Source: Clostridiales bacterium FE2011
GTDB taxonomy: Bacteria; Bacillota; Clostridia; Christensenellales; Aristaeellaceae
NCBI GenBank assembly: GCA_017569305.1
Contig: CP069418.1
Span: 744,001 to 808,000, forward strand
Direction: 5' to 3'
Length of the DNA stretch: 64,000 nucleotides
The notes below the pieces were generated by a model. It was not told where the DNA came from, made no database searches, and saw only the letters and a program-made list of their open reading frames with translations. The position numbers and the translations under genes were made by a program. Each line of letters begins with the position of its first letter. Within the stretch, counting starts at the first letter, position 1. This document shows positions 1 through 64,000 of this stretch, one piece after another.

Positions 1-536
1 TCGCTGATCAGTTTTTCCCGCGTCAGGGCGATGCCCCGGTTGCGGATCATGTAGAACAGCAGGTCGTATTCCTTCGGGCTCAGCTCTGCTTCCACGCCGT
101 CCACCAGCACCCGGCGGGCCGTAAAGTCCACAGTCAGGCCGCCGATGGAAACCGTCTCCTCCGCCTTCTTCTCCGCCTCGCCGCTGCGTTTGAGCACCGC
201 GCCGACGCGCATCATCAGCTCCTTCGGGGAGAAGGGCTTCACAACGTAGTCGTCAATGCCCAGTTCAAAGCCATGGATCCGGTCATACTCCTCCCCGCGG
301 GCGGAGAGCATAATCACCGGAATGGGATCCGTTTTCCGGATCTCACGCACGGCGGAGAAGCCGTCCAGCTCCGGCATCATCACGTCCATGATAACCAGGT
401 CATAATGGTTCTGGCGGCACTTTTCCACGGCCTGCATACCGTTTTCCGCCTCGTCGGTCTCATAGCCCTCAAAGGCGGCGTATTTGGCGATCAGGGCACG
501 AATGCGTGCCTCGTCGTCCACAATCAACAGCTTCAT
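1..536 (-). CDS. OmpR/PhoB-family response regulator, C-terminus cut by window edge
   Basis: DNA-binding response regulator of a two-component system, likely controlling cell-wall genes. The 178 residues present show a receiver domain starting MKLLIVDDEARIR, phosphoacceptor D51 in VIMDVMMPELDG and conserved K100 in DYVVKPF. A winged-helix output domain begins near residue 127 and is cut off by the window edge. Its ATG follows the stop codon of the upstream VanY-like gene with no spacing, so the two should be co-translated. A partner histidine kinase probably lies to the left, outside the window. Family assignment is firm; the regulon is inferred from the neighbours. Confidence 0.93.
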   Translation of the reverse strand, partial: MKLLIVDDEARIRALIAKYAAFEGYETDEAENGMQAVEKCRQNHYDLVIMDVMMPELDGFSAVREIRKTDPIPVIMLSARGEEYDRIHGFELGIDDYVVKPFSPKELMMRVGAVLKRSGEAEKKAEETVSIGGLTVDFTARRVLVDGVEAELSPKEYDLLFYMIRNRGIALTREKLIS

Positions 537-1397
537 TTATTCCTCCGTTGGGGTCTGAATAAACTTTTCCACCTTCGCCCGGTCTCCGCCGGCTGCCAGG
601 TAATCCTGGATAGCCTGCTGGAGCTGTTCGGTGAACTCTTCCAGGCACAGGCCGTTCTCCATGATATAGGTGGCAACCGGGATACCCACATAGCGCAGGT
701 GCCAGGGTTCCGTGTTAATCTCGGTAATTTCCTGCTTATCCGCCGGATAACGGATGATGAAGCCGAATTCCTGGCAGTGATCTGCCATCCACTGGCATTC
801 CGGCTCCTTCATCATTTTATCATTCATGGCCTTGTCTTTCCAGTTGGCAGGCACCACGTCGCAGCCAAGGCCTGTCTGATGATCGCTGGCGCCGGGTTTG
901 GACACCCAGCCGTCATCCTTGCCATGATTCTTCTTCAGGCGGTTGTTGTACATCGTCTTCTGGGTGGAATAGGAACGGTAGGCGCTCTTCAGGTACAGTT
1001 TCCGGTATCCGTTCTCCTCCGCGGCGGCACGGATGGCAGCGTTCATTTCGCAAAGCGCGTCAGAGCAGACCTTGCGCAGCTTCTGGCCGTCCTTGGGCTT
1101 CACAGCCCAGGAAATGCCGCCCTTGTCGGGCTTGGAGGGAACCTTCACCAGATCCTTCGGCACATACTTTTTGTCCAGCAGGTAATGCTTGTTGGCCAGG
1201 ATGATGTACTCCGGGTCCATGTCCTCCAGCGCCACCGGAAAATCCCATACAGGTTCGGAAGGACCCGTGACTTCCTTTACAGGTTCTTCACCCTCAACGA
1301 CTTCCTCGATCAGCAGTTCTTCCTCATCCGATTCCGCGGCGGCAAGCACCGGCAGAAGCAGCATCAGGGAAAGCAGTAAACAGCATACTTTCTTCAT
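537..1397 (-). CDS. VanY-type D-alanyl-D-alanine carboxypeptidase (M15B), copy 2
   Basis: Exported zinc peptidase predicted to trim the terminal D-Ala of peptidoglycan stem peptides. An N-terminal signal peptide (MKKVCCLLLSLMLLLPVLAAAE) is followed by an acidic linker and an M15B domain with the zinc motif SDHQTGLGCD and the catalytic/zinc motif EPWHLRYVG. The start is placed at the MKK codon because AGGTGA sits 10 nt upstream and a signal peptide begins there. An in-frame ATG at 1424 overlaps the previous stop (ATGA) and is a weaker alternative. About 286 residues. It sits between a second M15B gene and a response regulator, suggesting a wall-remodelling operon. Family assignment is certain, substrate is inferred. 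Confidence 0.9.
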   Translation of the reverse strand: MKKVCCLLLSLMLLLPVLAAAESDEEELLIEEVVEGEEPVKEVTGPSEPVWDFPVALEDMDPEYIILANKHYLLDKKYVPKDLVKVPSKPDKGGISWAVKPKDGQKLRKVCSDALCEMNAAIRAAAEENGYRKLYLKSAYRSYSTQKTMYNNRLKKNHGKDDGWVSKPGASDHQTGLGCDVVPANWKDKAMNDKMMKEPECQWMADHCQEFGFIIRYPADKQEITEINTEPWHLRYVGIPVATYIMENGLCLEEFTEQLQQAIQDYLAAGGDRAKVEKFIQTPTEE

Positions 1398-1420
1398 AAA
1401 GCAATCTTCACCTAATCGTA

Positions 1421-2146
1421 TCATTCTTCTTTCACGGTAAAGCTGTCAGCTGCAGCAGGGAGCTTCACGTCTTTCTGCAGCAGGTTCTGCAGCACCTCCA
1501 CCCGGTGACTGATCAGCCAGGTCTCCAGCGGCACATTGGCGTCATGGATCTCCTTGGCGTATTCCTTGCCGACATAGCGGAAATGCCAGGGCTCATACTT
1601 GTAGCCGGTGATTCCCTCCCAGGGCTCGTCATACCGCAGGATATAACCGAACCGCCAGCAGTTTTCCCGGCACCACTTACCGCCCTCGGTATCCGCGAAG
1701 GATACTTCCAGGTGGATCTTGTGTTTCTGTCCGATATCCATGGCCACGCCCAGCTGGTGTTCGCTGGATCCGGGCGGCGCGACATATTCCTGCGCCTTTT
1801 CCACGTTCCCCTTCACAGTGCGCAGCTTCCGTTTATAGATACCCTCCTGTCTTTCATAGGAGCGGTAACCACTAATAGAAAGGAGCTGGACGCCGATTTC
1901 TTCCTTGCAGGCCTGGAACATTTCACGCAGGGCTTCCGCGGCTTCCTTCCGCATCCGGCGCACCTGTCCGGGCACGTCGCTCATTTCCAGGTCATCCGGC
2001 TCATAGGCTTCGGAAACCATATACTGGCGATTTGCCAGGAACAGCAGGCCGTTCACGTCGTTCTGGGGGGCTGCGGTATTCAGTGCTCCCGATACCGTCA
2101 TGGAGGCGGCGGCAACCAGGGAGATCAGCTTGGTTAATGACGTCAT
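1421..2146 (-). CDS. VanY-type D-alanyl-D-alanine carboxypeptidase (M15B), copy 1
   Basis: First gene of the wall operon, a second exported M15B peptidase of about 241 residues. It has a hydrophobic N-terminus (LISLVAAASMTVSGALNTAA), the zinc motif SSEHQLGVAMD and the motif YEPWHFRYVG. The start ATG at 2146 has GGAG 8 nt upstream. The in-frame ATG at 2173 lies inside the terminator hairpin of the preceding transporter operon and is unlikely. It resembles the downstream gene in its zinc motifs but is clearly diverged, so the pair is an old duplication, not a recent one. Both keep the metal ligands and should be active. Confidence 0.88.
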   Translation of the reverse strand: MTSLTKLISLVAAASMTVSGALNTAAPQNDVNGLLFLANRQYMVSEAYEPDDLEMSDVPGQVRRMRKEAAEALREMFQACKEEIGVQLLSISGYRSYERQEGIYKRKLRTVKGNVEKAQEYVAPPGSSEHQLGVAMDIGQKHKIHLEVSFADTEGGKWCRENCWRFGYILRYDEPWEGITGYKYEPWHFRYVGKEYAKEIHDANVPLETWLISHRVEVLQNLLQKDVKLPAAADSFTVKEE

Positions 2147-2160
2147 TTCTTTTTCTCCAT

Positions 2161-2197
2161 GGAAAAATGTCATTCAGAACGATGCTCTGAATGACAT
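2161..2197 (-). terminator. Rho-independent terminator of the amino-acid importer operon
   Basis: Perfect 12-bp inverted repeat (ATGTCATTCAGA, arms 2167-2178 and 2186-2197) with a 7-nt loop. On the minus strand it is followed by TTTTTCC. It lies just after the ATPase stop codon at 2205 and overlaps the leader of the carboxypeptidase gene. Confidence 0.85.
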
Positions 2198-2204
2198 GAT
2201 TATA

Positions 2205-2927
2205 TCACAAAACTTTGTTTAAGAAATCCTTCGTTCTTTGTTCTTTCGGATTGGTGAAAATCTCGCCGGGAGTACCCTCCTCCAGGATCTTTCCTTCATC
2301 CATGAACAGCACCCGGTCAGCGACTTCCCGGGCGAAGCCCATCTCATGCGTCACGCAGACCATGGTCATGCCGCTCTTCGCCAGCTCCTTCATAACGTCC
2401 AGCACTTCGCCGACCATTTCCGGGTCCAGGGCGCTGGTGGGCTCGTCAAACAGCATCACTTCCGGTTTCATGCACAGGGCCCGCACGATGGCGATACGCT
2501 GTTTCTGTCCGCCGGAAAGCTGGGCGGGATAGCTGTCTGCCTTGTCTTCCAGGCCGACGCGCTTCAGCAGTTCCCGGGCTTCCTTTTCCGCCTGGTCCTT
2601 GCTCATCAGTCCGGTCCGTACAGGAGCCAGCGTGATGTTCTTCAGGATCGTCATATTCGGGAACAGGTTGAAATGCTGGAACACCATGCCCATCTTCTGG
2701 CGGATTTTGTTGATGTCGCATTTATCATCCGTAATGGACTGGCCTTCAAAGATGATTTCTCCGCTGGTGGGTGTCTCCAGCAGGTTCAGGCAGCGCAGGA
2801 AAGTGGATTTTCCGCTGCCGCTGGGTCCGATCAGCACAACACGTTCGCCCTTGTTGATGTGCTCGCTGACGCCCTTTAGCACTTGCAGATCGCCAAAGCT
2901 CTTGGTCAGGTTTTTAACGTCTATCAC
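2205..2927 (-). CDS. Polar amino-acid ABC transporter ATP-binding protein (GlnQ/ArtP type)
   Basis: Cytoplasmic ATPase that powers uptake of a polar amino acid. About 240 residues with Walker [10 protein letters not shown], signature LSGGQKQR, Walker [14 protein letters not shown] and switch His in THEMGFA. The start is GTG at 2927, preceded by AGGAGG at 10 nt and by the family-typical beginning [12 protein letters not shown]. An upstream TTG in frame would place the ribosome site inside the gene. It overlaps the permease gene by 14 nt, implying translational coupling. Last gene of a binding protein-permease-ATPase operon. The substrate cannot be read from this subunit; the ARG-box-like sites in the promoter point to a basic amino acid. 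Confidence 0.95.
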
Positions 2928-3678
2928 TTGCGCGCAGCCTCCTCTCAAAGATTCCCAGCAGCCAGGTAAACAGCATCACCAGCAGCAGGTAAATAATCGC
3001 CGCTCCGAGGTACGGGTACATCGGCTCGTAGTTCCGTGAAGCTACGCTCCGGGCCGCGTACAGCAGTTCCTTGCCACCGATCACGCTGATGAGGGAGGTG
3101 TCCTTCAGCAGCACGATAAACTCATTGCCCAGCGCAGGCAGGATCGCCTTGATGGCCTGGGGCACCACCACAAACCGCATCGTGTCCGTGTAGTTCATGC
3201 CCAGGCTGCGTCCGGCCTCCATCTGTCCATGGTCCACGCTCATCAGGCCGCCGCGGATGATCTCAGCTGTATAGGCGCCGGAGTTGATACCCAGCGTCAA
3301 CGCACCGACCATCACAAAATTCCGGCTGGAAGCGAAGATAACCAGGCCCATGATCATCAGCTGCACCATCATAGGCGTACCGCGGATCACGGTCACATAG
3401 ATCTTCAGCAGGCCGTTGATGAACCCGAGAACGGGGTTTTTGTGTCCGGGACGCTGCTGGTCATGTGCCGTACGGATCACCGCGACAATGATACCGAGGA
3501 TCACGCCCAGCATCAGTGCCAGCACCGTCACGTACAGCGTGGTCACCACGCCGTTCAGGTACTGCAGCCAGCGGTCATTTTCGATGAATGCCTGATAAAA
3601 AAGGACATAGAATTGCTGCCACAATGTGGTAGGTTCATTCGCAGCCATCATTGCCTTCCAGGCCACAAACTGTTCCAT
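2914..3678 (-). CDS. Polar amino-acid ABC transporter permease (HisM/GlnP type)
   Basis: Inner-membrane channel subunit of 254 residues with about five hydrophobic helices and the EAA loop ([20 protein letters not shown]) that contacts the ATPase. A single permease gene is present, so the channel is expected to be a homodimer. ATG has GAGGA 9 nt upstream. The gap to the binding-protein gene (about 115 nt) contains a strong hairpin, and the downstream ATPase gene overlaps its end. The family is clear and specificity is unknown. Confidence 0.94.
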
Positions 3679-3735
3679 GGAAACGGATCCTCTCCTTCAC
3701 TGGTTGATCGTGCTGTTCTCCGATAATAACGCAGA

Positions 3736-3763
3736 AAGGAAAAGGCTTTTTTGCCTTTTCCTT
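3736..3763 (-). other. Intergenic stem-loop between binding-protein and permease genes
   Basis: Perfect 11-bp inverted repeat (AAGGAAAAGGC, arms 3736-3746 and 3753-3763) around a six-base homopolymer loop. There is no clean U-tract, so it looks more like an mRNA stabiliser or partial attenuator than a full terminator. Equivalent hairpins follow three other binding-protein genes in this window. Confidence 0.7.
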
Positions 3764-3794
3764 CCGGCGTGAAAATGACTTTCTGCCTTCTGTA

Positions 3795-4535
3795 TTATTC
3801 CTGCCACTTCAGGATGATCTCTTCGATGGTGCCGTTGTCGATCAGCTTCTGCAGTTCAGCGTTGAAAGCGTCCAGCAGTTCGGTGTTGCCCTTGGCGAAA
3901 CCGAAAGCGAAGTTTTCAGGCGTATAGTCGGTCTTGAACATCTCCAGTCCGGGGATCTGCTTCACATAAGCTTCGCCGACCATGTCGTCCACGATGATGC
4001 AGTCCACCTGGCCGTTCTGCAGGGCCTGGAACGCAAGGGAGTATTTATCGTAGGAGGTCACGTGATCTTCGCCGAAATTGTCAACGGCCAGGTCCTTGCC
4101 TGTGGTACCGCTCTGGGCGCCGATCATCTTTTCACCCAGGTTCTCCATGGTGATGTCCGCGCCGGTCTTGAACACGATACCCTGCACGATCGTCACATAG
4201 GGGATGGTGAAGTCCATGCTGGCCTTCCGCTCTTCCTTGATGGTCACACCGGAAACCACGGCGTCAGCCTTGCCGGCGCTGGGAGCAACCAGAGCGCTGT
4301 CAAAGTCGATGGCGTAGGGTTCAGCAGTCAGGCCCAGGTTCTCGCAGATGATCGCCAGGATGTCGGGCTCAATGCCGATGACGTTGTCATTGTCATCCGT
4401 GCTTTCAAAGGGCGGGAAATCGGGGCTGGTGGCATAGATGAACTTGCCGGCTTCGATTGTCTTATACTCAGCAGTAGCCGCGGCTACGCTCAATACCAGG
4501 GCCAGTGCCAGAACCATTGCCAGAATCTTTTTCAT
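3795..4535 (-). CDS. Polar amino-acid ABC transporter substrate-binding protein
   Basis: Secreted periplasmic-binding-protein fold (SBP_bac_3) of 246 residues that captures the amino acid for the importer. The signal peptide is MKKILAMVLALALVLSVAAATAE, cleaved at an A-X-A type site. There is no lipobox cysteine, which is odd for a Gram-positive binding protein. Family hallmarks are YATSPDFPPFESTDDNDNVIGIEPDI, GVTIKEERKASMDFTIPY and GAQSGTTG. First gene of the operon, transcribed from a near-consensus promoter at 4581-4609. ARG-box-like sites upstream suggest arginine, lysine or ornithine as ligand; this is inference. Confidence 0.94.
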   Translation of the reverse strand: MKKILAMVLALALVLSVAAATAEYKTIEAGKFIYATSPDFPPFESTDDNDNVIGIEPDILAIICENLGLTAEPYAIDFDSALVAPSAGKADAVVSGVTIKEERKASMDFTIPYVTIVQGIVFKTGADITMENLGEKMIGAQSGTTGKDLAVDNFGEDHVTSYDKYSLAFQALQNGQVDCIIVDDMVGEAYVKQIPGLEMFKTDYTPENFAFGFAKGNTELLDAFNAELQKLIDNGTIEEIILKWQE

Positions 4536-4580
4536 TGTGAGTGCCTCCTCATTTCTGTTCTTTCCGTTAGGATTGGCGTC

Positions 4581-4609
4581 AGTATAGCACCCGGATACAC
4601 CCTTGTCAA
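4581..4609 (-). promoter_or_regulatory. SigmaA promoter of the amino-acid importer operon
   Basis: On the minus strand TTGACA (4604-4609), a 17-nt spacer and TATACT (4581-4586), about 45 nt upstream of the binding-protein start codon. This is among the closest matches to consensus in the window. Confidence 0.85.
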
Positions 4610-4614
4610 CACAT

Positions 4615-4707
4615 TTTATGCATTTTTATACAATTATTTTTGTTTTTCATGAATATTATGCATAATTATAACGATTATTCATGCATTTCCGCTGTATTTA
4701 TGCATTT
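4615..4707. promoter_or_regulatory. Cluster of ARG-box-like operators
   Basis: AT-rich 90-bp stretch with four ATGCAT-containing motifs. Two resemble the Gram-positive ArgR/AhrC operator: TGTATAAAAATGCA on the minus strand at 4619-4632, only 9 bp upstream of the -35 box, and CATGAATATTATGCATAA at 4648-4665. Two weaker copies lie at 4674-4687 and 4693-4706. The resemblance is by eye; no scoring was possible. Confidence 0.5.
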
Positions 4708-4747
4708 GTAACTTATAAGCCGGCAGCAAGTACCTGCTGACCTTACT

Positions 4748-4789
4748 AAAAAAAGAAAAACCGCCCGGCATACACAGCCGGGCAGCTTC
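4748..4789 (-). terminator. Terminator of the purA-purB-trmB operon
   Basis: Seven-base-pair GC stem GCCCGGC/GCCGGGC (4763-4769, 4777-4783) with a 7-nt loop. On the minus strand it is followed by TTTTT and a second T-run, directly after the trmB stop codon. Confidence 0.9.
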
Positions 4790-5575
4790 TTATTTTTCTT
4801 CCTGATCAGCGAGCATGACAGCACGGTTCATCCGTTCAATCGCTTCTTTTTTGATTCCGGGAGTCAGGCGGAATCGGGTCGGATCGAAATCCGGGGTTTC
4901 CGGCTTCATACGGAACACACCGTACTTGATCGGCACACCGAGGGCCGTGTACTTTTCTTCGTGTTCGCTGATGTAATTGGGCCGGAAGTCGTCCGCATGC
5001 AGGTCATAGCCGAGTTTCACCGGTTCAAAGCCGCACAGGTCAAAGTAGGCTAACGAATCCTCAAACAGCGTATCGTCATCCGTCTTGAACCAGATCTCCC
5101 CGCCTTCCTTCAGGAAGGTACGGTACTGCATCAGCTGCCGCGGATGGGTCAGCCGGCGCTTCTCATGTTTCGGATGCTCGGTCCAGGGATTGCAGAAGTG
5201 GATATAGATGCGCTCCGCCTGCTCCTGCGGGCCGAATACCTGGTCCACAAAGCAGATATCCGCCATAACCAGCTGGACGTTGCCGGGGTTCTCCCCGCAG
5301 GCGTCCACGATGTTCCGCCGGGCGACGCCCAGGATGTCTGCGCTCAGGTCTGCGGCCACAAAGTTGATCTCCGGATTGTCCGCGATCATCTTGGCCGTGC
5401 TGACAGCCTTGCCGCAGCCCATTTCAATGTGCAGCGGCAGGTCAGGGTTGGCAAAGCGGGGACGCCAGGTTCCCCTCAGCGCGCCGGTCTTTGCGTCCGG
5501 GCCCTTAATCGCATCAATAAAGAACGGGCAGGCCTGGAGTTCAGGTCTTGCCCATTTCTTGGTTCGCATGTGCAT
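4790..5575 (-). CDS. trmB: tRNA (guanine-N7)-methyltransferase
   Basis: SAM-dependent enzyme that methylates G46 in the variable loop of tRNA. 261 residues. The SAM-binding motif is IEMGCGKAVSTA, the TrmB signature is FCNPWTEHPKHEKRRLTHPRQL, and the acceptor-site motif is FKTDDDTLFEDSL. The usual family motif reads DPWPK/RHxKRR; here Asp is replaced by Asn (NPW), a small departure. The first ATG is supported by GAGG 10 nt upstream. It lies 12 nt after purB and is the last gene before the terminator. Confidence 0.93.
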   Translation of the reverse strand: MHMRTKKWARPELQACPFFIDAIKGPDAKTGALRGTWRPRFANPDLPLHIEMGCGKAVSTAKMIADNPEINFVAADLSADILGVARRNIVDACGENPGNVQLVMADICFVDQVFGPQEQAERIYIHFCNPWTEHPKHEKRRLTHPRQLMQYRTFLKEGGEIWFKTDDDTLFEDSLAYFDLCGFEPVKLGYDLHADDFRPNYISEHEEKYTALGVPIKYGVFRMKPETPDFDPTRFRLTPGIKKEAIERMNRAVMLADQEEK

Positions 5576-5587
5576 CGGTCTAAATCC

Positions 5588-7003
5588 TCACAGATCGATG
5601 GAGTCTTTGGTTTCAGTGGCTTCCGTGAACAGCGGGCGAAGTTTCTCCGCCAGCGCGGTCACCTGTGCGCCGCAGCGGCCGGTATACTTGGCCGGATCCA
5701 GCACCGCCTGCATCTCCGCTTCGGTCAGGCCGAAGTCCTTTTCCGCGGCCAGCCGGGCCAGCAGGTCACAGGGCTCACCCTGCTTCATCTTCTCGGTTGC
5801 GGCCATGGAGCAGCGGCGGATGATTTCATGCAGCTGCTGCCGGTTTCCGCCCCGCTTCACCGCTTCCATCATCAGGTTTTCGGTGGCCAGGAAGGGCATA
5901 TACTCCCGCAGGGTCTTGTCGATCACCTTTTCGTTTACCCGCAGGCCGCCGGCAATGTTCCGGACCAGGCGCAGGATCGCGTCCGCGCACAGGAAGGCTT
6001 CCGGCAGGGAGATCCTGCGGTTGGCGGAGTCATCCAGTGTCCGTTCCATCCACTGTACAGAGGCGGTCAGTGGCGCGTTCATGGCGTCCGCCATCAGGTA
6101 ACGGGCCAGGGAGCATACGCGTTCGCAGCGCATGGGATTCCGCTTGTAAGCCATGGCTGAAGAGCCGATCTGGTTTTCTTCAAAGGGCTCATCGATCTGG
6201 CGGTCATGCTGCAGAAGGCGGATATCGTTCGCCATGCGGTAGCAGCTCTGGGCCAGGGCGCTCAGTGCGTTCAGGATGCGGCTGTCCGTCTTGCGGGGAT
6301 AGGTCTGTCCGGACACGGTGAAGCACTCGGAGAAACCGAAGGTGCCCGCGATCCGGCGGTTCATTTCATCAATCTTTGCTTCATCGCCTTCGAACAGGTC
6401 CATGAAGCTGGCCTCGGTACCGGTGGTGCCGCGGCATCCCAGGAAGCGCAGGTGATCGATCACGAAGTCGATCTCTTCCAGGTCAGAGGCCAGGTCCTGC
6501 AGCCAGAGGGAAGCGCGCTTGCCCACGGTCACAGGCTGTGCCGGCTGGTAGTGGGTATAGCCCAGCGTGGGCATATCCTTGTACTTCTCCGCGAAGTCGC
6601 ACAGGCTCTTCATGGCGCCCAGCAGTTCCCCGCGCAGGTACTTCAGGCCGTCCCGGTAGATCACCAGGTCGGCGTTATCGGTCACATAGCAGCTGGTGGC
6701 GCCCAGGTGAATAATGCCTGCCGCGGAAGGAGCAACTTTGCCGTAGGCATAAACGTGAGCCATGACGTCATGGCGGACTTCCTTTTCCCGCTCCCGCACG
6801 CAGTCATAGTCGATATCTTCGATATGGGCCGCCAGCTCGTCCACCTGTTCCTGCGTCACCGGCAGGCCCAGTTCCATTTCAGCCTTGGCCAGGGCAACCC
6901 AGAGGCGTCTCCAGGTCCGGTAGCGCGTATCGGCAGAGAACAGCTCCAGCATATATTTGGAAGCATACCGGGAGGACAGTGGGGTTTCATACTGCTGTGT
7001 CAT
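5588..7003 (-). CDS. purB: Adenylosuccinate lyase
   Basis: Cytoplasmic enzyme of purine synthesis. It splits SAICAR to AICAR plus fumarate, and adenylosuccinate to AMP plus fumarate. 471 residues, normal length for the clostridial form. Visible motifs are YTHYQPAQP (residues 149-157, catalytic His), TGTEASF, and the fumarase/lyase signature GSSAMAYKRNP (residues 280-290). It follows purA by 51 nt, so the two steps from IMP to AMP are co-transcribed. GGAG precedes the ATG. No oddities. Confidence 0.97.
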   Translation of the reverse strand: MTQQYETPLSSRYASKYMLELFSADTRYRTWRRLWVALAKAEMELGLPVTQEQVDELAAHIEDIDYDCVREREKEVRHDVMAHVYAYGKVAPSAAGIIHLGATSCYVTDNADLVIYRDGLKYLRGELLGAMKSLCDFAEKYKDMPTLGYTHYQPAQPVTVGKRASLWLQDLASDLEEIDFVIDHLRFLGCRGTTGTEASFMDLFEGDEAKIDEMNRRIAGTFGFSECFTVSGQTYPRKTDSRILNALSALAQSCYRMANDIRLLQHDRQIDEPFEENQIGSSAMAYKRNPMRCERVCSLARYLMADAMNAPLTASVQWMERTLDDSANRRISLPEAFLCADAILRLVRNIAGGLRVNEKVIDKTLREYMPFLATENLMMEAVKRGGNRQQLHEIIRRCSMAATEKMKQGEPCDLLARLAAEKDFGLTEAEMQAVLDPAKYTGRCGAQVTALAEKLRPLFTEATETKDSIDL

Positions 7004-7054
7004 CGTTTTTCTCCATTCTGTATCGTGTGTCTTCCGTAAACCTCAGTTGGCTTA

Positions 7055-8329
7055 TTACCGCATAATGATGCTGTCTCTTTCCGGTCCGACAGAAACCCAC
7101 TTGATGGGGCAGCGGATCGCCTTTTCGATCATCTGCACATAGGCCTTGGCTTCCTCAGGCAGGTCTTCCCAGGTGCGTACGCCGCTGATGTCCTTCTTCC
7201 AGCCCTTGACGGTTTCAATCACGGGCTTGCAGTCATCCAGCGCTGCCGGGAAGGGGAACTTGTCTGTCATCTCGCCGTTCAGTTCATAACGGACACAGAC
7301 GGGAATCTCATCCAGGTAGCTCAGCACGTCCAGCTTGGTCAGGGCAATCTCCGTGGCGCCCTGCACCTGCACGCCGTAACGGGTGGCCACCAGGTCCACC
7401 GGACCGACCCGGCGGGGTCTGCCGGTCTTGGCGCCGTATTCATGTCCCGCTTCACGCAGTTTTTCCGCTTCCTCACCGAACATTTCGCAGGTGAAGGGGC
7501 CTTCGCCCACGCAGGTGGAGTAAGCTTTCACCACGCCGATGATCCGGTCCAGCTGGGCGCTCGGCAGGCCGGAGCCCACGGGTGCGTATGCCGCGATGGT
7601 GTTGGAGGAGGTGGTCATCGGATAGATGCCGTGATCCAGGTCACGCAGGGAGCCCAGCTGGGCCTCGAACATAATCCGTTTGCCGTTCTCTTCCGCTTCC
7701 CGCAGCAGGTCGCCGGTATCGCAGATATAAGGCTTAATGGCTTCGCAACTGGTGTTCAGCCAGTTTTCAATCTCATCCCAGGTATAGGGTTCGGCACCGT
7801 ATACGCCCTTGATGATCAGGTTTTTCCACTCCATCAGGTCCTTCAGGTGGGCACGGAGCCGTTCCGGATAGAACAGTTCGCCCGCCATGACGGTCTTCTT
7901 CTGATACTTGTCAGAATAGAAGGGAGCAATACCCTGTTTGGTGGAACCGTACTTCTTGTCAGCCAGGCGCTGTTCTTCCAGCTCGTCCAGCCGGCGGTGC
8001 CAGGGCATGAGCAGGGAGGCACGGTCACTGATCTTCAGGTTTTCGGGAGTCACGGCAACACCCTTGTTCGCAACGTCCTTAATCTCATTCATCAGGCTTT
8101 CCGGGTCCATGGCAACACCGTTGCCGAGAATGTTGATCACATTCTTCCGGAAAATGCCGGAGGGCAGCAGATGCAGGGCAAACTTTCCGTGCTCATTGAT
8201 AACGGTGTGGCCGGCGTTTCCGCCGCCCTGATAGCGAACCACAATGTCAATCTGCTCCGTCAGCAGGTCCACCATGCGGCCTTTGCCTTCGTCGCCCCAG
8301 TTGATTCCAACGATCGCTGTACAAGCCAT
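7055..8329 (-). CDS. purA: Adenylosuccinate synthetase
   Basis: GTP-dependent enzyme joining IMP and aspartate to adenylosuccinate, the committed step to AMP. 424 residues with the GTP/IMP motif GINWGDEGKG near the N-terminus (most family members have Gln where this has Asn), NAGHT at residues 38-42, and KTGRPRRVGPVDL, which contributes to the IMP site. First gene of the purA-purB-trmB operon. It has a strong promoter at 8377-8405 and GGAGG 8 nt before the ATG. Confidence 0.97.
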   Translation of the reverse strand: MACTAIVGINWGDEGKGRMVDLLTEQIDIVVRYQGGGNAGHTVINEHGKFALHLLPSGIFRKNVINILGNGVAMDPESLMNEIKDVANKGVAVTPENLKISDRASLLMPWHRRLDELEEQRLADKKYGSTKQGIAPFYSDKYQKKTVMAGELFYPERLRAHLKDLMEWKNLIIKGVYGAEPYTWDEIENWLNTSCEAIKPYICDTGDLLREAEENGKRIMFEAQLGSLRDLDHGIYPMTTSSNTIAAYAPVGSGLPSAQLDRIIGVVKAYSTCVGEGPFTCEMFGEEAEKLREAGHEYGAKTGRPRRVGPVDLVATRYGVQVQGATEIALTKLDVLSYLDEIPVCVRYELNGEMTDKFPFPAALDDCKPVIETVKGWKKDISGVRTWEDLPEEAKAYVQMIEKAIRCPIKWVSVGPERDSIIMR

Positions 8330-8376
8330 TTTGTCTTCCTCCGGTCGTCATACTTGTGCCAAAAACACAACAAGTT

Positions 8377-8405
8377 ATTTTACCGCCGAACCCATAGCGT
8401 GTCAA
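8377..8405 (-). promoter_or_regulatory. Promoter of purA-purB-trmB
   Basis: Minus-strand TTGACA (8400-8405), 17-nt spacer, TAAAAT (8377-8382), about 48 nt upstream of the purA start. I did not see a convincing purine riboswitch in the short leader. Confidence 0.8.
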
Positions 8406-8420
8406 TCATTCAGGCAATTC

Positions 8421-8458
8421 AAAAGCCGCCAAAAAACATAATCTTCGGCGGCTTTGAA
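8421..8458 (-). terminator. Terminator after tex
   Basis: Nine-base-pair repeat AAAGCCGCC/GGCGGCTTT (8422-8430, 8447-8455) with a 16-nt loop. It is followed on the minus strand by TTTTGAA, immediately after the tex stop codon at 8461. The T-tract is short, so efficiency is uncertain. Confidence 0.65.
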
Positions 8459-8460
8459 AA

Positions 8461-10605
8461 TCACATTCTTCCCTGTACCATCGTCAGTGCGATGCGTTTC
8501 TTTTGCTCATCCACACTGACCACCCATACCTTCACGATATCCCCCACCTTCACAACCTCGGAGGGATGCCGGATAAACTTCTCCGCCATGCGGCTGATAT
8601 GCACCAGTCCGTCCTGGTGCACCCCGATATCCACAAAGGCGCCGAAGTCAATCACGTTCCGCACGGTACCGGTCAGTTCCATGCCGGGTTTCAGGTCCTT
8701 CATCTCCAGCACGTCCGTCCGGAGCACCGGCTTGGGCAGCTCGTCACGGGGATCCCGTCCGGGCTTGGCCAGTTCACCCAGCATATCGTTCAGCGTCGGA
8801 AGTCCGACGCCGATCTCCGCCGCCAGCTTTTCGTGGCCGTAGCGGCTGGCCCGGTGCACCACGTCCGCCGCGCCGCCCCGGATTTCCTTCATATCATAGC
8901 CCAGCTTTTCCAGCAGCAGCTTGGCCGCGTCATAGCTTTCCGGGTGGACCGCGGTGGCATCCAGGGGATTCTTGCTGTCCATCACCCGCAGGAAGCCCGC
9001 GCACTGCTCATAGGCCTTCGGTCCAAGCTTCGGCACCTTCTTCAGGGTCGCGCGGCTGGCAATGCCGTTTTCTTCGCGATATGCCACAATGTTCTTGGCC
9101 AGGGCCGGCCCGATGCCCGCCACATGGCTCAGCAGTTCCGCCGAGGCCGTGCTGACCTCAACGCCCACCTGGTTCACGCACTGTTCCACCACGCCGTCCA
9201 GGGCCGCGGTCAGCTCATTCTGTTTCAGGTCGTGCTGATACTGACCCACGCCGATGGCCTTCGGATCAATCTTCACCAGTTCCGCCAGCGGGTCCTGCAT
9301 CCGGCGGGCAATGGAAACCGCACTGCGCTGGGTCACGTCAAAGTCCGGGAACTCTTCTGCCGCCAGCTTGCTGGCGCTGTATACCGAGGCACCCGCCTCA
9401 CTGACGATCATATAGGCCACGCCCGGCAGTTCCGGCAGCAGGGATACAATAAACTGTTCGCTTTCCCGGCTGGCCGTGCCATTGCCGATGGCCACCGCCG
9501 TAATGCCGTACTTATTCACAAAGCCTTTGATCAGCTTTGCCGCGGCTGCCTTGCCGCCTTCATTGCCCGGCAGGGTGAAATAGCCCACACCGGTATCCAG
9601 TACCTTGCCGTTTTCGTCCACCACTGCCAGCTTGCAGCCCGTCCGAAAGCCCGGGTCCACGCCCAGGGTCACCTTGCCCTTGATGGGCGGCTGCATCAGC
9701 AGCTGATGCAGGTTGTCGCTGAACACCTTGATTGCGCTGACGTTGGCCCGGTCGGTCAGGTCGTTCCGGATTTCCCGTTCCAGGGATGGGAACACCAGCC
9801 GTTCCCAGGCGTCCGCGCAGGCTTCCGCCACCTGCTGCGCCGCGGGAGTATTGTTCCGCACAAAGGCCTTGCGGATCGCGTCCTGGGCCTTTTCTTCCGG
9901 CGCCTCCAGGGTCACCTTCAGGAACTCTTCCCGCTCGCCCCGGTTCACCGCCAGAATGCGGTGCGCCGCAATGCTCCTCACCGGCTCCCGGAAGTCGTAA
10001 TACATGCTGTATACGCTGTCTTCCTCTTTGGCTGCCTTGCTGTGCAGGACGCCTTCCCGGTTCAGCAGCGCCCGCAGTTCCTTCCGGATCTCCGCGCTGT
10101 CGCTCACCGTTTCCGCCAGGATATCCCTTGCCCCGGCCAGTGCCGTCTCCACGTCGGGCACTTCTTTTTCTTCATTGATATACTTGGCCGCTTCCGCCGC
10201 GGGATCTCCCGCCTGCTGAAGCATCAGCCACAGGGCAAGAGGTTCCAGTCCCCGTTCCTTTGCCACGGTTGCCCGGGTCCGGCGTTTCGGCCGGAAAGGA
10301 CGGTATATATCTTCCAGTTCACTGAGGGTCACAGCCTTTGCCAGCTGGGCCTTCAGTTCATCGGTCATGACGCCCTGTTCTTCCAGGGAAGAAGCAATTT
10401 CCTCCCGGCGCTTTTCCAGGTTCCGCAGGTATTCCAGCCGTTCTGCCATCTCCCGCAGCACCTGGTCATCCAGCGAGCCAGTCGCTTCTTTCCGGTACCG
10501 TGCAATGAAGGGAATCGTGTTCCCCGCGTCCAGCAGTTCCACCGCTGCCTGTACCTGCTGCGGCCGCAGCTTAAACTCCCCCGCCAGTCTGTTCACAAAA
10601 TCCAT
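8461..10605 (-). CDS. tex: Tex-family S1 RNA-binding protein
   Basis: Cytoplasmic nucleic-acid-binding protein thought to act in transcription. 714 residues, the typical length. Domains in order are an N-terminal helical Tex domain (residues 1-200), a YqgF/RuvC-like RNase H-fold domain beginning at KVTLGVDPGFRTGCKLAVVD (about residue 315), helix-hairpin-helix repeats (AGIGPALAKNIVAYREENG, about 490-560) and a C-terminal S1 domain (GMELTGTVRNVIDFGAFVDIG). It lies 56 nt downstream of queH, with an AT-rich repeat between them, and probably shares its promoter. The ribosome site is weak (GGAG at 12 nt). Confidence 0.96.
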   Translation of the reverse strand: MDFVNRLAGEFKLRPQQVQAAVELLDAGNTIPFIARYRKEATGSLDDQVLREMAERLEYLRNLEKRREEIASSLEEQGVMTDELKAQLAKAVTLSELEDIYRPFRPKRRTRATVAKERGLEPLALWLMLQQAGDPAAEAAKYINEEKEVPDVETALAGARDILAETVSDSAEIRKELRALLNREGVLHSKAAKEEDSVYSMYYDFREPVRSIAAHRILAVNRGEREEFLKVTLEAPEEKAQDAIRKAFVRNNTPAAQQVAEACADAWERLVFPSLEREIRNDLTDRANVSAIKVFSDNLHQLLMQPPIKGKVTLGVDPGFRTGCKLAVVDENGKVLDTGVGYFTLPGNEGGKAAAAKLIKGFVNKYGITAVAIGNGTASRESEQFIVSLLPELPGVAYMIVSEAGASVYSASKLAAEEFPDFDVTQRSAVSIARRMQDPLAELVKIDPKAIGVGQYQHDLKQNELTAALDGVVEQCVNQVGVEVSTASAELLSHVAGIGPALAKNIVAYREENGIASRATLKKVPKLGPKAYEQCAGFLRVMDSKNPLDATAVHPESYDAAKLLLEKLGYDMKEIRGGAADVVHRASRYGHEKLAAEIGVGLPTLNDMLGELAKPGRDPRDELPKPVLRTDVLEMKDLKPGMELTGTVRNVIDFGAFVDIGVHQDGLVHISRMAEKFIRHPSEVVKVGDIVKVWVVSVDEQKKRIALTMVQGRM

Positions 10606-10640
10606 TTAATCTCTTTTCTCCTTTGAGTTGTTTTTCCAAA

Positions 10641-10682
10641 CCATTCATTATGCATTGTGCATTATGCATTATGCATTGAATA
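10641..10682. repeat. ATGCATT-type tandem repeat between queH and tex
   Basis: About 40 bp of overlapping TGCATTATGCA and TGCATTGTGCA units that run into the 3' end of queH and supply its last codons. Related AT-rich runs occur at 12552-12578, 12783-12822, 14271-14304, 47911-47955, 50740-50772, 52104-52146 and 63462-63478, nearly always next to a stop codon. Confidence 0.6.
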
Positions 10683-11264
10683 TCTGCATCCGCAGTAGTC
10701 CTGCCGGTACAGCTCGTACTCCCTGGACAGTTCCAGGGATCGGAGGTATCCGTTCTTTTTCTTGAAGTCAGCAAACAGGTATTTCACCCCGTACCGTTTT
10801 CCGGCTTCCTCCCCGATCCGGTTCACATTGTCCGCGTTCTTGTGCGGGCTGACGGAAAGCGTGGTCGTAAAGTATTCAAAGCCGTGGGCTTTCGCCTGCT
10901 CCGCGGTATAGTTCAGCCGCATGGCAAAGCAGGCCAGGCAGCGTTCCCCGCCCTCCGGAGCGTCCGCCAGTGCCGGTGCGAAGGCGTCAAACGCCTCGTG
11001 ATCATAATCACAGGGCAGCATCGGTATCTCTCCCGGCAGCAGCGTCAGCAGGCGTTTCTGCTCTGAAAGCCGGTGCAGGTATTCCTCTTCCGGTTCAATA
11101 TTCGGATTGTAATACAGCAGTGTCACCTGGAAATGCTCGGTCAGCCGCTCAAGCACTGCGCTGGAGCATGGACCGCAGCAGCTGTGCAGAAGCAGTGTCG
11201 GTTTTCGGCCTTCCAGCCGTGCGATTTCAGCTTCCATCTCCCGCTGATAGTTTCTTTTCTCCAT
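10662..11264 (-). CDS. queH: Epoxyqueuosine reductase QueH
   Basis: Iron-sulfur enzyme that reduces epoxyqueuosine to queuosine in tRNA, replacing the cobalamin-dependent QueG. About 200 residues. The four conserved cysteine pairs or singles are in HSCCGPCS, RCLACFAMRL and YRQDYCGCRYS, with SVSPHKNADNVN in between. The start is the ATG at 11264, which has GAGGAG 8 nt upstream; a GTG three codons earlier abuts the Shine-Dalgarno. The last residues (MHNA) are encoded by an AT-rich tandem repeat, so the natural C-terminus was probably altered there. Confidence 0.93.
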   Translation of the reverse strand: MEKRNYQREMEAEIARLEGRKPTLLLHSCCGPCSSAVLERLTEHFQVTLLYYNPNIEPEEEYLHRLSEQKRLLTLLPGEIPMLPCDYDHEAFDAFAPALADAPEGGERCLACFAMRLNYTAEQAKAHGFEYFTTTLSVSPHKNADNVNRIGEEAGKRYGVKYLFADFKKKNGYLRSLELSREYELYRQDYCGCRYSMHNA

Positions 11265-11295
11265 AGGCTCCACTCCTCTTTCTACTGCATGGCCA

Positions 11296-11324
11296 ACTTT
11301 ACACTTCTCTCCTTATAAAGTCAA
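11296..11324 (-). promoter_or_regulatory. Promoter of queH-tex
   Basis: Minus-strand TTGACT (11319-11324), 17-nt spacer, TAAAGT (11296-11301), about 30 nt upstream of the queH start. Confidence 0.7.
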
Positions 11325-11390
11325 CTGAACACGTCCCCCGTCAATCGCTGTCCGGCTTTGTAAAATAGGCTTTGAAGCAAATATCACATT

Positions 11391-11484
11391 CGCCCGTTAC
11401 GGGCGGATATTTCACATCGTGCGCAGCACGATATTTCATATGGAGGGCTCGCCCTCCATATTTCATGTTTGCCTTTGGCAAACA
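11391..11484. repeat. Array of four hairpins with constant ATTTCA linkers
   Basis: Four back-to-back inverted repeats of different sequence: CGCCCG/CGGGCG (11391-11405), ATCGTGC/GCACGAT (11416-11432), TATGGAGGGC/GCCCTCCATA (11439-11460) and TGTTTGCC/GGCAAACA (11466-11484). Loops are 2-3 nt. Linkers are close variants of ATATTTCA. The array lies upstream of both the queH and the cysK promoters, so neither transcript should contain it. Function unknown. Confidence 0.8.
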
Positions 11485-11554
11485 TTTCATTTACCTGCTC
11501 ACGATATTCCTATAAACTTGTACTATAAGACCTGATAGGAACAATCTATCTTTT

Positions 11555-11588
11555 ACCTATTGACTTAGTAGGTTTACTATGATATATT
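11555..11588 (+). promoter_or_regulatory. cysK promoter with overlapping palindrome
   Basis: TTGACT (11560-11565), 17-nt spacer, TATATT (11583-11588). A palindrome ACCTA-N9-TAGGT (11555-11559 and 11569-11573) straddles the -35 box and is placed to act as a repressor site. An Rrf2/CymR-type cysteine regulator is a plausible binder, by inference only. Confidence 0.7.
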
Positions 11589-11617
11589 GTCCGCAACACA
11601 TCGAGGAGGTAAGGATT

Positions 11618-12550
11618 ATGTCTAAGATTTACAAAGGCTCTCTGGAGCTGATCGGGAATACCCCCCTGGTCGAAGTCGTGAATATCGAAAAGGAGCTGGG
11701 ACTGGAAGCCACCGTCCTGGTGAAACTGGAATACTTCAATCCCGCCGGCAGCGTTAAGGACCGCATTGCCAAGGCCATGATCGAGGATGCTGAGCAGAAA
11801 GGCCTGCTGAAGGAAGGCTCCGTCATCATCGAGCCCACCAGCGGCAACACCGGTATCGGCCTGGCTTCCATCGCCGCCGCCAAGGGATACCGCATCATCC
11901 TGACCATGCCCGAAACCATGAGCGTGGAACGCCGGAACATCCTCAAGGCCTACGGTGCCGAGCTGGTGCTGACTGAGGGTGCCAAGGGCATGAAGGGCGC
12001 CATTGCCAAGGCTGAAGAACTGGCGAAGGAAACGCCCAACAGCTTTATCCCCGGCCAGTTCGTGAACCCCGCAAATCCCGCCATTCACCGGACAACCACC
12101 GGTCCCGAAATCTGGAACGATACGGACGGCAAGGTTGACCTGTTTATTGCCGGTGTCGGCACCGGCGGCACCCTGACCGGTGTCGGTGAATACCTGAAGT
12201 CCAAAAACCCCAACGTGAAGGTTGTCGCCCTGGAGCCGGAAGACTCCCCCGTGCTGTCTGAAGGCCATGCGGGCGCCCACAAGATCCAGGGCATCGGTGC
12301 CGGTTTCGTTCCGGACGTGCTGAACACCAAGGTCTATGATGAGATCTTCAAGGCCGCCAATGCGGATGCCTTTGCCACTGCCAAGCTGCTGGCAAAGAAG
12401 GAAGGCATCTCCGTGGGCATCTCCTCCGGTGCTGCCCTCTTCGGTGCCATCCAGCTGGCCAAGCGGCCCGAGAATAAGGGCAAGACCATCGTAGCCCTGC
12501 TGCCCGACAGCGGCGACCGCTACTACTCCACCGCCCTCTTCACTGAATGA
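11618..12550 (+). CDS. cysK: O-acetylserine sulfhydrylase (cysteine synthase A)
   Basis: PLP enzyme making cysteine from O-acetylserine and sulfide. 310 residues. The PLP lysine is K47 in NPAGSVKDR, the substrate loop is TSGNTG (74-79), the phosphate-binding loop is [10 protein letters not shown], and the C-terminus ends [13 protein letters not shown]. The start is the ATG at 11618, with GGAGG 9 nt upstream and the normal family N-terminus [17 protein letters not shown]. Monocistronic: own promoter upstream and a GC-rich hairpin downstream. No serine acetyltransferase gene is visible in the window. Confidence 0.97.
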
Positions 12551-12597
12551 TTACCATGCATTCTGCATTGTAAGCATACAAACCACCTCCATAGAGC

Positions 12598-12627
12598 AAC
12601 CCCCGCGGAAGGCCTCCCGCGGGGGTT
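12598..12627 (+). terminator. GC-rich hairpin after cysK
   Basis: Perfect 11-bp stem AACCCCCGCGG/CCGCGGGGGTT (12598-12608, 12617-12627) with an 8-nt loop, 48 nt after the cysK stop. There is only a short T-run on the 3' side. The 130 nt between this hairpin and the next one hold nothing I can identify. Confidence 0.65.
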
Positions 12628-12755
12628 CGCTTATCGTAAAACGGATATCAAGATTAATTGTAGATTGATACTCTCCTGCCGATGTCAGATCATTTGGCTG
12701 TCTTTCCGACTGAAGGCGCAGCCGTAATGGATGAATCCCTTGGCATATAAACATG

Positions 12756-12782
12756 AAAAACGCACCCGCCGGGTGCGTTTTT
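12756..12782. terminator. Bidirectional terminator between cysK and the MATE gene
   Basis: Perfect 12-bp stem AAAAACGCACCC/GGGTGCGTTTTT with a 3-nt loop. A-run on one side and T-run on the other make it effective on both strands. It separates the convergent cysK and MATE transcripts. Confidence 0.85.
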
Positions 12783-12835
12783 CTCCGCCATTCTTCATTT
12801 TTCATTCTTCATCTCTGAAGATAGGAATCTCTGAT

Positions 12836-14191
12836 TCAGATCTTCAGATCAACCCACTTTCCCTGCTTAAACCGCAGGGAAACCATGATAAACCGAGACA
12901 GCTGATCCGCAAGGATTCCCAGCCAGACGCCGGTCAGTCCCCAGCCAAGCACGTTCACCATCAGCAGGGTGGATACCGTCCGGATTCCCGCAATGGAAAT
13001 CATGGCTGCATACAGTACGTACCGTACGTCGCCCGCCGCCCGCAGGCAGCCGGTAAAGATAATCTGGCTGATCTGCAGCAGTACAATCACAATCAGGTAC
13101 CGGCAGATCAGTTCGCCCATCTCCAGGATATGAGGCTCGCTGAAATACAGTCCGTAGAACCATCGTCCGCCGAAGAACAGCAGCAATGCCAGGATAAAGG
13201 AAATCAGCAGGCCGATCCGCTGGCAGATACTGCCGTAGCGTTTAGCCCTTTCCTTCTGTCCGGCGCCCAGCGACTCACCCGCCAGCGCCACTGCCGCTAC
13301 CTGCATGCCGTCCGCAAAAGAGAAGCCCAGGCCCAGGATGCTCATGCCGATATTGTGCGCCGCGAACTCATCCGTTCCCAGCCGGGCCGCAATCATGGCC
13401 GTCGCCAGGAAGCCGACCCGCGCCGCGATATTCTCCAGGGACGTATTCAGCGCCAGATGCCAGATGGACTTCGCACAGTCCCGTGAATAACGGAGTTTCA
13501 GCTGTTTCATCAGGGGAATACGCACATAGCTGTTCCGGCGGAACAGGGAGGATACCGCCATACCGGCAGCCACCACCGTGCCCAGCACCGTGGCAATCGC
13601 CGCGCCCCGGATTCCCCAGGCCGGGAAGCCGAAGTGACCCTCAATCAGCAGATAGTTGAACAGGATGTTCACCACGCTGCTGGTCAGGTTCGTGGTCATG
13701 GACAGCTTGGTATTGCCGCTCCCCCGCTGGGCGGAATTGATCACCATGGTAATCACATTGAAGAATGTGCCGCCCATGATGATCTGGAAGTAAGTCACCG
13801 CCGCCTCATGCGTATCCGCGTTGCTGCCGGCCAGTTCCATCATCCAGGGAGCAAAGACCACAAACAGCACCGATACCACGACGCAGGCAATACAGGCCAG
13901 GATAATCGCCGTCAGCAGGATCTGGTTGGCCGTATCCTGGCGTTTTTCCCCCTTGCGGCGTGCCACCAGGGCGGAAACCGCCACATTGATCCCAAAGAAA
14001 ATCGTCAGTCCGATAAACTTGGGCTGGTTGGTCAGGCCGACCGCCGCGATGGCATAGCTTCCCAGAGCTGAAACCATCATGGTATCGATCATGCCGGCCA
14101 GCGCCACGAAAAAGCTTTCCATCATCGCCGGCCAGGCAACAGACAGTGCCTTCCGGGTCATAGCTCCTGTGGAGGTTAACTCATAATTCAT
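12836..14191 (-). CDS. MATE-family efflux transporter
   Basis: Cation-coupled multidrug or metabolite exporter in the cytoplasmic membrane. 451 residues with 12 hydrophobic segments arranged as two repeats (MatE domains near residues 20-180 and 240-400). Family features include the N-terminal VAWPAMMESFFVALAGMIDTMMV and the motif NSAQRGSGNTKLSM in the first half, mirrored by TGCLRAAGDVRYVL in the second. No good Shine-Dalgarno is visible before the ATG (GAGTGAATAACG). It stands alone, with no adjacent regulator, so the substrate cannot be guessed. Confidence 0.93.
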   Translation of the reverse strand: MNYELTSTGAMTRKALSVAWPAMMESFFVALAGMIDTMMVSALGSYAIAAVGLTNQPKFIGLTIFFGINVAVSALVARRKGEKRQDTANQILLTAIILACIACVVVSVLFVVFAPWMMELAGSNADTHEAAVTYFQIIMGGTFFNVITMVINSAQRGSGNTKLSMTTNLTSSVVNILFNYLLIEGHFGFPAWGIRGAAIATVLGTVVAAGMAVSSLFRRNSYVRIPLMKQLKLRYSRDCAKSIWHLALNTSLENIAARVGFLATAMIAARLGTDEFAAHNIGMSILGLGFSFADGMQVAAVALAGESLGAGQKERAKRYGSICQRIGLLISFILALLLFFGGRWFYGLYFSEPHILEMGELICRYLIVIVLLQISQIIFTGCLRAAGDVRYVLYAAMISIAGIRTVSTLLMVNVLGWGLTGVWLGILADQLSRFIMVSLRFKQGKWVDLKI

Positions 14192-14270
14192 CGTTATTCA
14201 CTCTATCATAGGATTCTTTGTCAGGGTAATCCAACTGAACAGCGATCAATGACTCAGAATCCGATCAGCA

Positions 14271-14304
14271 ATAATTCTGAATTCTGAATTCATAATTCTG
14301 AATT
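14271..14304. repeat. AATTCTGAATT repeat at the 3' end of the TPM gene
   Basis: Three overlapping copies of TTCTGAATT (14275-14283, 14283-14290, 14296-14304), partly palindromic through GAATTC. The same core recurs at 47914-47926 and 63464-63476. The 115-nt gap between the MATE and TPM genes holds nothing else I can name. Confidence 0.55.
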
Positions 14305-14306
14305 GA

Positions 14307-15083
14307 TTAAAATCCGTGGCTGCTGCCGCCGCCGCTGAAGCCGCCTCCGCCGCCACCGCTGAAGCCGCCGCCAAAGCCGCCATGGGATCCGCCGCTGGAA
14401 GAGCTGCTATGATGCACCTTCCGGCTCAGTTTCTTGGCACCAATCACCGCGCCCATGCCCGCCGTGGCTGTGATAATCTCCGGCAGACTGACCTTAACTT
14501 CCTGTTCATGCCGTGTGGAAATGAGCAGATAGGCCAGCAGCAGGGCAACAACAATCGCCAGCAGCGCATTGCTTATATACTTCATCGGTCCGCTGACCGT
14601 TTCGCCCTTAAGCACCCTCAGTGTCTGGTTGAACGCGGTCATGGCGCAGCGGGCATATTCTTTGTCAGAGGCATAAGTATAGACGTTGTCCACAATGATA
14701 TTACCCTTGGCCTGGGTAATGGTCTTCCTCATATCACTGCTGGACCAGAGCATAATCTGCCTCGTCGTCATATCGATCATAAACAACGTGCAGTGCCCGG
14801 TGAACGTCTTGTTTGCCCATTCTTCCGCCTTGTCGCCTACGTATGCCCGTGATTCGCCATGATAGGTATAAAGGCCCACATTGCAGTAATCCGTGATTCC
14901 CATCATCGTGTTCATCACGTCATTGTATTCCGCGGCATCCAGCAGGAGCGCGCCATCGTCGATCACGGCAATATAGCCGGTTTCTTCATTGGTCTTTGTC
15001 AGTTTTTCCGCTCCGGCAAACCCGGGAATCAGCAGGATCAAAAGCAGCAGCAAGGCCGTAAGCTTTTTGGACATTGAAATCAC
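14307..15083 (-). CDS. Secreted/membrane TPM-domain protein with Gly-Ser-rich tail
   Basis: Function unknown. 258 residues. Signal peptide (LTALLLLLILLIPGFAGAE), a TPM-type domain (about 35-160; YIAVIDDGALLLDAAEYNDV and LFMIDMTTRQIMLWSSSDM fit the YgcG/TPM fold), one transmembrane helix (about 172-190; ALLAIVVALLLAYLLI), then a cytosolic basic stretch and a low-complexity tail GGGFSGGGGGGFSGGGSSHGF. The start is GTG at 15083: GGAGG lies 9 nt upstream and the GTG overlaps the previous stop codon (GTGA). An ATG three codons later is less well spaced. It is translationally coupled to a zinc-ribbon membrane protein, so they probably work together. Confidence 0.8.
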   Translation of the reverse strand: MISMSKKLTALLLLLILLIPGFAGAEKLTKTNEETGYIAVIDDGALLLDAAEYNDVMNTMMGITDYCNVGLYTYHGESRAYVGDKAEEWANKTFTGHCTLFMIDMTTRQIMLWSSSDMRKTITQAKGNIIVDNVYTYASDKEYARCAMTAFNQTLRVLKGETVSGPMKYISNALLAIVVALLLAYLLISTRHEQEVKVSLPEIITATAGMGAVIGAKKLSRKVHHSSSSSGGSHGGFGGGFSGGGGGGFSGGGSSHGF

Positions 15084-16651
15084 AGAAGCTCACCTCCCTG
15101 ATGGCTCTCAAACTGAGGCAGCGTATTCGAACAGGATTTGTTGTACAGTTTCAGCAGTTCCAGGCATTCCCAGATCACGCCGGCCATAATTGCCAGTGTC
15201 ACGATATAAATCGGCATATCCGCGCTGTGGAAGGGATCCAGCAGCAGGATAACCGTACCCGCGGCCATCGCGGTAAAGGTTACAAAGCAGCCAAACGGCA
15301 GTTTGGAACGGTCGCCCAGCGGCAGGATCATCAGTCCCATCACCACCAGCAGGGCCAGGGATCCGTATTTGTAAATGCGGATATTATCCAGGCCCGACAG
15401 GAGATCCATACTCAGATAGGAAGCCGCGCCCAGCGCAAAGATCCCCAGGTACCGGAAGATCCCGTGATTGTTCTGGCGGGCTACCCGTTTTTCCAGCCGT
15501 TTCATCTTGTTGACCCGGTCCTGAACGTCCACCGTTTCACCCTGGATTACGGCTTCCATCATTTCCTTTTCTTTCATCCGGGTTCTTCTGGAATTAACGG
15601 CCCACTGGGCAAACAGCGCCAGCAGCATGGCCGTAATCATGACCATTTCCGGACGCAGGGCCAGGTAGTTCTGGAAAAGGGCATACAGGGCCGCCGCCAA
15701 TGCCAGCGCCACCAGTGCGAACCGCGGAATATCCATCGGAATATCCGCCCACATTTCACCGGTCACCGCGTTCTGTACTGCGTATAGCACCCGTTTTCCG
15801 CTCTTCATGGACATAAACCATACCGGCAGGAGCGCGTCCCCGGTATAGGTTGCATGCGCCTTGGATGTCAGCGCCTTTTCCGCCTCCGACATGGAATAGG
15901 AAAGCGAGTCGTCCTTCAGCCTCGGCAGGGTATCCTCCAGTCCCTTACGGATAGCTTCGGACTTGGCATAGGGCACGTAAACATCCGGATCCGTATCCGC
16001 CACGTCCGCGTAAAAACCGCTCAGGTAGGCAGGCGAAAACGGAACCATCCGTTCCTGTGCGCCATGGGCAATCGAGATGGATTCAGAAATGTTATCCGGC
16101 ATTTCCCGGGAGGCGTCATGCATAATCCCTTCATACCGGTGATCCAGTTTGACCTGGGTCTTGTAGTAGTATGTGGTATTGCCCTTGTCCTCATGTCCTT
16201 CAAGGGTCATGGTGCCATCCACGCTCGCATTGTAAGTGTGGTAAGGCACATAAATACCACGGAAGCTGTCCGCTGAAATATGCTCCTTCAGCCGGTGATC
16301 GGCACAGAAGCTGCCCTTCAGCATGCTCTGGTATTTTTCAAAGCACTGCTCCCGGGTAATCTGGAAAGGAATCACCTTCTCCGGCGGATCATACTGTGCT
16401 TCCTGCTTTTCCAGCATCACAGAAGAACCGCAGTAGCTGCAGAAAGCTGCCGCGGCGGTATTCAGCGCATGGATTCCCGCGCCGCATGTCGGGCAGGTCA
16501 GCAGTTCCATATCGAAGCTGCTTCCCGCCTGCCGGGCTTCCTTCTCGTCCGCCTCAGCAATGCTCATGGTTCGATCGCAGCGATTGCATTTCAGCATCTG
16601 GCTGGGGATATCAAACAACATCTGGGACCCGCACCCGGGACAACTGTACAT
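15080..16651 (-). CDS. Zinc-ribbon membrane protein of unknown function
   Basis: 523 residues, not recognised as a named family. The N-terminus holds two zinc-ribbon units, CPGCG...CNRC (residues 4-25) and CPTCG...CSYCG (about 53-74). A soluble domain of about 230 residues follows, rich in Tyr (GIYVPYHTYNAS, TTYYYKTQ). The C-terminal half contains six or seven hydrophobic segments (about 300-500). Similar proteins with TFIIB-like ribbons are common in Clostridia next to TPM-domain genes. It overlaps the TPM gene by 4 nt, supporting a shared role in the membrane. AGGAGG 7 nt before the ATG. It begins 19 nt after the AI-2E family gene. Confidence 0.8.
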   Translation of the reverse strand: MYSCPGCGSQMLFDIPSQMLKCNRCDRTMSIAEADEKEARQAGSSFDMELLTCPTCGAGIHALNTAAAAFCSYCGSSVMLEKQEAQYDPPEKVIPFQITREQCFEKYQSMLKGSFCADHRLKEHISADSFRGIYVPYHTYNASVDGTMTLEGHEDKGNTTYYYKTQVKLDHRYEGIMHDASREMPDNISESISIAHGAQERMVPFSPAYLSGFYADVADTDPDVYVPYAKSEAIRKGLEDTLPRLKDDSLSYSMSEAEKALTSKAHATYTGDALLPVWFMSMKSGKRVLYAVQNAVTGEMWADIPMDIPRFALVALALAAALYALFQNYLALRPEMVMITAMLLALFAQWAVNSRRTRMKEKEMMEAVIQGETVDVQDRVNKMKRLEKRVARQNNHGIFRYLGIFALGAASYLSMDLLSGLDNIRIYKYGSLALLVVMGLMILPLGDRSKLPFGCFVTFTAMAAGTVILLLDPFHSADMPIYIVTLAIMAGVIWECLELLKLYNKSCSNTLPQFESHQGGELL

Positions 16652-16670
16652 GAGTGTTCCTCCTGAAAGC

Positions 16671-17795
16671 TTATTTCAATCTGTTCTTCATCCAGACGGA
16701 GATCAGATGGAAGTCTCTTGCTGTGGAAGCAAACAATCCACCCTTGAAAGCGCCCACCAGCACCGACATCAGCACCGGTCCGCCGATCAGGCCAATGATG
16801 CCGCCGAAGCGCATACCCACAAACATGCCGATCAGGCTCTCCAGCGGAGTAATACCGATGGAATCGGACATCAGTTTCGGTTCCAGCACCCGGCGCAGCA
16901 GCTGCAGGCCCAGGGTCAGGAACAGGATCTGGAATCCCGCCGCCGTATTCCCCAGCAGGAACTGGATAACGCTCATAATAATATAGGGTACGCCGCTGCC
17001 GATCATCGGCACCAGTTCCATCACGCCGCAGAAGAGGGCCGTGATGCCCGCGTAGGAAAAGCCGAAACAGGTCAGGTAAATCCATGACACAATCCCGACA
17101 ATCAGGGCAAATGTGCCCTGGACCCGCAGGTAGCCGAACAGGCTTTTCACCGTGGAATTGGTCAGCTGGGTGGTCCGGCTGTCTTGCTTGCGGCGTTTTC
17201 CGCCCGGCAGGTAGCTGCGGATTTCCTCATATTCCTTGGCAATAAAGTACAGGCCGATAGTCAGGAAGCTGATATAGATGATACTGTAAGGCATGGCTGT
17301 CGCCAGATTGACAACAAAGGTGCCCACAGTCTGCGCAATACTGGTTCCCCATATGCTCAGGCGTTCCAGCAGTGTGGTCAGGGCATTCCGGATCCAGTCT
17401 GCCACTCCGGGATCGGTGGATTCCCCGATTTTTGTAAGCAGATTGCTCATCGCCAGCCGCATCGTACTGATGCTCTCAGTCATCAGGTCTCCGGATTGAC
17501 TGACGATTCCCGGAACATGACCGATCGTAAAGATCAGCAGCCAGATAATCAGTCCCAGGAAAAGAGCCAGCAGCAGGAGCACCGGAATCAGCGAAGCAGG
17601 GCTTCGTTTCAGTTTGATCCGTTTCTGCAGGAACCGGATCACCGGCTGCAGCGCGGCCGCTATCGGAACAGCGATAATAAAGGGAGACATCTTGTCCCAC
17701 ACTTCCGGCAGCACCCAGCGTACAACGGCAAACGCCGCGGCAACGCCCAGCAGACGCAGCAGCATCCGCTCAGCCGCTTTTCTTTCTTCGCTCAT
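16671..17795 (-). CDS. AI-2E family (YtvI/PerM-like) membrane protein
   Basis: 374 residues of the AI-2E transporter family, with about eight membrane segments and a periplasmic-side helical domain in the middle. The family motif around GVMELVPMIGSGVPYI and the C-terminal LIGMFVGMRFGGIIGLIGGPVL are clear. It resembles YtvI, a sporulation integral membrane protein, more than proven AI-2 exporters. First gene of a three-gene minus-strand unit with the zinc-ribbon and TPM proteins. The specific transported molecule is unknown. Confidence 0.87.
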   Translation of the reverse strand: MSEERKAAERMLLRLLGVAAAFAVVRWVLPEVWDKMSPFIIAVPIAAALQPVIRFLQKRIKLKRSPASLIPVLLLLALFLGLIIWLLIFTIGHVPGIVSQSGDLMTESISTMRLAMSNLLTKIGESTDPGVADWIRNALTTLLERLSIWGTSIAQTVGTFVVNLATAMPYSIIYISFLTIGLYFIAKEYEEIRSYLPGGKRRKQDSRTTQLTNSTVKSLFGYLRVQGTFALIVGIVSWIYLTCFGFSYAGITALFCGVMELVPMIGSGVPYIIMSVIQFLLGNTAAGFQILFLTLGLQLLRRVLEPKLMSDSIGITPLESLIGMFVGMRFGGIIGLIGGPVLMSVLVGAFKGGLFASTARDFHLISVWMKNRLK

Positions 17796-17870
17796 CCGAT
17801 CACCGCCTTTCAGGCAAAAACTAAAGTATATTTTACCCCTGAAGGGCTGTATTTGTAAAGAGAAAGGCCC

Positions 17871-20315
17871 TTATCTCAGTTCTTCCACAACGCCTGCGAT
17901 ATCCGCGTCTTCCGTCAGCGGCCGGACGTATCCTTCCAGCAGTTTCGCCTTCTCGCTCAGTCCCCGGGAACGGGGATTCAGGAAAATCCGGCACTTTCCC
18001 CGGCCGTTCCGCGCCTCCTGGATCAGGTTCATGGCCGGCGCGTTGCCGTCAAAGGCCAGCAGTACGGAGTTCATACGCTTGAAGATCTCATAGGCAAAGC
18101 TCTTGTACAGACCCATTCCGGAGCTTTCAATGGAGATCCGTACCGATACGCCGGCCTCCTGCAGCCGCTTCTTCTCAGCCCGGCTGATCCGTGTAGGCAC
18201 AATGGCAAAAATCCGGAACCGTCCCCGGTTCCTCGCGGCCAGGCGGCCCTCCAGCCCCGTCAGGCTGTGGCCGATCACAAAGAAGGTCTTGGCCGGATCC
18301 AGGGTGTCCAGCAGCCGGTCAATCATCTGCTGATCCTCTTCCCGGATCACCGTCCGGTGTCCGCTGTGGTTAAAGCTGCCGCCCGCCACCACTACCGGGA
18401 ACAGGCCTTCCGGCAGCGGCGCAATCAGTTCCTTCAGCTCCTCCGCCGCGTCAATCCGTCCGGATTCCTTCCACAGGTCCTGGGTGATCCGCGGCGTCTC
18501 CTCCAGCCTGCGCTGGTACCACTTTTCCGCGTCTCCGGCACCGCAGTCCTCCCGGAACGCCGCCATCCGCTGCTCAAAGACCTGCCGGCTCCGCTGCAGG
18601 ATCCGTTCATCCGCCCGGCGCATCTTCTTCAGTTCCTCAAAGCTCAGCCCCAGCAGTTTTTCCAGGGAGAGTTCCTCATCAATGGAATCCGTTCCGTACA
18701 GGGCACCGCCGTCGGTTCCCTGTACGCAGGCAATGCCCGCCCGCAGGTACCGGCGGAGCGGATGGTTGTCCAGCCGGGAAAGGTTGTTCAGCCGCACATT
18801 GGAAGTGATCTGGAATTCCAGCGTCACGCCCAGTTCCTTGATGTCCTCCAGCAGCTTCCTGCCCCGGGCTGTCTTCAGGTCGCAGGTGTACAGACCATGG
18901 CCGATCCGCAGGGCTGGCATGGGCTGTCCGGGCGCCAGTGCTTCCTTCACGCAGTCAATACTGTTGGCCACGTTGTCCCTCAGGGAGTCATTCTCGCCCG
19001 CGTGAATCCGGATCACAAAGCCGTCGTGTTCTCCCGCGATCCGGACCAGTTCCCGTATCACCGCCCGCAGTTCCAGGATGCTGTTGATTTCCTCACCGAT
19101 GATATCGCTTCCGGCCACATAGGGATCCCCGGCTATCGCCCGGAGGATCTGCAGGTTGTCCGCCAGGTAGTCGTTCGGGGTAATCCTGTCCCGGATAATG
19201 GTCAGCGGTATCCGGCGGATACCGGCCAGGAACCGGAGCATCACCCCGGTCTCCCGGTTCACAGCCGGCATCACTTCATGGATTTCCCGCAGTCTTGCAG
19301 CGAACAGATCCCGGTTCAGCAGGGCCGTATCCGAAATTTCCGCGTACTCAATCCCCCTGCGGCGGTATTCCCGGGCAATCCAGAGCAGCAGGTCCTGGTA
19401 CAGGGTGTTGCTTCCGAAGCGTTCCGTTTCCCGGTCCCGGCGCATCTGCTCCGCGTAAGCCAGCACTTCCCGGTCCGGGATCAGGGCCAGGTTGATCCCG
19501 CTGAAGGGATCCTCTGCCGGCACTCCCTTGGTAAACACATAGCGGTACAGGTATACCTTTTCCAGGTCCGCGAACACCGCCTGTCCGTCCTTGGGGATGG
19601 TCAGGGAGTTCCGGATCCGGTCAATGTTATACTGGGCGTCCGTAGGATTTCCCAGGATCAGCTCCGCAAAATTGATAAAGGTATGGTCGTCAATCCGCCG
19701 GTCCCGGTACTTGCCGGTCAGGCCGGTTTCTCCCAGCTTTTTCTCCGTTTCAGCCCGGCGCTTTTCCAGCTTTGCTGTCTGGGACGAGTCACACTTCAGT
19801 CCCAGTTTTTTAATGTAGTAATAGGGATAGCGCAGCTGCCGCACAATGCCCAGGGCAATCAGCGCGTCCGGCGGCAGGTTGCCGTTCATGTGCGTATGCA
19901 GGTCCGTATGGAACTTGCACTCGCTGCGGATATAGGTTTTCACGATCGTCTTGGCCACCCCGAGCCGGTAGTCCCGGGTCTGGCTCATCAGGGTTTTGGA
20001 AATGGCGGGAATCGAAGCCTTCATTTCCACCCTGCCGTCCGGGAAAATATTGGCGATCTTCGTGTTCCCCAGCCGCAGGATATACATTTTACGGTTATCC
20101 CCGTCATAGTAACAGGGGATCTCATCCCGGATCACCTTCAGTCCCCGGTCATCCTCCTCTGTCTGCAGGCCGCACAGCCTGGCCAGGTTGGTGATCAGGT
20201 TGCCGGTATGGTGATTCGGCGTCCGGATGGTATAAAACAGGCGGTCTCCCTCCATGCAGAGGTCGACCGCAATATCCTTTTCTTTATCGAGATAGAACTG
20301 CTGAAAAAAGATCAT
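17871..20315 (-). CDS. Adenosine-deaminase-like amidohydrolase fused to a Rossmann/SLOG-like C-terminal domain
   Basis: 814 residues, over twice the length of ordinary adenosine deaminases. Residues 1-130 are an unrecognised N-terminal region. Residues 135-560 carry the deaminase metal and catalytic set: HTH at 140-142 in DLHTHMNGNL, HAGE at 438-441, GHG at 472-474 and D535 in VQGTDGGALYGTD. The second Asp of the usual TDD motif is Gly, so base specificity may differ. Residues 635-790 alternate strand and helix with VVVAGGSFNHSG, FVIGHSLTGLEG, AIVPTRIS and VLLAFDGNAPAMNLIQEA. These look like a nucleotide-binding Rossmann-type (possibly SLOG) domain. Own promoter at 20361-20389. Stand-alone gene; a role in nucleotide sensing or phage defence is conjecture. 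Confidence 0.75.
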   Translation of the reverse strand: MIFFQQFYLDKEKDIAVDLCMEGDRLFYTIRTPNHHTGNLITNLARLCGLQTEEDDRGLKVIRDEIPCYYDGDNRKMYILRLGNTKIANIFPDGRVEMKASIPAISKTLMSQTRDYRLGVAKTIVKTYIRSECKFHTDLHTHMNGNLPPDALIALGIVRQLRYPYYYIKKLGLKCDSSQTAKLEKRRAETEKKLGETGLTGKYRDRRIDDHTFINFAELILGNPTDAQYNIDRIRNSLTIPKDGQAVFADLEKVYLYRYVFTKGVPAEDPFSGINLALIPDREVLAYAEQMRRDRETERFGSNTLYQDLLLWIAREYRRRGIEYAEISDTALLNRDLFAARLREIHEVMPAVNRETGVMLRFLAGIRRIPLTIIRDRITPNDYLADNLQILRAIAGDPYVAGSDIIGEEINSILELRAVIRELVRIAGEHDGFVIRIHAGENDSLRDNVANSIDCVKEALAPGQPMPALRIGHGLYTCDLKTARGRKLLEDIKELGVTLEFQITSNVRLNNLSRLDNHPLRRYLRAGIACVQGTDGGALYGTDSIDEELSLEKLLGLSFEELKKMRRADERILQRSRQVFEQRMAAFREDCGAGDAEKWYQRRLEETPRITQDLWKESGRIDAAEELKELIAPLPEGLFPVVVAGGSFNHSGHRTVIREEDQQMIDRLLDTLDPAKTFFVIGHSLTGLEGRLAARNRGRFRIFAIVPTRISRAEKKRLQEAGVSVRISIESSGMGLYKSFAYEIFKRMNSVLLAFDGNAPAMNLIQEARNGRGKCRIFLNPRSRGLSEKAKLLEGYVRPLTEDADIAGVVEELR

Positions 20316-20360
20316 GCCCTTTCCTTTCCCGCTCTGCGCTCCTTCAGTTCCCTTTTGCCC

Positions 20361-20389
20361 ACTATATCACGTTCCGGAAATGCGTTCAA
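20361..20389 (-). promoter_or_regulatory. Promoter of the deaminase-fusion gene
   Basis: Minus-strand TTGAAC (20384-20389), 17-nt spacer, TATAGT (20361-20366), about 46 nt before the start codon. It shows that the gene is transcribed on its own. Confidence 0.75.
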
Positions 20390-20492
20390 CCCCGTTGCGC
20401 TGCTGGACGCTCATCCCCGGATGTGGTACTATGACGTTGTTCCAGAGTGTTTCCCGCCGTTTCAGGCGGTTTGTATGATCCGGAGGTTTTCC

Positions 20493-21680
20493 ATGAATTA
20501 CGAAAGTCTTGACGAGGCGCTTCGCCCCCTTACATCCGACGCACTGCAGTCGGTCATTTTCAGCAATCCGCTTCCCTCCAGAACAAAGTACCGGAAGATC
20601 CGGGCGGAAAGAAACGGAGAGGAGTTCTTTGTCTCCTCCTTTACGGTCACCCAGGTTTTCCACGAGACCGTTCCCGCTACTGATATCCTTTCCTTCTGCC
20701 TGAAAACGGCCGCGGAAACCTACCGCCAGCTGAACCTCTGGCTGAATGACGGCCGGGTCATGGAGATTCTCCTGTCCAAAAAGGGAAAGGCGCACGTCAC
20801 TACCACCGCCTCTGTCCAGGCTACGCCCCTGGTCCGCTCCAAGGCACTTCCCAACCGGCAGAAAAACCACATCCTGCAGGAAGGCATGATCGTTCCTCCG
20901 CTGGTGGATATGGGTGTCCTGACCCCGGAAGGTAAGATCATCCGCTCCCGCTATGACAAGTTCCGCCAGATCAACCGGTTCCTGGAAATCATCGACGATG
21001 AGTATAAGGACTATACCGCGGACAAGCCCCTCCGCGTCATCGACTTCGGCTGCGGCAAGGCTTACCTCACCTTTGTCCTCTACTACTATTTCACAGAGAT
21101 CAGACACCTGGCCGTGGACATCATCGGTCTGGACCTGAAAACGGACGTCATTGAGAAGTGCAACCAGGCTGCTCAGAAGTACGGCTACTCCTCCCTCCGG
21201 TTTGAGGTCGGCGACATCGCCGATTACTCCCCGGATGACGACGTGGATATGGTTATTACCCTTCATGCCTGCGATACCGCCACAGACTACGCCCTATACA
21301 ACGCGGTCAAATGGAACGCGAAGAAGATCTTCTCCGTTCCCTGCTGCCAGCATGAAATCAACAACACCATCACCTCTCAGAACCTGAACGTCCTCACCCG
21401 TTACGGCATCATCAAGGAGCGCTTCTCCGCCCTGCTGACCGATGCTCTCCGGGCGGACATCCTGGAGTGCTGCGGTTATGAAACCCAGGTGCTGGAATTC
21501 ATCGACCTGGAGCATACCCCCAAGAACATCATGCTCCGGGCAGTCCTCCGGCCCGGCGGTGCCAAGGCCTCCGCCAAGCGGAAGCAGGCCATGCTCCCGG
21601 AGATCGAATCCGCCCTGAAGGAATTCCAGGTCACCCCAACCCTGTATAAACTGCTGATTAAGGATTCATCAGAAGAATAA
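20493..21680 (+). CDS. Class I SAM-dependent methyltransferase (METTL25/RRNAD1-like)
   Basis: 395 residues. SAM-binding motif VIDFGCGKAYLTF at 182-194, GLDLKTDVI, an LHACDTATD motif at 257-265 and a PCCQHE motif at 282-287. The HACDTATD plus PCC-H pattern is typical of the Methyltransf_32 family, which includes eukaryotic RRNAD1, METTL25 and GSTCD; rRNA or another RNA is the suspected substrate. The N-terminal 150 residues are an extra domain seen in bacterial members. The start is ATG 20493 with GGAGG 7 nt upstream; the open frame continues far upstream but only antisense to the neighbouring gene. Ends in a strong terminator. Confidence 0.88.
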   Translation: MNYESLDEALRPLTSDALQSVIFSNPLPSRTKYRKIRAERNGEEFFVSSFTVTQVFHETVPATDILSFCLKTAAETYRQLNLWLNDGRVMEILLSKKGKAHVTTTASVQATPLVRSKALPNRQKNHILQEGMIVPPLVDMGVLTPEGKIIRSRYDKFRQINRFLEIIDDEYKDYTADKPLRVIDFGCGKAYLTFVLYYYFTEIRHLAVDIIGLDLKTDVIEKCNQAAQKYGYSSLRFEVGDIADYSPDDDVDMVITLHACDTATDYALYNAVKWNAKKIFSVPCCQHEINNTITSQNLNVLTRYGIIKERFSALLTDALRADILECCGYETQVLEFIDLEHTPKNIMLRAVLRPGGAKASAKRKQAMLPEIESALKEFQVTPTLYKLLIKDSSEE

Positions 21681-21690
21681 AATGCCAGCA

Positions 21691-21723
21691 CAAAGCCCCC
21701 GCACTTTCTGTGCGGGGGCTTTG
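21691..21723. terminator. Bidirectional terminator
   Basis: Fourteen-base-pair stem beginning CAAAGCCCCCGCAC (21691-21704) and closing with its complement at 21710-21723, loop 5 nt. It separates the convergent methyltransferase and arabinan-locus transcripts. Confidence 0.9.
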
Positions 21724-21739
21724 CTGTATCCGAATCATA

Positions 21740-22663
21740 TTAATCATTATCAGCAAAAACCGGAATCCCGTCCTCTGTATACGCTACCCCGCGCAGGAAG
21801 CAGTGCCTGTTCGGATCGCTGAGGGCGTCCCCGTGAAAGCCGGGATAAGGCCTGGCATGGAACACAATCAGGTCCCGGCCTTTCTCGTCCACGGTAAAGG
21901 AATTATGTCCCGGTCCGTATAAGCCGTTCTTTTCCTCGGTCACCATCACCGGAACCGGCGATTTGATCCACTCTTCCGGATCCAGCGGGTCTCCGCCCTC
22001 CTTCAGCGTCAGCAGGCCTACCGCATACCGCTCATCCGTGGCGCTTCCGGAATAGGTCAGAAACAACCGTCCGTTATGGATGAGGCAGGCAGGCCCTTCG
22101 TTCACCAGGTATCCCTGGCACTCCCAGTCATACTCGGGAATGCTCAGTCTCACCGCCGGCAGCTTCAGCTCCAGCGCGTTTTTCATTTCCGCAATATACA
22201 GGTTGCTGTTTCCGGGAATCTCATAATCCCGCTGTGCCCAGATAAAATACCGTTTCCCGTCGTAGGATACTGTAGTGGAATCCAGGGAAAAGCTCTCCCA
22301 TCCGGTATCAATCCTTCCCTTCTCGGTAAAACCGCCGGAAAACGGATCTGCCTGATCATTTTCCAACGCATAGATCCTGTGATCATAAACGCCGGATTCA
22401 TCCGCTCCCCGCCTGGCCGCGGCAAAGTACACATACCATTTTCCGTCCACAAAGTGCAGTTCCGGCGCCCAGATATTGCAGCTCATCGGGCCTTTCTCAT
22501 GCCGGGACCAGATAATCTTTTCCACGGCGTCAGGCAGTTCCTCCAGGGTTCTTGCCTTCCGCAGGATAATCCGGTCAAACTCCGGGGCAGAAGCCGTAAA
22601 GTAATACCAGCCGTCCTTGCGGATGATATAGGGATCCGCCCGTTGTTCAATAAACGGTTTCAT
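21740..22663 (-). CDS. GH43 glycosidase, exo-arabinofuranosidase-like, cytoplasmic
   Basis: 307 residues forming a single five-bladed propeller with no signal peptide, so it should act on imported oligosaccharides. Catalytic-region motifs are RADPYIIRKDGWYYF (general base Asp), SLDSTTV (pKa-modulating Asp) and VNEGPACL (general acid Glu), plus IWAPELHFVDGKWYVYFA and GPGHNSF. The pattern resembles GH43 subfamily 26 exo-alpha-1,5-arabinofuranosidases. Its ATG overlaps the stop of the secreted GH43 gene (ATGA), and it is the last gene of the arabinan operon. Confidence 0.9.
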   Translation of the reverse strand: MKPFIEQRADPYIIRKDGWYYFTASAPEFDRIILRKARTLEELPDAVEKIIWSRHEKGPMSCNIWAPELHFVDGKWYVYFAAARRGADESGVYDHRIYALENDQADPFSGGFTEKGRIDTGWESFSLDSTTVSYDGKRYFIWAQRDYEIPGNSNLYIAEMKNALELKLPAVRLSIPEYDWECQGYLVNEGPACLIHNGRLFLTYSGSATDERYAVGLLTLKEGGDPLDPEEWIKSPVPVMVTEEKNGLYGPGHNSFTVDEKGRDLIVFHARPYPGFHGDALSDPNRHCFLRGVAYTEDGIPVFADND

Positions 22664-24057
22664 CGGGAAGTTTCCTCCTCATGTATCGTTTCCTCGCTGA
22701 GCCAGATGCATTCGCCCTCCCCGCTGATGGCGGAAATACTCATGACCCGGCCTCCCCGTTCATCGTCCGTCTGCCAGAGGGCCACCCCGTCATAACAGAC
22801 GCCGTCCAGCGTCAGGTTTACCCGGCCGTCCTCCAGCGCGCAGCTTCCCCGGTCATCCAGCCTGCCGTCCTTCAGGGTGATTCTTTCGGAAACCTTCGGA
22901 GCCTTGTTGCTGTCGGTTTCATGCCGGATCAGGTTATAGACTCCCTCCGGCAGTTCCGTCACCGGCTCAAAGGTCTCCCCCTGGTAACTCATCGGCATCA
23001 CCAGCGGCCATCCGTCCGCGGACAGCATCATCGGCCGGATCTGCATGGCAAACCACCAGTCAGCCAGCTTCTGGGTCCGGGTATGATGGCACAGCCAGAG
23101 CCTTTCCCCGTCCACTGCAACGGAACAGTGACCGGGAGCTTTGATTCCGAGAGAAGTGCCGTTGTCATGCTGCAGCTGATAGCCGCCCATCAGTTTGACA
23201 CCGATCCGGCTTTCATTCGCCGCCACAAGGTCCGTCATCTGCCGCCCGTTGGCGTCCAGATACGGACCTTCGATTGTCCGCGAGCGGCCCACCCGGATGT
23301 TGTAGTCCTCCAGCAGCGAGCCGTAGGAAACGAAAAGATAATAGTATTCTGTCTGCGGCAGCCAGATCAGATAGCTGCCCTCTGCCCTGCAGCCCCGGGA
23401 ACCGGCGATCCGCACCGGTTCGCCTTCCGCGAACCCGTTCTCATCAAGCGCAGTCAGCCAGATGCCGCCGAAGAAGCTGCCCCAGGTCATGTACTGTTTT
23501 CCGGATGGATCCGTAAAAATGCATGGATCAATCGCGTTCGGTTTTGCCGAGGCACCGGCGTCGCTGCGGATCACAATCCCTTTATCCTCCCAGGAACCCG
23601 TCAGGCTGCCGGATACCGCCATGCCGATCACAGAGCGGCTGGAGCCAAAAGTGGACGCGCTGTAATACATCCGCCACTGGTTTCCGACCTTCACCACGTC
23701 GGGAGCCCAGAGGCCGTCATGTTTCGACGGATTCAGCCTGGCGGCCGCAATCTCTTCGGCGCAGGTTGTTTCATAGTCGTCGAAAGCGGCCCCAAGGTAT
23801 TCCCAGTGAATCAGGTCATCCGAAGCCCGCACCTGGACGCCGCAGCGATGAATATCTCCTGCGCTGGCGTCAGTGGAGAAGACATACCATCTTCCGTCAT
23901 CCCCGCGAACCAGGGAGGGATCATGTGTGTTGACAGCGCCCCAGTCTTCCGGCCGGTTAATCAGCTCGGTGTTTCCCAGGTCACTGAAAGACGCTGCCCG
24001 GCCAGGCGCAGGAACGGCCAGGATCAACGCCGCAAGCAGCATAAGAAAGATTTTCAA
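22660..24057 (-). CDS. Secreted GH43 endo-arabinanase-like enzyme
   Basis: 465 residues. The start is TTG at 24057, with AAGGAG 8 nt upstream and a signal peptide MKIFLMLLAALILAVPAPGRAA. The propeller carries THDPSLVRGDDGRWYVFST (catalytic Asp), KPNAIDPCIFTDPSGKQY (second Asp) and CRAEGSYLIW (acid Glu), with LWAPDVVKV between. The C-terminal 100 residues (ERITLKDGRLDDRGSCALEDG onward) match the small beta-domain of AbnA-type arabinanases. Predicted to cut alpha-1,5-arabinan outside the cell. It follows the permease gene by 23 nt. Confidence 0.9.
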   Translation of the reverse strand: MKIFLMLLAALILAVPAPGRAASFSDLGNTELINRPEDWGAVNTHDPSLVRGDDGRWYVFSTDASAGDIHRCGVQVRASDDLIHWEYLGAAFDDYETTCAEEIAAARLNPSKHDGLWAPDVVKVGNQWRMYYSASTFGSSRSVIGMAVSGSLTGSWEDKGIVIRSDAGASAKPNAIDPCIFTDPSGKQYMTWGSFFGGIWLTALDENGFAEGEPVRIAGSRGCRAEGSYLIWLPQTEYYYLFVSYGSLLEDYNIRVGRSRTIEGPYLDANGRQMTDLVAANESRIGVKLMGGYQLQHDNGTSLGIKAPGHCSVAVDGERLWLCHHTRTQKLADWWFAMQIRPMMLSADGWPLVMPMSYQGETFEPVTELPEGVYNLIRHETDSNKAPKVSERITLKDGRLDDRGSCALEDGRVNLTLDGVCYDGVALWQTDDERGGRVMSISAISGEGECIWLSEETIHEEETSR

Positions 24058-24080
24058 TGCTGACGCTCCTTTGGAAAAGA

Positions 24081-24929
24081 TTATTCCTTGACTGCGGCAA
24101 ACATCATAGATTCGATAATCCACCGCTGGAAGAAACCGTAGATAATCAGCACAGGCACAATCAGCATAACGCTGCCGGCCATAATCCGCGGCACATGGTT
24201 GTTGATGGCATACTGCTCGTTGAATTTGGCGATCATCACGGTAACAGGCTGCCAGGAAGGATTCTTGATAAACAGCGTCGGCGCAAGGTAGTCGTTCCAG
24301 GCCGCGATGAACCAGAGAACGCCATGTGCGCTCAGCGCCGGAATTGTCAAAGGCAGGATGATCTTCCAGTAAATCCGCAGATGGGAGCAGCCGTCAATCT
24401 TCGCGGCTTCCACCAGGGAATCCGAGATTCCGTAAAGGAACTGGCGCAGGAAGAAAATCATCATTACATTGCCGGTCAGCTTCGGCAGAATCAGGGGCCA
24501 GGGGGACTGAAGCAGATTGACCCTGAAAATCCAGAACTGACCGCTGAACAGCACATACTGGGGAACCATGATCGACGGAAACGGAATCATGATGGAGCCC
24601 AGCAGGAAAAGGAACAAAGCGTTCCGGCCCTTATACCGGATCTTGGCGAAGGAATAGGCCGCGGCTACGGATACCAGTGATCCGATAATCACCGGCGGAA
24701 TCGAATACAGGGCTGTATTCAGGAATCCGCGGAGCAGATCGATTTCGCCCCAGATCTGGGTATAGCTTTCCGTTGTCCATACCTGCGGCAGCAGGCCGCC
24801 GATATAAACATGCAGCTTCGGTTTGAACGAGGTGAAAACCATCCACACAAAAGGATAAAGCATCAGTACGGATCCTGCCAGCAGCAGGACAAAAATGACA
24901 ATGTCAACAATCCGTTTTCTTGTTTTCAT
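24081..24929 (-). CDS. Carbohydrate ABC transporter permease (CUT1, MalG type)
   Basis: 282 residues with six membrane helices and the EAA motif EAAKIDGCSHLRIYWKIILP. Partner of the MalF-type permease one base upstream. Predicted to import arabino-oligosaccharides released by the secreted GH43. No ATPase gene is in the operon, so a shared MsmK-like ATPase elsewhere in the genome must energise it, as is common for CUT1 systems. Confidence 0.95.
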   Translation of the reverse strand: MKTRKRIVDIVIFVLLLAGSVLMLYPFVWMVFTSFKPKLHVYIGGLLPQVWTTESYTQIWGEIDLLRGFLNTALYSIPPVIIGSLVSVAAAYSFAKIRYKGRNALFLFLLGSIMIPFPSIMVPQYVLFSGQFWIFRVNLLQSPWPLILPKLTGNVMMIFFLRQFLYGISDSLVEAAKIDGCSHLRIYWKIILPLTIPALSAHGVLWFIAAWNDYLAPTLFIKNPSWQPVTVMIAKFNEQYAINNHVPRIMAGSVMLIVPVLIIYGFFQRWIIESMMFAAVKE

Positions 24930-24930
24930 C

Positions 24931-25866
24931 TCACTTGTCCCCCTTTCCGTTCAGTTTGAACTGGATCAGGGTCAGGATGAACACGATGACCGCCAGGAAG
25001 ACAGCCACAGCACTGCCGTAGCCCGCCTTGGAGTTGACAAACGTCCGGTCATACAGATGGATCACCGTGGTAAAGGTGGAATTGTTCGGTCCGTTGCCGG
25101 AGAACATCAGCCGCGGTTCCACATACATCTGGGATCCGCCGATAACCCCGGTCACGATCAGGTAGAAGGTTACAGGCATCAGCAGCGGCAGCGTAATCTT
25201 CCGGAAGGTCTGCCACCAGTTGGCGCCGTCCACCTGCGCCGCTTCGTAATAGGAACGGGAAATACCCTGCATCCCCGCAATATACAGAATGATGGAACTG
25301 CCCAGGCCTTTCCAGATGGCCATGATCATAATGACCCATTTGGTATAGCCGGCATGACTCATCCAGTTGGGCGGATCTGAAACACCCAGCGCACGGAGTC
25401 CTTCATTGATGATCCCCACGTCTGAGTTAAAGATCTGCTGGAAAACGAAGGTGATGGCTACCACGCTGGAAATCACAGGCACATAATAAACCACACGGAA
25501 GACCTTCTCATAGTGCGTTCCCCGGTTCATGGCATAAGCCAGCAGCAGGGAAATCGCCAGGCCGATGGGGATACCGATCATGTAGTAAAAGGTATTCCCC
25601 AGGCTCTGCCAGAAGAGCTTGTTATTGAACATGTCAATATAGTTCTTCAGGCCCACATTCTTTGCTTTCTCAATCGCCTGTCCCATAGGCCAGGAAGTAA
25701 AACTGGCATACACGGACATACCGAAGGGGATCAGCACAAAAATCAGCATACCGATCAGCGGGATCGTGATCAGGCCGTATCCCCAGAGGGCATCTTTCTG
25801 CCGGTAATTCAGCCCGCACCGGCGCAGATCCGGTGCTGCCACAGTTGTTCCTGCAGTCCGCTGCAT
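24931..25866 (-). CDS. Carbohydrate ABC transporter permease (CUT1, MalF type)
   Basis: 311 residues, six membrane helices, EAA motif EAAQVDGANWWQTFRKITLP. The start is ATG 25866, with AGGAAG 7 nt upstream; a TTG 17 codons earlier lies close to the intergenic hairpin. Second gene of the operon after the binding protein, from which it is separated by a 12-bp hairpin (25927-25954). Confidence 0.94.
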   Translation of the reverse strand: MQRTAGTTVAAPDLRRCGLNYRQKDALWGYGLITIPLIGMLIFVLIPFGMSVYASFTSWPMGQAIEKAKNVGLKNYIDMFNNKLFWQSLGNTFYYMIGIPIGLAISLLLAYAMNRGTHYEKVFRVVYYVPVISSVVAITFVFQQIFNSDVGIINEGLRALGVSDPPNWMSHAGYTKWVIMIMAIWKGLGSSIILYIAGMQGISRSYYEAAQVDGANWWQTFRKITLPLLMPVTFYLIVTGVIGGSQMYVEPRLMFSGNGPNNSTFTTVIHLYDRTFVNSKAGYGSAVAVFLAVIVFILTLIQFKLNGKGDK

Positions 25867-25926
25867 GTTTCCGCTTCCTTTCTTAAATGGTCCCCGGCCT
25901 TCCGCCGCTGTAGTCAAACAAGAAGG

Positions 25927-25954
25927 GAAGGAGGAGGGGAATCCCTCCTCCTTC
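25927..25954 (-). other. Intergenic stem-loop between sugar-binding protein and permease genes
   Basis: Perfect 12-bp repeat GAAGGAGGAGGG/CCCTCCTCCTTC (25927-25938, 25943-25954) with a 4-nt loop, 30 nt after the binding-protein stop. Likely limits transcription into the permease genes or protects the upstream message. Confidence 0.75.
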
Positions 25955-25983
25955 GAATTAAAAAGGAGTTACTCCGTCAGTAG

Positions 25984-27450
25984 TCAGGGTTTCATGGCTT
26001 CCATATCGTCAATGGCGTCATTCAGCAGCTGCTGAGCGTTATCCTGGATGGATTCGCAGTAGGTGCGCACGTCCATGGGGGTCACGCCCAGGTCGCTCTT
26101 CTCGTAGAAGCTCCAGACGCTCGTCAGGCCGGTGTTGAAGCCTTCAGTCAGCCACAGGTCATTCCAGGTCATGGAGGACACTTCGCGGTGACCGTTCTGG
26201 CCTTCCAGCATCTTCACGAACACCACGCGGGTTTCCGGGAAGTAGCTGTCATCGGTCAGGTACTCGCCTTCAGCCATTTCCTTCAGGTTCGGAAGCTGGC
26301 CGCCCTTCTTGGCCAGGAAGCGCTGCACTTCGGGATCCGCGCTCATGGCGTAGGCGAACTTCGCGGCCAGTTCCGGATACTTGGACTGGGCGCTGATGCA
26401 GAAGCCGACGGAATCCAGACGGCCGACCCACTTGTCCTGGCGTTCTTCGATGGACAGGGAGGCGTATTCGTCGCTGATGGGCCAGGGAGCTACGTCAAAG
26501 TCAAACCAGCTCTTGCCGGGGTTCACAGCTTCATCTTCCTCGATCGCCTGGAAGGCGCCCACGTCCCACGTTCCGCAGGGGAAGAAAGCGCAGCGGCCGG
26601 CCAGGAACTTCAGGTAACCGGAGGTTTCGTCGGTGGAGGAGCCGGAGCCGCCCACTTCAACGATCTTCATGAAGCCTTCATAGCCTTCGATGAACTTATC
26701 CGTGTTGAACAGCACTTCCGTGCAGTCCTCGTTCAGGTAATCTCCGCCGGCGCCCCAGATAAAGGGCTTCAGGCAGAAGTCTTCCCACAGGTGGGTGCCG
26801 TAAACCTGCTTGGAACCGGCGGTCTCGGGCAGGGTTTCGTCTTCAAAGGTGCAGATCTTGCACAGGTTGGCAAACTCGGTGAAGGTATAAACCGGCAGGT
26901 TGCCGTTTTCATCGATTTCAGGATAGAAAGGCAGGATACCGTCTGCAATCGCCTGCTTGATCTCAGCGTCGCGCTTGCGGATGATCGCCTTGTTCACGGT
27001 CATGGAAACAGCGGAGAAGTCCTTTGGGAGGCCGTAGATCTTGCCTTCGCCCAGCTTGTTGGACTCTTCGTCATACTTGTACAGGTTCAGCGCTTCGGGC
27101 CATATATTGCCCAGCGTGCTCACATCCAGGTAATCGTCCAGGGCGGCCACAGCGCCGGTCCAGACGCGCTTGCGAACGTCGCCAACGCCCAGGTAGAAGA
27201 CATCAGGGGCATTGCCCGCGGTCAGGGACGCTTCGAGTTCGGGCCAGTACTGGTCGCCGGAGACCCGGAAGTCCACGATGCAGTTGTTTTCTTCTTCAAA
27301 CTGCTTGATCACTTCTTCATACATGGCCTTCTCGTGTTCCTGGGCAAAGGTGTTCACGACGATGGTGGGTTTGTCTTCCGCAACCGCAAATACGGTCCAC
27401 AGGGTGGACAGCAGGCATACGGTCAGCAGCACAGCCAACAGTTTCTTCAT
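25984..27450 (-). CDS. Carbohydrate ABC transporter substrate-binding protein
   Basis: 488-residue extracellular solute-binding protein (SBP_bac_1) for the CUT1 importer. The signal peptide is MKKLLAVLLTVCLLSTLWTVFAVAED. The only Cys in it (C12) is preceded by Val and sits in the hydrophobic core, so there is no lipobox. Family features are VVNTFAQEHEKAMYEEVIKQF, SLTAGNAPDVFYLG and AGRCAFFPCGTWDVG. First gene of the locus, with AGGAGG before the ATG and a 157-nt leader carrying LacI-type operators. Confidence 0.93.
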   Translation of the reverse strand: MKKLLAVLLTVCLLSTLWTVFAVAEDKPTIVVNTFAQEHEKAMYEEVIKQFEEENNCIVDFRVSGDQYWPELEASLTAGNAPDVFYLGVGDVRKRVWTGAVAALDDYLDVSTLGNIWPEALNLYKYDEESNKLGEGKIYGLPKDFSAVSMTVNKAIIRKRDAEIKQAIADGILPFYPEIDENGNLPVYTFTEFANLCKICTFEDETLPETAGSKQVYGTHLWEDFCLKPFIWGAGGDYLNEDCTEVLFNTDKFIEGYEGFMKIVEVGGSGSSTDETSGYLKFLAGRCAFFPCGTWDVGAFQAIEEDEAVNPGKSWFDFDVAPWPISDEYASLSIEERQDKWVGRLDSVGFCISAQSKYPELAAKFAYAMSADPEVQRFLAKKGGQLPNLKEMAEGEYLTDDSYFPETRVVFVKMLEGQNGHREVSSMTWNDLWLTEGFNTGLTSVWSFYEKSDLGVTPMDVRTYCESIQDNAQQLLNDAIDDMEAMKP

Positions 27451-27507
27451 GGGTTCTTCCTCCTTTTATTTCTGAAGAGCATTTCGCGCTCATCATTCCC
27501 TGAGTTT

Positions 27508-27599
27508 ACATTAACGTTAATGTTGTACGACGTTTTGATACCAACTTGTTCTCTCATGTAGTTTATGGGAAATATTAACGTTAACATTATCGTTAATGT
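27508..27599. promoter_or_regulatory. Three LacI-type operators
   Basis: O1 ACATTAACGTTAATGT at 27508-27523 is a perfect 16-bp CG-centred palindrome. O3 ACATTATCGTTAATGT at 27584-27599 differs at one position. O2 at 27572-27587 has the core TTAACGTTAA. O2 and O3 lie just after the predicted start of transcription; O1 lies 64 bp further into the leader, which would allow looping. The adjacent LacI-family regulator is the obvious ligand. Confidence 0.8.
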
Positions 27600-27613
27600 T
27601 GTTCGGTGATGAC

Positions 27614-27643
27614 AATATAACACTGGTTTTATTCCTCTGTCAA
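27614..27643 (-). promoter_or_regulatory. Promoter of the arabinan-utilisation operon
   Basis: Minus-strand TTGACA (27638-27643), 18-nt spacer, TATATT (27614-27619). Transcription should start near 27607, directly upstream of the two clustered operators. Confidence 0.8.
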
Positions 27644-27654
27644 GCCCTAAATTT

Positions 27655-27683
27655 TTGATTTTTTAAAAAATGTATGGTAGGAT
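27655..27683 (+). promoter_or_regulatory. Promoter of the LacI-family regulator gene
   Basis: TTGATT (27655-27660), 17-nt spacer, TAGGAT (27678-27683), back to back with the arabinan operon promoter and 36 nt before the chosen ATG. Confidence 0.55.
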
Positions 27684-27718
27684 GTGTTCATCATCTTGGA
27701 AATGGAAGTGCAGCATAC

Positions 27719-28711
27719 ATGGCCAGGGACAACAGCCGGGTAACCCTGCAGGATATCGCGAAAGCTACGGGTTTTACTGTTAATACCGTATCGCGCGCCT
27801 TGAAAAATAAAGAAGATATCAGCCGGGACACCTGCCTGCATATCCAGAACGTCGCCCGGGAAATGGGATACGTCCGTAACTATATTGCCAGTTCCCTCCG
27901 TTCCGGCCGGACAAAAACCATCGCCATGATTGCCGGTTCCATGATGAACCCCTTCTACGCTGTTCTGGGTGACCTGATCCAGCAGGAAGCTGTTCGTCTT
28001 GGATACAGCCTGATGATCCTGGGCTCCCGCGACGACCCGGAAACCGAAAGCCGCATGGTGGAAATGGCCCTGTCCCGCCAGGTGGACGGCGTACTGATCA
28101 CCCCCTGTGCCATTGACTCCCCCGCACTGGAGCTGCTTCGTTCCTCCGGGATTCCCTTTGTCCTGCTCAGCCGTTACCTGACGGGCGCACAGGATGACTG
28201 CGTCATCTGTGACGATGCCCAGGGCGGCCGTCTGGCTGCAAGCCATCTGATTGAACGCGGTCACAAAAACCTGGCCATGATTTCCTTCCGTCACGTGATT
28301 TTCTCTTCCCAGAAGCGTTTTGAAGGCTTCCAGCAGGCCTGTCTGGATGCCGGCATTCCGGAAGGAAACATTCACTACGCCGAGCCTGAAAACGAGCAGG
28401 AAATCCTGAAACAGCTTCAGTCCTGGCAGGAGGAAGGCGTCACCGGTCTCTTCTCCTTCTGCGATGTGGAAGCCTGGAGTATCATAACCATGATGGAAAA
28501 TGCGGGAATGAACCGCAGTTTCGGCCTTGTGGGCTTTGACAACATCATGCGGTATATCAACTTCCCCAAGCCCATCTGTACGATTGATCCCAACCTGCGG
28601 GAAGAGGCGGTTACCGCCATCGATCTGCTCCGGAAAAGGATCCATGATCCTTCCCTTCCGCCCCAGCAGGTTGTCCTTCCCGTCTCCCTGATCTGCCGCG
28701 GCAGCTGCTGA
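27719..28711 (+). CDS. LacI-family transcriptional regulator of the arabinan locus
   Basis: 330 residues. The N-terminal helix-turn-helix is VTLQDIAKATGFTVNTVSRALKNKEDIS, the hinge runs near residue 50-60, and the sugar-binding domain has TKTIAMIAGSMMNPFYAVLG and GLVGFDNIMRYINFP. The start is placed at the ATG giving MARDNSRVTL, the usual distance before the HTH, with GGAAG 10 nt upstream. An ATG at 27674 would lie inside the promoter. Divergent from the importer/GH43 operon and very likely its repressor, responding to an arabino-oligosaccharide or arabinose. Confidence 0.93.
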   Translation: MARDNSRVTLQDIAKATGFTVNTVSRALKNKEDISRDTCLHIQNVAREMGYVRNYIASSLRSGRTKTIAMIAGSMMNPFYAVLGDLIQQEAVRLGYSLMILGSRDDPETESRMVEMALSRQVDGVLITPCAIDSPALELLRSSGIPFVLLSRYLTGAQDDCVICDDAQGGRLAASHLIERGHKNLAMISFRHVIFSSQKRFEGFQQACLDAGIPEGNIHYAEPENEQEILKQLQSWQEEGVTGLFSFCDVEAWSIITMMENAGMNRSFGLVGFDNIMRYINFPKPICTIDPNLREEAVTAIDLLRKRIHDPSLPPQQVVLPVSLICRGSC

Positions 28712-28733
28712 AACTGATACACCTGTATATCAA

Positions 28734-28761
28734 AAAACCGTCCGAAATATCGGACGGTTTT
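28734..28761. terminator. Bidirectional terminator between the LacI regulator and trpZ
   Basis: Perfect 12-bp stem AAAACCGTCCGA/TCGGACGGTTTT with a 4-nt loop, A-run before and T-run after. It serves both convergent genes. Confidence 0.9.
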
Positions 28762-28782
28762 ATCATTCATCAATTATTCAGA

Positions 28783-29577
28783 TCATTCTGCAACGCCCAG
28801 CAGCATCCTGTCGTTGTCCAGCGCCCGGCCGCTCAGCTGGCGGAACTTGTCCGTCAGGTCATTGATCGTCAGGCTGGCCCGTTCTTCGCCGGTCACGTCG
28901 TAGATCACCCGCCCCCGGTCCATCATCAGGGTACGGTTCCCCAGGTCCAGGGCGGACTGCATGTTATGCGTGATCATCAGGCAGGTGATGTGATTCTCTT
29001 CCACAATGCTCCGGGTCAGTGCCAGCACTTTTTCCGCCGTGCCGGGATCCAGGGCCGCCGTATGTTCATCCAGCAGCAGCACCTTCGGTACGTGATAGGT
29101 TGCCATGAGCAGTGTCAGCGCCTGGCGCTGTCCGCCGGAAAGCAGGCCCACCGGCTGGCGCATCCGGTCTTCAAGGCCCATATCCAGCAGGCTCAGGCGA
29201 TCCCGGAAAGCCTTCTTGTCTGCCGCGGAAACCCTGGACAGCCAGCCGCCGTTGCCGGCTGCCAGCGCCAGGTTTTCCTCAATGCTCATATCCGGAGCAC
29301 TGCCCCGCATGGGATCCTGGAACAGGCGGCCGATCTGTCTCGCCCGCTGATGTTCCGGCACCATGGTCACGTTCTTTCCGCCCAGGTAGATCGATCCGGA
29401 ATCCAGTACAAAGCTGCCGCAGATGGCATTGAACAGCGTGGATTTCCCGGCGCCGTTCGCACCGATAATGCTGACGAAATCGCCGTCTTCAATCTTCAGG
29501 GATATGTCAATCAATGCCTTCTTTTCATCCGGCGTCCCGGCATGGAAGGTTTTACAAACGTTCTTCAGTTCCAGCAT
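28783..29577 (-). CDS. trpZ: Tryptophan-type ABC transporter ATP-binding protein
   Basis: 264 residues. Walker A GANGAGKST, signature LSGGQRQA, Walker B VLLLDEHTAALDP, where His replaces the usual Pro of DEP, as is normal in this COG1101 family. The start at ATG 29577 has GGGAGG 8 nt upstream and overlaps the permease stop (ATGA). Last gene of the binding protein-permease-ATPase operon under the Trp T-box. The symbol follows the trpXYZ transporter family; specificity rests on the T-box specifier, not on the protein. Confidence 0.88.
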   Translation of the reverse strand: MLELKNVCKTFHAGTPDEKKALIDISLKIEDGDFVSIIGANGAGKSTLFNAICGSFVLDSGSIYLGGKNVTMVPEHQRARQIGRLFQDPMRGSAPDMSIEENLALAAGNGGWLSRVSAADKKAFRDRLSLLDMGLEDRMRQPVGLLSGGQRQALTLLMATYHVPKVLLLDEHTAALDPGTAEKVLALTRSIVEENHITCLMITHNMQSALDLGNRTLMMDRGRVIYDVTGEERASLTINDLTDKFRQLSGRALDNDRMLLGVAE

Positions 29578-30512
29578 CAGGCATTCCTCCCTTCCCGGGA
29601 AGCCTTCCACCGGCGGATCATCAGCGGAAGCTGTTTCCGCAGATAGGGGCCGGAGATGGCCAGTACCACGATGATGGAAGATACCGCCTTGAGCATAAAG
29701 GCCGGCATATTGAACCGCAGGGCCAGGGCGTATACGATCCGGAAGATCACCGCGCCCAGCACTGCACCCACAGCCCTCAGCGGAATCGGCTTATGCTTTG
29801 CGACAAACACACCGCCGATCAGCAGGCTGGCCAGGGCAACCGTCACCATGCCGGAGCCCATGTTGATATCAAAGCTCTTGGCCTGCTGTGCCATCAGGCA
29901 GCCGCTCAGTCCTGTGAACGCGTTGGAAACACAAAGACCCACAGTGGTCGTGAAAGTGGGATTGATTGAGGAAGATCTAACCATGTCTGCATTGCTTCCT
30001 GTTGCCCGGATCGCCAGGCCCAGCTTGGTCTTCAGGAAGAAGCACAGGAAGCACACCACCAGTGCCACAATAACCAGCATCACAATCAGCGTGCTCTGTC
30101 CTGCCAGCGGGGTCCCCTTCAGCAGGTTCTTCGCCATGGAGAAAATCGTGGTGGTTTTATTCATGGCCAGGGTCGCTTTGTTGCCGGTCAGCGCCATGTT
30201 CACGGAATACAGGGCTGTATTCACCACAATGCCTGCCAGCAGGCTCTGCACACCCATCCTGGTCTGCAGGGTCGCCGTCACAAAGCCGGAAATCATACCC
30301 GCCAGCATAGCTGCCGGAAGCGAAAGCCAGGGATAACCGGCTATCGCCACCAGCGCGCCCACAGCTGCGCCCAGCGTATAGCATCCATCCGTGGACAGGT
30401 CGCACACGTTCAGCATGGAATAGCTCAGGAACAGGCTCAGTACCGTCAGGGAGTTGATCAGGCCCAGTTCCATGGCCGTCTGGCCTAAAGCAAGAATCTT
30501 GTCTATTGTCAT
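29577..30512 (-). CDS. trpY: Tryptophan-type ABC transporter permease
   Basis: 311-residue membrane protein of the branched-chain amino-acid permease superfamily (BPD_transp_2, COG4120), with about eight to nine hydrophobic segments. FLSYSMLNVCDLSTDGCYTLGAAVG near the N-terminus is characteristic. It pairs with the ABC_sub_bind-type binding protein upstream. The start ATG lacks a clear Shine-Dalgarno, and an 11-bp hairpin occupies the gap to the binding-protein gene, so its expression is probably lower. Confidence 0.88.
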   Translation of the reverse strand: MTIDKILALGQTAMELGLINSLTVLSLFLSYSMLNVCDLSTDGCYTLGAAVGALVAIAGYPWLSLPAAMLAGMISGFVTATLQTRMGVQSLLAGIVVNTALYSVNMALTGNKATLAMNKTTTIFSMAKNLLKGTPLAGQSTLIVMLVIVALVVCFLCFFLKTKLGLAIRATGSNADMVRSSSINPTFTTTVGLCVSNAFTGLSGCLMAQQAKSFDINMGSGMVTVALASLLIGGVFVAKHKPIPLRAVGAVLGAVIFRIVYALALRFNMPAFMLKAVSSIIVVLAISGPYLRKQLPLMIRRWKASREGRNA

Positions 30513-30551
30513 AACACACAGCCCGTTATTTCATGATTAGAAAACACCGCA

Positions 30552-30577
30552 GCGGAGGGAAGAACCCTTCCCTCCGC
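30552..30577 (-). other. Intergenic stem-loop between trpX and trpY
   Basis: Perfect 11-bp repeat GCGGAGGGAAG/CTTCCCTCCGC (30552-30562, 30567-30577) with a 4-nt loop, followed on the minus strand after a few bases by TTTTCT. It may act as a partial terminator. Confidence 0.75.
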
Positions 30578-30603
30578 GTTGCTTTGGCAAATCAGGTACG
30601 GAA

Positions 30604-31620
30604 TCACTCAAAGGCTTCCGCCGTGGTGATCTCCTGCACCTTGGTGCAGTAGGGAGCGAAAGCTTCCTTGATCGTTTCAAAGTCGAAGCCAATCGCCGCG
30701 CAGGTTTCGATGTTCACAGTAGCAGTACCGTTGTCGAAAGTCTGCACGGGAGTGGTTGCGGGATCCGCGCCGTCCAGCAGGATCGCGGCAATCATGTCGC
30801 CGGTCACACGGCCCAGGTTGGCATAGTCCACGCCGTAGCCCAGGAAGGCGCCGTTCAGGGCGAAGGAGTCTGCGCCGGTGTAGTGCGGAATCTTCGCTTC
30901 AGCCAGGGTCTCATAAATGGACAGTTCCGCATTCATGATGGTGTTGTCAGTGGGGGTGAAGACAGCGTCCATTTCATCGCTCACAATGGCTTCCGCAGCC
31001 AGCATGACTTCAGAGGCATTGGAACCGGTGTATTCTTTCACTTCAATGCCCTTTTCACCCAGGATTTCCTTCGCGGCAGCGATCGGCGTGGCGGAAGCGT
31101 CTTCAGAGGGATTGTACAGCAGGGCGACCTTCTTCGCGTCAGGATTGGCGGCAAAGATCAGGTTCAGCACTGCGGCAGTATCCAGGTAGTCAGAAGTGCC
31201 GGTCATGTTGGAGCCGGGTTTTTCCAGGCTTTCCACCACTTCTGCCCCGATCGGATCAGATACGGCAGCGAACACCACCGGAATCTTGTTGTCTTCCGTC
31301 ATAGCCTTCATGTTCTGGGCCACGGGGGTCGCGACACCCACCATCAGGTCCACTTCATCCGCGATGAAATCGGCAATGATCTGCTGCATCACGCTGAAAT
31401 CAAGGTTGCAGTTGTCTTCGGCGATTTCAATTGTCACGCCCTTTTCCTGTTCAATCTCGCCCAGCCGTTCACGGATGTTCGCGATGATCTGGTTCAGGCT
31501 CGCGTCATCAACCAGGTTGCAGATGCCGATTTTGAAGCTTGTCTTTTCTTCAGCGGAAACCAGGGAAATCATGGAGAATACCATCATCAGGGAGAGTACC
31601 AGTGCCAGTGCCTTTTTCAT
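30604..31620 (-). CDS. trpX: Tryptophan-type ABC transporter substrate-binding protein
   Basis: 338 residues of the ABC_sub_bind family (PF04392), the type linked to trpXYZ tryptophan importers. The signal peptide is MKKALALVLSLMMVFSMISLVSAEE with no lipobox Cys. Family features are KIGICNLVDDASLNQIIANI, ADFIADEVDLMVGVATP, PVVFAAVSDPIGA and NMTGTSDYLD. The start at ATG 31620 is preceded by AAGGAAGGA. The 5' leader is a T-box riboswitch with a TGG specifier, which assigns tryptophan as the substrate. Confidence 0.9.
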   Translation of the reverse strand: MKKALALVLSLMMVFSMISLVSAEEKTSFKIGICNLVDDASLNQIIANIRERLGEIEQEKGVTIEIAEDNCNLDFSVMQQIIADFIADEVDLMVGVATPVAQNMKAMTEDNKIPVVFAAVSDPIGAEVVESLEKPGSNMTGTSDYLDTAAVLNLIFAANPDAKKVALLYNPSEDASATPIAAAKEILGEKGIEVKEYTGSNASEVMLAAEAIVSDEMDAVFTPTDNTIMNAELSIYETLAEAKIPHYTGADSFALNGAFLGYGVDYANLGRVTGDMIAAILLDGADPATTPVQTFDNGTATVNIETCAAIGFDFETIKEAFAPYCTKVQEITTAEAFE

Positions 31621-31681
31621 TGTTTTGTCCTTCCTTTCATCTGTGGATGTATGAAATTCAGGGGGGATTGAGCCGGAAACA

Positions 31682-31954
31682 AAAAACCTCAGCACACAGG
31701 ATCTCTGTGTACTGAGGCGATTATCTCGCGGTGCCACTCAGTTTGACTCTCCCCGGAGGGAATGCCATCTCATTCATCACGTACCCCTGATACGTGCCGC
31801 CCTGATAACGGGTGCGTCCCCCGTCGTTTCCTACTCATTGCTTTTCGGAACGCCCTCAGGAGCCCATTCACATCCTCCGCACGCGCCGCCGTTCCACTAT
31901 CGGCAGCTCCCTGTACCGTGCCGCGGGGTTGCTACTATTCTCCTTCAATGGTTT
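31682..31954 (-). promoter_or_regulatory. T-box riboswitch, tryptophan specifier
   Basis: Minus-strand leader with the T-box core GAGTGGCACCGCGAGA (about 31727-31742). It is followed by a terminator stem, CCTCAGTACACAG against CTGTGTGCTGAGG, and a run of six T. In Stem I, the specifier region reads GTGAA then TGG then GCTCCTGAG, with TGG at 31864-31866, the tryptophan codon. Uncharged tRNA-Trp should stabilise the antiterminator and switch on the importer. The intervening stems were matched by eye only. Confidence 0.9.
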
Positions 31955-31960
31955 ATGTGA

Positions 31961-31989
31961 AGGTTACTCTTTCTCCGGTCATCTGTCAA
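31961..31989 (-). promoter_or_regulatory. Promoter of the T-box/trpXYZ transcript
   Basis: Minus-strand TTGACA (31984-31989), 17-nt spacer, TAACCT (31961-31966). The -35 is perfect and the -10 is poor. It lies just after the paaK stop codon, so trpXYZ has its own start of transcription. Confidence 0.6.
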
Positions 31990-32029
31990 GAGTGCAGATT
32001 GTTTTTACCCTGTATTATGAATACCGTAC

Positions 32030-33271
32030 TTATTCAGCCCGGTGATCGAACACGCGCTGGGTCTTCTTTTCGGAACGCGGGAGCGTATTCAGGGCAATCA
32101 CGGCCACCTTCGGCGTCACATTCAGCCTGGACTTGAACAGCTGTTTGATCTTCTCCCCTGTCGCTGTGAAGTCTACCCGGCCTTCCGCTTCCACGGTCAC
32201 CATGATGATATCCCGGTTGAAATTGTCGTCATGGGCGATGTCGATCTTATACTCGCTGGAGACGCCGTCCACCATGCCGAGCACTTCCTCTACCTGGCTC
32301 GGGAACATGTTGACGCCGTGCACCTTGAACATGTCATCGCTTCTGCCCTTGATGATATCAAGCCGCGGATAGGTCCGGCCGCAACGGCATTCGCCGGGCA
32401 GGATCCTGGACAGGTCGTGCGTACGGAAACGGATCAGCGGAGCGCCTTCCTTGACCAGGGTCGTGATGACGATCTCGCCCTCTTCTCCCTCCGGAAGCAC
32501 TTTGCCCGTCGCCGGGTCAATGATCTCCGTGTACAGGAAATCATCAAAGATATGCATGCCGGTTTCACCCGGACAGTTGATGCCGATACCGGGGCCGTAA
32601 ATCTCCGTCAGGCCATAGATATCATACAGTTCAATGCCCAGCGCTTCGGCAATATACTTCCGCTTGGCTTCGCTCCAGCGCTCAGAGCCGATAACGCCCT
32701 TCTTCAGCTTGATCTTGTCCTTCAGGCCGCGCTTGTTGATTTCCTCCGCCAGCAGCAGCGCATAGGAAGAAGTGGCGCAGATCACGGTGCTCTCCAGGTC
32801 GATCATCATCTGCAGCTGCTTGTCGGTGTTGCCGGGACCCATCGGGATCGCCATGGCGCCCAGCTTTTCACAGCCGGCCTGGAATCCGATACCGGCCGTC
32901 CACAGGCCGTACCCGGGGGTAATCTGGATCCGGTCCTTGGGGGTAATCCCGGCAATCTCGTAGCACCGGGCAAACATGGTGGCCCAGTCATCCACGTCCT
33001 TCGCGGTATAGGGAATAATCACCGGCTTGCCGGTCGTGCCCGAGGAGGAGTGAATCCGCACAACCTGTTCATCCGGAACAGCCTGGATTCCCAGCGGATA
33101 CGCATTGCGCAGGTCCGCCTTATCGGTAAAGGGGATCTTTTCAAACTCTTCAGCGGTGCTCACGCCGGTGATACCGGCTTTTTTATACACTTCGCTGTAA
33201 TAGTTTCCGCTGGCAAGAATACGCTTGATCTGCTTGTCCACAAGGGCCAGCTGGGTCTCGTTGATTCTCAT
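32030..33271 (-). CDS. paaK: Phenylacetate-CoA ligase family protein
   Basis: 413 residues, ANL-superfamily acyl-CoA ligase. AMP-binding motif HSSSGTTGKP, YDIYGLTEIYGPG, and the C-terminal IKGRSDDMFKVHG. The start is ATG 33271 with AAGGAG 9 nt upstream; the upstream in-frame codon would overlap iorB. It directly follows iorB, an arrangement in which the arylacetyl-CoA made by indolepyruvate oxidoreductase can be converted to or from the free acid. The reaction direction in this organism is inferred. Confidence 0.92.
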   Translation of the reverse strand: MRINETQLALVDKQIKRILASGNYYSEVYKKAGITGVSTAEEFEKIPFTDKADLRNAYPLGIQAVPDEQVVRIHSSSGTTGKPVIIPYTAKDVDDWATMFARCYEIAGITPKDRIQITPGYGLWTAGIGFQAGCEKLGAMAIPMGPGNTDKQLQMMIDLESTVICATSSYALLLAEEINKRGLKDKIKLKKGVIGSERWSEAKRKYIAEALGIELYDIYGLTEIYGPGIGINCPGETGMHIFDDFLYTEIIDPATGKVLPEGEEGEIVITTLVKEGAPLIRFRTHDLSRILPGECRCGRTYPRLDIIKGRSDDMFKVHGVNMFPSQVEEVLGMVDGVSSEYKIDIAHDDNFNRDIIMVTVEAEGRVDFTATGEKIKQLFKSRLNVTPKVAVIALNTLPRSEKKTQRVFDHRAE

Positions 33272-33275
33272 GGGT

Positions 33276-33884
33276 TTATTCTCCTTTCCGTTCACCGGAT
33301 GCCTGTCCGGCAATCTCGACGCCGGCAAGGAAGGCCCTGGTGTTTATCTCCAGATATTTGGGCGGTACCCGCTTCTCCAGCTGCTTCAGCAGGGTTTCCC
33401 GGCTCAGGCCAAGATGGCCGGAACCCGCAGCTACGCCCAGCAGGATAACGTTGAAAAACCGGGTGGATCCGAAGGGTTTGCAGACTTCCTCCGCGTTGAT
33501 CAGGATGCAGTCACATTTCTGCTGCAGGTATTCAATCATTTCCCTGCCGTCATATCCCGTGTCCCGCAGGGATTCCGTGACAGGTTTCGTCGGGGCGGTA
33601 TTCACCACCGCGATCCCGCCCTGCCGGAGATACTTCAGGTTCCGGACTGCTTCCCCGGGTTCAAAAGCCAGGAGCATATCCGCGCTGCCATAGGGAATCA
33701 GGGGGGAACAGGCTTCCCCGCCGATCCGGACGTGGCTCGTAACCGATCCGCCCCGCTGGGCCATTCCGATGGTTTCGGCGGAATGAACGGGACTGCCTTC
33801 TTCCATCGCTGCCGCGGCAATGATTTTGGATGCGAGGACGGTTCCCTGGCCGCCCACACCGCAGATCAGGATATCCTTGTTCAT
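33276..33884 (-). CDS. iorB: Indolepyruvate:ferredoxin oxidoreductase, beta subunit
   Basis: 202 residues, the gamma-type domain of 2-oxoacid oxidoreductases. Begins MNKDILICGVGGQGTVLASKIIA, with AQRGGSVTSHVRIG as the second signature. With IorA it oxidises aryl pyruvates (from Trp, Phe, Tyr) to aryl-acetyl-CoA, reducing ferredoxin. The ATG lies 9 nt after GGAGG and overlaps the iorA stop region (GTGATG), so the subunits are coupled. Confidence 0.95.
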   Translation of the reverse strand: MNKDILICGVGGQGTVLASKIIAAAAMEEGSPVHSAETIGMAQRGGSVTSHVRIGGEACSPLIPYGSADMLLAFEPGEAVRNLKYLRQGGIAVVNTAPTKPVTESLRDTGYDGREMIEYLQQKCDCILINAEEVCKPFGSTRFFNVILLGVAAGSGHLGLSRETLLKQLEKRVPPKYLEINTRAFLAGVEIAGQASGERKGE

Positions 33885-35677
33885 CACTGCTCACCTCCGA
33901 TCGCGCCGGTGGGACAGATATGGCTGCACAGGCCGCAGCCCGCGCACAGGTTCCGGTCAATGGCCACCCGGCCGTCCACCGTGATCAGCGCGGGACAACC
34001 GATCTCCCGGATACACTTTTTACAGTTAACACACTTTGCAGTGTCAATCGCGCATTTCTTTTCCGGCTTTGTGATGGCTACGCAGGGCGATTTGAAGATG
34101 ATTGCACGGACGCCGGTTTCCTCGGCACACTCCTGCACAGCCCTGATGCTGTCTTCCAGTGCCAGGGGATCGACCGTCACGATCTTCTTAACCCCGATTC
34201 CTTCCAGTACTTTTTCAATATTGACTTTCTCCACCACGTTCCCCATCATGTTCCGGCCGGTACCTGGATGGGGCTGGTGGCCTGTCATGGCAGTAGTGGA
34301 ATTGTCCAGCACGCACAGGATCATATCCGCTTCGTTATAGACCGCGTTCACCACACCGGTCATTCCGGAAGCAAAGAAAGTGGAATCTCCCACAAAGGCA
34401 AAGCTGACCGTGTCCCGGTTCATGTGGCTCAGGCCCTGGGCCATGGTAATGCCCGCGCCCATGCACAGGCAGGTGTCCACCATATCCAGCGGCATGGCAT
34501 TTCCCAGCGTGTAACAGCCGATATCGCCGCAGAATACTGCCTTCCGGCCTTTCATTGCTTTCTTCACCGCGTAGAAAGAAGCCCTGTGCGGACAGCCGGC
34601 GCACAGCACCGGCGGACGCACCGGAAGTGCCGGTGCATCCGAAAGATCCCGCTGATCATAGCCGGTCCGGACTCCCAGGAAGGTATTCAGGATGCCTGTG
34701 CAAAGCTCCACGCTGTTTTCTCCGTTATGGGGAACGCTGCCGTCCAGTTTTCCGGAAACCCGCAGCGCCAGGTGATGCTTTCCGGCTGCTTTCAGGATCT
34801 GCTCCTCAATAAACGGGCTGAGTTCCTCAATGCACAGCACCTCCTTCACGCCTTCCAGGGCCTTCAGGATGAAATCCTCCGGGAACGGGAATGCCGTGGC
34901 AATCCGGATCAGCCGGACCCCCTCATGGCCTTTCAGACACTCTTTGACGTAGGTATAACTCACACCGGAGGTAACAACCGCTTTCTCTGAGGCTTCGCCT
35001 TCGACGGTGTTGAACCGGAAGGAAGAGAAATCCCTGCCGACTTCCACATTGCGTGCTTCCATTTTGCCGTGGTTGATGTAGGACAGCCGCGGGAAAATCA
35101 CCCACCGGCCTGGATCCCGTTCAAAGCCTTCATACGCCTTCGGTGCGAAGCTGTCCGGGGTTTCCACGGAGGCATAGGCATGGCAGACCCTGGTGGTCGG
35201 CCGGAAAAGTACAGGCGTGCTGTATTTCTCGGAATACGCAAAGGCCTCCTGGATCATCTCATACGCTTCTTCCGGTGAAGAAGGATCAAATACCGGGATA
35301 CGGCAGAAATCCGCATACCTGCGGGTATCCTGCTCCGTCTGGGAGGAGATGGGACCCGGATCGTCCGCGCTCACAATCACCAGCCCGCCCTTCACGCCGA
35401 TATAGGCCACAGACATCAGCGGGTCAGAAGCAACGTTCAGGCCCATCTGTTTCATTGTGACCATCGCCCGGGCGCCGCTGTAGGCAGCCGCAGCGGCTAC
35501 TTCCAGCGCGGCTTTCTCATTGACGGACCATTCCAGATGCAGGCCATCATGCGGATAGTGGGAGATCGTCTCTATGATCTCGGAAGACGGCGTACCGGGA
35601 TACCCCGCCACAAGATTCACCCCTGCGGCCAGCGCTCCCAGCGCAATTGCGCCGTTTCCCATAACGTACTGTTTCAT
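33884..35677 (-). CDS. iorA: Indolepyruvate:ferredoxin oxidoreductase, alpha subunit
   Basis: 597 residues. The N-terminal pyrimidine domain has GYPGTPSSEI, the TPP domain has LCAGCPHRASFYAVKKA and FVGDSTFFASGMTGVVNAVYN, and the C-terminus carries two 4Fe-4S clusters, CVNCKKCIREIGCP and CAGCGLCSHICP. The start is ATG 35677, with GAGG 7 nt upstream. Cytoplasmic. First gene of iorA-iorB-paaK with a promoter at 35727-35755. It points to fermentation of aromatic amino acids to arylacetates. Confidence 0.96.
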   Translation of the reverse strand: MKQYVMGNGAIALGALAAGVNLVAGYPGTPSSEIIETISHYPHDGLHLEWSVNEKAALEVAAAAAYSGARAMVTMKQMGLNVASDPLMSVAYIGVKGGLVIVSADDPGPISSQTEQDTRRYADFCRIPVFDPSSPEEAYEMIQEAFAYSEKYSTPVLFRPTTRVCHAYASVETPDSFAPKAYEGFERDPGRWVIFPRLSYINHGKMEARNVEVGRDFSSFRFNTVEGEASEKAVVTSGVSYTYVKECLKGHEGVRLIRIATAFPFPEDFILKALEGVKEVLCIEELSPFIEEQILKAAGKHHLALRVSGKLDGSVPHNGENSVELCTGILNTFLGVRTGYDQRDLSDAPALPVRPPVLCAGCPHRASFYAVKKAMKGRKAVFCGDIGCYTLGNAMPLDMVDTCLCMGAGITMAQGLSHMNRDTVSFAFVGDSTFFASGMTGVVNAVYNEADMILCVLDNSTTAMTGHQPHPGTGRNMMGNVVEKVNIEKVLEGIGVKKIVTVDPLALEDSIRAVQECAEETGVRAIIFKSPCVAITKPEKKCAIDTAKCVNCKKCIREIGCPALITVDGRVAIDRNLCAGCGLCSHICPTGAIGGEQ

Positions 35678-35726
35678 TTGCTCACCTCTGAAATGATAAA
35701 CGGATCTCTGTTTTTGCCGTTTTCTT

Positions 35727-35755
35727 ATCTTACCATCCGGCACAGGACAGGACAA
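35727..35755 (-). promoter_or_regulatory. Candidate promoter of iorA-iorB-paaK
   Basis: Minus-strand TTGTCC (35750-35755), 17-nt spacer, TAAGAT (35727-35732), about 50 nt before iorA. Both boxes are 4/6 matches. Confidence 0.5.
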
Positions 35756-35774
35756 TAACGAAACGGGGAAAGAA

Positions 35775-35809
35775 CAGAGAAAAACCGCCGGAGCATACGC
35801 TCCGGCGGT
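35775..35809 (-). terminator. Terminator after the flavoprotein reductase gene
   Basis: Eleven-base-pair stem ACCGCCGGAGC/GCTCCGGCGGT (35784-35794, 35799-35809), 4-nt loop, followed on the minus strand by TTTTTCTC. Confidence 0.92.
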
Positions 35810-35832
35810 CAGGTTCAGTTGTCCGTAAAGCT

Positions 35833-37593
35833 TTATTTGGCCAGGTAAGCCATGGCACTTTCCGCCGCGATCCGGCCGAAGATGACGATATCCGCCACCG
35901 CGTTGCCGCCCAGGCGGTTGCCGCCATGCACGCCGCCGCAGACCTCACCGGCTGCGAACAGTCCGGGAATGGCAGCGCCGTCGGTATTGATGACCTCAGC
36001 CGCGGTATTGATCTTCACGCCGCCCATGGTGTGGTGAATACCGGGAGCGATCTTGATGGCGTAATACGGCGGGGTGGTCAGGTCTTCATTCATACCGGTG
36101 GTTCGGCCGAACTGGGTATCCCGCTTGTTCTTCACGATCTCGTTCCAGTCAGCCAGCGTCGTTGCCAGCGTCGCGGGATCGATGTTCAGCTGTTCCGCCA
36201 GGCCTTCGATCGTATCCGCCTGAACGGTAATGCCGCTCTTCACATACTTTTCAATGGCCTTCAGGTTATCCCGCAGCTTCTGGTCAAAGATGATGTAGGC
36301 ATAGCTGCCTTCCTGGGCCAGTTCCGCCGCGGATACCGCGTCACGGGTCAGCAGTTCGTTGGTAAAACGTACGCCGCTCTGGTTCACCAGGATAGCGCCG
36401 TCGCCCCGGACCGATTCAGTAATCAGGATGGAGGTCGTCTGTTCCACGGTGGGATGGAGCTGGATCTGCTCAATATCCACCAGGTCGGCTCCAAGTGCCT
36501 GCGCCATCACGATACCGTCGCCGGTTGCGCCCGGCGCGTTGGTGGTCACCGTACCCTTCAGGTCAGGACGGTAGGTGGTGTACATTTCCTCGTTGGCTCC
36601 AAATCCGCCGCTGGCCAGGATCACAGCCTTGGCGTTGATGGTATAGACCGCGTCCGGGCCCTCCGCCTTCACGCCGGTGATCTTTCCGTCCGCGTCCGCT
36701 ATCAGTTCGGTTGCCGCGGTTTCCAGCATCACTTCCACGCCCAGCTCATTCAGCTTCGCGGAGAAGCGGTCCACCAGGTACGCGCCGACGCCGGAACCGT
36801 CCGCCGGAGCGTGGATACGGTTCACGGAAGCGCCGCCGGAGAAGGATATCTTTGGCAGTTCCGCCCCGATGGTATCCAGCCAGTCAATGGCTCCCGCGGA
36901 GCTGTTGGCCATTACAGCCACCAGGGAGGAGTCGTTCAGCGCGTGGCCGCCCTTCATGGTGTCAGCCGCAAACAGCGCGTTGGAATCCTTAATTCCCTGT
37001 TCCTTCTGGTAATGGGTTTCAGAAGCGTTCATGCCGCCGGTGGCCTTGGTGGTGTTGCCGCCCACGTAAGGCATTTTCTCCAGGATCACAAAATCCTTTC
37101 CGGCCTGCTGCAGCATGATGGCTGCGGTCATACCCGCGCCGCCGGCACCGATGATCACGATTTCCGTATCAATCGTCTTTTCTTCCTTGGGACCGGCGTC
37201 CTTGGTGTCTTTGCGATTCGCGTCCAGCACCGCAATGTCCGCGCCTGCCTGCTCCAGGGCGGAGGTCGCGGCGGCGATAATCGCGTTACTGGTCACGGTG
37301 GCACCGCTCACGGTATCCACGTTCGGAGTCTGCGCGTTCATAATGGCCATGGCCATTTTTTCCGCGGCGATGCCGCCCAGCTCGGGCGTTTCCCCGGTGG
37401 CGTCCACCAGCACGGTCTCAATCTCGTTTTCGCTCACCTGCACCGTCACCTTGACCGGCACAAAGATGCCCTGGGCTTCCCCGGTATAGGCTCCGGGCGT
37501 AAACAGGGACTCCTCCGGCTGCGCTTCCGCGAATACCGCGGCGGATACCAGCAGCAGGGCGAACGTCAGAATCAGGCAAAACAGCTTTTTCAT
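35833..37593 (-). CDS. Secreted FMN/FAD flavoprotein reductase (fumarate reductase-like)
   Basis: 586 residues. A signal peptide (MKKLFCLILTFALLLVSAAVFAEA) is followed by an FMN-binding domain with the flavinylation motif SGATVTS (96-102, flavin on T99). Next comes an FAD_binding_2 domain from residue 143 (IVIIGAGGAGMTAA) with active-site features RGDGAILVNQSGVRFTNELLTRD and HHTMGGVKIN. It ends GEVCGGVHGGNRLGGNAVADIVIFGR. The layout matches extracellular reductases of fumarate, urocanate, methacrylate or arylacrylates. It needs an ApbE flavin transferase, not seen here. The acceptor is unknown; closeness to iorA hints at an aromatic acrylate. Confidence 0.9.
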   Translation of the reverse strand: MKKLFCLILTFALLLVSAAVFAEAQPEESLFTPGAYTGEAQGIFVPVKVTVQVSENEIETVLVDATGETPELGGIAAEKMAMAIMNAQTPNVDTVSGATVTSNAIIAAATSALEQAGADIAVLDANRKDTKDAGPKEEKTIDTEIVIIGAGGAGMTAAIMLQQAGKDFVILEKMPYVGGNTTKATGGMNASETHYQKEQGIKDSNALFAADTMKGGHALNDSSLVAVMANSSAGAIDWLDTIGAELPKISFSGGASVNRIHAPADGSGVGAYLVDRFSAKLNELGVEVMLETAATELIADADGKITGVKAEGPDAVYTINAKAVILASGGFGANEEMYTTYRPDLKGTVTTNAPGATGDGIVMAQALGADLVDIEQIQLHPTVEQTTSILITESVRGDGAILVNQSGVRFTNELLTRDAVSAAELAQEGSYAYIIFDQKLRDNLKAIEKYVKSGITVQADTIEGLAEQLNIDPATLATTLADWNEIVKNKRDTQFGRTTGMNEDLTTPPYYAIKIAPGIHHTMGGVKINTAAEVINTDGAAIPGLFAAGEVCGGVHGGNRLGGNAVADIVIFGRIAAESAMAYLAK

Positions 37594-37689
37594 CGGTTTT
37601 CCTCCATTCGGTCATGTTCAGTTGTCAGTCAGTTTTCATCCGTCTTCATCTTACTATATCCGCCGAATCACTGTCAATAAATGTCAGCA

Positions 37690-37728
37690 GGTAAAAAAGA
37701 GGGGAACGGATCCGCAGACCCGTTCCCC
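37690..37728 (-). terminator. Terminator of the LplABC-type importer operon
   Basis: Nine-base-pair stem GGGGAACGG/CCGTTCCCC (37701-37709, 37720-37728) followed on the minus strand by TCTTTTTT. Confidence 0.9.
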
Positions 37729-37747
37729 AAAGTCAGGAGATTACCGT

Positions 37748-39280
37748 TTATTTCATGTAGCGGTCATAGGCAGCCTGATAGACAGCCAGCACGTCCGCCA
37801 GGCCCATACGTTCAACCTGAGCCACATACTCGTCAAACTTGTCCAGCGGTTCAACGCCCATGATGAACTTATCAATGGTCTCGTTCATATAGGTTTCGAT
37901 TTCGGTGTACTTTTCATTGATGATACCCTGTTCATCATTGGTGAACGCCAGCGTCGGGAATGCGTCGCCGATATGGCCTTCCTGCTCGTAGATATCACGG
38001 ATCCGGTTGACCTCGTCGCTGACGAAGGCACGCTCATAACGGGCGTCCTGCAGCAGGGTCAGCATGCTCTGGATACCGAAGGAACGGAGGGCGTCCTGGG
38101 GAGACAGGCCGTCGGGGTTGTTCATGATCAGGTCGGAATACTTGTAGTCGCCGTCCACAATGTTGAAGTGGGTGCCTTCTTCGCCGAAGTTCATCAGGAT
38201 CATGCCTTCTTCGCTGTAGACGTAGTCCAGCAGCTTGAGGGCGGCCTTCTTCTGTTCTTCAGTCGCGCCGACAAAGATACCGGCGTTCCAGTCCTCATCC
38301 ACGGTGATGGGCTGCAGCTGGTCACGGGTCTCGCTGATGCCGGTGGGGCCTTCCGGAGGAACGGCGCCGACGATGTTGATATCGGTTTCCACATCCTTGA
38401 ACAGGTTGGCTACGTTGTCAATGTAGGCGCTCCAGTCATAGCTCATGAACACCTGGTTGTTGGTCCAGGCGCTGTACCACGCGGTCTTGTCGCGGGTCAG
38501 GTATTCCTGGTCGATCAGACCTTCCGCATAGCAGCGGTTCAGCCATTCAAGCGCGTCCTTCATCCGGGGATCGGTGGCGCCGAACTTCACCTGGCCGTCT
38601 TCCGCGAAGAAGGTCTCGGCGATGCCCCAGTTGTTGATGAAGGGGATCACGTTGCCGCGGTTGTTGCTGCCGTTCTTGCGCACCGCAAAGGGGATCTCAT
38701 CCGCTTCGCCGTTGCCGTTGGGATCGCCTTCCTTGATGGCTTTGAACACGTTGTACAGGTCTTCCGTGGTCTTCGGGGTTTCCAGTCCCAGCTTGTCCAG
38801 CCAGTCCTGGCGCCAGAAGTAGAGCTTGCCGGCGGTGATGGCCGTCCGCTGTCCGATAAACCGCATGATGCCGTCCGCGTCGGAAACCTTGCGGCGGATC
38901 TCCGCGTCGCTGTAGACCTTCCACAGGTTCGGGGTGTCGGTCTCGTTGATCAGCTCATTCAGGGGAGTCCAGGCGTCCTTGTACAGCAGCAGGTCCTTCG
39001 CTTTGTACTGCACGATGGTGGGCAGGTCGCCGCCGGCCATCAGCAGGCCGTATTTCTCCGCCAGGTTCTCGGTGGGAGCGGAGATAATCTCAATCTTGAT
39101 TCCCAGCTTTTCCTGCAGGACGTCAATGGTCCACAGGCCGTTGCGGAAAGGCATATTCTCACGGTCGGAACCCCAGATGGTGATCGTCACGGGTTCTTCC
39201 GCGGACGCGGCTGCCATAAAGGACAGCGGCAGCAGGGCAACTGCCAGGAGCAGCGCCAGGAGACGGGAAAAGTGTTTCAT
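37748..39280 (-). CDS. Extracellular solute-binding protein (LplA-like)
   Basis: 510-residue binding protein of a CUT1 subclass that takes up complex saccharides. The signal peptide is MKHFSRLLALLLAVALLPLSFMAAASAEE without a lipobox Cys. Motifs typical of LplA are NLAEKYGLLMAGGDLPTIV, KLYFWRQDWLDKLGLETPKTT, GDPNGNGEADEIPF and EEGMILMNFGEEG. Unlike the other importers in the window, this gene comes last, after both permease genes, and ends in a strong terminator. AGGAGG precedes the ATG. The ligand cannot be read from sequence. Confidence 0.93.
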   Translation of the reverse strand: MKHFSRLLALLLAVALLPLSFMAAASAEEPVTITIWGSDRENMPFRNGLWTIDVLQEKLGIKIEIISAPTENLAEKYGLLMAGGDLPTIVQYKAKDLLLYKDAWTPLNELINETDTPNLWKVYSDAEIRRKVSDADGIMRFIGQRTAITAGKLYFWRQDWLDKLGLETPKTTEDLYNVFKAIKEGDPNGNGEADEIPFAVRKNGSNNRGNVIPFINNWGIAETFFAEDGQVKFGATDPRMKDALEWLNRCYAEGLIDQEYLTRDKTAWYSAWTNNQVFMSYDWSAYIDNVANLFKDVETDINIVGAVPPEGPTGISETRDQLQPITVDEDWNAGIFVGATEEQKKAALKLLDYVYSEEGMILMNFGEEGTHFNIVDGDYKYSDLIMNNPDGLSPQDALRSFGIQSMLTLLQDARYERAFVSDEVNRIRDIYEQEGHIGDAFPTLAFTNDEQGIINEKYTEIETYMNETIDKFIMGVEPLDKFDEYVAQVERMGLADVLAVYQAAYDRYMK

Positions 39281-39349
39281 GATTCTTCCTCCTTCTGTGA
39301 TTTGGTAATGCTATCAAAACCCCATCCTCCGGGGGTCAGACCAAAGTCA

Positions 39350-40240
39350 TTACTCCTTCACGGAGCCTACCATAACGCCCTTGACAAAATACCGCTGCAC
39401 AAAGGGATAGATGCACAGCATCGGCAGCATGGCCACCACGATCGTGGCATACTTGATTCCCTCCGCCATCACGTTTTCCGTACTGCTGGCATTCTCCACA
39501 ATCTCGTTCAGCAGCACCACCTGGCGGAGAATAATCTGCAGCGGATTCAGTTCCTTGTTTGTTGTCAGGTACATCACCGCCGGGAAATAGCTGTTCCAGT
39601 GTCCTACGGCATAGAACATTCCGATGGTCATCAGGCTGGCCAGGCTCAGGGGCAATACAATCCGGAACAGCACGCCGAAATCCCGGCACCCGTCCAGCTC
39701 CGCCGCCTCCACCAGGCTCTCCGGAATCTGGCGGAAGAAGGTACGCATCAGGATCATGTTATAGGTACTCACTGCGCCTGGCAGCAGAATCGCCCAGATT
39801 GTATTCAGCAGTCCCAGGCCTTTGACCACCAGGAATGTGGGAATCATGCCTCCGCCGAAGAACATGGTGAAGGTGCACATCAGGGTCAGGAAGCGGCGTC
39901 CCACCATTTTCTTCTGGCTCAGCGCCCATGCGCCGAATACCGTCAGCACCAGGTTAATGGCCGTGCCCAGGAAAGTATAGATCAGGGTGTTTCTGTAGCT
40001 CTGCCACAGCATCGGATATACAAAAACTTTCTGATAGGCCTTCACATGTGCCCGCACAGGGATGAGGAAAACGTCTCCCCGGAGGATTGCCGTCTCCTCG
40101 GAAAAAGATGCCGCAATCACATAGATGGCAGGATACAGCATAATGGCACTGACCAGCAGCAGGACAATGGTATTGATGATCACAAAGGCCCTGCGGCCGG
40201 GGGATACCCGGATTCCGGTATGTCTGCGCGTAAGTTCCAT
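39350..40240 (-). CDS. ABC transporter permease (LplC/MalG type)
   Basis: 296 residues, six membrane helices, EAA motif EAAELDGCRDFGVLFRIVLP. The start at ATG 40240 has GGAGG 7 nt upstream. Follows the LplB-type permease by 14 nt. No ATPase gene is present locally, so it must share one. The 69-nt gap to the binding-protein gene holds no obvious hairpin. Confidence 0.93.
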   Translation of the reverse strand: MELTRRHTGIRVSPGRRAFVIINTIVLLLVSAIMLYPAIYVIAASFSEETAILRGDVFLIPVRAHVKAYQKVFVYPMLWQSYRNTLIYTFLGTAINLVLTVFGAWALSQKKMVGRRFLTLMCTFTMFFGGGMIPTFLVVKGLGLLNTIWAILLPGAVSTYNMILMRTFFRQIPESLVEAAELDGCRDFGVLFRIVLPLSLASLMTIGMFYAVGHWNSYFPAVMYLTTNKELNPLQIILRQVVLLNEIVENASSTENVMAEGIKYATIVVAMLPMLCIYPFVQRYFVKGVMVGSVKE

Positions 40241-40254
40241 ACTCGTTCCTCCCC

Positions 40255-41175
40255 TCACCACAGACTCGTATCACTGTAACGGCGGCTGAGCCAGTTCGCA
40301 AAAATGACCATTCCAAAGCCAATCACGCTCTGGAACATACCCACAGCCGTGGCATAGCTGTACTCGCCGCCCTTGAGTCCGCGGCGGTACACATAGGTGC
40401 CGATCACATCGCTGGTTTCCTGGTTTGCGCTGTTCTGCAGAAGCAGGATGGTCTCATAGCCGGCGTCCAGCACGTGACCCAGCCGCATGATCAGCAGCAC
40501 CACAATCGTCCCCGCGATTCCCGGCAGCGTGATGTGCCAGGTCTGGCGGAGATGTCCGCCTCCGTCCACCCGGCAGGCTTCATACAGGTCACCGTTGATT
40601 CCGCTGATGGCCGCCAGGAAGATGATGGAGTTCCAGCCGATGTTCTTCCACAGGTTCATGATTGTATAGATCGTGCGGAAGGATTCCGGCTGGGTCATAA
40701 AATATTTCCGTTCCCCGCCCAGTGCGGCAATCAGGTTGTTGACGATGCCGCTGGAGGGAGACAGGAACTGCACCACCATACTGGCCAGCACAACGCTGGA
40801 AATGAAGTACGGCATATAGGTGATGGTCTGTACCGTCTTCTTGAACCGGCGTTGCTGAACCTCATTCAGCAGCAGTGCCAGGATGATCGCCGCCGGGAAA
40901 TTGAAGACCAGGTCGTACAGATTGATCAGCAGCGTGTTGCGCAGCAGTCTCCATAAATAGATGGAATTGAAAAACTGTTTGAAGTATTTGATGCCCACCC
41001 ACGGACTTCTGTCAAATCCAAGGAACGCATTGTAATCCTTAAATGCAATGGACAGGCCCAGCATAGGCCCGTAGCGGAATATGACGTAATATAAAAAGAC
41101 AGGCAAAAACATCAAATACAGGTATCTGGATGCCCAGATCCTGCGCCAGAGCCGCGCGCCGCGGGATGTATGCAT
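40255..41175 (-). CDS. ABC transporter permease (LplB/MalF type)
   Basis: 306 residues, six membrane helices, with LplB-type features FRYGPMLGLSIAFKDYN and EACRVDGGGHLRQTWHITLP (EAA loop). The start is ATG 41175 with GGAGG 8 nt upstream. First transporter gene, 95 nt downstream of the AraC-type sensor-regulator that likely controls it. Confidence 0.93.
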   Translation of the reverse strand: MHTSRGARLWRRIWASRYLYLMFLPVFLYYVIFRYGPMLGLSIAFKDYNAFLGFDRSPWVGIKYFKQFFNSIYLWRLLRNTLLINLYDLVFNFPAAIILALLLNEVQQRRFKKTVQTITYMPYFISSVVLASMVVQFLSPSSGIVNNLIAALGGERKYFMTQPESFRTIYTIMNLWKNIGWNSIIFLAAISGINGDLYEACRVDGGGHLRQTWHITLPGIAGTIVVLLIMRLGHVLDAGYETILLLQNSANQETSDVIGTYVYRRGLKGGEYSYATAVGMFQSVIGFGMVIFANWLSRRYSDTSLW

Positions 41176-41270
41176 GAGGTCCACCTCCGTTGGTTTGAAG
41201 GTAGCATGAAAACACGCCCGCAGGCTATCTGCCATTCTGTGAAACTGGCTTCAGATTTGCTGAAAAGCGA

Positions 41271-43181
41271 TCATCCATTCTGCGAATGCATCGCCTGATT
41301 TGACACTCTGTACTGTCCCGGCGTAACGCCCGTGGCCTTTTTAAACGTGCGGATCAGCGTATTCTGGTTCTCTATTCCGACTCTTTCACCGATTTCCCGC
41401 AGCGTCAGATCCGTTTCCTTCAGCAGTCGTTTTGTCTCTGCCATCCGGATATCTGTCAGGTATTTCAGGAAACTGGTCTCCCCCACCTTCCGGAATACAA
41501 GACCGATGTAGCTGGGCGACATGCCCAGGGCTTCCCCTGCACTGTCCAGGGAGATTTCATGCATGTATTCCTTCCGGATGTATTCAGTCAGCCGCGCGTA
41601 ATGCTTCTCTTCCCGGCTTTCCTCGCCGCTGCGCAGGTCGATCATCGCATCCACAAGCGATTCTGCCGCTCGTTCTTTTTCGCGGATTCCGCCCAGGCCG
41701 ATGGCACAGGGGCACTCCCCGAACACCTGTTCACGGCAGACTTGCAGCCATTGCCCGACCGACGCGGTTTCGGACGGCTCTCCGTTCAGGTTGAACAGGA
41801 TCAGGATCAGTCCGTCCGTCCGTCTGGCACACCAGACCCGCAGCAATCCCAGGTCGGATTCTGCTGCCAGGGTTTCAATACGATCCGCCGTATTTGCTCC
41901 CGTCCGTGCTTCCAGTCGTTCCAGGTCCCGCGGCGCTGTTTCAGCCACGGCAATCCGCACCAGCCCATAGGGCAGTTCCACACCGACCTTGGCCAGCGTT
42001 TCGCCAGCGTCTCCCTTCAGGCGGCCTTCCATCCAGTCGTTCAGCAGCCGGTTCTTCAGCAGCCGGTTCACTTCCCGGTTGGAAAGCGTCAGTTCATGGT
42101 TTTCCGCCGAAATCAGGTGGATGGCGTCGTCCAGCATCTTATATTCATTTCCCCGGTTGTCATCCGGCAAGCTGCGGCACAGTTGCCGGACGTTACCCAG
42201 CAGTCTCTCCAGCGGCGCATACAGGCGCCTGGAGGCAAGCACAGCCGCCACAAGGCCGATCGCCATGCAAATGCCCATCACCAGCATCACCACATCCCGC
42301 AGGCGCAGGCTGGGTTTCAGCAGTTCACTGTAAGGAATGACAGCGGTACAGTTCAGCCCCTCAGCGGCCGTTTCCATGCTCAGCACACCGTATTCGCTGC
42401 CGTTATAGCGAATCCGGTTTTGTTTTTCCTGTACATACTGCCGGCTGATTGCGGCGCTGTCTTCTGTGTCCGTCGGGATCACCGGGATGCCTTCCCCGTC
42501 CGTCAGCAGCAGCGTCCCGGCGTCGCTTTCCGGCAGGCAGGCATACAGCCTGTCCGCATTCAGCTGGAAGAAAGCATAGCTTTTCCCGGCCTGTGCGTTC
42601 AGCGGCAGGCTGCTGACAAAGACCAGCACCGGTTCCTTGCTCAGGATCCGGCTGACCGTCCCGTTCCCCGCATAGCGGCCCAGCGCCACCGTGCCCGGTA
42701 CGGAACGCTCTCCGATCATCTTCTCCAGTGTAATGCCGTCGATCCGGCTGTAATAGTCTGCCGCCCGATAGCTGCTCTCCCCGGTAATAATGATGTCCAT
42801 GCCTTCCGCGTAAATACCGATATCCGCCATGGTGTTGCTGAAGGCCTTCATCTGCTGCAGTTTTTCAATGATGCCCCGTTTGGTCAGGATATCCTTCGGT
42901 GTTTCCTCCATCAGGTGCAGGTACTTCTGCACGCTGCTGTCATTGCTGATCTGCCAGGAGAAAGACTTCACCTGCTCAATCTCCCGGTTCACCGCTGCCA
43001 CGGTACTGCGGAGCAGCGCCTCCTGTTGCTGCCAGGTATCCCGGATCACCTGGTCCGAAGTCCGGTCATAGATAATCCATCCCGTCAGCGAGGTCGTCAG
43101 CAGCGTAAAGAGCAAAAGCAAAACAACCATCTGCAGCTGAACCCTGCGATGGCGTGTTTTGTTTTCCGCTCTGTGTATCAT
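41271..43181 (-). CDS. Membrane-bound AraC-family sensor-regulator
   Basis: 636 residues. N-terminal membrane helix (VVLLLLFTLLTTSLTGWIIY, about 18-38), an extracellular dCache-like sensing region (40-290), a second helix (about 298-318, VVMLVMGICMAIGLVAAVLA), a short HAMP-like linker, a cytoplasmic domain, and a C-terminal AraC-type double HTH. The HTH includes SLDSAGEALGMSPSYIGLVFRKVG and IGERVGIENQNTLIRTFKKATGVTPGQYR. Such single-protein sensors usually sit beside LplABC-type importers and sense polysaccharide fragments. The start at ATG 43181 is supported by AAGG 8 nt upstream and its own promoter. Regulation of the downstream importer is inferred. Confidence 0.9.
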   Translation of the reverse strand: MIHRAENKTRHRRVQLQMVVLLLLFTLLTTSLTGWIIYDRTSDQVIRDTWQQQEALLRSTVAAVNREIEQVKSFSWQISNDSSVQKYLHLMEETPKDILTKRGIIEKLQQMKAFSNTMADIGIYAEGMDIIITGESSYRAADYYSRIDGITLEKMIGERSVPGTVALGRYAGNGTVSRILSKEPVLVFVSSLPLNAQAGKSYAFFQLNADRLYACLPESDAGTLLLTDGEGIPVIPTDTEDSAAISRQYVQEKQNRIRYNGSEYGVLSMETAAEGLNCTAVIPYSELLKPSLRLRDVVMLVMGICMAIGLVAAVLASRRLYAPLERLLGNVRQLCRSLPDDNRGNEYKMLDDAIHLISAENHELTLSNREVNRLLKNRLLNDWMEGRLKGDAGETLAKVGVELPYGLVRIAVAETAPRDLERLEARTGANTADRIETLAAESDLGLLRVWCARRTDGLILILFNLNGEPSETASVGQWLQVCREQVFGECPCAIGLGGIREKERAAESLVDAMIDLRSGEESREEKHYARLTEYIRKEYMHEISLDSAGEALGMSPSYIGLVFRKVGETSFLKYLTDIRMAETKRLLKETDLTLREIGERVGIENQNTLIRTFKKATGVTPGQYRVSNQAMHSQNG

Positions 43182-43216
43182 GGGCTGAACCTTCTGTCTT
43201 TTTTTGTGATGAGAAG

Positions 43217-43246
43217 AGTATAACACAATCCCTTACGGGATCTCAA
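43217..43246 (-). promoter_or_regulatory. Promoter of the AraC-type sensor-regulator
   Basis: Minus-strand TTGAGA (43241-43246), 18-nt spacer, TATACT (43217-43222). It overlaps the 3' end of the racemase gene, marking the boundary between the amino-acid and sugar importer operons. Confidence 0.7.
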
Positions 43247-44027
43247 TGACTGTTTCTGTATTTAGTCTGACCTGTCCGGTGATCTGTACAGAGAGGATCC
43301 GTCCGTCCTCCGCCTCCGCGCTGACGCCGATCACGCCGCCCGGCTGCTTCACCTGCGTAATCTGCAATCCGTTTCCTGTCCGCAGTGCTTCCGCCGCGCC
43401 GACAGCTGCGCTGCCGCTGCCGCAGCCGTTTTCCCAGACCAGGCTTCCGCTGCCCCGCACGTATACCAGCGGGCACATGTACTGTGTATCCCGGTTCCAT
43501 TGCAAAAGGCCGACAGCCTCGTCCGGCAGTGTATCAGCCGCTTCCTTAAGCAGCTTCTCCGCGGCTTCCTTTTCCAGGGGATTGCCCTCCCGGATCAGGT
43601 GAACGATGCCGTCCATCCGGACCAGTGTAAAGGACATGCCTGCGATATTTGCCTCCCGGATCTCCTTCACCGGAGGCATTTCCACCGTGCCCTCAAAAGC
43701 CTCCCCTGTCCTGCGGATTCGGCAGTTCACCGGTTCGGGCGCTCCGGACACCTGTATCAGGAAAGACATTTCGCTGCCTGCTGCCAGTTCATCCCGGACC
43801 AGCCAGGCTCCGGCCGCCATGGCCGCGTTGCCGCAGAATTCACCGCCCATCAGGCGGATGGCCGCCACAGCACCCGGCAGCGAAGGCTTCTCCAGGTATG
43901 CCACCTGCTCGCATTCCTTCAGCAGTTCCCGGGTCAGGTTTTTTTCGTCCCCGTGATCCGCCGGATCCAGTACCAGGCAGGTGATATTGCCTGTCGGGTC
44001 CAGCCTTACATACCGGTATGTTTTCAT
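43233..44027 (-). CDS. DapF-fold amino-acid racemase/epimerase
   Basis: 264 residues with the two-lobed diaminopimelate-epimerase fold. Both catalytic cysteines are present: C65 in GGEFCGNAAMAAG and C202 in WENGCGSGSAAVGAA. The motif that binds the distal carboxylate in true DapF (NGDGS) is missing, so the substrate is probably not diaminopimelate. Cofactor-independent racemases of this kind include the histidine racemase CntK. The start overlaps the stop of an amino-acid importer ATPase (ATGA). That makes it the fourth gene of a binding protein-permease-ATPase-racemase operon, and an amino acid carried by that importer is the likely substrate. Confidence 0.8.
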   Translation of the reverse strand: MKTYRYVRLDPTGNITCLVLDPADHGDEKNLTRELLKECEQVAYLEKPSLPGAVAAIRLMGGEFCGNAAMAAGAWLVRDELAAGSEMSFLIQVSGAPEPVNCRIRRTGEAFEGTVEMPPVKEIREANIAGMSFTLVRMDGIVHLIREGNPLEKEAAEKLLKEAADTLPDEAVGLLQWNRDTQYMCPLVYVRGSGSLVWENGCGSGSAAVGAAEALRTGNGLQITQVKQPGGVIGVSAEAEDGRILSVQITGQVRLNTETVIEIP

Positions 44028-44788
44028 TTCTCCTGCAGTCTCCTCAGGAACTGAATCGTCCGCTCATGGGTCGGATTGTCAATCACGTCCCGCGGATCTC
44101 CCTGTTCCACAATCACGCCGCCGTTCATGAACACCACCCAGTCTGAAACGTCCCGGGCAAAGCTCATTTCATGGGTCACAATGACCATGGTCATCTTCTT
44201 CTCCGCCAGCTTCCGGATCACCTTCAGGATTTCACCCGTCAGTTCCGGATCCAGGGCGGAAGTCGGCTCGTCAAAGAACAGGATCTTCGGGTTCATGGCT
44301 AGCGCCCGGGCAATGGAAACCCGCTGCTGCTGTCCGCCGGACAGCTGATAGGGATAGGCGTCCGCCTTGTCTGAAAGGCCCATCTGCTCCAGCAGGGCCA
44401 TGGCCTCTTCCCGGACTTCCTTTTCCTGCCGCTTCTGCACCAGCATCGGTGCTTCCATCACGTTTTTCAGCACGGAATAGTGCGGGAAAAGATTGAAGTT
44501 CTGGAACACCAGGCCGAACATGCCCCGGATCTTCTGCAGCTCAGCCGGCGCCGCGTAAACCGCTTTTCCGTTTACGTCCCGCGCGGCATAGTTGCCCAGG
44601 TAGATCAGGTCGCCGCCGTCCATGGTTTCCAGGAGCGTGGCACAGCGCAGCAGCGTGGATTTTCCGCTGCCGCTGGGGCCGATGATGGACAGCACCTGTC
44701 CCTCTTCCACTGATATGCTCAGGTCCGTCAGCACCTCCGTGCTGCCGAACTGTTTCCTGCAATGATTAATCTCAAGAAGCTTGCTCAT
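44024..44788 (-). CDS. Polar amino-acid ABC transporter ATP-binding protein
   Basis: 254 residues. Walker [10 protein letters not shown], signature LSGGQQQR, Walker [14 protein letters not shown], switch THEMSFA. The start is ATG 44788, with AGGTGA 5 nt upstream; ATG 44794 abuts the Shine-Dalgarno. It overlaps the racemase at its end. Second amino-acid importer ATPase of the window, clearly distinct in sequence from the one at 2205. Confidence 0.94.
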   Translation of the reverse strand: MSKLLEINHCRKQFGSTEVLTDLSISVEEGQVLSIIGPSGSGKSTLLRCATLLETMDGGDLIYLGNYAARDVNGKAVYAAPAELQKIRGMFGLVFQNFNLFPHYSVLKNVMEAPMLVQKRQEKEVREEAMALLEQMGLSDKADAYPYQLSGGQQQRVSIARALAMNPKILFFDEPTSALDPELTGEILKVIRKLAEKKMTMVIVTHEMSFARDVSDWVVFMNGGVIVEQGDPRDVIDNPTHERTIQFLRRLQEK

Positions 44789-44793
44789 CGTCA

Positions 44794-45441
44794 TCACCTG
44801 TAATAACTCAGTTTCTTCTCAAACCGTCCCATGACCCAGCCCACGATTGCGTTGAACAGGAAATAGAACACACCTGCGATCACAAAGGGCATGAAACTGG
44901 TCTGGGAATTCGCGATCTGCTTGCCGATGGTGAACATCTCCTGATAGGCCACGGTAAACGCCATGGAGGTGTCCTTCACCAGGGTTACAATCTCGTTGGT
45001 CACCGAGGGCAGGATCCGCTTGATCACCTGTGGCAGGATAATCCTGATGAAGCACTGGAATTTCGTGTATCCCAGCACCTCCGCCGCTTCATACTGGCCC
45101 AGGCTCATGGACTCAATGCCGCCGCGGTAGATCTCCGCGAAGTATGCCGCATAGTTCAGGGAAAAGGCAATCACCACCGGGATCAGCTTTTCCCGGGAAA
45201 CGTTGATCCCGAAAAGGTAGTAAGGGCCATAGGTCACTGCCAGCAGCTGCAGCATCAGCGGTGTTCCGCGAAGCACGGAAATGTATACCTTCATGATGGA
45301 GGAAACCACCTTGTTCCTGCTCATGCGCAGCAGGGACACAATCAGTCCCAGCGGCAGCGAAAAAAGGAGCGTCAGGAAGAAGATTGCACAGGTTCTTCCC
45401 AGGCCCTCGCTCATCTTGGTGATCATCGTCAGGATCGTCAT
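44794..45441 (-). CDS. Polar amino-acid ABC transporter permease
   Basis: 215 residues, five membrane helices, EAA loop EAAEVLGYTKFQCFIRIILPQ. ATG with AAGGAG 10 nt upstream. Probably a homodimeric channel, since only one permease gene is present. Separated from the binding-protein gene by a 95-nt gap with two hairpins. Confidence 0.94.
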   Translation of the reverse strand: MTILTMITKMSEGLGRTCAIFFLTLLFSLPLGLIVSLLRMSRNKVVSSIMKVYISVLRGTPLMLQLLAVTYGPYYLFGINVSREKLIPVVIAFSLNYAAYFAEIYRGGIESMSLGQYEAAEVLGYTKFQCFIRIILPQVIKRILPSVTNEIVTLVKDTSMAFTVAYQEMFTIGKQIANSQTSFMPFVIAGVFYFLFNAIVGWVMGRFEKKLSYYR

Positions 45442-45468
45442 GATTCGGAAGCTCCTTCAATGTGAAAT

Positions 45469-45530
45469 CGCAGGGGCCTGTTACCGGGCCCCTGCGTGAT
45501 CAGACTTCTGTCATCTCCCGCGCCGCGGGA
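45469..45530 (-). other. Two stem-loops between binding-protein and permease genes
   Basis: Hairpin A: 10-bp CGCAGGGGCC/GGCCCCTGCG (45469-45478, 45487-45496). Hairpin B: TCCCGC/GCGGGA (45516-45521, 45525-45530), directly after the binding-protein stop. On the minus strand the T-run lies before hairpin B, not after it, so neither is a classical terminator. Confidence 0.7.
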
Positions 45531-45536
45531 AAAAAC

Positions 45537-46319
45537 TTACTTGTTCAGCAGGCACAGCACGTTCTCATCCAGGCCGTACTTCTGGGCCAGGCTCAGGTAA
45601 GTGCCGTCTTCCACCAGCTTCATGATGGCGTCTTCGAACTTCTTGCACAGCTCATCGTCTCCGTTGCGGAAGCAGATGCCGTACTGTTCGCTGCCCAGGT
45701 TGGTGTCCAGGATCACGAAGCCGTTGAAGCGGCTGGCCAGGTTCTGGGCCACGGGCAAGTCGATCACAACCGCGTCCACGCCGCCGGCGTCCAGCTCGGT
45801 GCCGCAGATGTTGAAGTTCTCCATGGTCACGGGAGCGCCGCCTTCAAAGGTCTGAGCCAGCTCCAGCTGTCCTTCCGGATCGGCCAGCAGGGCTTCGCCG
45901 GAGGTGCCCAGCTGCACAGCCACACGCTTTCCGGCCAGGTCTTCCACGGTGCTGATTCCGTTGCCTTCCTTGGTCAGCACAACCTGGGTGTTGTCATAGT
46001 AGGGGAAGGACAGCACATATCCGGCTTCCTTCATGGTGTCCAGGATCGTCATGCCGGACCAGACGCAGTCGTGTTCCTTGTTGTCCAGGGAGATCAGCTT
46101 GGTATCCCAGTTGATCGGAACAATCACCTGTTCCAGGCCGAGAATATCGCAGGCTGCCTTGCACATTTCAACGTCAAAGCCGGCGTAGCTGCCGTCATCG
46201 TCCAGATAGCTGAAAGGCGGGTATTCCGCGTCGATGCCCATTTTGAATTCGTCCGCCAGGGCAGCGGAAGCGCCGAGAACCAGACACAGGGCCAGGGCAA
46301 GAGCAAGCAGTTTCTTCAT
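45537..46319 (-). CDS. Polar amino-acid ABC transporter substrate-binding protein
   Basis: 260 residues, SBP_bac_3 fold. Signal peptide MKKLLALALALCLVLGASAALADE; its Cys is inside the hydrophobic core after Leu, so not a lipobox. Features are GIDAEYPPFSYLDDDGSYAGFDVEMCK, WSGMTILDTMKEAGYVLSFPYY, VAVQLGTSGEA and DAVVIDLPVA. The start is ATG 46319, after GAGGAGGA. First gene of the importer-racemase operon with a promoter at 46377-46405. Confidence 0.94.
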   Translation of the reverse strand: MKKLLALALALCLVLGASAALADEFKMGIDAEYPPFSYLDDDGSYAGFDVEMCKAACDILGLEQVIVPINWDTKLISLDNKEHDCVWSGMTILDTMKEAGYVLSFPYYDNTQVVLTKEGNGISTVEDLAGKRVAVQLGTSGEALLADPEGQLELAQTFEGGAPVTMENFNICGTELDAGGVDAVVIDLPVAQNLASRFNGFVILDTNLGSEQYGICFRNGDDELCKKFEDAIMKLVEDGTYLSLAQKYGLDENVLCLLNK

Positions 46320-46376
46320 TGGTGTTTTCCTCCTCAGAATCATTGGATAAGGATCCGTTTTCCGGATCACATCAGT

Positions 46377-46405
46377 ACATTATCACTTTATCGAGCTAAA
46401 GTCAA
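46377..46405 (-). promoter_or_regulatory. Promoter of the importer-racemase operon
   Basis: Minus-strand TTGACT (46400-46405), 17-nt spacer, TAATGT (46377-46382). Confidence 0.65.
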
Positions 46406-46424
46406 GCTCTTTTTCCTGCTTTTC

Positions 46425-46453
46425 TTGCATATTTTCCGCTTTTCCCGTATACT
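46425..46453 (+). promoter_or_regulatory. Promoter of the BaiN/YhiN-type flavoprotein gene
   Basis: TTGCAT (46425-46430), 17-nt spacer, TATACT (46448-46453), 65 nt before the ATG and divergent from the importer promoter. Confidence 0.65.
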
Positions 46454-46517
46454 TTCACAGGAGCTGCGGAAAGCTTTTCCGCCGTTTCCGCCGTACTGAT
46501 TCGGAGGGAGAATTTCC

Positions 46518-47810
46518 ATGGCTGAAATACTGGTCATCGGTGGCGGCGCAGCCGGCATGATGGCTGCTGTGTTTGCCGCCAAAGCAGGGGCAAATGTGAC
46601 CCTGCTCGAAAAGAACGAAAAACTCGGAAAGAAAGTCTATATCACCGGCAAAGGCCGCTGCAACCTGACCAACGACTGCGACCTGGACGAGTTCCTGTCC
46701 CAGGTTTCCCGCAATCCGCGGTTTCTTTACAGCGCGCTGAGTTTTTTTTCGTCCCGGGATATGATATCCCTGATGGAGGAAAACGGCTGCCCTGTCACCG
46801 TGCAGCGCGGAAAGCGGGTCTTCCCTGCTTCTGAAAAAGCCAGTGATGTCACAAAAGCCCTGGCCGGCCTGCTCCGGAAGCTGAATGTCCGGATCCGCCT
46901 GAATGCCGATGTCCGCAGTCTCAGAACGGAAAACGGCAGGATCTCAGGCGCGGTGCTGGCGGACGAAACCTTTCTTCCCGCTGACGCGGTCATTCTGGCC
47001 TGCGGCGGCCTGAGCTATCCCTCCACCGGTTCCACCGGCGACGGATTCCGCTTTGCCGAAGCGCTGGGACACACCGTAGTCCTCGCCTCCCCTGTCCTTG
47101 TCGGTCTGGAGACAGAAGAAACCTGGCCGAAGGAACTCCAGGGGCTCAGCCTCCGGAATGTCACGCTGAATCTGACTTCCGGCAAAAAAACGCTTTATTC
47201 CGAACTGGGAGAAATGCTTTTCACCCACTTCGGGATCTCCGGCCCTCTGGCGCTGGAAGCCAGCTGCCACCTGCCGGATCCTGCCAAAGGCGCCCGCCTG
47301 TCCATTGACCTGAAGCCGGGTCTCACCCGGGAACAGCTGGATGCCCGTCTTCGCCGGGACTTTTCAGAAGCCGGTAAAAAGCAGCTGAAGAGCGTCCTGC
47401 CGGGCCTGCTGCCCGCCAGCCTTGCGGAAATCTTCCCCAGGCTCTGCGGGATCTCCCCGGTTCTACCCTGCAACCAGATCACTGCTGCCCAGCGGGAAAC
47501 CCTGCTCACCACGCTCAAAGCCCTGCCGCTGACCGTAAAGGCTCCCCGGCCCATTGCCGAAGCCATCGTCACCCGCGGCGGTGTAAGCGTGAAGGAAATC
47601 GAGCCCGGCACCATGCGCAGCAAACTGATCCCCAACCTGTACTTCGCCGGCGAAATGATCGACGTCGACGCCCATACAGGAGGATTTAACTTACAGATTG
47701 CCTGGAGTACAGGCGCTCTCGCAGGAGCGTCTGCAGGACAGGCAATCAGCTTGGGGAGCGAAGGAAGCGGTGACCCTGTGAGTCATTTGACGCAGTCAAA
47801 AGCGACCTGA
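46518..47810 (+). CDS. HI0933/BaiN/YhiN-family FAD-dependent oxidoreductase with altered C-terminus
   Basis: 430 residues. FAD-binding ILVIGGGAAGMMAAVFAAKAG at 3-23, KKVYITGKGRCNLTND, and a C-terminal NLYFAGEMIDVDAHTGGFNLQIAWSTG. Members include BaiN and many clostridial proteins of unknown substrate. After WSTGALAGASAG, where homologues normally end, about 25 unusual residues (rich in Ser, Gly) run on to the stop. The DNA downstream repeats the end of the gene (see the repeat at 47695-47910), so the tail is probably the product of an insertion. GGAGGG precedes the ATG. Confidence 0.9.
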   Translation: MAEILVIGGGAAGMMAAVFAAKAGANVTLLEKNEKLGKKVYITGKGRCNLTNDCDLDEFLSQVSRNPRFLYSALSFFSSRDMISLMEENGCPVTVQRGKRVFPASEKASDVTKALAGLLRKLNVRIRLNADVRSLRTENGRISGAVLADETFLPADAVILACGGLSYPSTGSTGDGFRFAEALGHTVVLASPVLVGLETEETWPKELQGLSLRNVTLNLTSGKKTLYSELGEMLFTHFGISGPLALEASCHLPDPAKGARLSIDLKPGLTREQLDARLRRDFSEAGKKQLKSVLPGLLPASLAEIFPRLCGISPVLPCNQITAAQRETLLTTLKALPLTVKAPRPIAEAIVTRGGVSVKEIEPGTMRSKLIPNLYFAGEMIDVDAHTGGFNLQIAWSTGALAGASAGQAISLGSEGSGDPVSHLTQSKAT

Positions 47811-47910
47811 ACGAGTCAATCGAAACGAGCAGAGAACCGAAGCGCCCTCGCAAGGTTCACTGCGACGATTGAGATTGCGGACTACAGGCGCCCTGGCAGG
47901 GGCTTCATCC
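47695..47910 (+). repeat. Imperfect 39-bp direct repeat flanking a ~140-bp insertion at a gene end
   Basis: AGATTGCCTGGAGTACAGGC at 47695 and AGATTGCGGACTACAGGC at 47872 begin two copies of the sequence encoding the natural C-terminus (TGALAGAS), 177 bp apart. The second copy is shifted by 2 nt. Between them lie a perfect TTTGAC/GTCAAA hairpin and a TCAATCG/CGATTGA inverted repeat (47815-47821, 47866-47872). It resembles a small structured insertion element. Confidence 0.6.
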
Positions 47911-47968
47911 ATTAATTCTGAATTTAATTCTTGCATTCTTCATTTTTAATTTGGGGTTGTGAAACCAT

Positions 47969-48970
47969 ATGACCTACATCATCCTTGACCTTGAATGGAA
48001 CCAGCCCATCTCCTATCAGAGCCGCACCTACCGTGAAGTCGGTGACAAGCTGATTTTCGAGATGATCCAGATCGGCGCAGTGAAACTGGACGCTGACCTG
48101 AACCCCGCTGACTCCATTTCCATCCCGATCGCGCCGACCCACTATCTCCGGATCCATCCCCGCATCCGCCGGATGACCGGCCTGGATTCGGAAACCCTGG
48201 CCGGAGCGCCTGCGTTCCGGGAAGCGCTGGAGCAGTTCACCTCCTGGTGCGGTGAGGACTATACCCTGCTCACCTGGGGAATTGACGACGTCAGCGTCCT
48301 GTATCAGAACATTCATTTCTTCCACTGCGAAGATATTCCGCTGCCGCCCCTGTGCGACATCCAGCAGCTCTTCAGCCAGGAGCATAAGCTGAAGGACCGT
48401 GCCGGCCTGAAAGCCGCCATGGAGCTGATGAATATTGAGCCGGATGAAAACATGGCTTTCCATAACGCGCTGAACGACGCCTGGTATACGGCACTGGTAT
48501 TCCGTACCCTGCCCGATCCCTCCGCTGTGCTGAATTATGCCCGCCAGCCGAAGGAACTGATCCACGGCCGGCGTTCCGTCCGTGAAAAGACTCCCGGCGA
48601 AATCTTCGATTCTGTCCGGGAAGCATTGGCAAGCGAGTCTGCGATTCATCCTACCTGCCCGCGCTGCGGAAGGGTTCTGGCCCTCGATGGCGAATATATT
48701 AAACAGAGCGCTGATAAGTACATTGCCATTGCCAAGTGTAAAAACCATGGCCGGATCCTGATCCGCCTGCATTTCCGTATTGATGACGATGGCAAAAAGA
48801 TCATGACCCGTGCCACCGCCCCGGCCACCCATGCCAATGTGGCCTATGTGCATACCAAGCAGCTTCAGATGCAGCAGCGCCTGGAAAAATACCTGGCGGA
48901 GCATGGCTCCCTGCCCGATCCGGATGAGGAACTGCTGAACGCGGACGTATCCAGCATGCCCTTCGATTAA
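47969..48970 (+). CDS. DnaQ-type 3'-5' exonuclease with C-terminal zinc ribbon
   Basis: 333 residues. DEDDh exonuclease residues are visible: D7 and E9 in ILDLEWNQP, the Asp in LTWGIDDVSVL, and His/Asp in FHNALNDAWYTA. The C-terminal third has CPRCG (about residue 230) and CKNHG (about 252), a Cys-Cys-Cys-His zinc ribbon. Substrate could be RNA or DNA; the KapD/ERI-1-like sequence around the active site makes RNA possible. The ribosome site is weak. The upstream gap holds AT-rich repeats and no good promoter, so it may be read from the flavoprotein gene. Confidence 0.85.
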   Translation: MTYIILDLEWNQPISYQSRTYREVGDKLIFEMIQIGAVKLDADLNPADSISIPIAPTHYLRIHPRIRRMTGLDSETLAGAPAFREALEQFTSWCGEDYTLLTWGIDDVSVLYQNIHFFHCEDIPLPPLCDIQQLFSQEHKLKDRAGLKAAMELMNIEPDENMAFHNALNDAWYTALVFRTLPDPSAVLNYARQPKELIHGRRSVREKTPGEIFDSVREALASESAIHPTCPRCGRVLALDGEYIKQSADKYIAIAKCKNHGRILIRLHFRIDDDGKKIMTRATAPATHANVAYVHTKQLQMQQRLEKYLAEHGSLPDPDEELLNADVSSMPFD

Positions 48971-49066
48971 TCCGATATAAAAGCATACAACCCGTCAACG
49001 ATAATAAGGATGATACAGATCATAATGTAAGCAAACCCGACAAATTGTTGATAGGAGGGTTACTAT

Positions 49067-50713
49067 ATGATTATCCGTTCCATGAACAAAGAAAAAGAAT
49101 TCCCGGAAGGCACTACAGTCGCTGCGTGCCTGAAAGCGCTGGACGCTTTTCCCGTGGGTACGCTTGCCGCCCAGTCCGGCGGCGTGGTCTGCGAGCTGAA
49201 TGACGAGCTCCGCCAGGACTGTACGCTGATCCCCCTGACCCTGGAAAATGAGGAAGGGCGCCGGATCTATGAGCGTTCCCTGCGTTTTGTGATGCTGCTG
49301 GCGCTCCGCCACCTCTATCCCTACCAGCGGGTCAGGATTGAGTACTCCGTCGGCTACGGCGTGTTTGTCCGTCTCCCCGGAGTGGACCTGCACCGCCAGG
49401 ATATCGTCCGGATCGAAAATGAAATGCACCGGCTGACAGACCTGGATCTCGTTTTTGAAAAGAAACGGTGGACAAAGGATGATGCCATCCGCTACTTCGA
49501 AGAGGAGCAGCAGGAGGATAAAGTTTCCCTGCTGAAACATCGTCCCGCTCCCTATTTCAATATGTACTGCATTGACGGCATGTGGGAGTATTTCTACGGT
49601 GCCATGACCGTTTCCACCGGTTACGTAAAAGTCTTCACCATGTTTGAGCTCCGCGGCGGTTTCGTGCTGCAGCTCCCGGCCGGTTCTGACTTTGAACACG
49701 CGGCGCCCTATATCTACCGTCCGAAGCACCTGGAAGTTTTCAGCCAGAGTGCGGAATGGTGCGAGATCCTGGGGGTCACCAACGTCTCGGACCTGTCCCG
49801 GATGATTGAGGAAAAGAAGCTGCGGAATTTCATCCGTGTCAATGAAGCGCTTCATGAATCCGCCATCAACGATATCGCCCGGAAGATCCATGAGCAGAAC
49901 AAGCACATCGTTCTGGTCGCCGGTCCCTCTTCCAGCGGCAAGACCACCTTCTCCGGCCGTCTCGGCGTACACCTGCAGATGTACGGCCATGCCTGCCGCC
50001 GCATCTCCATGGATGACTTCTTTGTCAACCGGGATGATATGCCCCTGCAGCTGGACGGCACCAAGGATTATGACTCCATCGACGCGCTGGACCTGAAGCT
50101 CCTCTCCGATACCCTGACCGGGCTGCTGAACGGCGAGGAAGTCTTCATGCCTAACTTCGATTTTGCATCCGGCGTCAAGGATTACCTGACGCCGCCCACC
50201 GCCCTCGCTCCCGGCGAAATCATCATCATGGAAGGCATCCACGGCCTGAATCCGCTGGTTTGCGATATGCTCCCCGCGGACGAGATCTACCGGGTCTTCG
50301 CCAGCGCCCTGACCTGCCTGAACCTGGATGACCACAACCGGATCCGCACCACAGACGTCCGTCTGCTGCGCCGTATTGTCCGGGACAACCAGTTCCGCGG
50401 CTATCCGCCGGAAACCACGCTGGAGATCTGGCCCCGGGTTCGCCGTGCAGAGGAAAAATACATCTTCACCTATCAGGAGAATGCGGACAGCATGTTCAAC
50501 ACCGCGCTCCATTATGAGCTGCCGATCCTGAAGCTGTATGCCTTCAAGCTGCTCATGGAGGTGCCTTCCGATTCCCCGAACTACCTGCTCTCCCGCCGGC
50601 TGATCAAGGCCCTGAACTACCTGCCGGATGTGGATGAAGAAGTCCTGAACGAGATTCCGCCGCTTTCCCTGCTGCGTGAATTCATCGGCGGCTGCACCAT
50701 GGAGGAGGTCTGA
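49067..50713 (+). CDS. Nucleoside (uridine-type) kinase with ThrRS-like N-terminal domains
   Basis: 548 residues. The first 60 residues resemble a TGS domain (EFPEGTTVAACLKAL), and residues 60-240 resemble the second additional (editing-type) domain of threonyl-tRNA synthetase, though without checking I cannot say whether its catalytic residues survive. Residues 280-548 are a P-loop uridine kinase/phosphoribulokinase domain: Walker A GPSSSGKTT (286-294), SMDDFFVNRDDMP, IIMEGIHGLNP. This fusion is widespread in Clostridia and is generally annotated as nucleoside kinase. AGGAGG 7 nt before the ATG. A 13-bp palindromic stem spans its stop codon. Confidence 0.88.
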   Translation: MIIRSMNKEKEFPEGTTVAACLKALDAFPVGTLAAQSGGVVCELNDELRQDCTLIPLTLENEEGRRIYERSLRFVMLLALRHLYPYQRVRIEYSVGYGVFVRLPGVDLHRQDIVRIENEMHRLTDLDLVFEKKRWTKDDAIRYFEEEQQEDKVSLLKHRPAPYFNMYCIDGMWEYFYGAMTVSTGYVKVFTMFELRGGFVLQLPAGSDFEHAAPYIYRPKHLEVFSQSAEWCEILGVTNVSDLSRMIEEKKLRNFIRVNEALHESAINDIARKIHEQNKHIVLVAGPSSSGKTTFSGRLGVHLQMYGHACRRISMDDFFVNRDDMPLQLDGTKDYDSIDALDLKLLSDTLTGLLNGEEVFMPNFDFASGVKDYLTPPTALAPGEIIIMEGIHGLNPLVCDMLPADEIYRVFASALTCLNLDDHNRIRTTDVRLLRRIVRDNQFRGYPPETTLEIWPRVRRAEEKYIFTYQENADSMFNTALHYELPILKLYAFKLLMEVPSDSPNYLLSRRLIKALNYLPDVDEEVLNEIPPLSLLREFIGGCTMEEV

Positions 50714-50736
50714 TATCAGCTGCGCTGATATCAGAC
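50708..50736 (+). terminator. Stem-loop at the end of the nucleoside kinase gene
   Basis: Perfect 13-bp stem GTCTGATATCAGC/GCTGATATCAGAC (50708-50720, 50724-50736), 3-nt loop; the TGA stop lies inside it. Only a weak T-rich tail follows, so termination is possible, not proven. Confidence 0.5.
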
Positions 50737-50785
50737 ACTATTTCACTCTTCACTCTACACTCTTCACTAAAGGAGACTCTTTCTC

Positions 50786-52036
50786 ATGAAACGCTTTCTG
50801 TCCCTCCTTCTTGTCCTCCTGGTTTGCCTTCTTCCCCTGTCCGTCTTCGCTGAGGAAGCCGGAACTGTTTCGGAAGATTATGATCCCATGTGGGAACTGG
50901 CTGAACCTTATGGGTTCAAGTTCGGCGGTGCTTTCAGCTATGATGATATGAGGAACCAGGTATTTATGGATTTCCTGGCCCGCCATTTCAACTCCCTGAC
51001 CTGCTGCAATGAGACCAAGGCCTATTCACTGCTGGATGAATGGGCGTCTAAATCCGCCAAGGACGGCATGCCCTGCATGAGCTACTCCCGGGCGGATGCC
51101 ATGATCTCCTGGGCCCAGAAAAACAACATCCGCATCCGGGGCCATGTGCTTGTCTGGGACGCTTATATGACCCAGTGGTTTTTCCATGAAGACTATGACA
51201 TGAGCAAGCCTATCGCTGATAAGGAAACGATGCGTGCCCGCCTTGCCTGTTATATTGAACGGGTCATCAATCATTTTGAAAAGAAGTTTCCCGGCGTCAT
51301 CTACTGCTGGGACGTCGTCAATGAAGCCATCGGCGACAACGGCGGCGAATACAGCGTCACAGACCTGCGGCGTCTGCGTACCAAGCGGAACGGCGATAAA
51401 AACTGTTTCCTGGAATATGTCGGGGACGACTATGTTGAGTATGCCTTCCTCTGCGCCCGAAACGCCGTGGATAATCTCGGCGCGGATATCAAACTGTTCT
51501 ACAACGACTATAACCTGTTCTTTTCTGCGAAGCGCAAAGCGGCCTGCGCGCTGGTAAAAAGCATTCAGTCCTATGCGAAGGATGAGGACGGCAATCCCCG
51601 TTCCCTGATCGACGGCATTGGCATGCAGGGTTATATGGGCGGCTATGGAGAACAGAAAGGCTGTCTGGAGCCCTCCATTATCACCGATGTGAAGGAATCC
51701 ATCGAAACCTATGCCGCTCTGGGCATGGATGTTCAGCTGACAGAAATGGCCGTTCGCAACTTCGACAAAACCAAGGTTGCGGAGCACGACGCGTTCTATT
51801 CCAGGCTGTTCAGTGATGTTTTCATGAAAGCCAACACAGAGGAAAGCAGTCCCCTGACCGCCGTCTGTATCTGGGGTCTGGTGGACGCGCCCGCAGCCAT
51901 GAAAGGCAATTACGTCTATAATCTGAACAGCCCCTACGGCTGCCTGCTCACCACCAGGTATAAAATCAAGACCTGCTTCGACGCCGTCTACCACACCCTG
52001 AAAGGCGACGTTTCCTCAATTCCATCGGATTTATAA
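50786..52036 (+). CDS. Secreted GH10 endo-beta-1,4-xylanase
   Basis: 416 residues. A signal peptide (MKRFLSLLLVLLVCLLPLSVFAEE) leads into a single GH10 barrel with no carbohydrate-binding module. Acid/base E180 is in YCWDVVNEAIGD and nucleophile E320 in VQLTEMAVR, with IRGHVLVWD and GIGMQGYMGG as further family marks. Twelve cysteines in the mature part is high for GH10. It should cut xylan backbone outside the cell; no cell-wall anchor is visible. AAGGAG precedes the ATG, and a terminator follows at 52062. Confidence 0.95.
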   Translation: MKRFLSLLLVLLVCLLPLSVFAEEAGTVSEDYDPMWELAEPYGFKFGGAFSYDDMRNQVFMDFLARHFNSLTCCNETKAYSLLDEWASKSAKDGMPCMSYSRADAMISWAQKNNIRIRGHVLVWDAYMTQWFFHEDYDMSKPIADKETMRARLACYIERVINHFEKKFPGVIYCWDVVNEAIGDNGGEYSVTDLRRLRTKRNGDKNCFLEYVGDDYVEYAFLCARNAVDNLGADIKLFYNDYNLFFSAKRKAACALVKSIQSYAKDEDGNPRSLIDGIGMQGYMGGYGEQKGCLEPSIITDVKESIETYAALGMDVQLTEMAVRNFDKTKVAEHDAFYSRLFSDVFMKANTEESSPLTAVCIWGLVDAPAAMKGNYVYNLNSPYGCLLTTRYKIKTCFDAVYHTLKGDVSSIPSDL

Positions 52037-52061
52037 TTTCCCAAACAATAGAAAACAATGC

Positions 52062-52098
52062 TGAACGTCCCGCCGGAACAATCCAGCGGGACGTTTTA
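52062..52098 (+). terminator. Terminator after the xylanase gene
   Basis: Ten-base-pair stem AACGTCCCGC/GCGGGACGTT (52064-52073, 52086-52095), 12-nt loop, then TTTT. The next 50 nt are an AT-rich TTTTCAGTTTT-type repeat. Confidence 0.8.
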
Positions 52099-52153
52099 CA
52101 CTATAAATTATTTTTCAGTTTTAAGTTTTCAGTTTTCATTATTCATTGGAAGA

Positions 52154-53896
52154 TCAGGCTTCCACAAGCCTGATCTTCCTAATCTCCTCTTCTTCCGGCG
52201 TCATATACGCGGTTTTCTGGTGCGTATAGATCACCTTCCCGGGCGCTGCCCCGGAAGGCTTTTTAACATACTTCCGCAGGGTATAGTCCACCGGCACCAG
52301 CGAGCTCCGCTGTCCCTTGCTGTACCAGGCTGCCAGCATTGCCGCCTGCTTCATTGTTGCCAGGGGAACCTCTCCCTCGTGGCAGATCACCACGTGGCTT
52401 CCCGGCATATCCTTGGCATGCAGCCAGGTGTTTTCGCCCTTTGCGCCGAGGGTAATCCGGTCGTTCTGGGCAGCGTTCTTGCCTACCAGGATTTCAATTC
52501 CGTCCGCGGAAACATAGCGGTACGGTTTGCTGCCGGGCAGCTGGCGCTGCTGGCGGCGATTGGTGTTCTTTTTCATGTAGCCGGTGCGTACCAGCTCCTG
52601 GCGGATCTCCTCCAGCTCACTTTCGCCGACGCACTTGTCCACGTCCAGCAGCATGCCCTCCAGGTAGTCCGTTTCCTCCAGGGTCTTGTCCCGCTGCTGC
52701 GCGGCGATTTCCATGGCAGAACGGGCTTTCTGGTATTTCTTGAAGTATTTCTGGGCGTTCTGGCTGGGCGTCAGACGGATATCCAGCGGTATCGTCAACG
52801 TTCCCCCGTCCGGATCATTCCAGTCGGGCAGTTCCGCCTCCGTCATGCCTTTTTTCAGCTGATAGAGATTGGCGTTGATTGCCTCTCCCATCCGGCGGTA
52901 TTCATCCATCCGCTCCGCGGAAGAAAGCTCTTCCAGCTGGATCGCCAGCTTCCGCTGGCAGCGCTCCAGCTGGCTTTTCAGCATCCGGATCATGGTGGCA
53001 CTCTTCTGGTTCAGCCGTTCTCGGGCGTCCCGTGTGCCGAAATATACCTCCAGTGCCTCGCTCAGCGTTTTGCAGGACCGCTGCAGGTCCGTCGGCCTGG
53101 ACAGATAGGCAAAGGGGAAAACGTCTTCCGCCTCTCCGTTGTCCTTCATCAGTACCCGGGCGTCCGCCATGGACGGCATTTTCTTCAGGAAAGCTGCCAG
53201 GCGTTCACAGGCATTCTTCAGGTCTGCCGGCTGTTCCTCCCCGGGCTGCAGCACACGGCAGGCCAGTTCCTCCGCCGACGCGCGGCTGAGGCCTGTGATG
53301 GTATCCGCCAGCGCACGGCTCAGCCGGGCGTCCGGCATCGCACTCAGGCGTTCATACAGTGCTTCTTCTGTCAGTGTCTCCGGATTCAGCTTATCCTGGG
53401 AAGGTGGCGGAAGATATGTCATCCCAGGCTGGATCTGCCGTACACGGCTCATTTCCGGGTTCACGTGGCGGGTCGCTTCCAGGATCCGGTCATTCTCGTC
53501 CAGCAGGAGCAGGTTGGAATGCCGTCCCATAATCTCCAGCACAAGGCGCCGGAGCACATGATCCCCCAGCTCATTGACCGCGTCCATATCCACATAGACG
53601 ATCCGGTCTCCCTCAACCTGCCTGATTTCCGTAATCCGCGCGCCGGAAATCTGCTTGCGCATCAGCATGCACATCGCCGGCGGTTCAAGCGGATTGGAAT
53701 AATTGTTCATCGTCAGATGGCAGCGGGCATTGTTCGGCGAGGCGCACAGAAGAAGCCGGTGATTCGCGCCTCCCGCACGTATCACCAGCACAACTGTATC
53801 GCGCTCCGGCTGGGTGATCTTGTCAATCCGCCCGTCCCGGAGGATTTCATTCAGTTCCCTGGCGGCAAATCCCACCGTCAGTCCGTCCATCGGCAT
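52154..53896 (-). CDS. rqcH: Ribosome-associated quality control protein RqcH (NFACT/FbpA family)
   Basis: About 580 residues. Binds stalled 50S-peptidyl-tRNA and directs alanine tailing. NFACT-N domain from MPMDGLTVGFAARELNEILRDG, with the functionally important DRI-like motif (GRIDKI). Central coiled-coil and HhH region about 260-400. NFACT-R domain near residue 450-570 with VGKNAAQNDRITLGAKGENTWLHAKDMPGSHVV. The start is chosen at ATG 53896 by family length; AGGGG lies 12 nt upstream, which is long. Monocistronic, convergent with the xylanase. Confidence 0.93.
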   Translation of the reverse strand: MPMDGLTVGFAARELNEILRDGRIDKITQPERDTVVLVIRAGGANHRLLLCASPNNARCHLTMNNYSNPLEPPAMCMLMRKQISGARITEIRQVEGDRIVYVDMDAVNELGDHVLRRLVLEIMGRHSNLLLLDENDRILEATRHVNPEMSRVRQIQPGMTYLPPPSQDKLNPETLTEEALYERLSAMPDARLSRALADTITGLSRASAEELACRVLQPGEEQPADLKNACERLAAFLKKMPSMADARVLMKDNGEAEDVFPFAYLSRPTDLQRSCKTLSEALEVYFGTRDARERLNQKSATMIRMLKSQLERCQRKLAIQLEELSSAERMDEYRRMGEAINANLYQLKKGMTEAELPDWNDPDGGTLTIPLDIRLTPSQNAQKYFKKYQKARSAMEIAAQQRDKTLEETDYLEGMLLDVDKCVGESELEEIRQELVRTGYMKKNTNRRQQRQLPGSKPYRYVSADGIEILVGKNAAQNDRITLGAKGENTWLHAKDMPGSHVVICHEGEVPLATMKQAAMLAAWYSKGQRSSLVPVDYTLRKYVKKPSGAAPGKVIYTHQKTAYMTPEEEEIRKIRLVEA

Positions 53897-54076
53897 ATGC
53901 TTGTCTTTCCCCTCTCCGGTCTCAAATACCATCCGGCATCGACCGTGAATTGGTGCTCCCGTAAACCGGGTTATTCGGATTATACCATGTATACCCGGAA
54001 AAAGCATGAAAAAAATGGGCCGGGAGGGATTTCTCCCTGCCCGGTCCTGTAGGATGAGGATAAGGATAAAGCTTCA

Positions 54077-54670
54077 TTAACGAACCTTCGCGTGAAGGAT
54101 CGGGGACAGCGGCTTGTAGATCAGGCCGGCCACCACGCTCAGCACCACACCCTTCAGCAGGTTGAAGGGACCGGTGATCATGAGCAGCAGCTTCCACTCG
54201 CTGTCAACGCCTGCCACATTGGCAAACCGCAGGATACCGTCCATATCCATGTGGAAAGCGCCCATGTAGAAAGGCAGCATGATATACTTGTTCGCCAGCA
54301 CGCCGGCAATCACCATGCACAGAGTGCCGACAGCCATACCGATGATCGCGCTCTTCCGGGTCTTGTTCTGCTGGTAGATCAGCGCGGCGGGAAGCACCAG
54401 TGCGGCGCCCATGATGAAGTCCGCCAGTTCGCCGATGCCGGCGCTGGAGGAAGACAGCAGGCCGATCAGGCTCTTGAGCGCCAGGATCATCATGCCCGGA
54501 ATGGGGCCCATGGAGAACGCGCCCAGCAGAACCGGGATGTTGGACAGATCCAGTTTATAGAAGGCAACGATCGGGATCTGGATCAGGAACAGGATGGATG
54601 CGGCCGCCGCCAGAATGGCGACGCGGGTCATCACGCCGACGGAGAAACGGGTCTTTGTTGTGCTAACCAT
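54077..54670 (-). CDS. ribU: Riboflavin ECF transporter S component
   Basis: 197-residue membrane protein with about six helices that binds riboflavin and docks on a shared ECF energising module. Family motif KLDLSNIPVLLGAFSMGPIPGM near residue 38. AAGGAGG 10 nt before the ATG. Directly downstream of an FMN riboswitch, which confirms the substrate. No ECF ATPase or T component is nearby. Confidence 0.95.
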   Translation of the reverse strand: MVSTTKTRFSVGVMTRVAILAAAASILFLIQIPIVAFYKLDLSNIPVLLGAFSMGPIPGMMILALKSLIGLLSSSSAGIGELADFIMGAALVLPAALIYQQNKTRKSAIIGMAVGTLCMVIAGVLANKYIMLPFYMGAFHMDMDGILRFANVAGVDSEWKLLLMITGPFNLLKGVVLSVVAGLIYKPLSPILHAKVR

Positions 54671-54697
54671 GGCTGAAAGCCCTCCTTCAAATGAGCG

Positions 54698-54738
54698 CGC
54701 CCCCTCAAAGCAACTTCTCGGTTTGCTTCAAGGGGGCG
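54698..54738 (-). terminator. Stem-loop between FMN riboswitch and ribU
   Basis: Sixteen-base-pair near-perfect inverted repeat (54698-54713 and 54723-54738, two adjacent mismatched positions) lying between the aptamer and the ribU Shine-Dalgarno. Likely the expression platform; there is no T-run, so it could also act by other means. Confidence 0.5.
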
Positions 54739-54781
54739 GAGAGCTAAAAGCGCGCGCACGCGCATATATGACTCTGTTTCC

Positions 54782-54898
54782 GTTCTTCTCTCATCCAGAC
54801 TTTACTGTCGGCTCCGGAATTGGACCGGATCGGCTGAGCAGATGCTCAGTTCGCGGGCTTTACCGCCGGTAGGGAATTTCACCCATCCCCGAAGAAGC
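54782..54898 (-). promoter_or_regulatory. FMN riboswitch (RFN element)
   Basis: Minus-strand sequence begins CTTCGGGGATGGGTGAAATT, continues CCCTACCGGCGGTAAAGCC and ends AAGTCTGGATGAGAGAAG, the hallmark conserved blocks of the RFN aptamer in the right order. FMN binding should turn off ribU. Confidence 0.96.
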
Positions 54899-54925
54899 TT
54901 TAAGTGGTACGCAATGTACGGGTAC

Positions 54926-54954
54926 ATTATAGGGACTTCTTTCCCGTTCGTCAA
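54926..54954 (-). promoter_or_regulatory. Promoter of the FMN riboswitch/ribU transcript
   Basis: Minus-strand TTGACG (54949-54954), 17-nt spacer, perfect TATAAT (54926-54931). The -35 box overlaps the stop codon of the esterase gene. Confidence 0.85.
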
Positions 54955-55739
54955 TCCCTTTCTGTATCTTCTCTTGCGTAAATCAGTTCGATGAACGCCT
55001 TGATCTGCTGGTCCCAGAATCCCCATTCATGGACGGCGTCCGGTTCCTCATGGCTCATCACAGTCCAGCCGTTCTTTCTCAGGTTCGGAACAAACGCCTT
55101 GTGCTGATCAAAGAGGAAGTCCTTCGTGCCGCAGCTGACGTACAGCCAGGGCTTATGCGCGGCCTTTGCATTCTTCTCCGTCAGGTAGAAGAGGTCGTAC
55201 TCCGAGCCTTTGATCTGCTTCTGCTCACCGAATACCCGGTCAATCTCGGTACCCAGATGCCGCTGATAGAAGATCGTTTCCAGGTCCACCGCGCCGCTGA
55301 AGGAAGCCGCGCCGGCGAAGTGCTCCGGATAGGTCAGGGCGAGCCTCATGGCACCGTATCCGCCCATGCTCAGGCCGGCCACATAGGTATCTTCCGGTTT
55401 GCTGCTCAGGCGGAAGAATCGGTGCATCGTCCTCGGCAGCTCGTCGCTCACATAGTCCCAGTATTTTTCCCCGTAGACCTCGTTGCAGTAAAAGCTGTGA
55501 TTGACCGCCGGCATAATCACCGCCAGGTTATGGTTCGCCGCGTACCGTTCCACGGAAGTCCGCCGCATCCAGATCGAATGATCATCGCTGTATCCGTGCA
55601 GCAGGTACAGCACTTTCGGCGGGCGTTCATCCTTGGACGAACCCATCCCAATGCCCTGGTTGACCTCAGGCAGGATCACATTCACAGTGGATGCCACATT
55701 CAGTGCTGCGGAGAAAAACTGAACCTGTATAAATGCCAT
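54951..55739 (-). CDS. Esterase of the EstA/S-formylglutathione hydrolase-like family
   Basis: 262 residues, alpha/beta hydrolase with no signal peptide. Catalytic triad S124 in GLSMGGYGA, D207 in GTKDFLFD and H237 in HEWGFWD; oxyanion region YLLHGYSDD. Related enzymes hydrolyse tributyrin, acetyl or feruloyl esters. It lies 42 nt after psuG and ends where the ribU promoter starts. A role in trimming acetyl or feruloyl groups from imported xylan fragments is possible but only inferred. Confidence 0.88.
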   Translation of the reverse strand: MAFIQVQFFSAALNVASTVNVILPEVNQGIGMGSSKDERPPKVLYLLHGYSDDHSIWMRRTSVERYAANHNLAVIMPAVNHSFYCNEVYGEKYWDYVSDELPRTMHRFFRLSSKPEDTYVAGLSMGGYGAMRLALTYPEHFAGAASFSGAVDLETIFYQRHLGTEIDRVFGEQKQIKGSEYDLFYLTEKNAKAAHKPWLYVSCGTKDFLFDQHKAFVPNLRKNGWTVMSHEEPDAVHEWGFWDQQIKAFIELIYAREDTERD

Positions 55740-55781
55740 GGAACCTCTCCCCTTTCGGTTCTGATACCGGAATGACCTTTA

Positions 55782-56699
55782 TTATTCGCACAGGGCCTTT
55801 GCGATCTTTGCGCCGAGCCTTGCGTTGTTGAAAACCAGCTGGATGTTCGCTTTCAGGGAATCGCCGCCGGTCAGCTTCTGGATCTTGTCCAGCAGGTATG
55901 GCGTAGTCTGTTTCCCGTGAATGCCCAGCTTTTCACATTCGGCAATCGCTTCGTCAATGTTTTTGTTGATGTAATCCGGATCCATGGAGTACTCCTCCGG
56001 AATCGGATTGGTCACCAGCATACCGCCCTGCAGGCCGCAGTCCAGCTTCACCTTGAAGGCGTCCGCCACTTCCTTGGGGGTATCCAGGCGGTAGTCAACC
56101 TTAAAGCCGGAGGAACGGGTATAGAATGCGGGCAGTTCTTCCGTACCGTAACCGATCACCGGCACGCCGTGTGTCTCCAGGTATTCCAGGGTCAGTCCCA
56201 GGTCCAGGATGCTCTTGGCGCCCGCGCAGATCACCATCACCGGAGTCTGTGCCAGTTCTTCCAGATCAGCGGAAATATCCATGGTGGTTTCCGCGCCGCG
56301 GTGCACACCGCCGATACCGCCGGTGGCGAATACCCGGATGCCCGCCAGGGCCGCGCCGATCATGGTGGTGGTCACAGTGGTCGCACCGTCCTCGCCGCGC
56401 ATCAGCAGCACCGGCAGGTCGCGGCGGCTGGCCTTGGTAACCGCCAGGCCCTTCTTGCCCAGGTATTCAATCTGTTCCGGGGTGCAGCCCACGGTAATCT
56501 TTCCCTGGATGATGGCAATGGTCGCCGGTACGGCGCCGTTCTCCCGGATGATCTTCTCCACGTTCAGCGCTGTCTCCACATTCTGGGGATAAGGCATACC
56601 GTGGGAGATAATGGTGGATTCAAGGGCCACAACAGGCTTGTTGGCCGCCAGTGCTTCCTGCACTTCAGGAGATACGGAAAGATATTTGCTCAGATTCAT
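55782..56699 (-). CDS. psuG: Pseudouridine-5'-phosphate glycosidase
   Basis: 305 residues. Splits pseudouridine 5'-phosphate into uracil and ribose 5-phosphate. Family marks are ALESTIISHGMPYP, KASRRDLP, GATTVTTTM and FATGGIGGVHRGAETT, with AGAKSILDLGLTLEYLET. AAGGAG before the ATG. Follows psuK by 15 nt, giving the complete two-step pathway for recovering pseudouridine from RNA turnover. Confidence 0.96.
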   Translation of the reverse strand: MNLSKYLSVSPEVQEALAANKPVVALESTIISHGMPYPQNVETALNVEKIIRENGAVPATIAIIQGKITVGCTPEQIEYLGKKGLAVTKASRRDLPVLLMRGEDGATTVTTTMIGAALAGIRVFATGGIGGVHRGAETTMDISADLEELAQTPVMVICAGAKSILDLGLTLEYLETHGVPVIGYGTEELPAFYTRSSGFKVDYRLDTPKEVADAFKVKLDCGLQGGMLVTNPIPEEYSMDPDYINKNIDEAIAECEKLGIHGKQTTPYLLDKIQKLTGGDSLKANIQLVFNNARLGAKIAKALCE

Positions 56700-56714
56700 A
56701 ACGAATGCTCCTTT

Positions 56715-57707
56715 TCACATTGAAAGACCCAGTTTCAGATCAATTGCTTTATTACTTAATTTCGGGCTGACTGCCGCGGAATCCTCCGCGCAGATGGCGG
56801 AAGCCGCCAGCGCCCGGTCCGCTGCCTGCATGGTGTTCAGGCCGCTCAGATAGGCGTCAGCCGCTGCCGCCACAAAGGCGTCGCCGCATCCGGAGGAATT
56901 CACCACCGGTCCCGGAATACAGGGAAGCAGTACGCCGCCCTCCCGGGCGTCATCCGCCCAGACGCCTTTTCCGCCCAGGGAAATATAAACCCGCTGAACC
57001 CCCAGCCTGTGCAGCGCGTCCGCCGCCTTCGGCAGGTCCGCGTCTCCGCCGATGGTCATTCCCGTCAGCAATTCCGCTTCCGGCACATTGGGTTTCAGCA
57101 GCGTCAGGCGGGAAAGCAGCGGCTTCAGGCGTGCTGCCTTGGATACGGACACCGGGTCCGCCGCCATCGGTACAGTAATATGTTTCGCGAGCCAGGCCAG
57201 TGTTTCCTCCGGCAGGTTCGCGTCCGCGATCACCATACTTCCGTGGTTCAGCACCGGCAGCAGGGGCTCCAGCTTGTCCGGCGTCAGCTTGTCGCAGATG
57301 GACATGTCCGATACAGCCACGTTCAGGTCGCCGTCCTGGCCGTTGATGCACAGGTAGGCTGAGGTGTTTTCCCGGGGCTCCGTAAAGCTGTACTGCAGGT
57401 CAATGCCGGCCTTCAGGCAGTGTTCCCGGATCATTTCCGCATAGGGATCCTCCCCCATGATGGTAATCAGGGAAACCTTTCTTCCCAGCAGGCACAGGTT
57501 TTCTGCGATGTTCCTGCCCACGCCGCCGGGAGTCAGGGTAATCCGCCCGGGATTGGAATCTCCCTCGCGCAGCGGATTCGTTGGTGTCCCGGCCAGGTCC
57601 ATGTTAACCGCGCCGATTACAAATACCGGAGCTTCGGTCCGCAGCCGGGCCTGGCGGTCAAATACCGGTCCTTCCCTGCGAGGCACAGGGGATGTATACA
57701 GGTTCAC
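56715..57707 (-). CDS. psuK: Pseudouridine kinase, PfkB family
   Basis: 330 residues. The ribokinase-fold body begins PVFVIGAVNMDLAG and has GGVGRNIAENL and the anion-hole/catalytic motif VVNSSGCGDAFVAA. Start: GTG at 57707, which has GGGAG 8 nt upstream; a TTG at 57722 is in frame but lacks a ribosome site. About 27 residues precede the usual PfkB start, without the HTH seen in some PsuK proteins. Specificity for pseudouridine is inferred from the adjoining psuG. Confidence 0.9.
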   Translation of the reverse strand: MNLYTSPVPRREGPVFDRQARLRTEAPVFVIGAVNMDLAGTPTNPLREGDSNPGRITLTPGGVGRNIAENLCLLGRKVSLITIMGEDPYAEMIREHCLKAGIDLQYSFTEPRENTSAYLCINGQDGDLNVAVSDMSICDKLTPDKLEPLLPVLNHGSMVIADANLPEETLAWLAKHITVPMAADPVSVSKAARLKPLLSRLTLLKPNVPEAELLTGMTIGGDADLPKAADALHRLGVQRVYISLGGKGVWADDAREGGVLLPCIPGPVVNSSGCGDAFVAAAADAYLSGLNTMQAADRALAASAICAEDSAAVSPKLSNKAIDLKLGLSM

Positions 57708-57743
57708 CGGATTCACTCCCAATCATTTCTTTTCTGACAGAAT

Positions 57744-57770
57744 GACAGCCGGGCAATCGGCCCGGCTGTC
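57744..57770 (-). terminator. Hairpin between gpmI and psuK
   Basis: Perfect 11-bp stem GACAGCCGGGC/GCCCGGCTGTC with a 5-nt loop, just after the gpmI stop. No T-run follows on the minus strand, so some readthrough into psuK is likely. Confidence 0.55.
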
Positions 57771-57777
57771 CGTGTTT

Positions 57778-59358
<1,581 letters not shown>

Positions 59359-59435
59359 ATCGGAATTTCCTCCTGTAACAGATATTAGGAATCCCTTTCC
59401 GGACAAGCCGGAGCGGGAATAGTCTAACCCTATAA

Positions 59436-59464
59436 ACGATACAGGAAACCGGCCAAAAAGTCAA
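59436..59464 (-). promoter_or_regulatory. Promoter of gpmI
   Basis: Minus-strand TTGACT (59459-59464), 17-nt spacer, TATCGT (59436-59441), about 78 nt before the ATG. Confidence 0.55.
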
Positions 59465-59558
59465 TGTTGAAGCATGGCCAATATACGTTTTGTACCATGG
59501 ACGGAAGTCCATTTCCACAGCGTCCCTGCATTGTCCGGATCAGGTAATAAACCGTCTT

Positions 59559-60599
59559 TTATTTCTTAGTCGGCAGCGGTTCGTCAAAGGGAATCCACTG
59601 ATGGTTCTTAAAGCACCAGATATAATGCTTATAGCGGGGATGATCCCGCCATCCGTCCACCGTCGCGGCGTGGGAAGGATAGAAATAAGATTCGGTATCG
59701 GGATGCTTTTCCCGGAAGCGGCCGATCTGTTCCTCCGGCAGCTTGCGCATCATATTCGCCCAGAAACGTTCCAGCGTCTGGATGTCATCCAGCGGAGAAA
59801 GATCAGTCACGGGGCACCAGGTAATATTCAGGTCCAGCAGTTCCGTGCAGTTGGCCAGGGCGGACAGGTCGCTGAAGGAATTCTTGAACAGTTCCGCATA
59901 TTTCAGGTGCTTCAGCTGTCCGATGGGCGTAATATCGGTCACCTCGTTGTCCGCAATAATCAGCAGTTCCAGCTCAGGCACATACTGCAGGAAGTCCAGG
60001 GTGGTCACGTTATTATGCCCGATATCCAGTGCCTTCAGGTTGGGGCAGTATTTCAGTAGCTCCAGGTTGGCGGAATTCAGTTCCTTTCCGGAGCCGATCC
60101 TGTTCATTGTTGAGTAAACGGTCGCTTTGGAGGAGACGTAATGTCCCTTGCCCAGGTTGATTTTCCAGTCAAAATGGATGTCAGGATACTCCTCGATCAG
60201 CGGAATCATATCCTTGTTGGACGGATTTGCCTTGTTGGAGTTATCGACGCTTTTCAGCTTGGGGCAGAGCTGGACGATAGCCCGCAGCTCATCAATGGTC
60301 ACCCCTGCGTCCTTGGGCTTCAGGTCAAGATCCTCCACGTCATCGGAGAATGTGACTTTGCCCCAGGCTGTCGTGAAATGGAAAACGGAGTTTTCCGGCA
60401 TCACGTTCTTGATTTTCAGCAGGTCCGTGGGCTTGAACTTGTTCTTTTCCAGCGTCAGCTCAGCCGGCTGGTTGGCGGTAACATATTCAATCGCGGATTT
60501 CACTGAAGAAAAGGACTTTGTTTCAGCAAAACACTGCGTCGAAATCAGGCACAGTGCCGCAAGAACCGTGCACAGGATAAAACGCTTGATCATATGCAT
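59559..60599 (-). CDS. Secreted leucine-rich-repeat protein
   Basis: 346 residues. Signal peptide IKRFILCTVLAALCLISTQCFAE, with no valid lipobox (Gln precedes the Cys). At least four internalin-like LRR units between residues 210 and 300: PNLKALDIGHNNVTTLDFL, PELELLIIADNEVTDITPI, KHLKYAELFKNSFSDLSAL and TELLDLNITWCPVTDLSPL. The C-terminal 60 residues are Trp/Tyr-rich (HPRYKHYIWCFKNHQWIPF). No LPXTG or membrane anchor, so how it stays with the cell is unclear. Function unknown; LRRs suggest protein-protein or surface binding. GGGG 11 nt before ATG 60599. Confidence 0.82.
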   Translation of the reverse strand: MHMIKRFILCTVLAALCLISTQCFAETKSFSSVKSAIEYVTANQPAELTLEKNKFKPTDLLKIKNVMPENSVFHFTTAWGKVTFSDDVEDLDLKPKDAGVTIDELRAIVQLCPKLKSVDNSNKANPSNKDMIPLIEEYPDIHFDWKINLGKGHYVSSKATVYSTMNRIGSGKELNSANLELLKYCPNLKALDIGHNNVTTLDFLQYVPELELLIIADNEVTDITPIGQLKHLKYAELFKNSFSDLSALANCTELLDLNITWCPVTDLSPLDDIQTLERFWANMMRKLPEEQIGRFREKHPDTESYFYPSHAATVDGWRDHPRYKHYIWCFKNHQWIPFDEPLPTKK

Positions 60600-60687
60600 A
60601 CTGTTTTCTTCCCCTCTGACAGTTTTCTTCTTCGGAGCCGGCAGAACCTTGCTGTTTACGGATTGCGAAGTTCCCGGACAAAAAGAG

Positions 60688-60716
60688 ATTTTCTCATACT
60701 TCCCACCCGTTGTCAA
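60688..60716 (-). promoter_or_regulatory. Promoter of the LRR gene
   Basis: Minus-strand TTGACA (60711-60716), 17-nt spacer, GAAAAT (60688-60693), about 90 nt before the ATG. Confidence 0.55.
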
Positions 60717-60731
60717 TGCGGGCGGAAACGC

Positions 60732-60766
60732 AAAGCAGCCCGCTGCATACTGCTGCGGGCTGCTTT
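60732..60766 (-). terminator. Terminator of the 2-oxoacid oxidoreductase operon
   Basis: Perfect 12-bp stem AAAGCAGCCCGC/GCGGGCTGCTTT (60732-60743, 60755-60766), 11-nt loop, 12 nt after the last stop codon. Confidence 0.75.
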
Positions 60767-60777
60767 CATTACAAGGG

Positions 60778-61314
60778 TTATTTAACGGCTTCGGCGCCTT
60801 TTTCCATGGCCTGCCGGTTGATGGGCAGCAGGTGTTCCTTTTTCGGGCCGAAGGTTGCCTTCAGGGCTTCCATGGCGGAGTCGATGCTCACTACGCCGGT
60901 CTTCTCCAGGATCGCGCCAAGCATAACCATGTTGGCGGTCCGGCTGTTGCCGAGCTGTTCAGCAATGCCGTTGCAGTCCACGGGAATCGCGGTGATATCG
61001 TCCCGGTCGGGGGTGATATCGATCAGGGAGGAGTTGTACAGCATGATGCCGCCCTTCTCCATGGCGGGAGTGAACTTGATCATGCTGGGCTTGTTCATAA
61101 TCACGGCGATCGGGATTTCCGTCACCAGCGGGGAACCGATGGGTTCATCGGAGATTACCACGGCGCAGTTGGCTTCACCGCCGCGCATTTCCGGGCCGTA
61201 GGAAGGCATCCAGGAAACGTTCATCCCCTCGTGCATGGCCGCCTTGGCCAGCAGCTGGCCGATCAGCAGCACGCCCTGTCCGCCGAAACCTGCAATCAGA
61301 AATTGAGCTTCCAT
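60778..61314 (-). CDS. 2-oxoacid:ferredoxin oxidoreductase, gamma subunit
   Basis: 178 residues. Begins MEAQFLIAGFGGQGVLLIGQLLA and has SYGPEMRGGEANCAVVIS, the family signatures of the gamma domain. Last gene of a delta-alpha-beta-gamma operon. Subunit order and the alpha/beta sequences fit either 2-ketoisovalerate (VorDBAC) or 2-oxoglutarate (KorDABC) oxidoreductase; I do not assign a symbol. GGAGG 11 nt before the ATG. Confidence 0.93.
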   Translation of the reverse strand: MEAQFLIAGFGGQGVLLIGQLLAKAAMHEGMNVSWMPSYGPEMRGGEANCAVVISDEPIGSPLVTEIPIAVIMNKPSMIKFTPAMEKGGIMLYNSSLIDITPDRDDITAIPVDCNGIAEQLGNSRTANMVMLGAILEKTGVVSIDSAMEALKATFGPKKEHLLPINRQAMEKGAEAVK

Positions 61315-61317
61315 GAA

Positions 61318-62055
61318 TCACTCAACCTCCTTTTTCACACCCAGCGGGTACTGGGGAATCATGTTGGTTTCCACCCATTTCAGCGCCTCCTGGGGCGTCA
61401 TTCCCCAGTTGGTGGGGCAGGCGGACAGCACTTCCACCAGGGAGAAGCCCTTGCCGGCAATCTGCATTTCGAATGCCTTTTTGATGGACTTCTTGGCTTC
61501 CATGATGTGCTTCACGTCATGCACGGATACGCGGGAGATGTAGGCGGGGCCGTCCAGGGTCGCCAGCATTTCGCTGACCCGGATGGGATAGCCGCACAGC
61601 TTGGGATCCCGGCCGTAGGGAGAGGTAGTGGTCACCTGGCCCGGCAGGGTGGTGGGCGCCATCTGGCCGCCGGTCATGCCGTAAATGGCATTGTTAACAA
61701 AGATTACGGTGATGTTCTCGCCGCGGGTCGCAGCGTGGGTGATTTCCGCCGCGCCGATGGAGGCAAGGTCGCCGTCTCCCTGATAGGTAAACACGATGTT
61801 GTTCGGGTTGACCCGCTTGCAGCCGGTGGCCACAGCCGGAGCACGACCGTGAGCGGCTTCCATCATGTCACAGTTGAAATAGTCATAGGCAAACACGGCG
61901 CAGCCAACCGGCGCGATACCGATGGTCTTTCCCTGGATGCCCAGTTCGTCGATGGCTTCCGCCACCAGGCGATGGATGATACCGTGGGTGCAGCCGGGGC
62001 AATAATGCAGCGGCTTGTCGGTCAGCAGCTTTGTTTTTTCATACACAACAGCCAT
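61318..62055 (-). CDS. 2-oxoacid:ferredoxin oxidoreductase, beta (TPP) subunit
   Basis: 245 residues. N-terminal [20 protein letters not shown]-binding [20 protein letters not shown] followed by [20 protein letters not shown]. Three Cys (in YCPGC and the CP near the C-terminus) plus [10 protein letters not shown] are positioned to hold the 4Fe-4S cluster of these subunits. With alpha, gamma and delta it turns a 2-oxoacid and CoA into an acyl-CoA, CO2 and reduced ferredoxin. Two-base gap to the alpha gene. Confidence 0.94.
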
Positions 62056-62057
62056 GC

Positions 62058-63134
62058 TTATTTCCCCTCCTTGGCAAGATTTTCAACCTGGGTGATGATC
62101 TCCCGGACCGTCGGCACAATACCGCCGGTGCGGCCGAAGAAGTGCACGGGCTTTTTGCCGTCCACAGCCAGCTTCACGTCATCCACCATCTGACCCATGC
62201 TCATTTCCACGGTCAGGAAGGCCTTGGCATGCTCAGCAGCCTTGGCAATCGGGGCCGACGGGAAGGGCCACAGGGTGATGGGACGGATCAGGCCGGCCTT
62301 GATGCCTTCGTCGCGCAGCTTGCGCATGGCGCTGCGGGCAATACGGGCGGTGGTGCCGTAGGCGACGATGACGAAATCCGCGTCATCGGTCATTTCTTCC
62401 TGCCAGCGGCATTCGGTCTGTTCCATAACAGCGTACTTGGCGTACAGCTTGTTCACATGCTTTTCCAGCACGGCGGGATCAATGTACAGGGAGTTGATGA
62501 TCGCCCGTTCCCGGCCGCAGTCCGGCGTCCAGCCGGTCGCCGCCCAGGTCTTTTCGGGCAGGTCAGTCTTCTCCTTGCGTTCCGGCATCTCCACGGGCTC
62601 CATCATCTGGCCGATGAGGCCGTCGCCCATGATCAGCACGGGATTGCGGTACTTATCCGCCAGGTCAAATGCTTCCTGTGTCAGTTCCACCGCTTCCTGG
62701 ACGGAAGAGGGAGCCAGCACCAGCATCCGGTAGTCGCCGTGTCCGCCGCCGCGGGTGGACTGATAGTAGTCGCTCTGGGCGGGCTGGATGGAACCCAGTC
62801 CGGGGCCGCCGCGCACCATGTTTACGATAACGCAGGGCAGTTCCGCGCCCACAATATAGCTGATGCCTTCCTGCTTCAGGGAGATTCCCGGGCTGGAGGA
62901 AGAGGTCATAACCCTCGCTCCGGCGCCGGCCGCGCCGTAGACCATATTGATGGCGGCCACTTCGCTCTCCGCCTGCAGGAAACAGCCGCCTTCAATCTTC
63001 GGCAGCCGCTTGGACATGTATTCCGGGATCTGGTTCTGAGGGGTAATGGGATAGCCGAAGAAGAAGCGGCATCCTGCCTGGATCGCGGCTTCGGCGATGG
63101 CTTCATTTCCCTTCATGAGCATTTTTTCACCCAT
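62058..63134 (-). CDS. 2-oxoacid:ferredoxin oxidoreductase, alpha subunit
   Basis: 358 residues. Pyrimidine-binding domain start [45 protein letters not shown] (where the substrate-binding Thr/Ser lie), and the transketolase C-terminal domain with RPITLWPFP and VEMSMGQM. The sequence [14 protein letters not shown] is usual in VorB-like proteins. AGGAGG 8-9 nt before the ATG. Cytoplasmic. Follows the ferredoxin-type delta gene by 16 nt. Confidence 0.94.
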
Positions 63135-63150
63135 GGATTCGCTTCCTCCT

Positions 63151-63354
63151 TTATTTCTCCACTTTGATTACGGCGTCGGGGCACATGCGTGCGCAGAACG
63201 CGCAGCCGATGCAGGCTTCCTGATCCGTAATTCCGATGGGATGATATCCTTTGGTGTTGATCTCCTTGCTCAGCGCAAGCAGATGCTTGGGACAGACATC
63301 GGCACAGAGGCCGCAGCCCTTGCAGGTCTCACGGTCGATGGTCAGCTTGGCCAT
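63151..63354 (-). CDS. 2-oxoacid:ferredoxin oxidoreductase, delta (2[4Fe-4S]) subunit
   Basis: 67 residues, a small bacterial-type ferredoxin with CKGCGLCADVCP and CIGCAFCARMCP. First gene of the operon; AAGGAGG 8 nt before the ATG, and a near-perfect promoter upstream. It passes electrons from the TPP site to free ferredoxin. Confidence 0.95.
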   Translation of the reverse strand: MAKLTIDRETCKGCGLCADVCPKHLLALSKEINTKGYHPIGITDQEACIGCAFCARMCPDAVIKVEK

Positions 63355-63386
63355 GACTTCCGCCTCCTTAGAAAATGATTAAGCCT

Positions 63387-63415
63387 ATTATAGGTTTCCC
63401 TTCCCTGTGAGTCAA
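63387..63415 (-). promoter_or_regulatory. Promoter of the 2-oxoacid oxidoreductase operon
   Basis: Minus-strand TTGACT (63410-63415), 17-nt spacer, perfect TATAAT (63387-63392), 33 nt before the delta-subunit ATG. Confidence 0.85.
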
Positions 63416-63463
63416 CGAAGGTACAGTAAAAATACCGAACAGAAAATGCTTTTATCGGGACAA

Positions 63464-64000
63464 TTAATTCTGAATTTCTTTCAGGAATTCTCCCAGCATT
63501 GTCCCGACTTTCCGGTTGTACTCCGCGTTGGGGTGCCATCTTGCGCCTGTTTCTTCCTCGCCGTAATCCGGCATCACAAAGGAATACACTTCCTTCATGC
63601 CTTCCGCCTGCACCCGGCGGACAGCTTCCGCCGCCAGTTCCGGATGGCATTCGGTGCCGGGCAGAATCCAGACAATTTGAGCTTCCGGGTTATATTTCCT
63701 CACCTTCCGGATCAGGTTCACAGCACCCTGGATCGCCGTTTCCCTGTCCGCCTCAAAGGACTGCCGTTCGTTCATACCGTTGTTGTCGTTGGTCATCAGG
63801 CGGATACAGACAATATCCGGCTGCCAGGAGCTGAAATCCCAGGGTTTCCGGCATCCCCGTGCCTCCGCATCCGGCCCCTGCAGCACGCCGGCGGTATATT
63901 CATAGGCGTCGGTCATGTTGTTCTTTTCCGTATGCTGATAATCCCAGCATACGCCCCAGCCGCTCTGGGACAGGATGCTCCGTTCCGCGTTCAGCGCCTC
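63464..64000 (-). CDS. SGNH-hydrolase (carbohydrate esterase-like), N-terminus beyond window
   Basis: C-terminal 178 residues of a GDSL/SGNH esterase. The frame stays open to the window edge, upstream of the internal ATG at 63916, so the real start lies outside. Block III is MTNDNNG (in QPDIVCIRLMTNDNNG) and block V is the catalytic His in ARWHPNAEYNRKVG. The block I Ser is in the missing part. The sequence near the edge (SQSGWGVCWDYQ) resembles CE2-type acetylxylan esterases. The 3' end, including the stop, is inside an AATTCTGAATT repeat. Confidence 0.8.
   Translation of the reverse strand, partial: EALNAERSILSQSGWGVCWDYQHTEKNNMTDAYEYTAGVLQGPDAEARGCRKPWDFSSWQPDIVCIRLMTNDNNGMNERQSFEADRETAIQGAVNLIRKVRKYNPEAQIVWILPGTECHPELAAEAVRRVQAEGMKEVYSFVMPDYGEEETGARWHPNAEYNRKVGTMLGEFLKEIQN

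Follow-up and report, generated by a model that had tools for sequence, protein, structure and literature searches.

The 64,000-nucleotide stretch of DNA analyzed here (the window) encodes an 814-residue protein that joins an adenosine-deaminase barrel to a C-terminal domain predicted to have a SLOG fold. With moderate confidence, we read this member of the adenosine-deaminase (amidohydrolase) superfamily as a nucleotide deaminase whose activity would be controlled by the C-terminal SLOG domain. On this reading, the fusion is a sensor-fused deaminase, the SLOG version of a known principle. A first-pass annotation of the same DNA had proposed an adenosine-deaminase-like enzyme coupled to a predicted nucleotide sensor, and our analysis supports this interpretation in part. 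In the literature consulted, parts of papers included, we found no description of a SLOG–adenosine deaminase fusion; the SLOG-architecture survey of Burroughs 2015 lies outside that scope.

Gene and domain layout

The 814-residue open reading frame noticed by the annotation, which named no strand, is a real gene on the minus strand. Read on the plus strand, positions 17871–20315 also form an open frame, but one unrelated to the fusion protein. The protein has a fixed three-part layout and the following features:

17871–20315, minus strand: whole ADA–SLOG fusion gene, 814 aa (ATG 20315–20313, stop 17873–17871)
19962–20315, minus strand: N-terminal domain, residues 1–118, mixed beta/alpha in the AF2 model
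18546–19961, minus strand: adenosine-deaminase TIM barrel, residues 119–590
19884–19898, minus strand: metal ligands H140 and H142, plus N144 (alignment of 171 members)
19407–19802, minus strand: helical region with a barrel insertion of about 114 residues, about residues 172–303 (limits approximate; from spacing and secondary structure)
19560–19592, minus strand: loop 242–252 (KDGQAVFADLE), pLDDT below 50, yet largely invariant
18993–19004, minus strand: HAGE, with H438 (metal) and E441 (catalytic), from the alignment
18897–18899, minus strand: H473 in the RIGHG motif, from the alignment
18708–18713, minus strand: D535 (metal) and G536, both in 171/171 members
17874–18443, minus strand: C-terminal SLOG-fold domain, residues 625–814 (AF2 model and fold searches)

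Directly 5′ of the ATG lies the purine-rich ggaaaggaaaggg. Strong purifying selection acts on the gene (pairwise dN/dS of 0.065–0.167 against four relatives). The genome, a single contig of 3.56 Mb that is 97.5% complete, has one copy of the fusion, which is also its sole A_deaminase family match. No Rfam RNA reached the gathering score within positions 8000–32000 of the window. Promoter-like sites (3, against a mean of 2.5 and sd of 1.8 in shuffles) showed no excess; terminator-like sites (12, against 4.9 and 2.1) exceeded the shuffles.

Metal site and substrate residues

The protein matches Pfam A_deaminase (PF00962) over residues 313–566 with 54.5 bits against a cut-off of 27, and has the HxH, HAGE, H and D set of that family. 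Conservation was counted over 171 members of the family, among them the window's copy, after redundancy had been removed at 88% identity. H438, E441, H473, D535 and G536 are kept in all 171, and H140 and H142 in 170, the exception being one gapped row. The six metal and catalytic residues had been placed properly by the annotation, and, judged by this conservation, the metal active site is intact. The score against TIGR01430, the equivalog model of the housekeeping adenosine deaminase, is only 41.1 bits for a cut-off of 216.55, and nine further NCBIfam matches all fall far under their cut-offs.

Two substrate positions are replaced throughout the family. According to the consulted part of a study of TaqCad1, mouse ADA uses Asp19 to bind the 5′- and 3′-hydroxyls of adenosine and has a further aspartate, Asp296, in its catalytic site (PMC12669630). 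The residue equivalent to Asp19 is N144 in the fusion protein (Asn in 167/171 members, Ser in 4/171). G536 occupies the Asp296 position, which is the second Asp of the canonical TDD motif; the annotation had seen this substitution, and it holds family-wide. Our controls were 29 loci with other A_deaminase-family proteins from the same phylum. At the first position, Asp or Glu was found in 21 of the 23 controls readable by pattern; at the second, the 25 readable controls have Asp (20) or Asn (5) and never Gly. Gly536 is thus special to the fusion family among the A_deaminase proteins read. By the same comparison, Asn at the Asp296 position is not special to ATP deaminases and, being present in 5/25 controls, a change there alone is no proof of another substrate.

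TaqCad1 and its close homologs have Gly and Asn at the mouse Asp19 and Asp296 positions and, as far as the consulted part of the source goes, TaqCad1 converts ATP to ITP without deaminating adenosine (PMC12669630). Restoring both Asp residues gave some increase in its adenosine activity without rescuing it (same source and part), indicating that the two residues are not the sole determinants of the substrate. Nevertheless, since both are replaced family-wide in the fusion, at the same positions as in TaqCad1, the substrate is most likely a 5′-phosphorylated adenine nucleotide (of AMP, ATP or dATP type), not adenosine.

N-terminal domain and barrel insertion

The extra residues reported by the annotation are real, about 118–130 in front of the barrel and about 200 behind, and there is a third addition that it did not mention. 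In the fusion protein 296 residues separate HxH from HAGE, and 295–312 do so in 170 members, versus a median of 182 (range 172–231) in 21 controls; about 114 residues are therefore inserted in the barrel. Loop 242–252 is the least confident part of the AF2 model, and yet 169/171 members or more share seven of its eleven residues (K242 in 169, Q245 in 170, and A246, V247, F248, L251 and E252 in all 171). The loop may be an active-site lid.

The N-terminal domain is conserved in the family alignment, with a near-invariant KTLMSQT at residues 107–113. It had no sequence match in PDB at E up to 10. Of 398 genomes of the phylum, it turned up in two, each of which carries the full fusion.

C-terminal domain

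A structure prediction and fold search of the kind the annotation had suggested matched the barrel to the ADA fold and the C-terminal part to SLOG. Modeled separately by AF2, the C-terminal domain (pLDDT 91.9, pTM 0.91) is predicted to have the SLOG fold, which is Rossmann-like and of the DprA/LOG/Moco carrier type; LOG enzymes (5its, and 5zbl with AMP) are among the fold matches, and the structure of ThsA is absent from those listed. In the search with the whole model, CARF, SLOG and the N-terminal domain are absent from the matches listed because the barrel fills the list.

The suggestion of a Rossmann/SLOG domain therefore stands as to the fold, but a sequence link to DprA or LOG did not emerge. 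Searched against Pfam with E up to 10, 28 members matched no SLOG family, and hhalign of the domain against 28 DprA and 17 Lysine_decarbox-family sequences did no better than shuffled or reversed controls, the alignments being shallow. PDB chains gave no meaningful sequence match to the C-terminal profile, and BFVD viral structures no match to the domain at E up to 0.001. LOG enzymes have their catalytic Glu in PGGxGTxxE. This motif occurs in 0/171 members and in 5/17 controls from the Lysine_decarbox search, a set that also holds non-LOG members; the DprA RNR motif likewise occurs in 0/171. With both motifs absent, ligand binding at the SLOG domain cannot be read from motifs. Conservation reaches at least 98% at Tyr737, Lys738, Ser739, Asn763 and Gln766. 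Near-invariant SLOG residues were not significantly concentrated at strand-end loops (12/33 versus 45/171 positions, P 0.11).

With E up to 1e-3, the search for stand-alone relatives of the domain gave 535 proteins; the 120 listed look, by identity, like fragments of the fusion family, mostly on short contigs. In the phylum sample, the only hint of the domain outside the fusion is a 497-aa open frame (L109, genome G154) with a weak match to the C-terminal profile (E 0.0035, profile positions 31–143).

Distribution

A near full-length fusion is present in 26 of 37 genomes of the genus. Three others have pieces only (G302, G322, G328), one (G320) has a match as an ordinary deaminase only, and seven have no match. 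Among the ten genus genomes with completeness of 90% or more and contamination of 5% or less, nine carry the fusion. Elsewhere in the order, 24 genomes of other genera gave neither the fusion nor an A_deaminase match over the cut-off. In the phylum sample, 2 of 299 genomes have the full-length fusion (the window's own included), and 19 more match the deaminase core only; a sample of the family of G142 was positive with the N-terminal profile in 7 of 150 cases. A scan of named genomes gave 75 loci, among them some from Oribacterium, Sharpea, Solobacterium, Lachnospiraceae and Erysipelotrichaceae. Two protein searches of a capped candidate set, run with E up to 1e-3, each returned more than 5,500 proteins, possibly with ordinary deaminases among them. 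The 240 listed have 757–863 residues; few bear a name, which is then adenosine deaminase or hypothetical protein.

A quick tree of 76 rows places the window's copy inside a 53-row clade with support 100. L056, a row of this clade, and genus member G319 are one and the same record; the labels of the other rows vary (Clostridia, Oscillospiraceae, Blautia). Outside the clade, where branches are long, Lachnospiraceae, Coprobacillaceae and Erysipelotrichaceae labels interleave, which suggests horizontal transfer of the gene there. A partial C-terminal relative (P0349) bears the label Coriobacteriales, a hint that the family may extend outside Firmicutes. Plasmid and phage collections held no full-length relative and viral contigs no confirmed one; the only plasmid match was partial, to an ordinary ADA. 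Another A_deaminase-like protein is encoded at three loci of the same genus (L179, L180, L181), at two of which its length is about 500 aa; in it, SNYR and SDDG motifs replace the usual SNV..NTDDP.

This distribution bears on the strongest alternative, that the protein is a housekeeping purine-salvage deaminase (of adenosine or AMP), with a SLOG domain that is structural only or gives mild feedback by purine nucleotides. Near-universality in the genus, the status of sole A_deaminase match in its own genome, strong purifying selection and 18 metabolic neighbors with only generic PADLOC matches all fit such a role. However, the equivalog models are not reached and both substrate residues are changed. 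Moreover, the lack of an A_deaminase over the cut-off in the 24 genomes of other genera shows the activity to be dispensable there, and at least six genus members (G300, G306, G307, G311, G313, G314) carry a second A_deaminase match. We consider a housekeeping role fairly unlikely.

Genomic neighborhood

The 18 neighboring proteins in the window belong to transport, carbohydrate, tRNA-modification and other metabolic genes. Pfam identifies PurA, Tex, QueH, a PALP enzyme, MatE, an AI-2E transporter, a methyltransferase, two GH43 proteins, ABC transporters and LacI; two proteins between the MatE and AI-2E genes have no match over the cut-off. Following the divergent methyltransferase, positions 21740–31737 hold the two GH43 genes, a sugar-type ABC transporter, LacI and a second ABC system with a PF04392 binding protein, all ordinary uptake genes. 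PADLOC matches among the neighbors are generic: mad1 on the LacI regulator, mad2 and MTase_II on the methyltransferase, and mad3, AriA and 13 others on an ABC ATPase. PADLOC indicated no defence partner among the 18.

The window's neighbors recur in 7 of 82 loci (L022–L028, with the gene more than 80% identical), a lower bound because some loci are short. The remaining 75 share none, bar matches below 33% identity to ABC, MATE and permease genes. No conserved signal-making neighbor was seen across the loci compared.

In five Oribacterium-type loci (L068, L069, L073, L083, L085), a YfbR-like 5′-deoxynucleotidase lies directly upstream of the fusion, and Rep3-type, ParA-type and one more shared gene lie nearby; Pfam confirmed YfbR and Rep3 in L068 and a ParA-type ATPase in L069. 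Because our gene caller lets the longest ORF win, and so takes some antisense frames in high-GC loci, its counts were used only for these five loci, after rechecking. This arrangement hints at nucleotide metabolism and a plasmid-like replicon. The five loci probably sit on a large plasmid or chromid, and dAMP-type nucleotides may be their common theme.

ThsB-type TIR domains occur in 16 of 25 genus genomes, and two genomes of the genus (G304, G310) have TIR matches and no fusion. In one of the 82 loci, and absent from the other 81, a 993-aa protein with an N-terminal TIR and beta-propeller-like repeats divergently adjoins the fusion (L207:5319–8297, minus strand; same record as L056). The window's own genome encodes, at about 3.284 Mb (L208:6260–7160), a ThsB-type TIR protein (PF08937, 6.7e-22). 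Behind its gene comes one for a 139-aa protein that looks hydrophobic on inspection and has no Pfam match. These two genes, beside apparent polysaccharide genes, are possibly a small Thoeris-like pair.

A second alternative makes the fusion a single-gene antiphage or stress effector, in which an infection signal binds SLOG, (d)ATP becomes (d)ITP and growth stops. RdrB and Cad1, by analogy its closest working counterparts in defence, make ITP there according to the consulted parts of PMC9994260 and PMC11645235, and the SLOG domain of ThsA binds gcADPR according to that of PMC12948488. The patchy occurrence outside the genus, with interleaved Lachnospiraceae- and Erysipelotrichales-labeled copies, the Rep3/ParA-bearing contigs and the TIR proteins would also suit an effector. 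On the other hand, a TIR neighbor is present in 1/82 loci only, TIR matches occur without the fusion in G304 and G310, and no defence partner lies among the 18 neighbors. Moreover, phage collections and viral contigs gave no confirmed relative, the partial plasmid match is to an ordinary ADA, and the gene is near-universal in the genus, unlike most defence genes. We therefore regard such an effector as improbable. Least probable is a bifunctional enzyme, with SLOG as a hydrolase (a LOG-like phosphoribohydrolase or other N-glycosidase) acting on the deaminated product: LOG enzymes are among the fold matches and the five conserved residues from Tyr737 to Gln766 could be another kind of catalytic set, but the missing PGGxGTxxE motif led us to reject a LOG-like hydrolase.

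Comparison with known systems

In Cad1/CAAD of type III CRISPR (PDB 8z3k, 9c67, 9of1), a CARF domain precedes the deaminase, whereas the fusion protein has a C-terminal domain that is SLOG-like by fold and adds the N-terminal domain and the insertion of about 114 residues. The likeness lies in the two substrate positions, the same ones being replaced in TaqCad1. The PADLOC CARF_ADA profile aligns only over residues 312–546 (profile 338–551 of 605), leaving its CARF part uncovered, and PADLOC and Pfam found no cas genes among the 18 neighbors. Domain order and neighborhood led us to reject membership in Cad1, the CARF of which binds cA4/cA6 and the hexamer of which makes ITP (PMC11645235, part consulted).

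RdrB of RADAR (PDB 8hr7) resembles the fusion in having an N-terminal extension and an insertion that splits the catalytic core (PMC9994260, part consulted), the counterparts being the front domain and the barrel insertion. It differs in that its insertion 3 serves the dodecamer, whereas the fusion carries a SLOG domain behind the barrel. Among the 50 VIA matches listed, 8hr7, of which we take chain B to be RdrB, alone aligns from before residue 101 (from residue 33; rmsd 4.8, 10% identity). A comparison of 32 members with PADLOC-DB, which presumably includes RdrB, gave no RdrB family match at E up to 10. The absence of an RdrA-like ATPase nearby, as noticed in the annotation, was borne out by PADLOC at E up to 0.001 over the 18 neighbors. 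With no RdrA among the 18 neighbors and no RdrB profile match in these 32 members, we rejected RADAR.

ThsA of Thoeris (SIR2–SLOG) and TRPM MHR1/2 also contain SLOG, but their effector is a SIR2 domain or a channel rather than a deaminase. The housekeeping Add (TIGR01430) shares the barrel fold and the metal and catalytic residues; the fusion differs from it by equivalog scores below cut-off, two replaced substrate residues and three extra segments. Kongming KomA is encoded in an operon with KomB and KomC (HAM1-like and SIR2-type). Pfam found neither a Ham1 nor a SIR2 family among the 18 neighbors of the window's copy.

Proposed mechanism and significance

By analogy, Cad1 and ThsA are the nearest working models for a sensor-controlled nucleotide deaminase. 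As with CARF in Cad1 and SLOG in ThsA, the SLOG domain would bind a nucleotide-like or NAD-derived small molecule. The bound ligand would switch the barrel on or off, perhaps through a changed oligomeric state, and the barrel would deaminate a 5′-phosphorylated adenine nucleotide. Insertions 1 and 2 of RdrB form an interface; the barrel insertion and N-terminal domain of the fusion probably play counterpart roles, forming an oligomer interface and lid.

More speculatively, and with low confidence, the proteins could be single-protein switches in gut Firmicutes. SLOG would read a signal derived from a nucleotide or from NAD, perhaps the product of TIR-type enzymes, and (d)ATP or another adenine nucleotide would be converted to its inosine form, either arresting growth as an antiphage response or itself serving as a signal. 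Such a switch would join RdrB-like barrel additions to a Cad1-like sensor principle.

Where databases name the family, it is as plain "adenosine deaminase" or hypothetical protein. The SLOG domain, the family-wide loss of two substrate residues and the two further additions point instead to a regulated enzyme with another substrate. Named strains that carry the fusion, such as Sharpea azabuensis DSM 18934 and several Oribacterium strains, make this reading directly testable. If it is true, sensor-controlled nucleotide deamination would extend beyond CRISPR and RADAR and would be widespread on the chromosomes of Firmicutes from rumen and gut.
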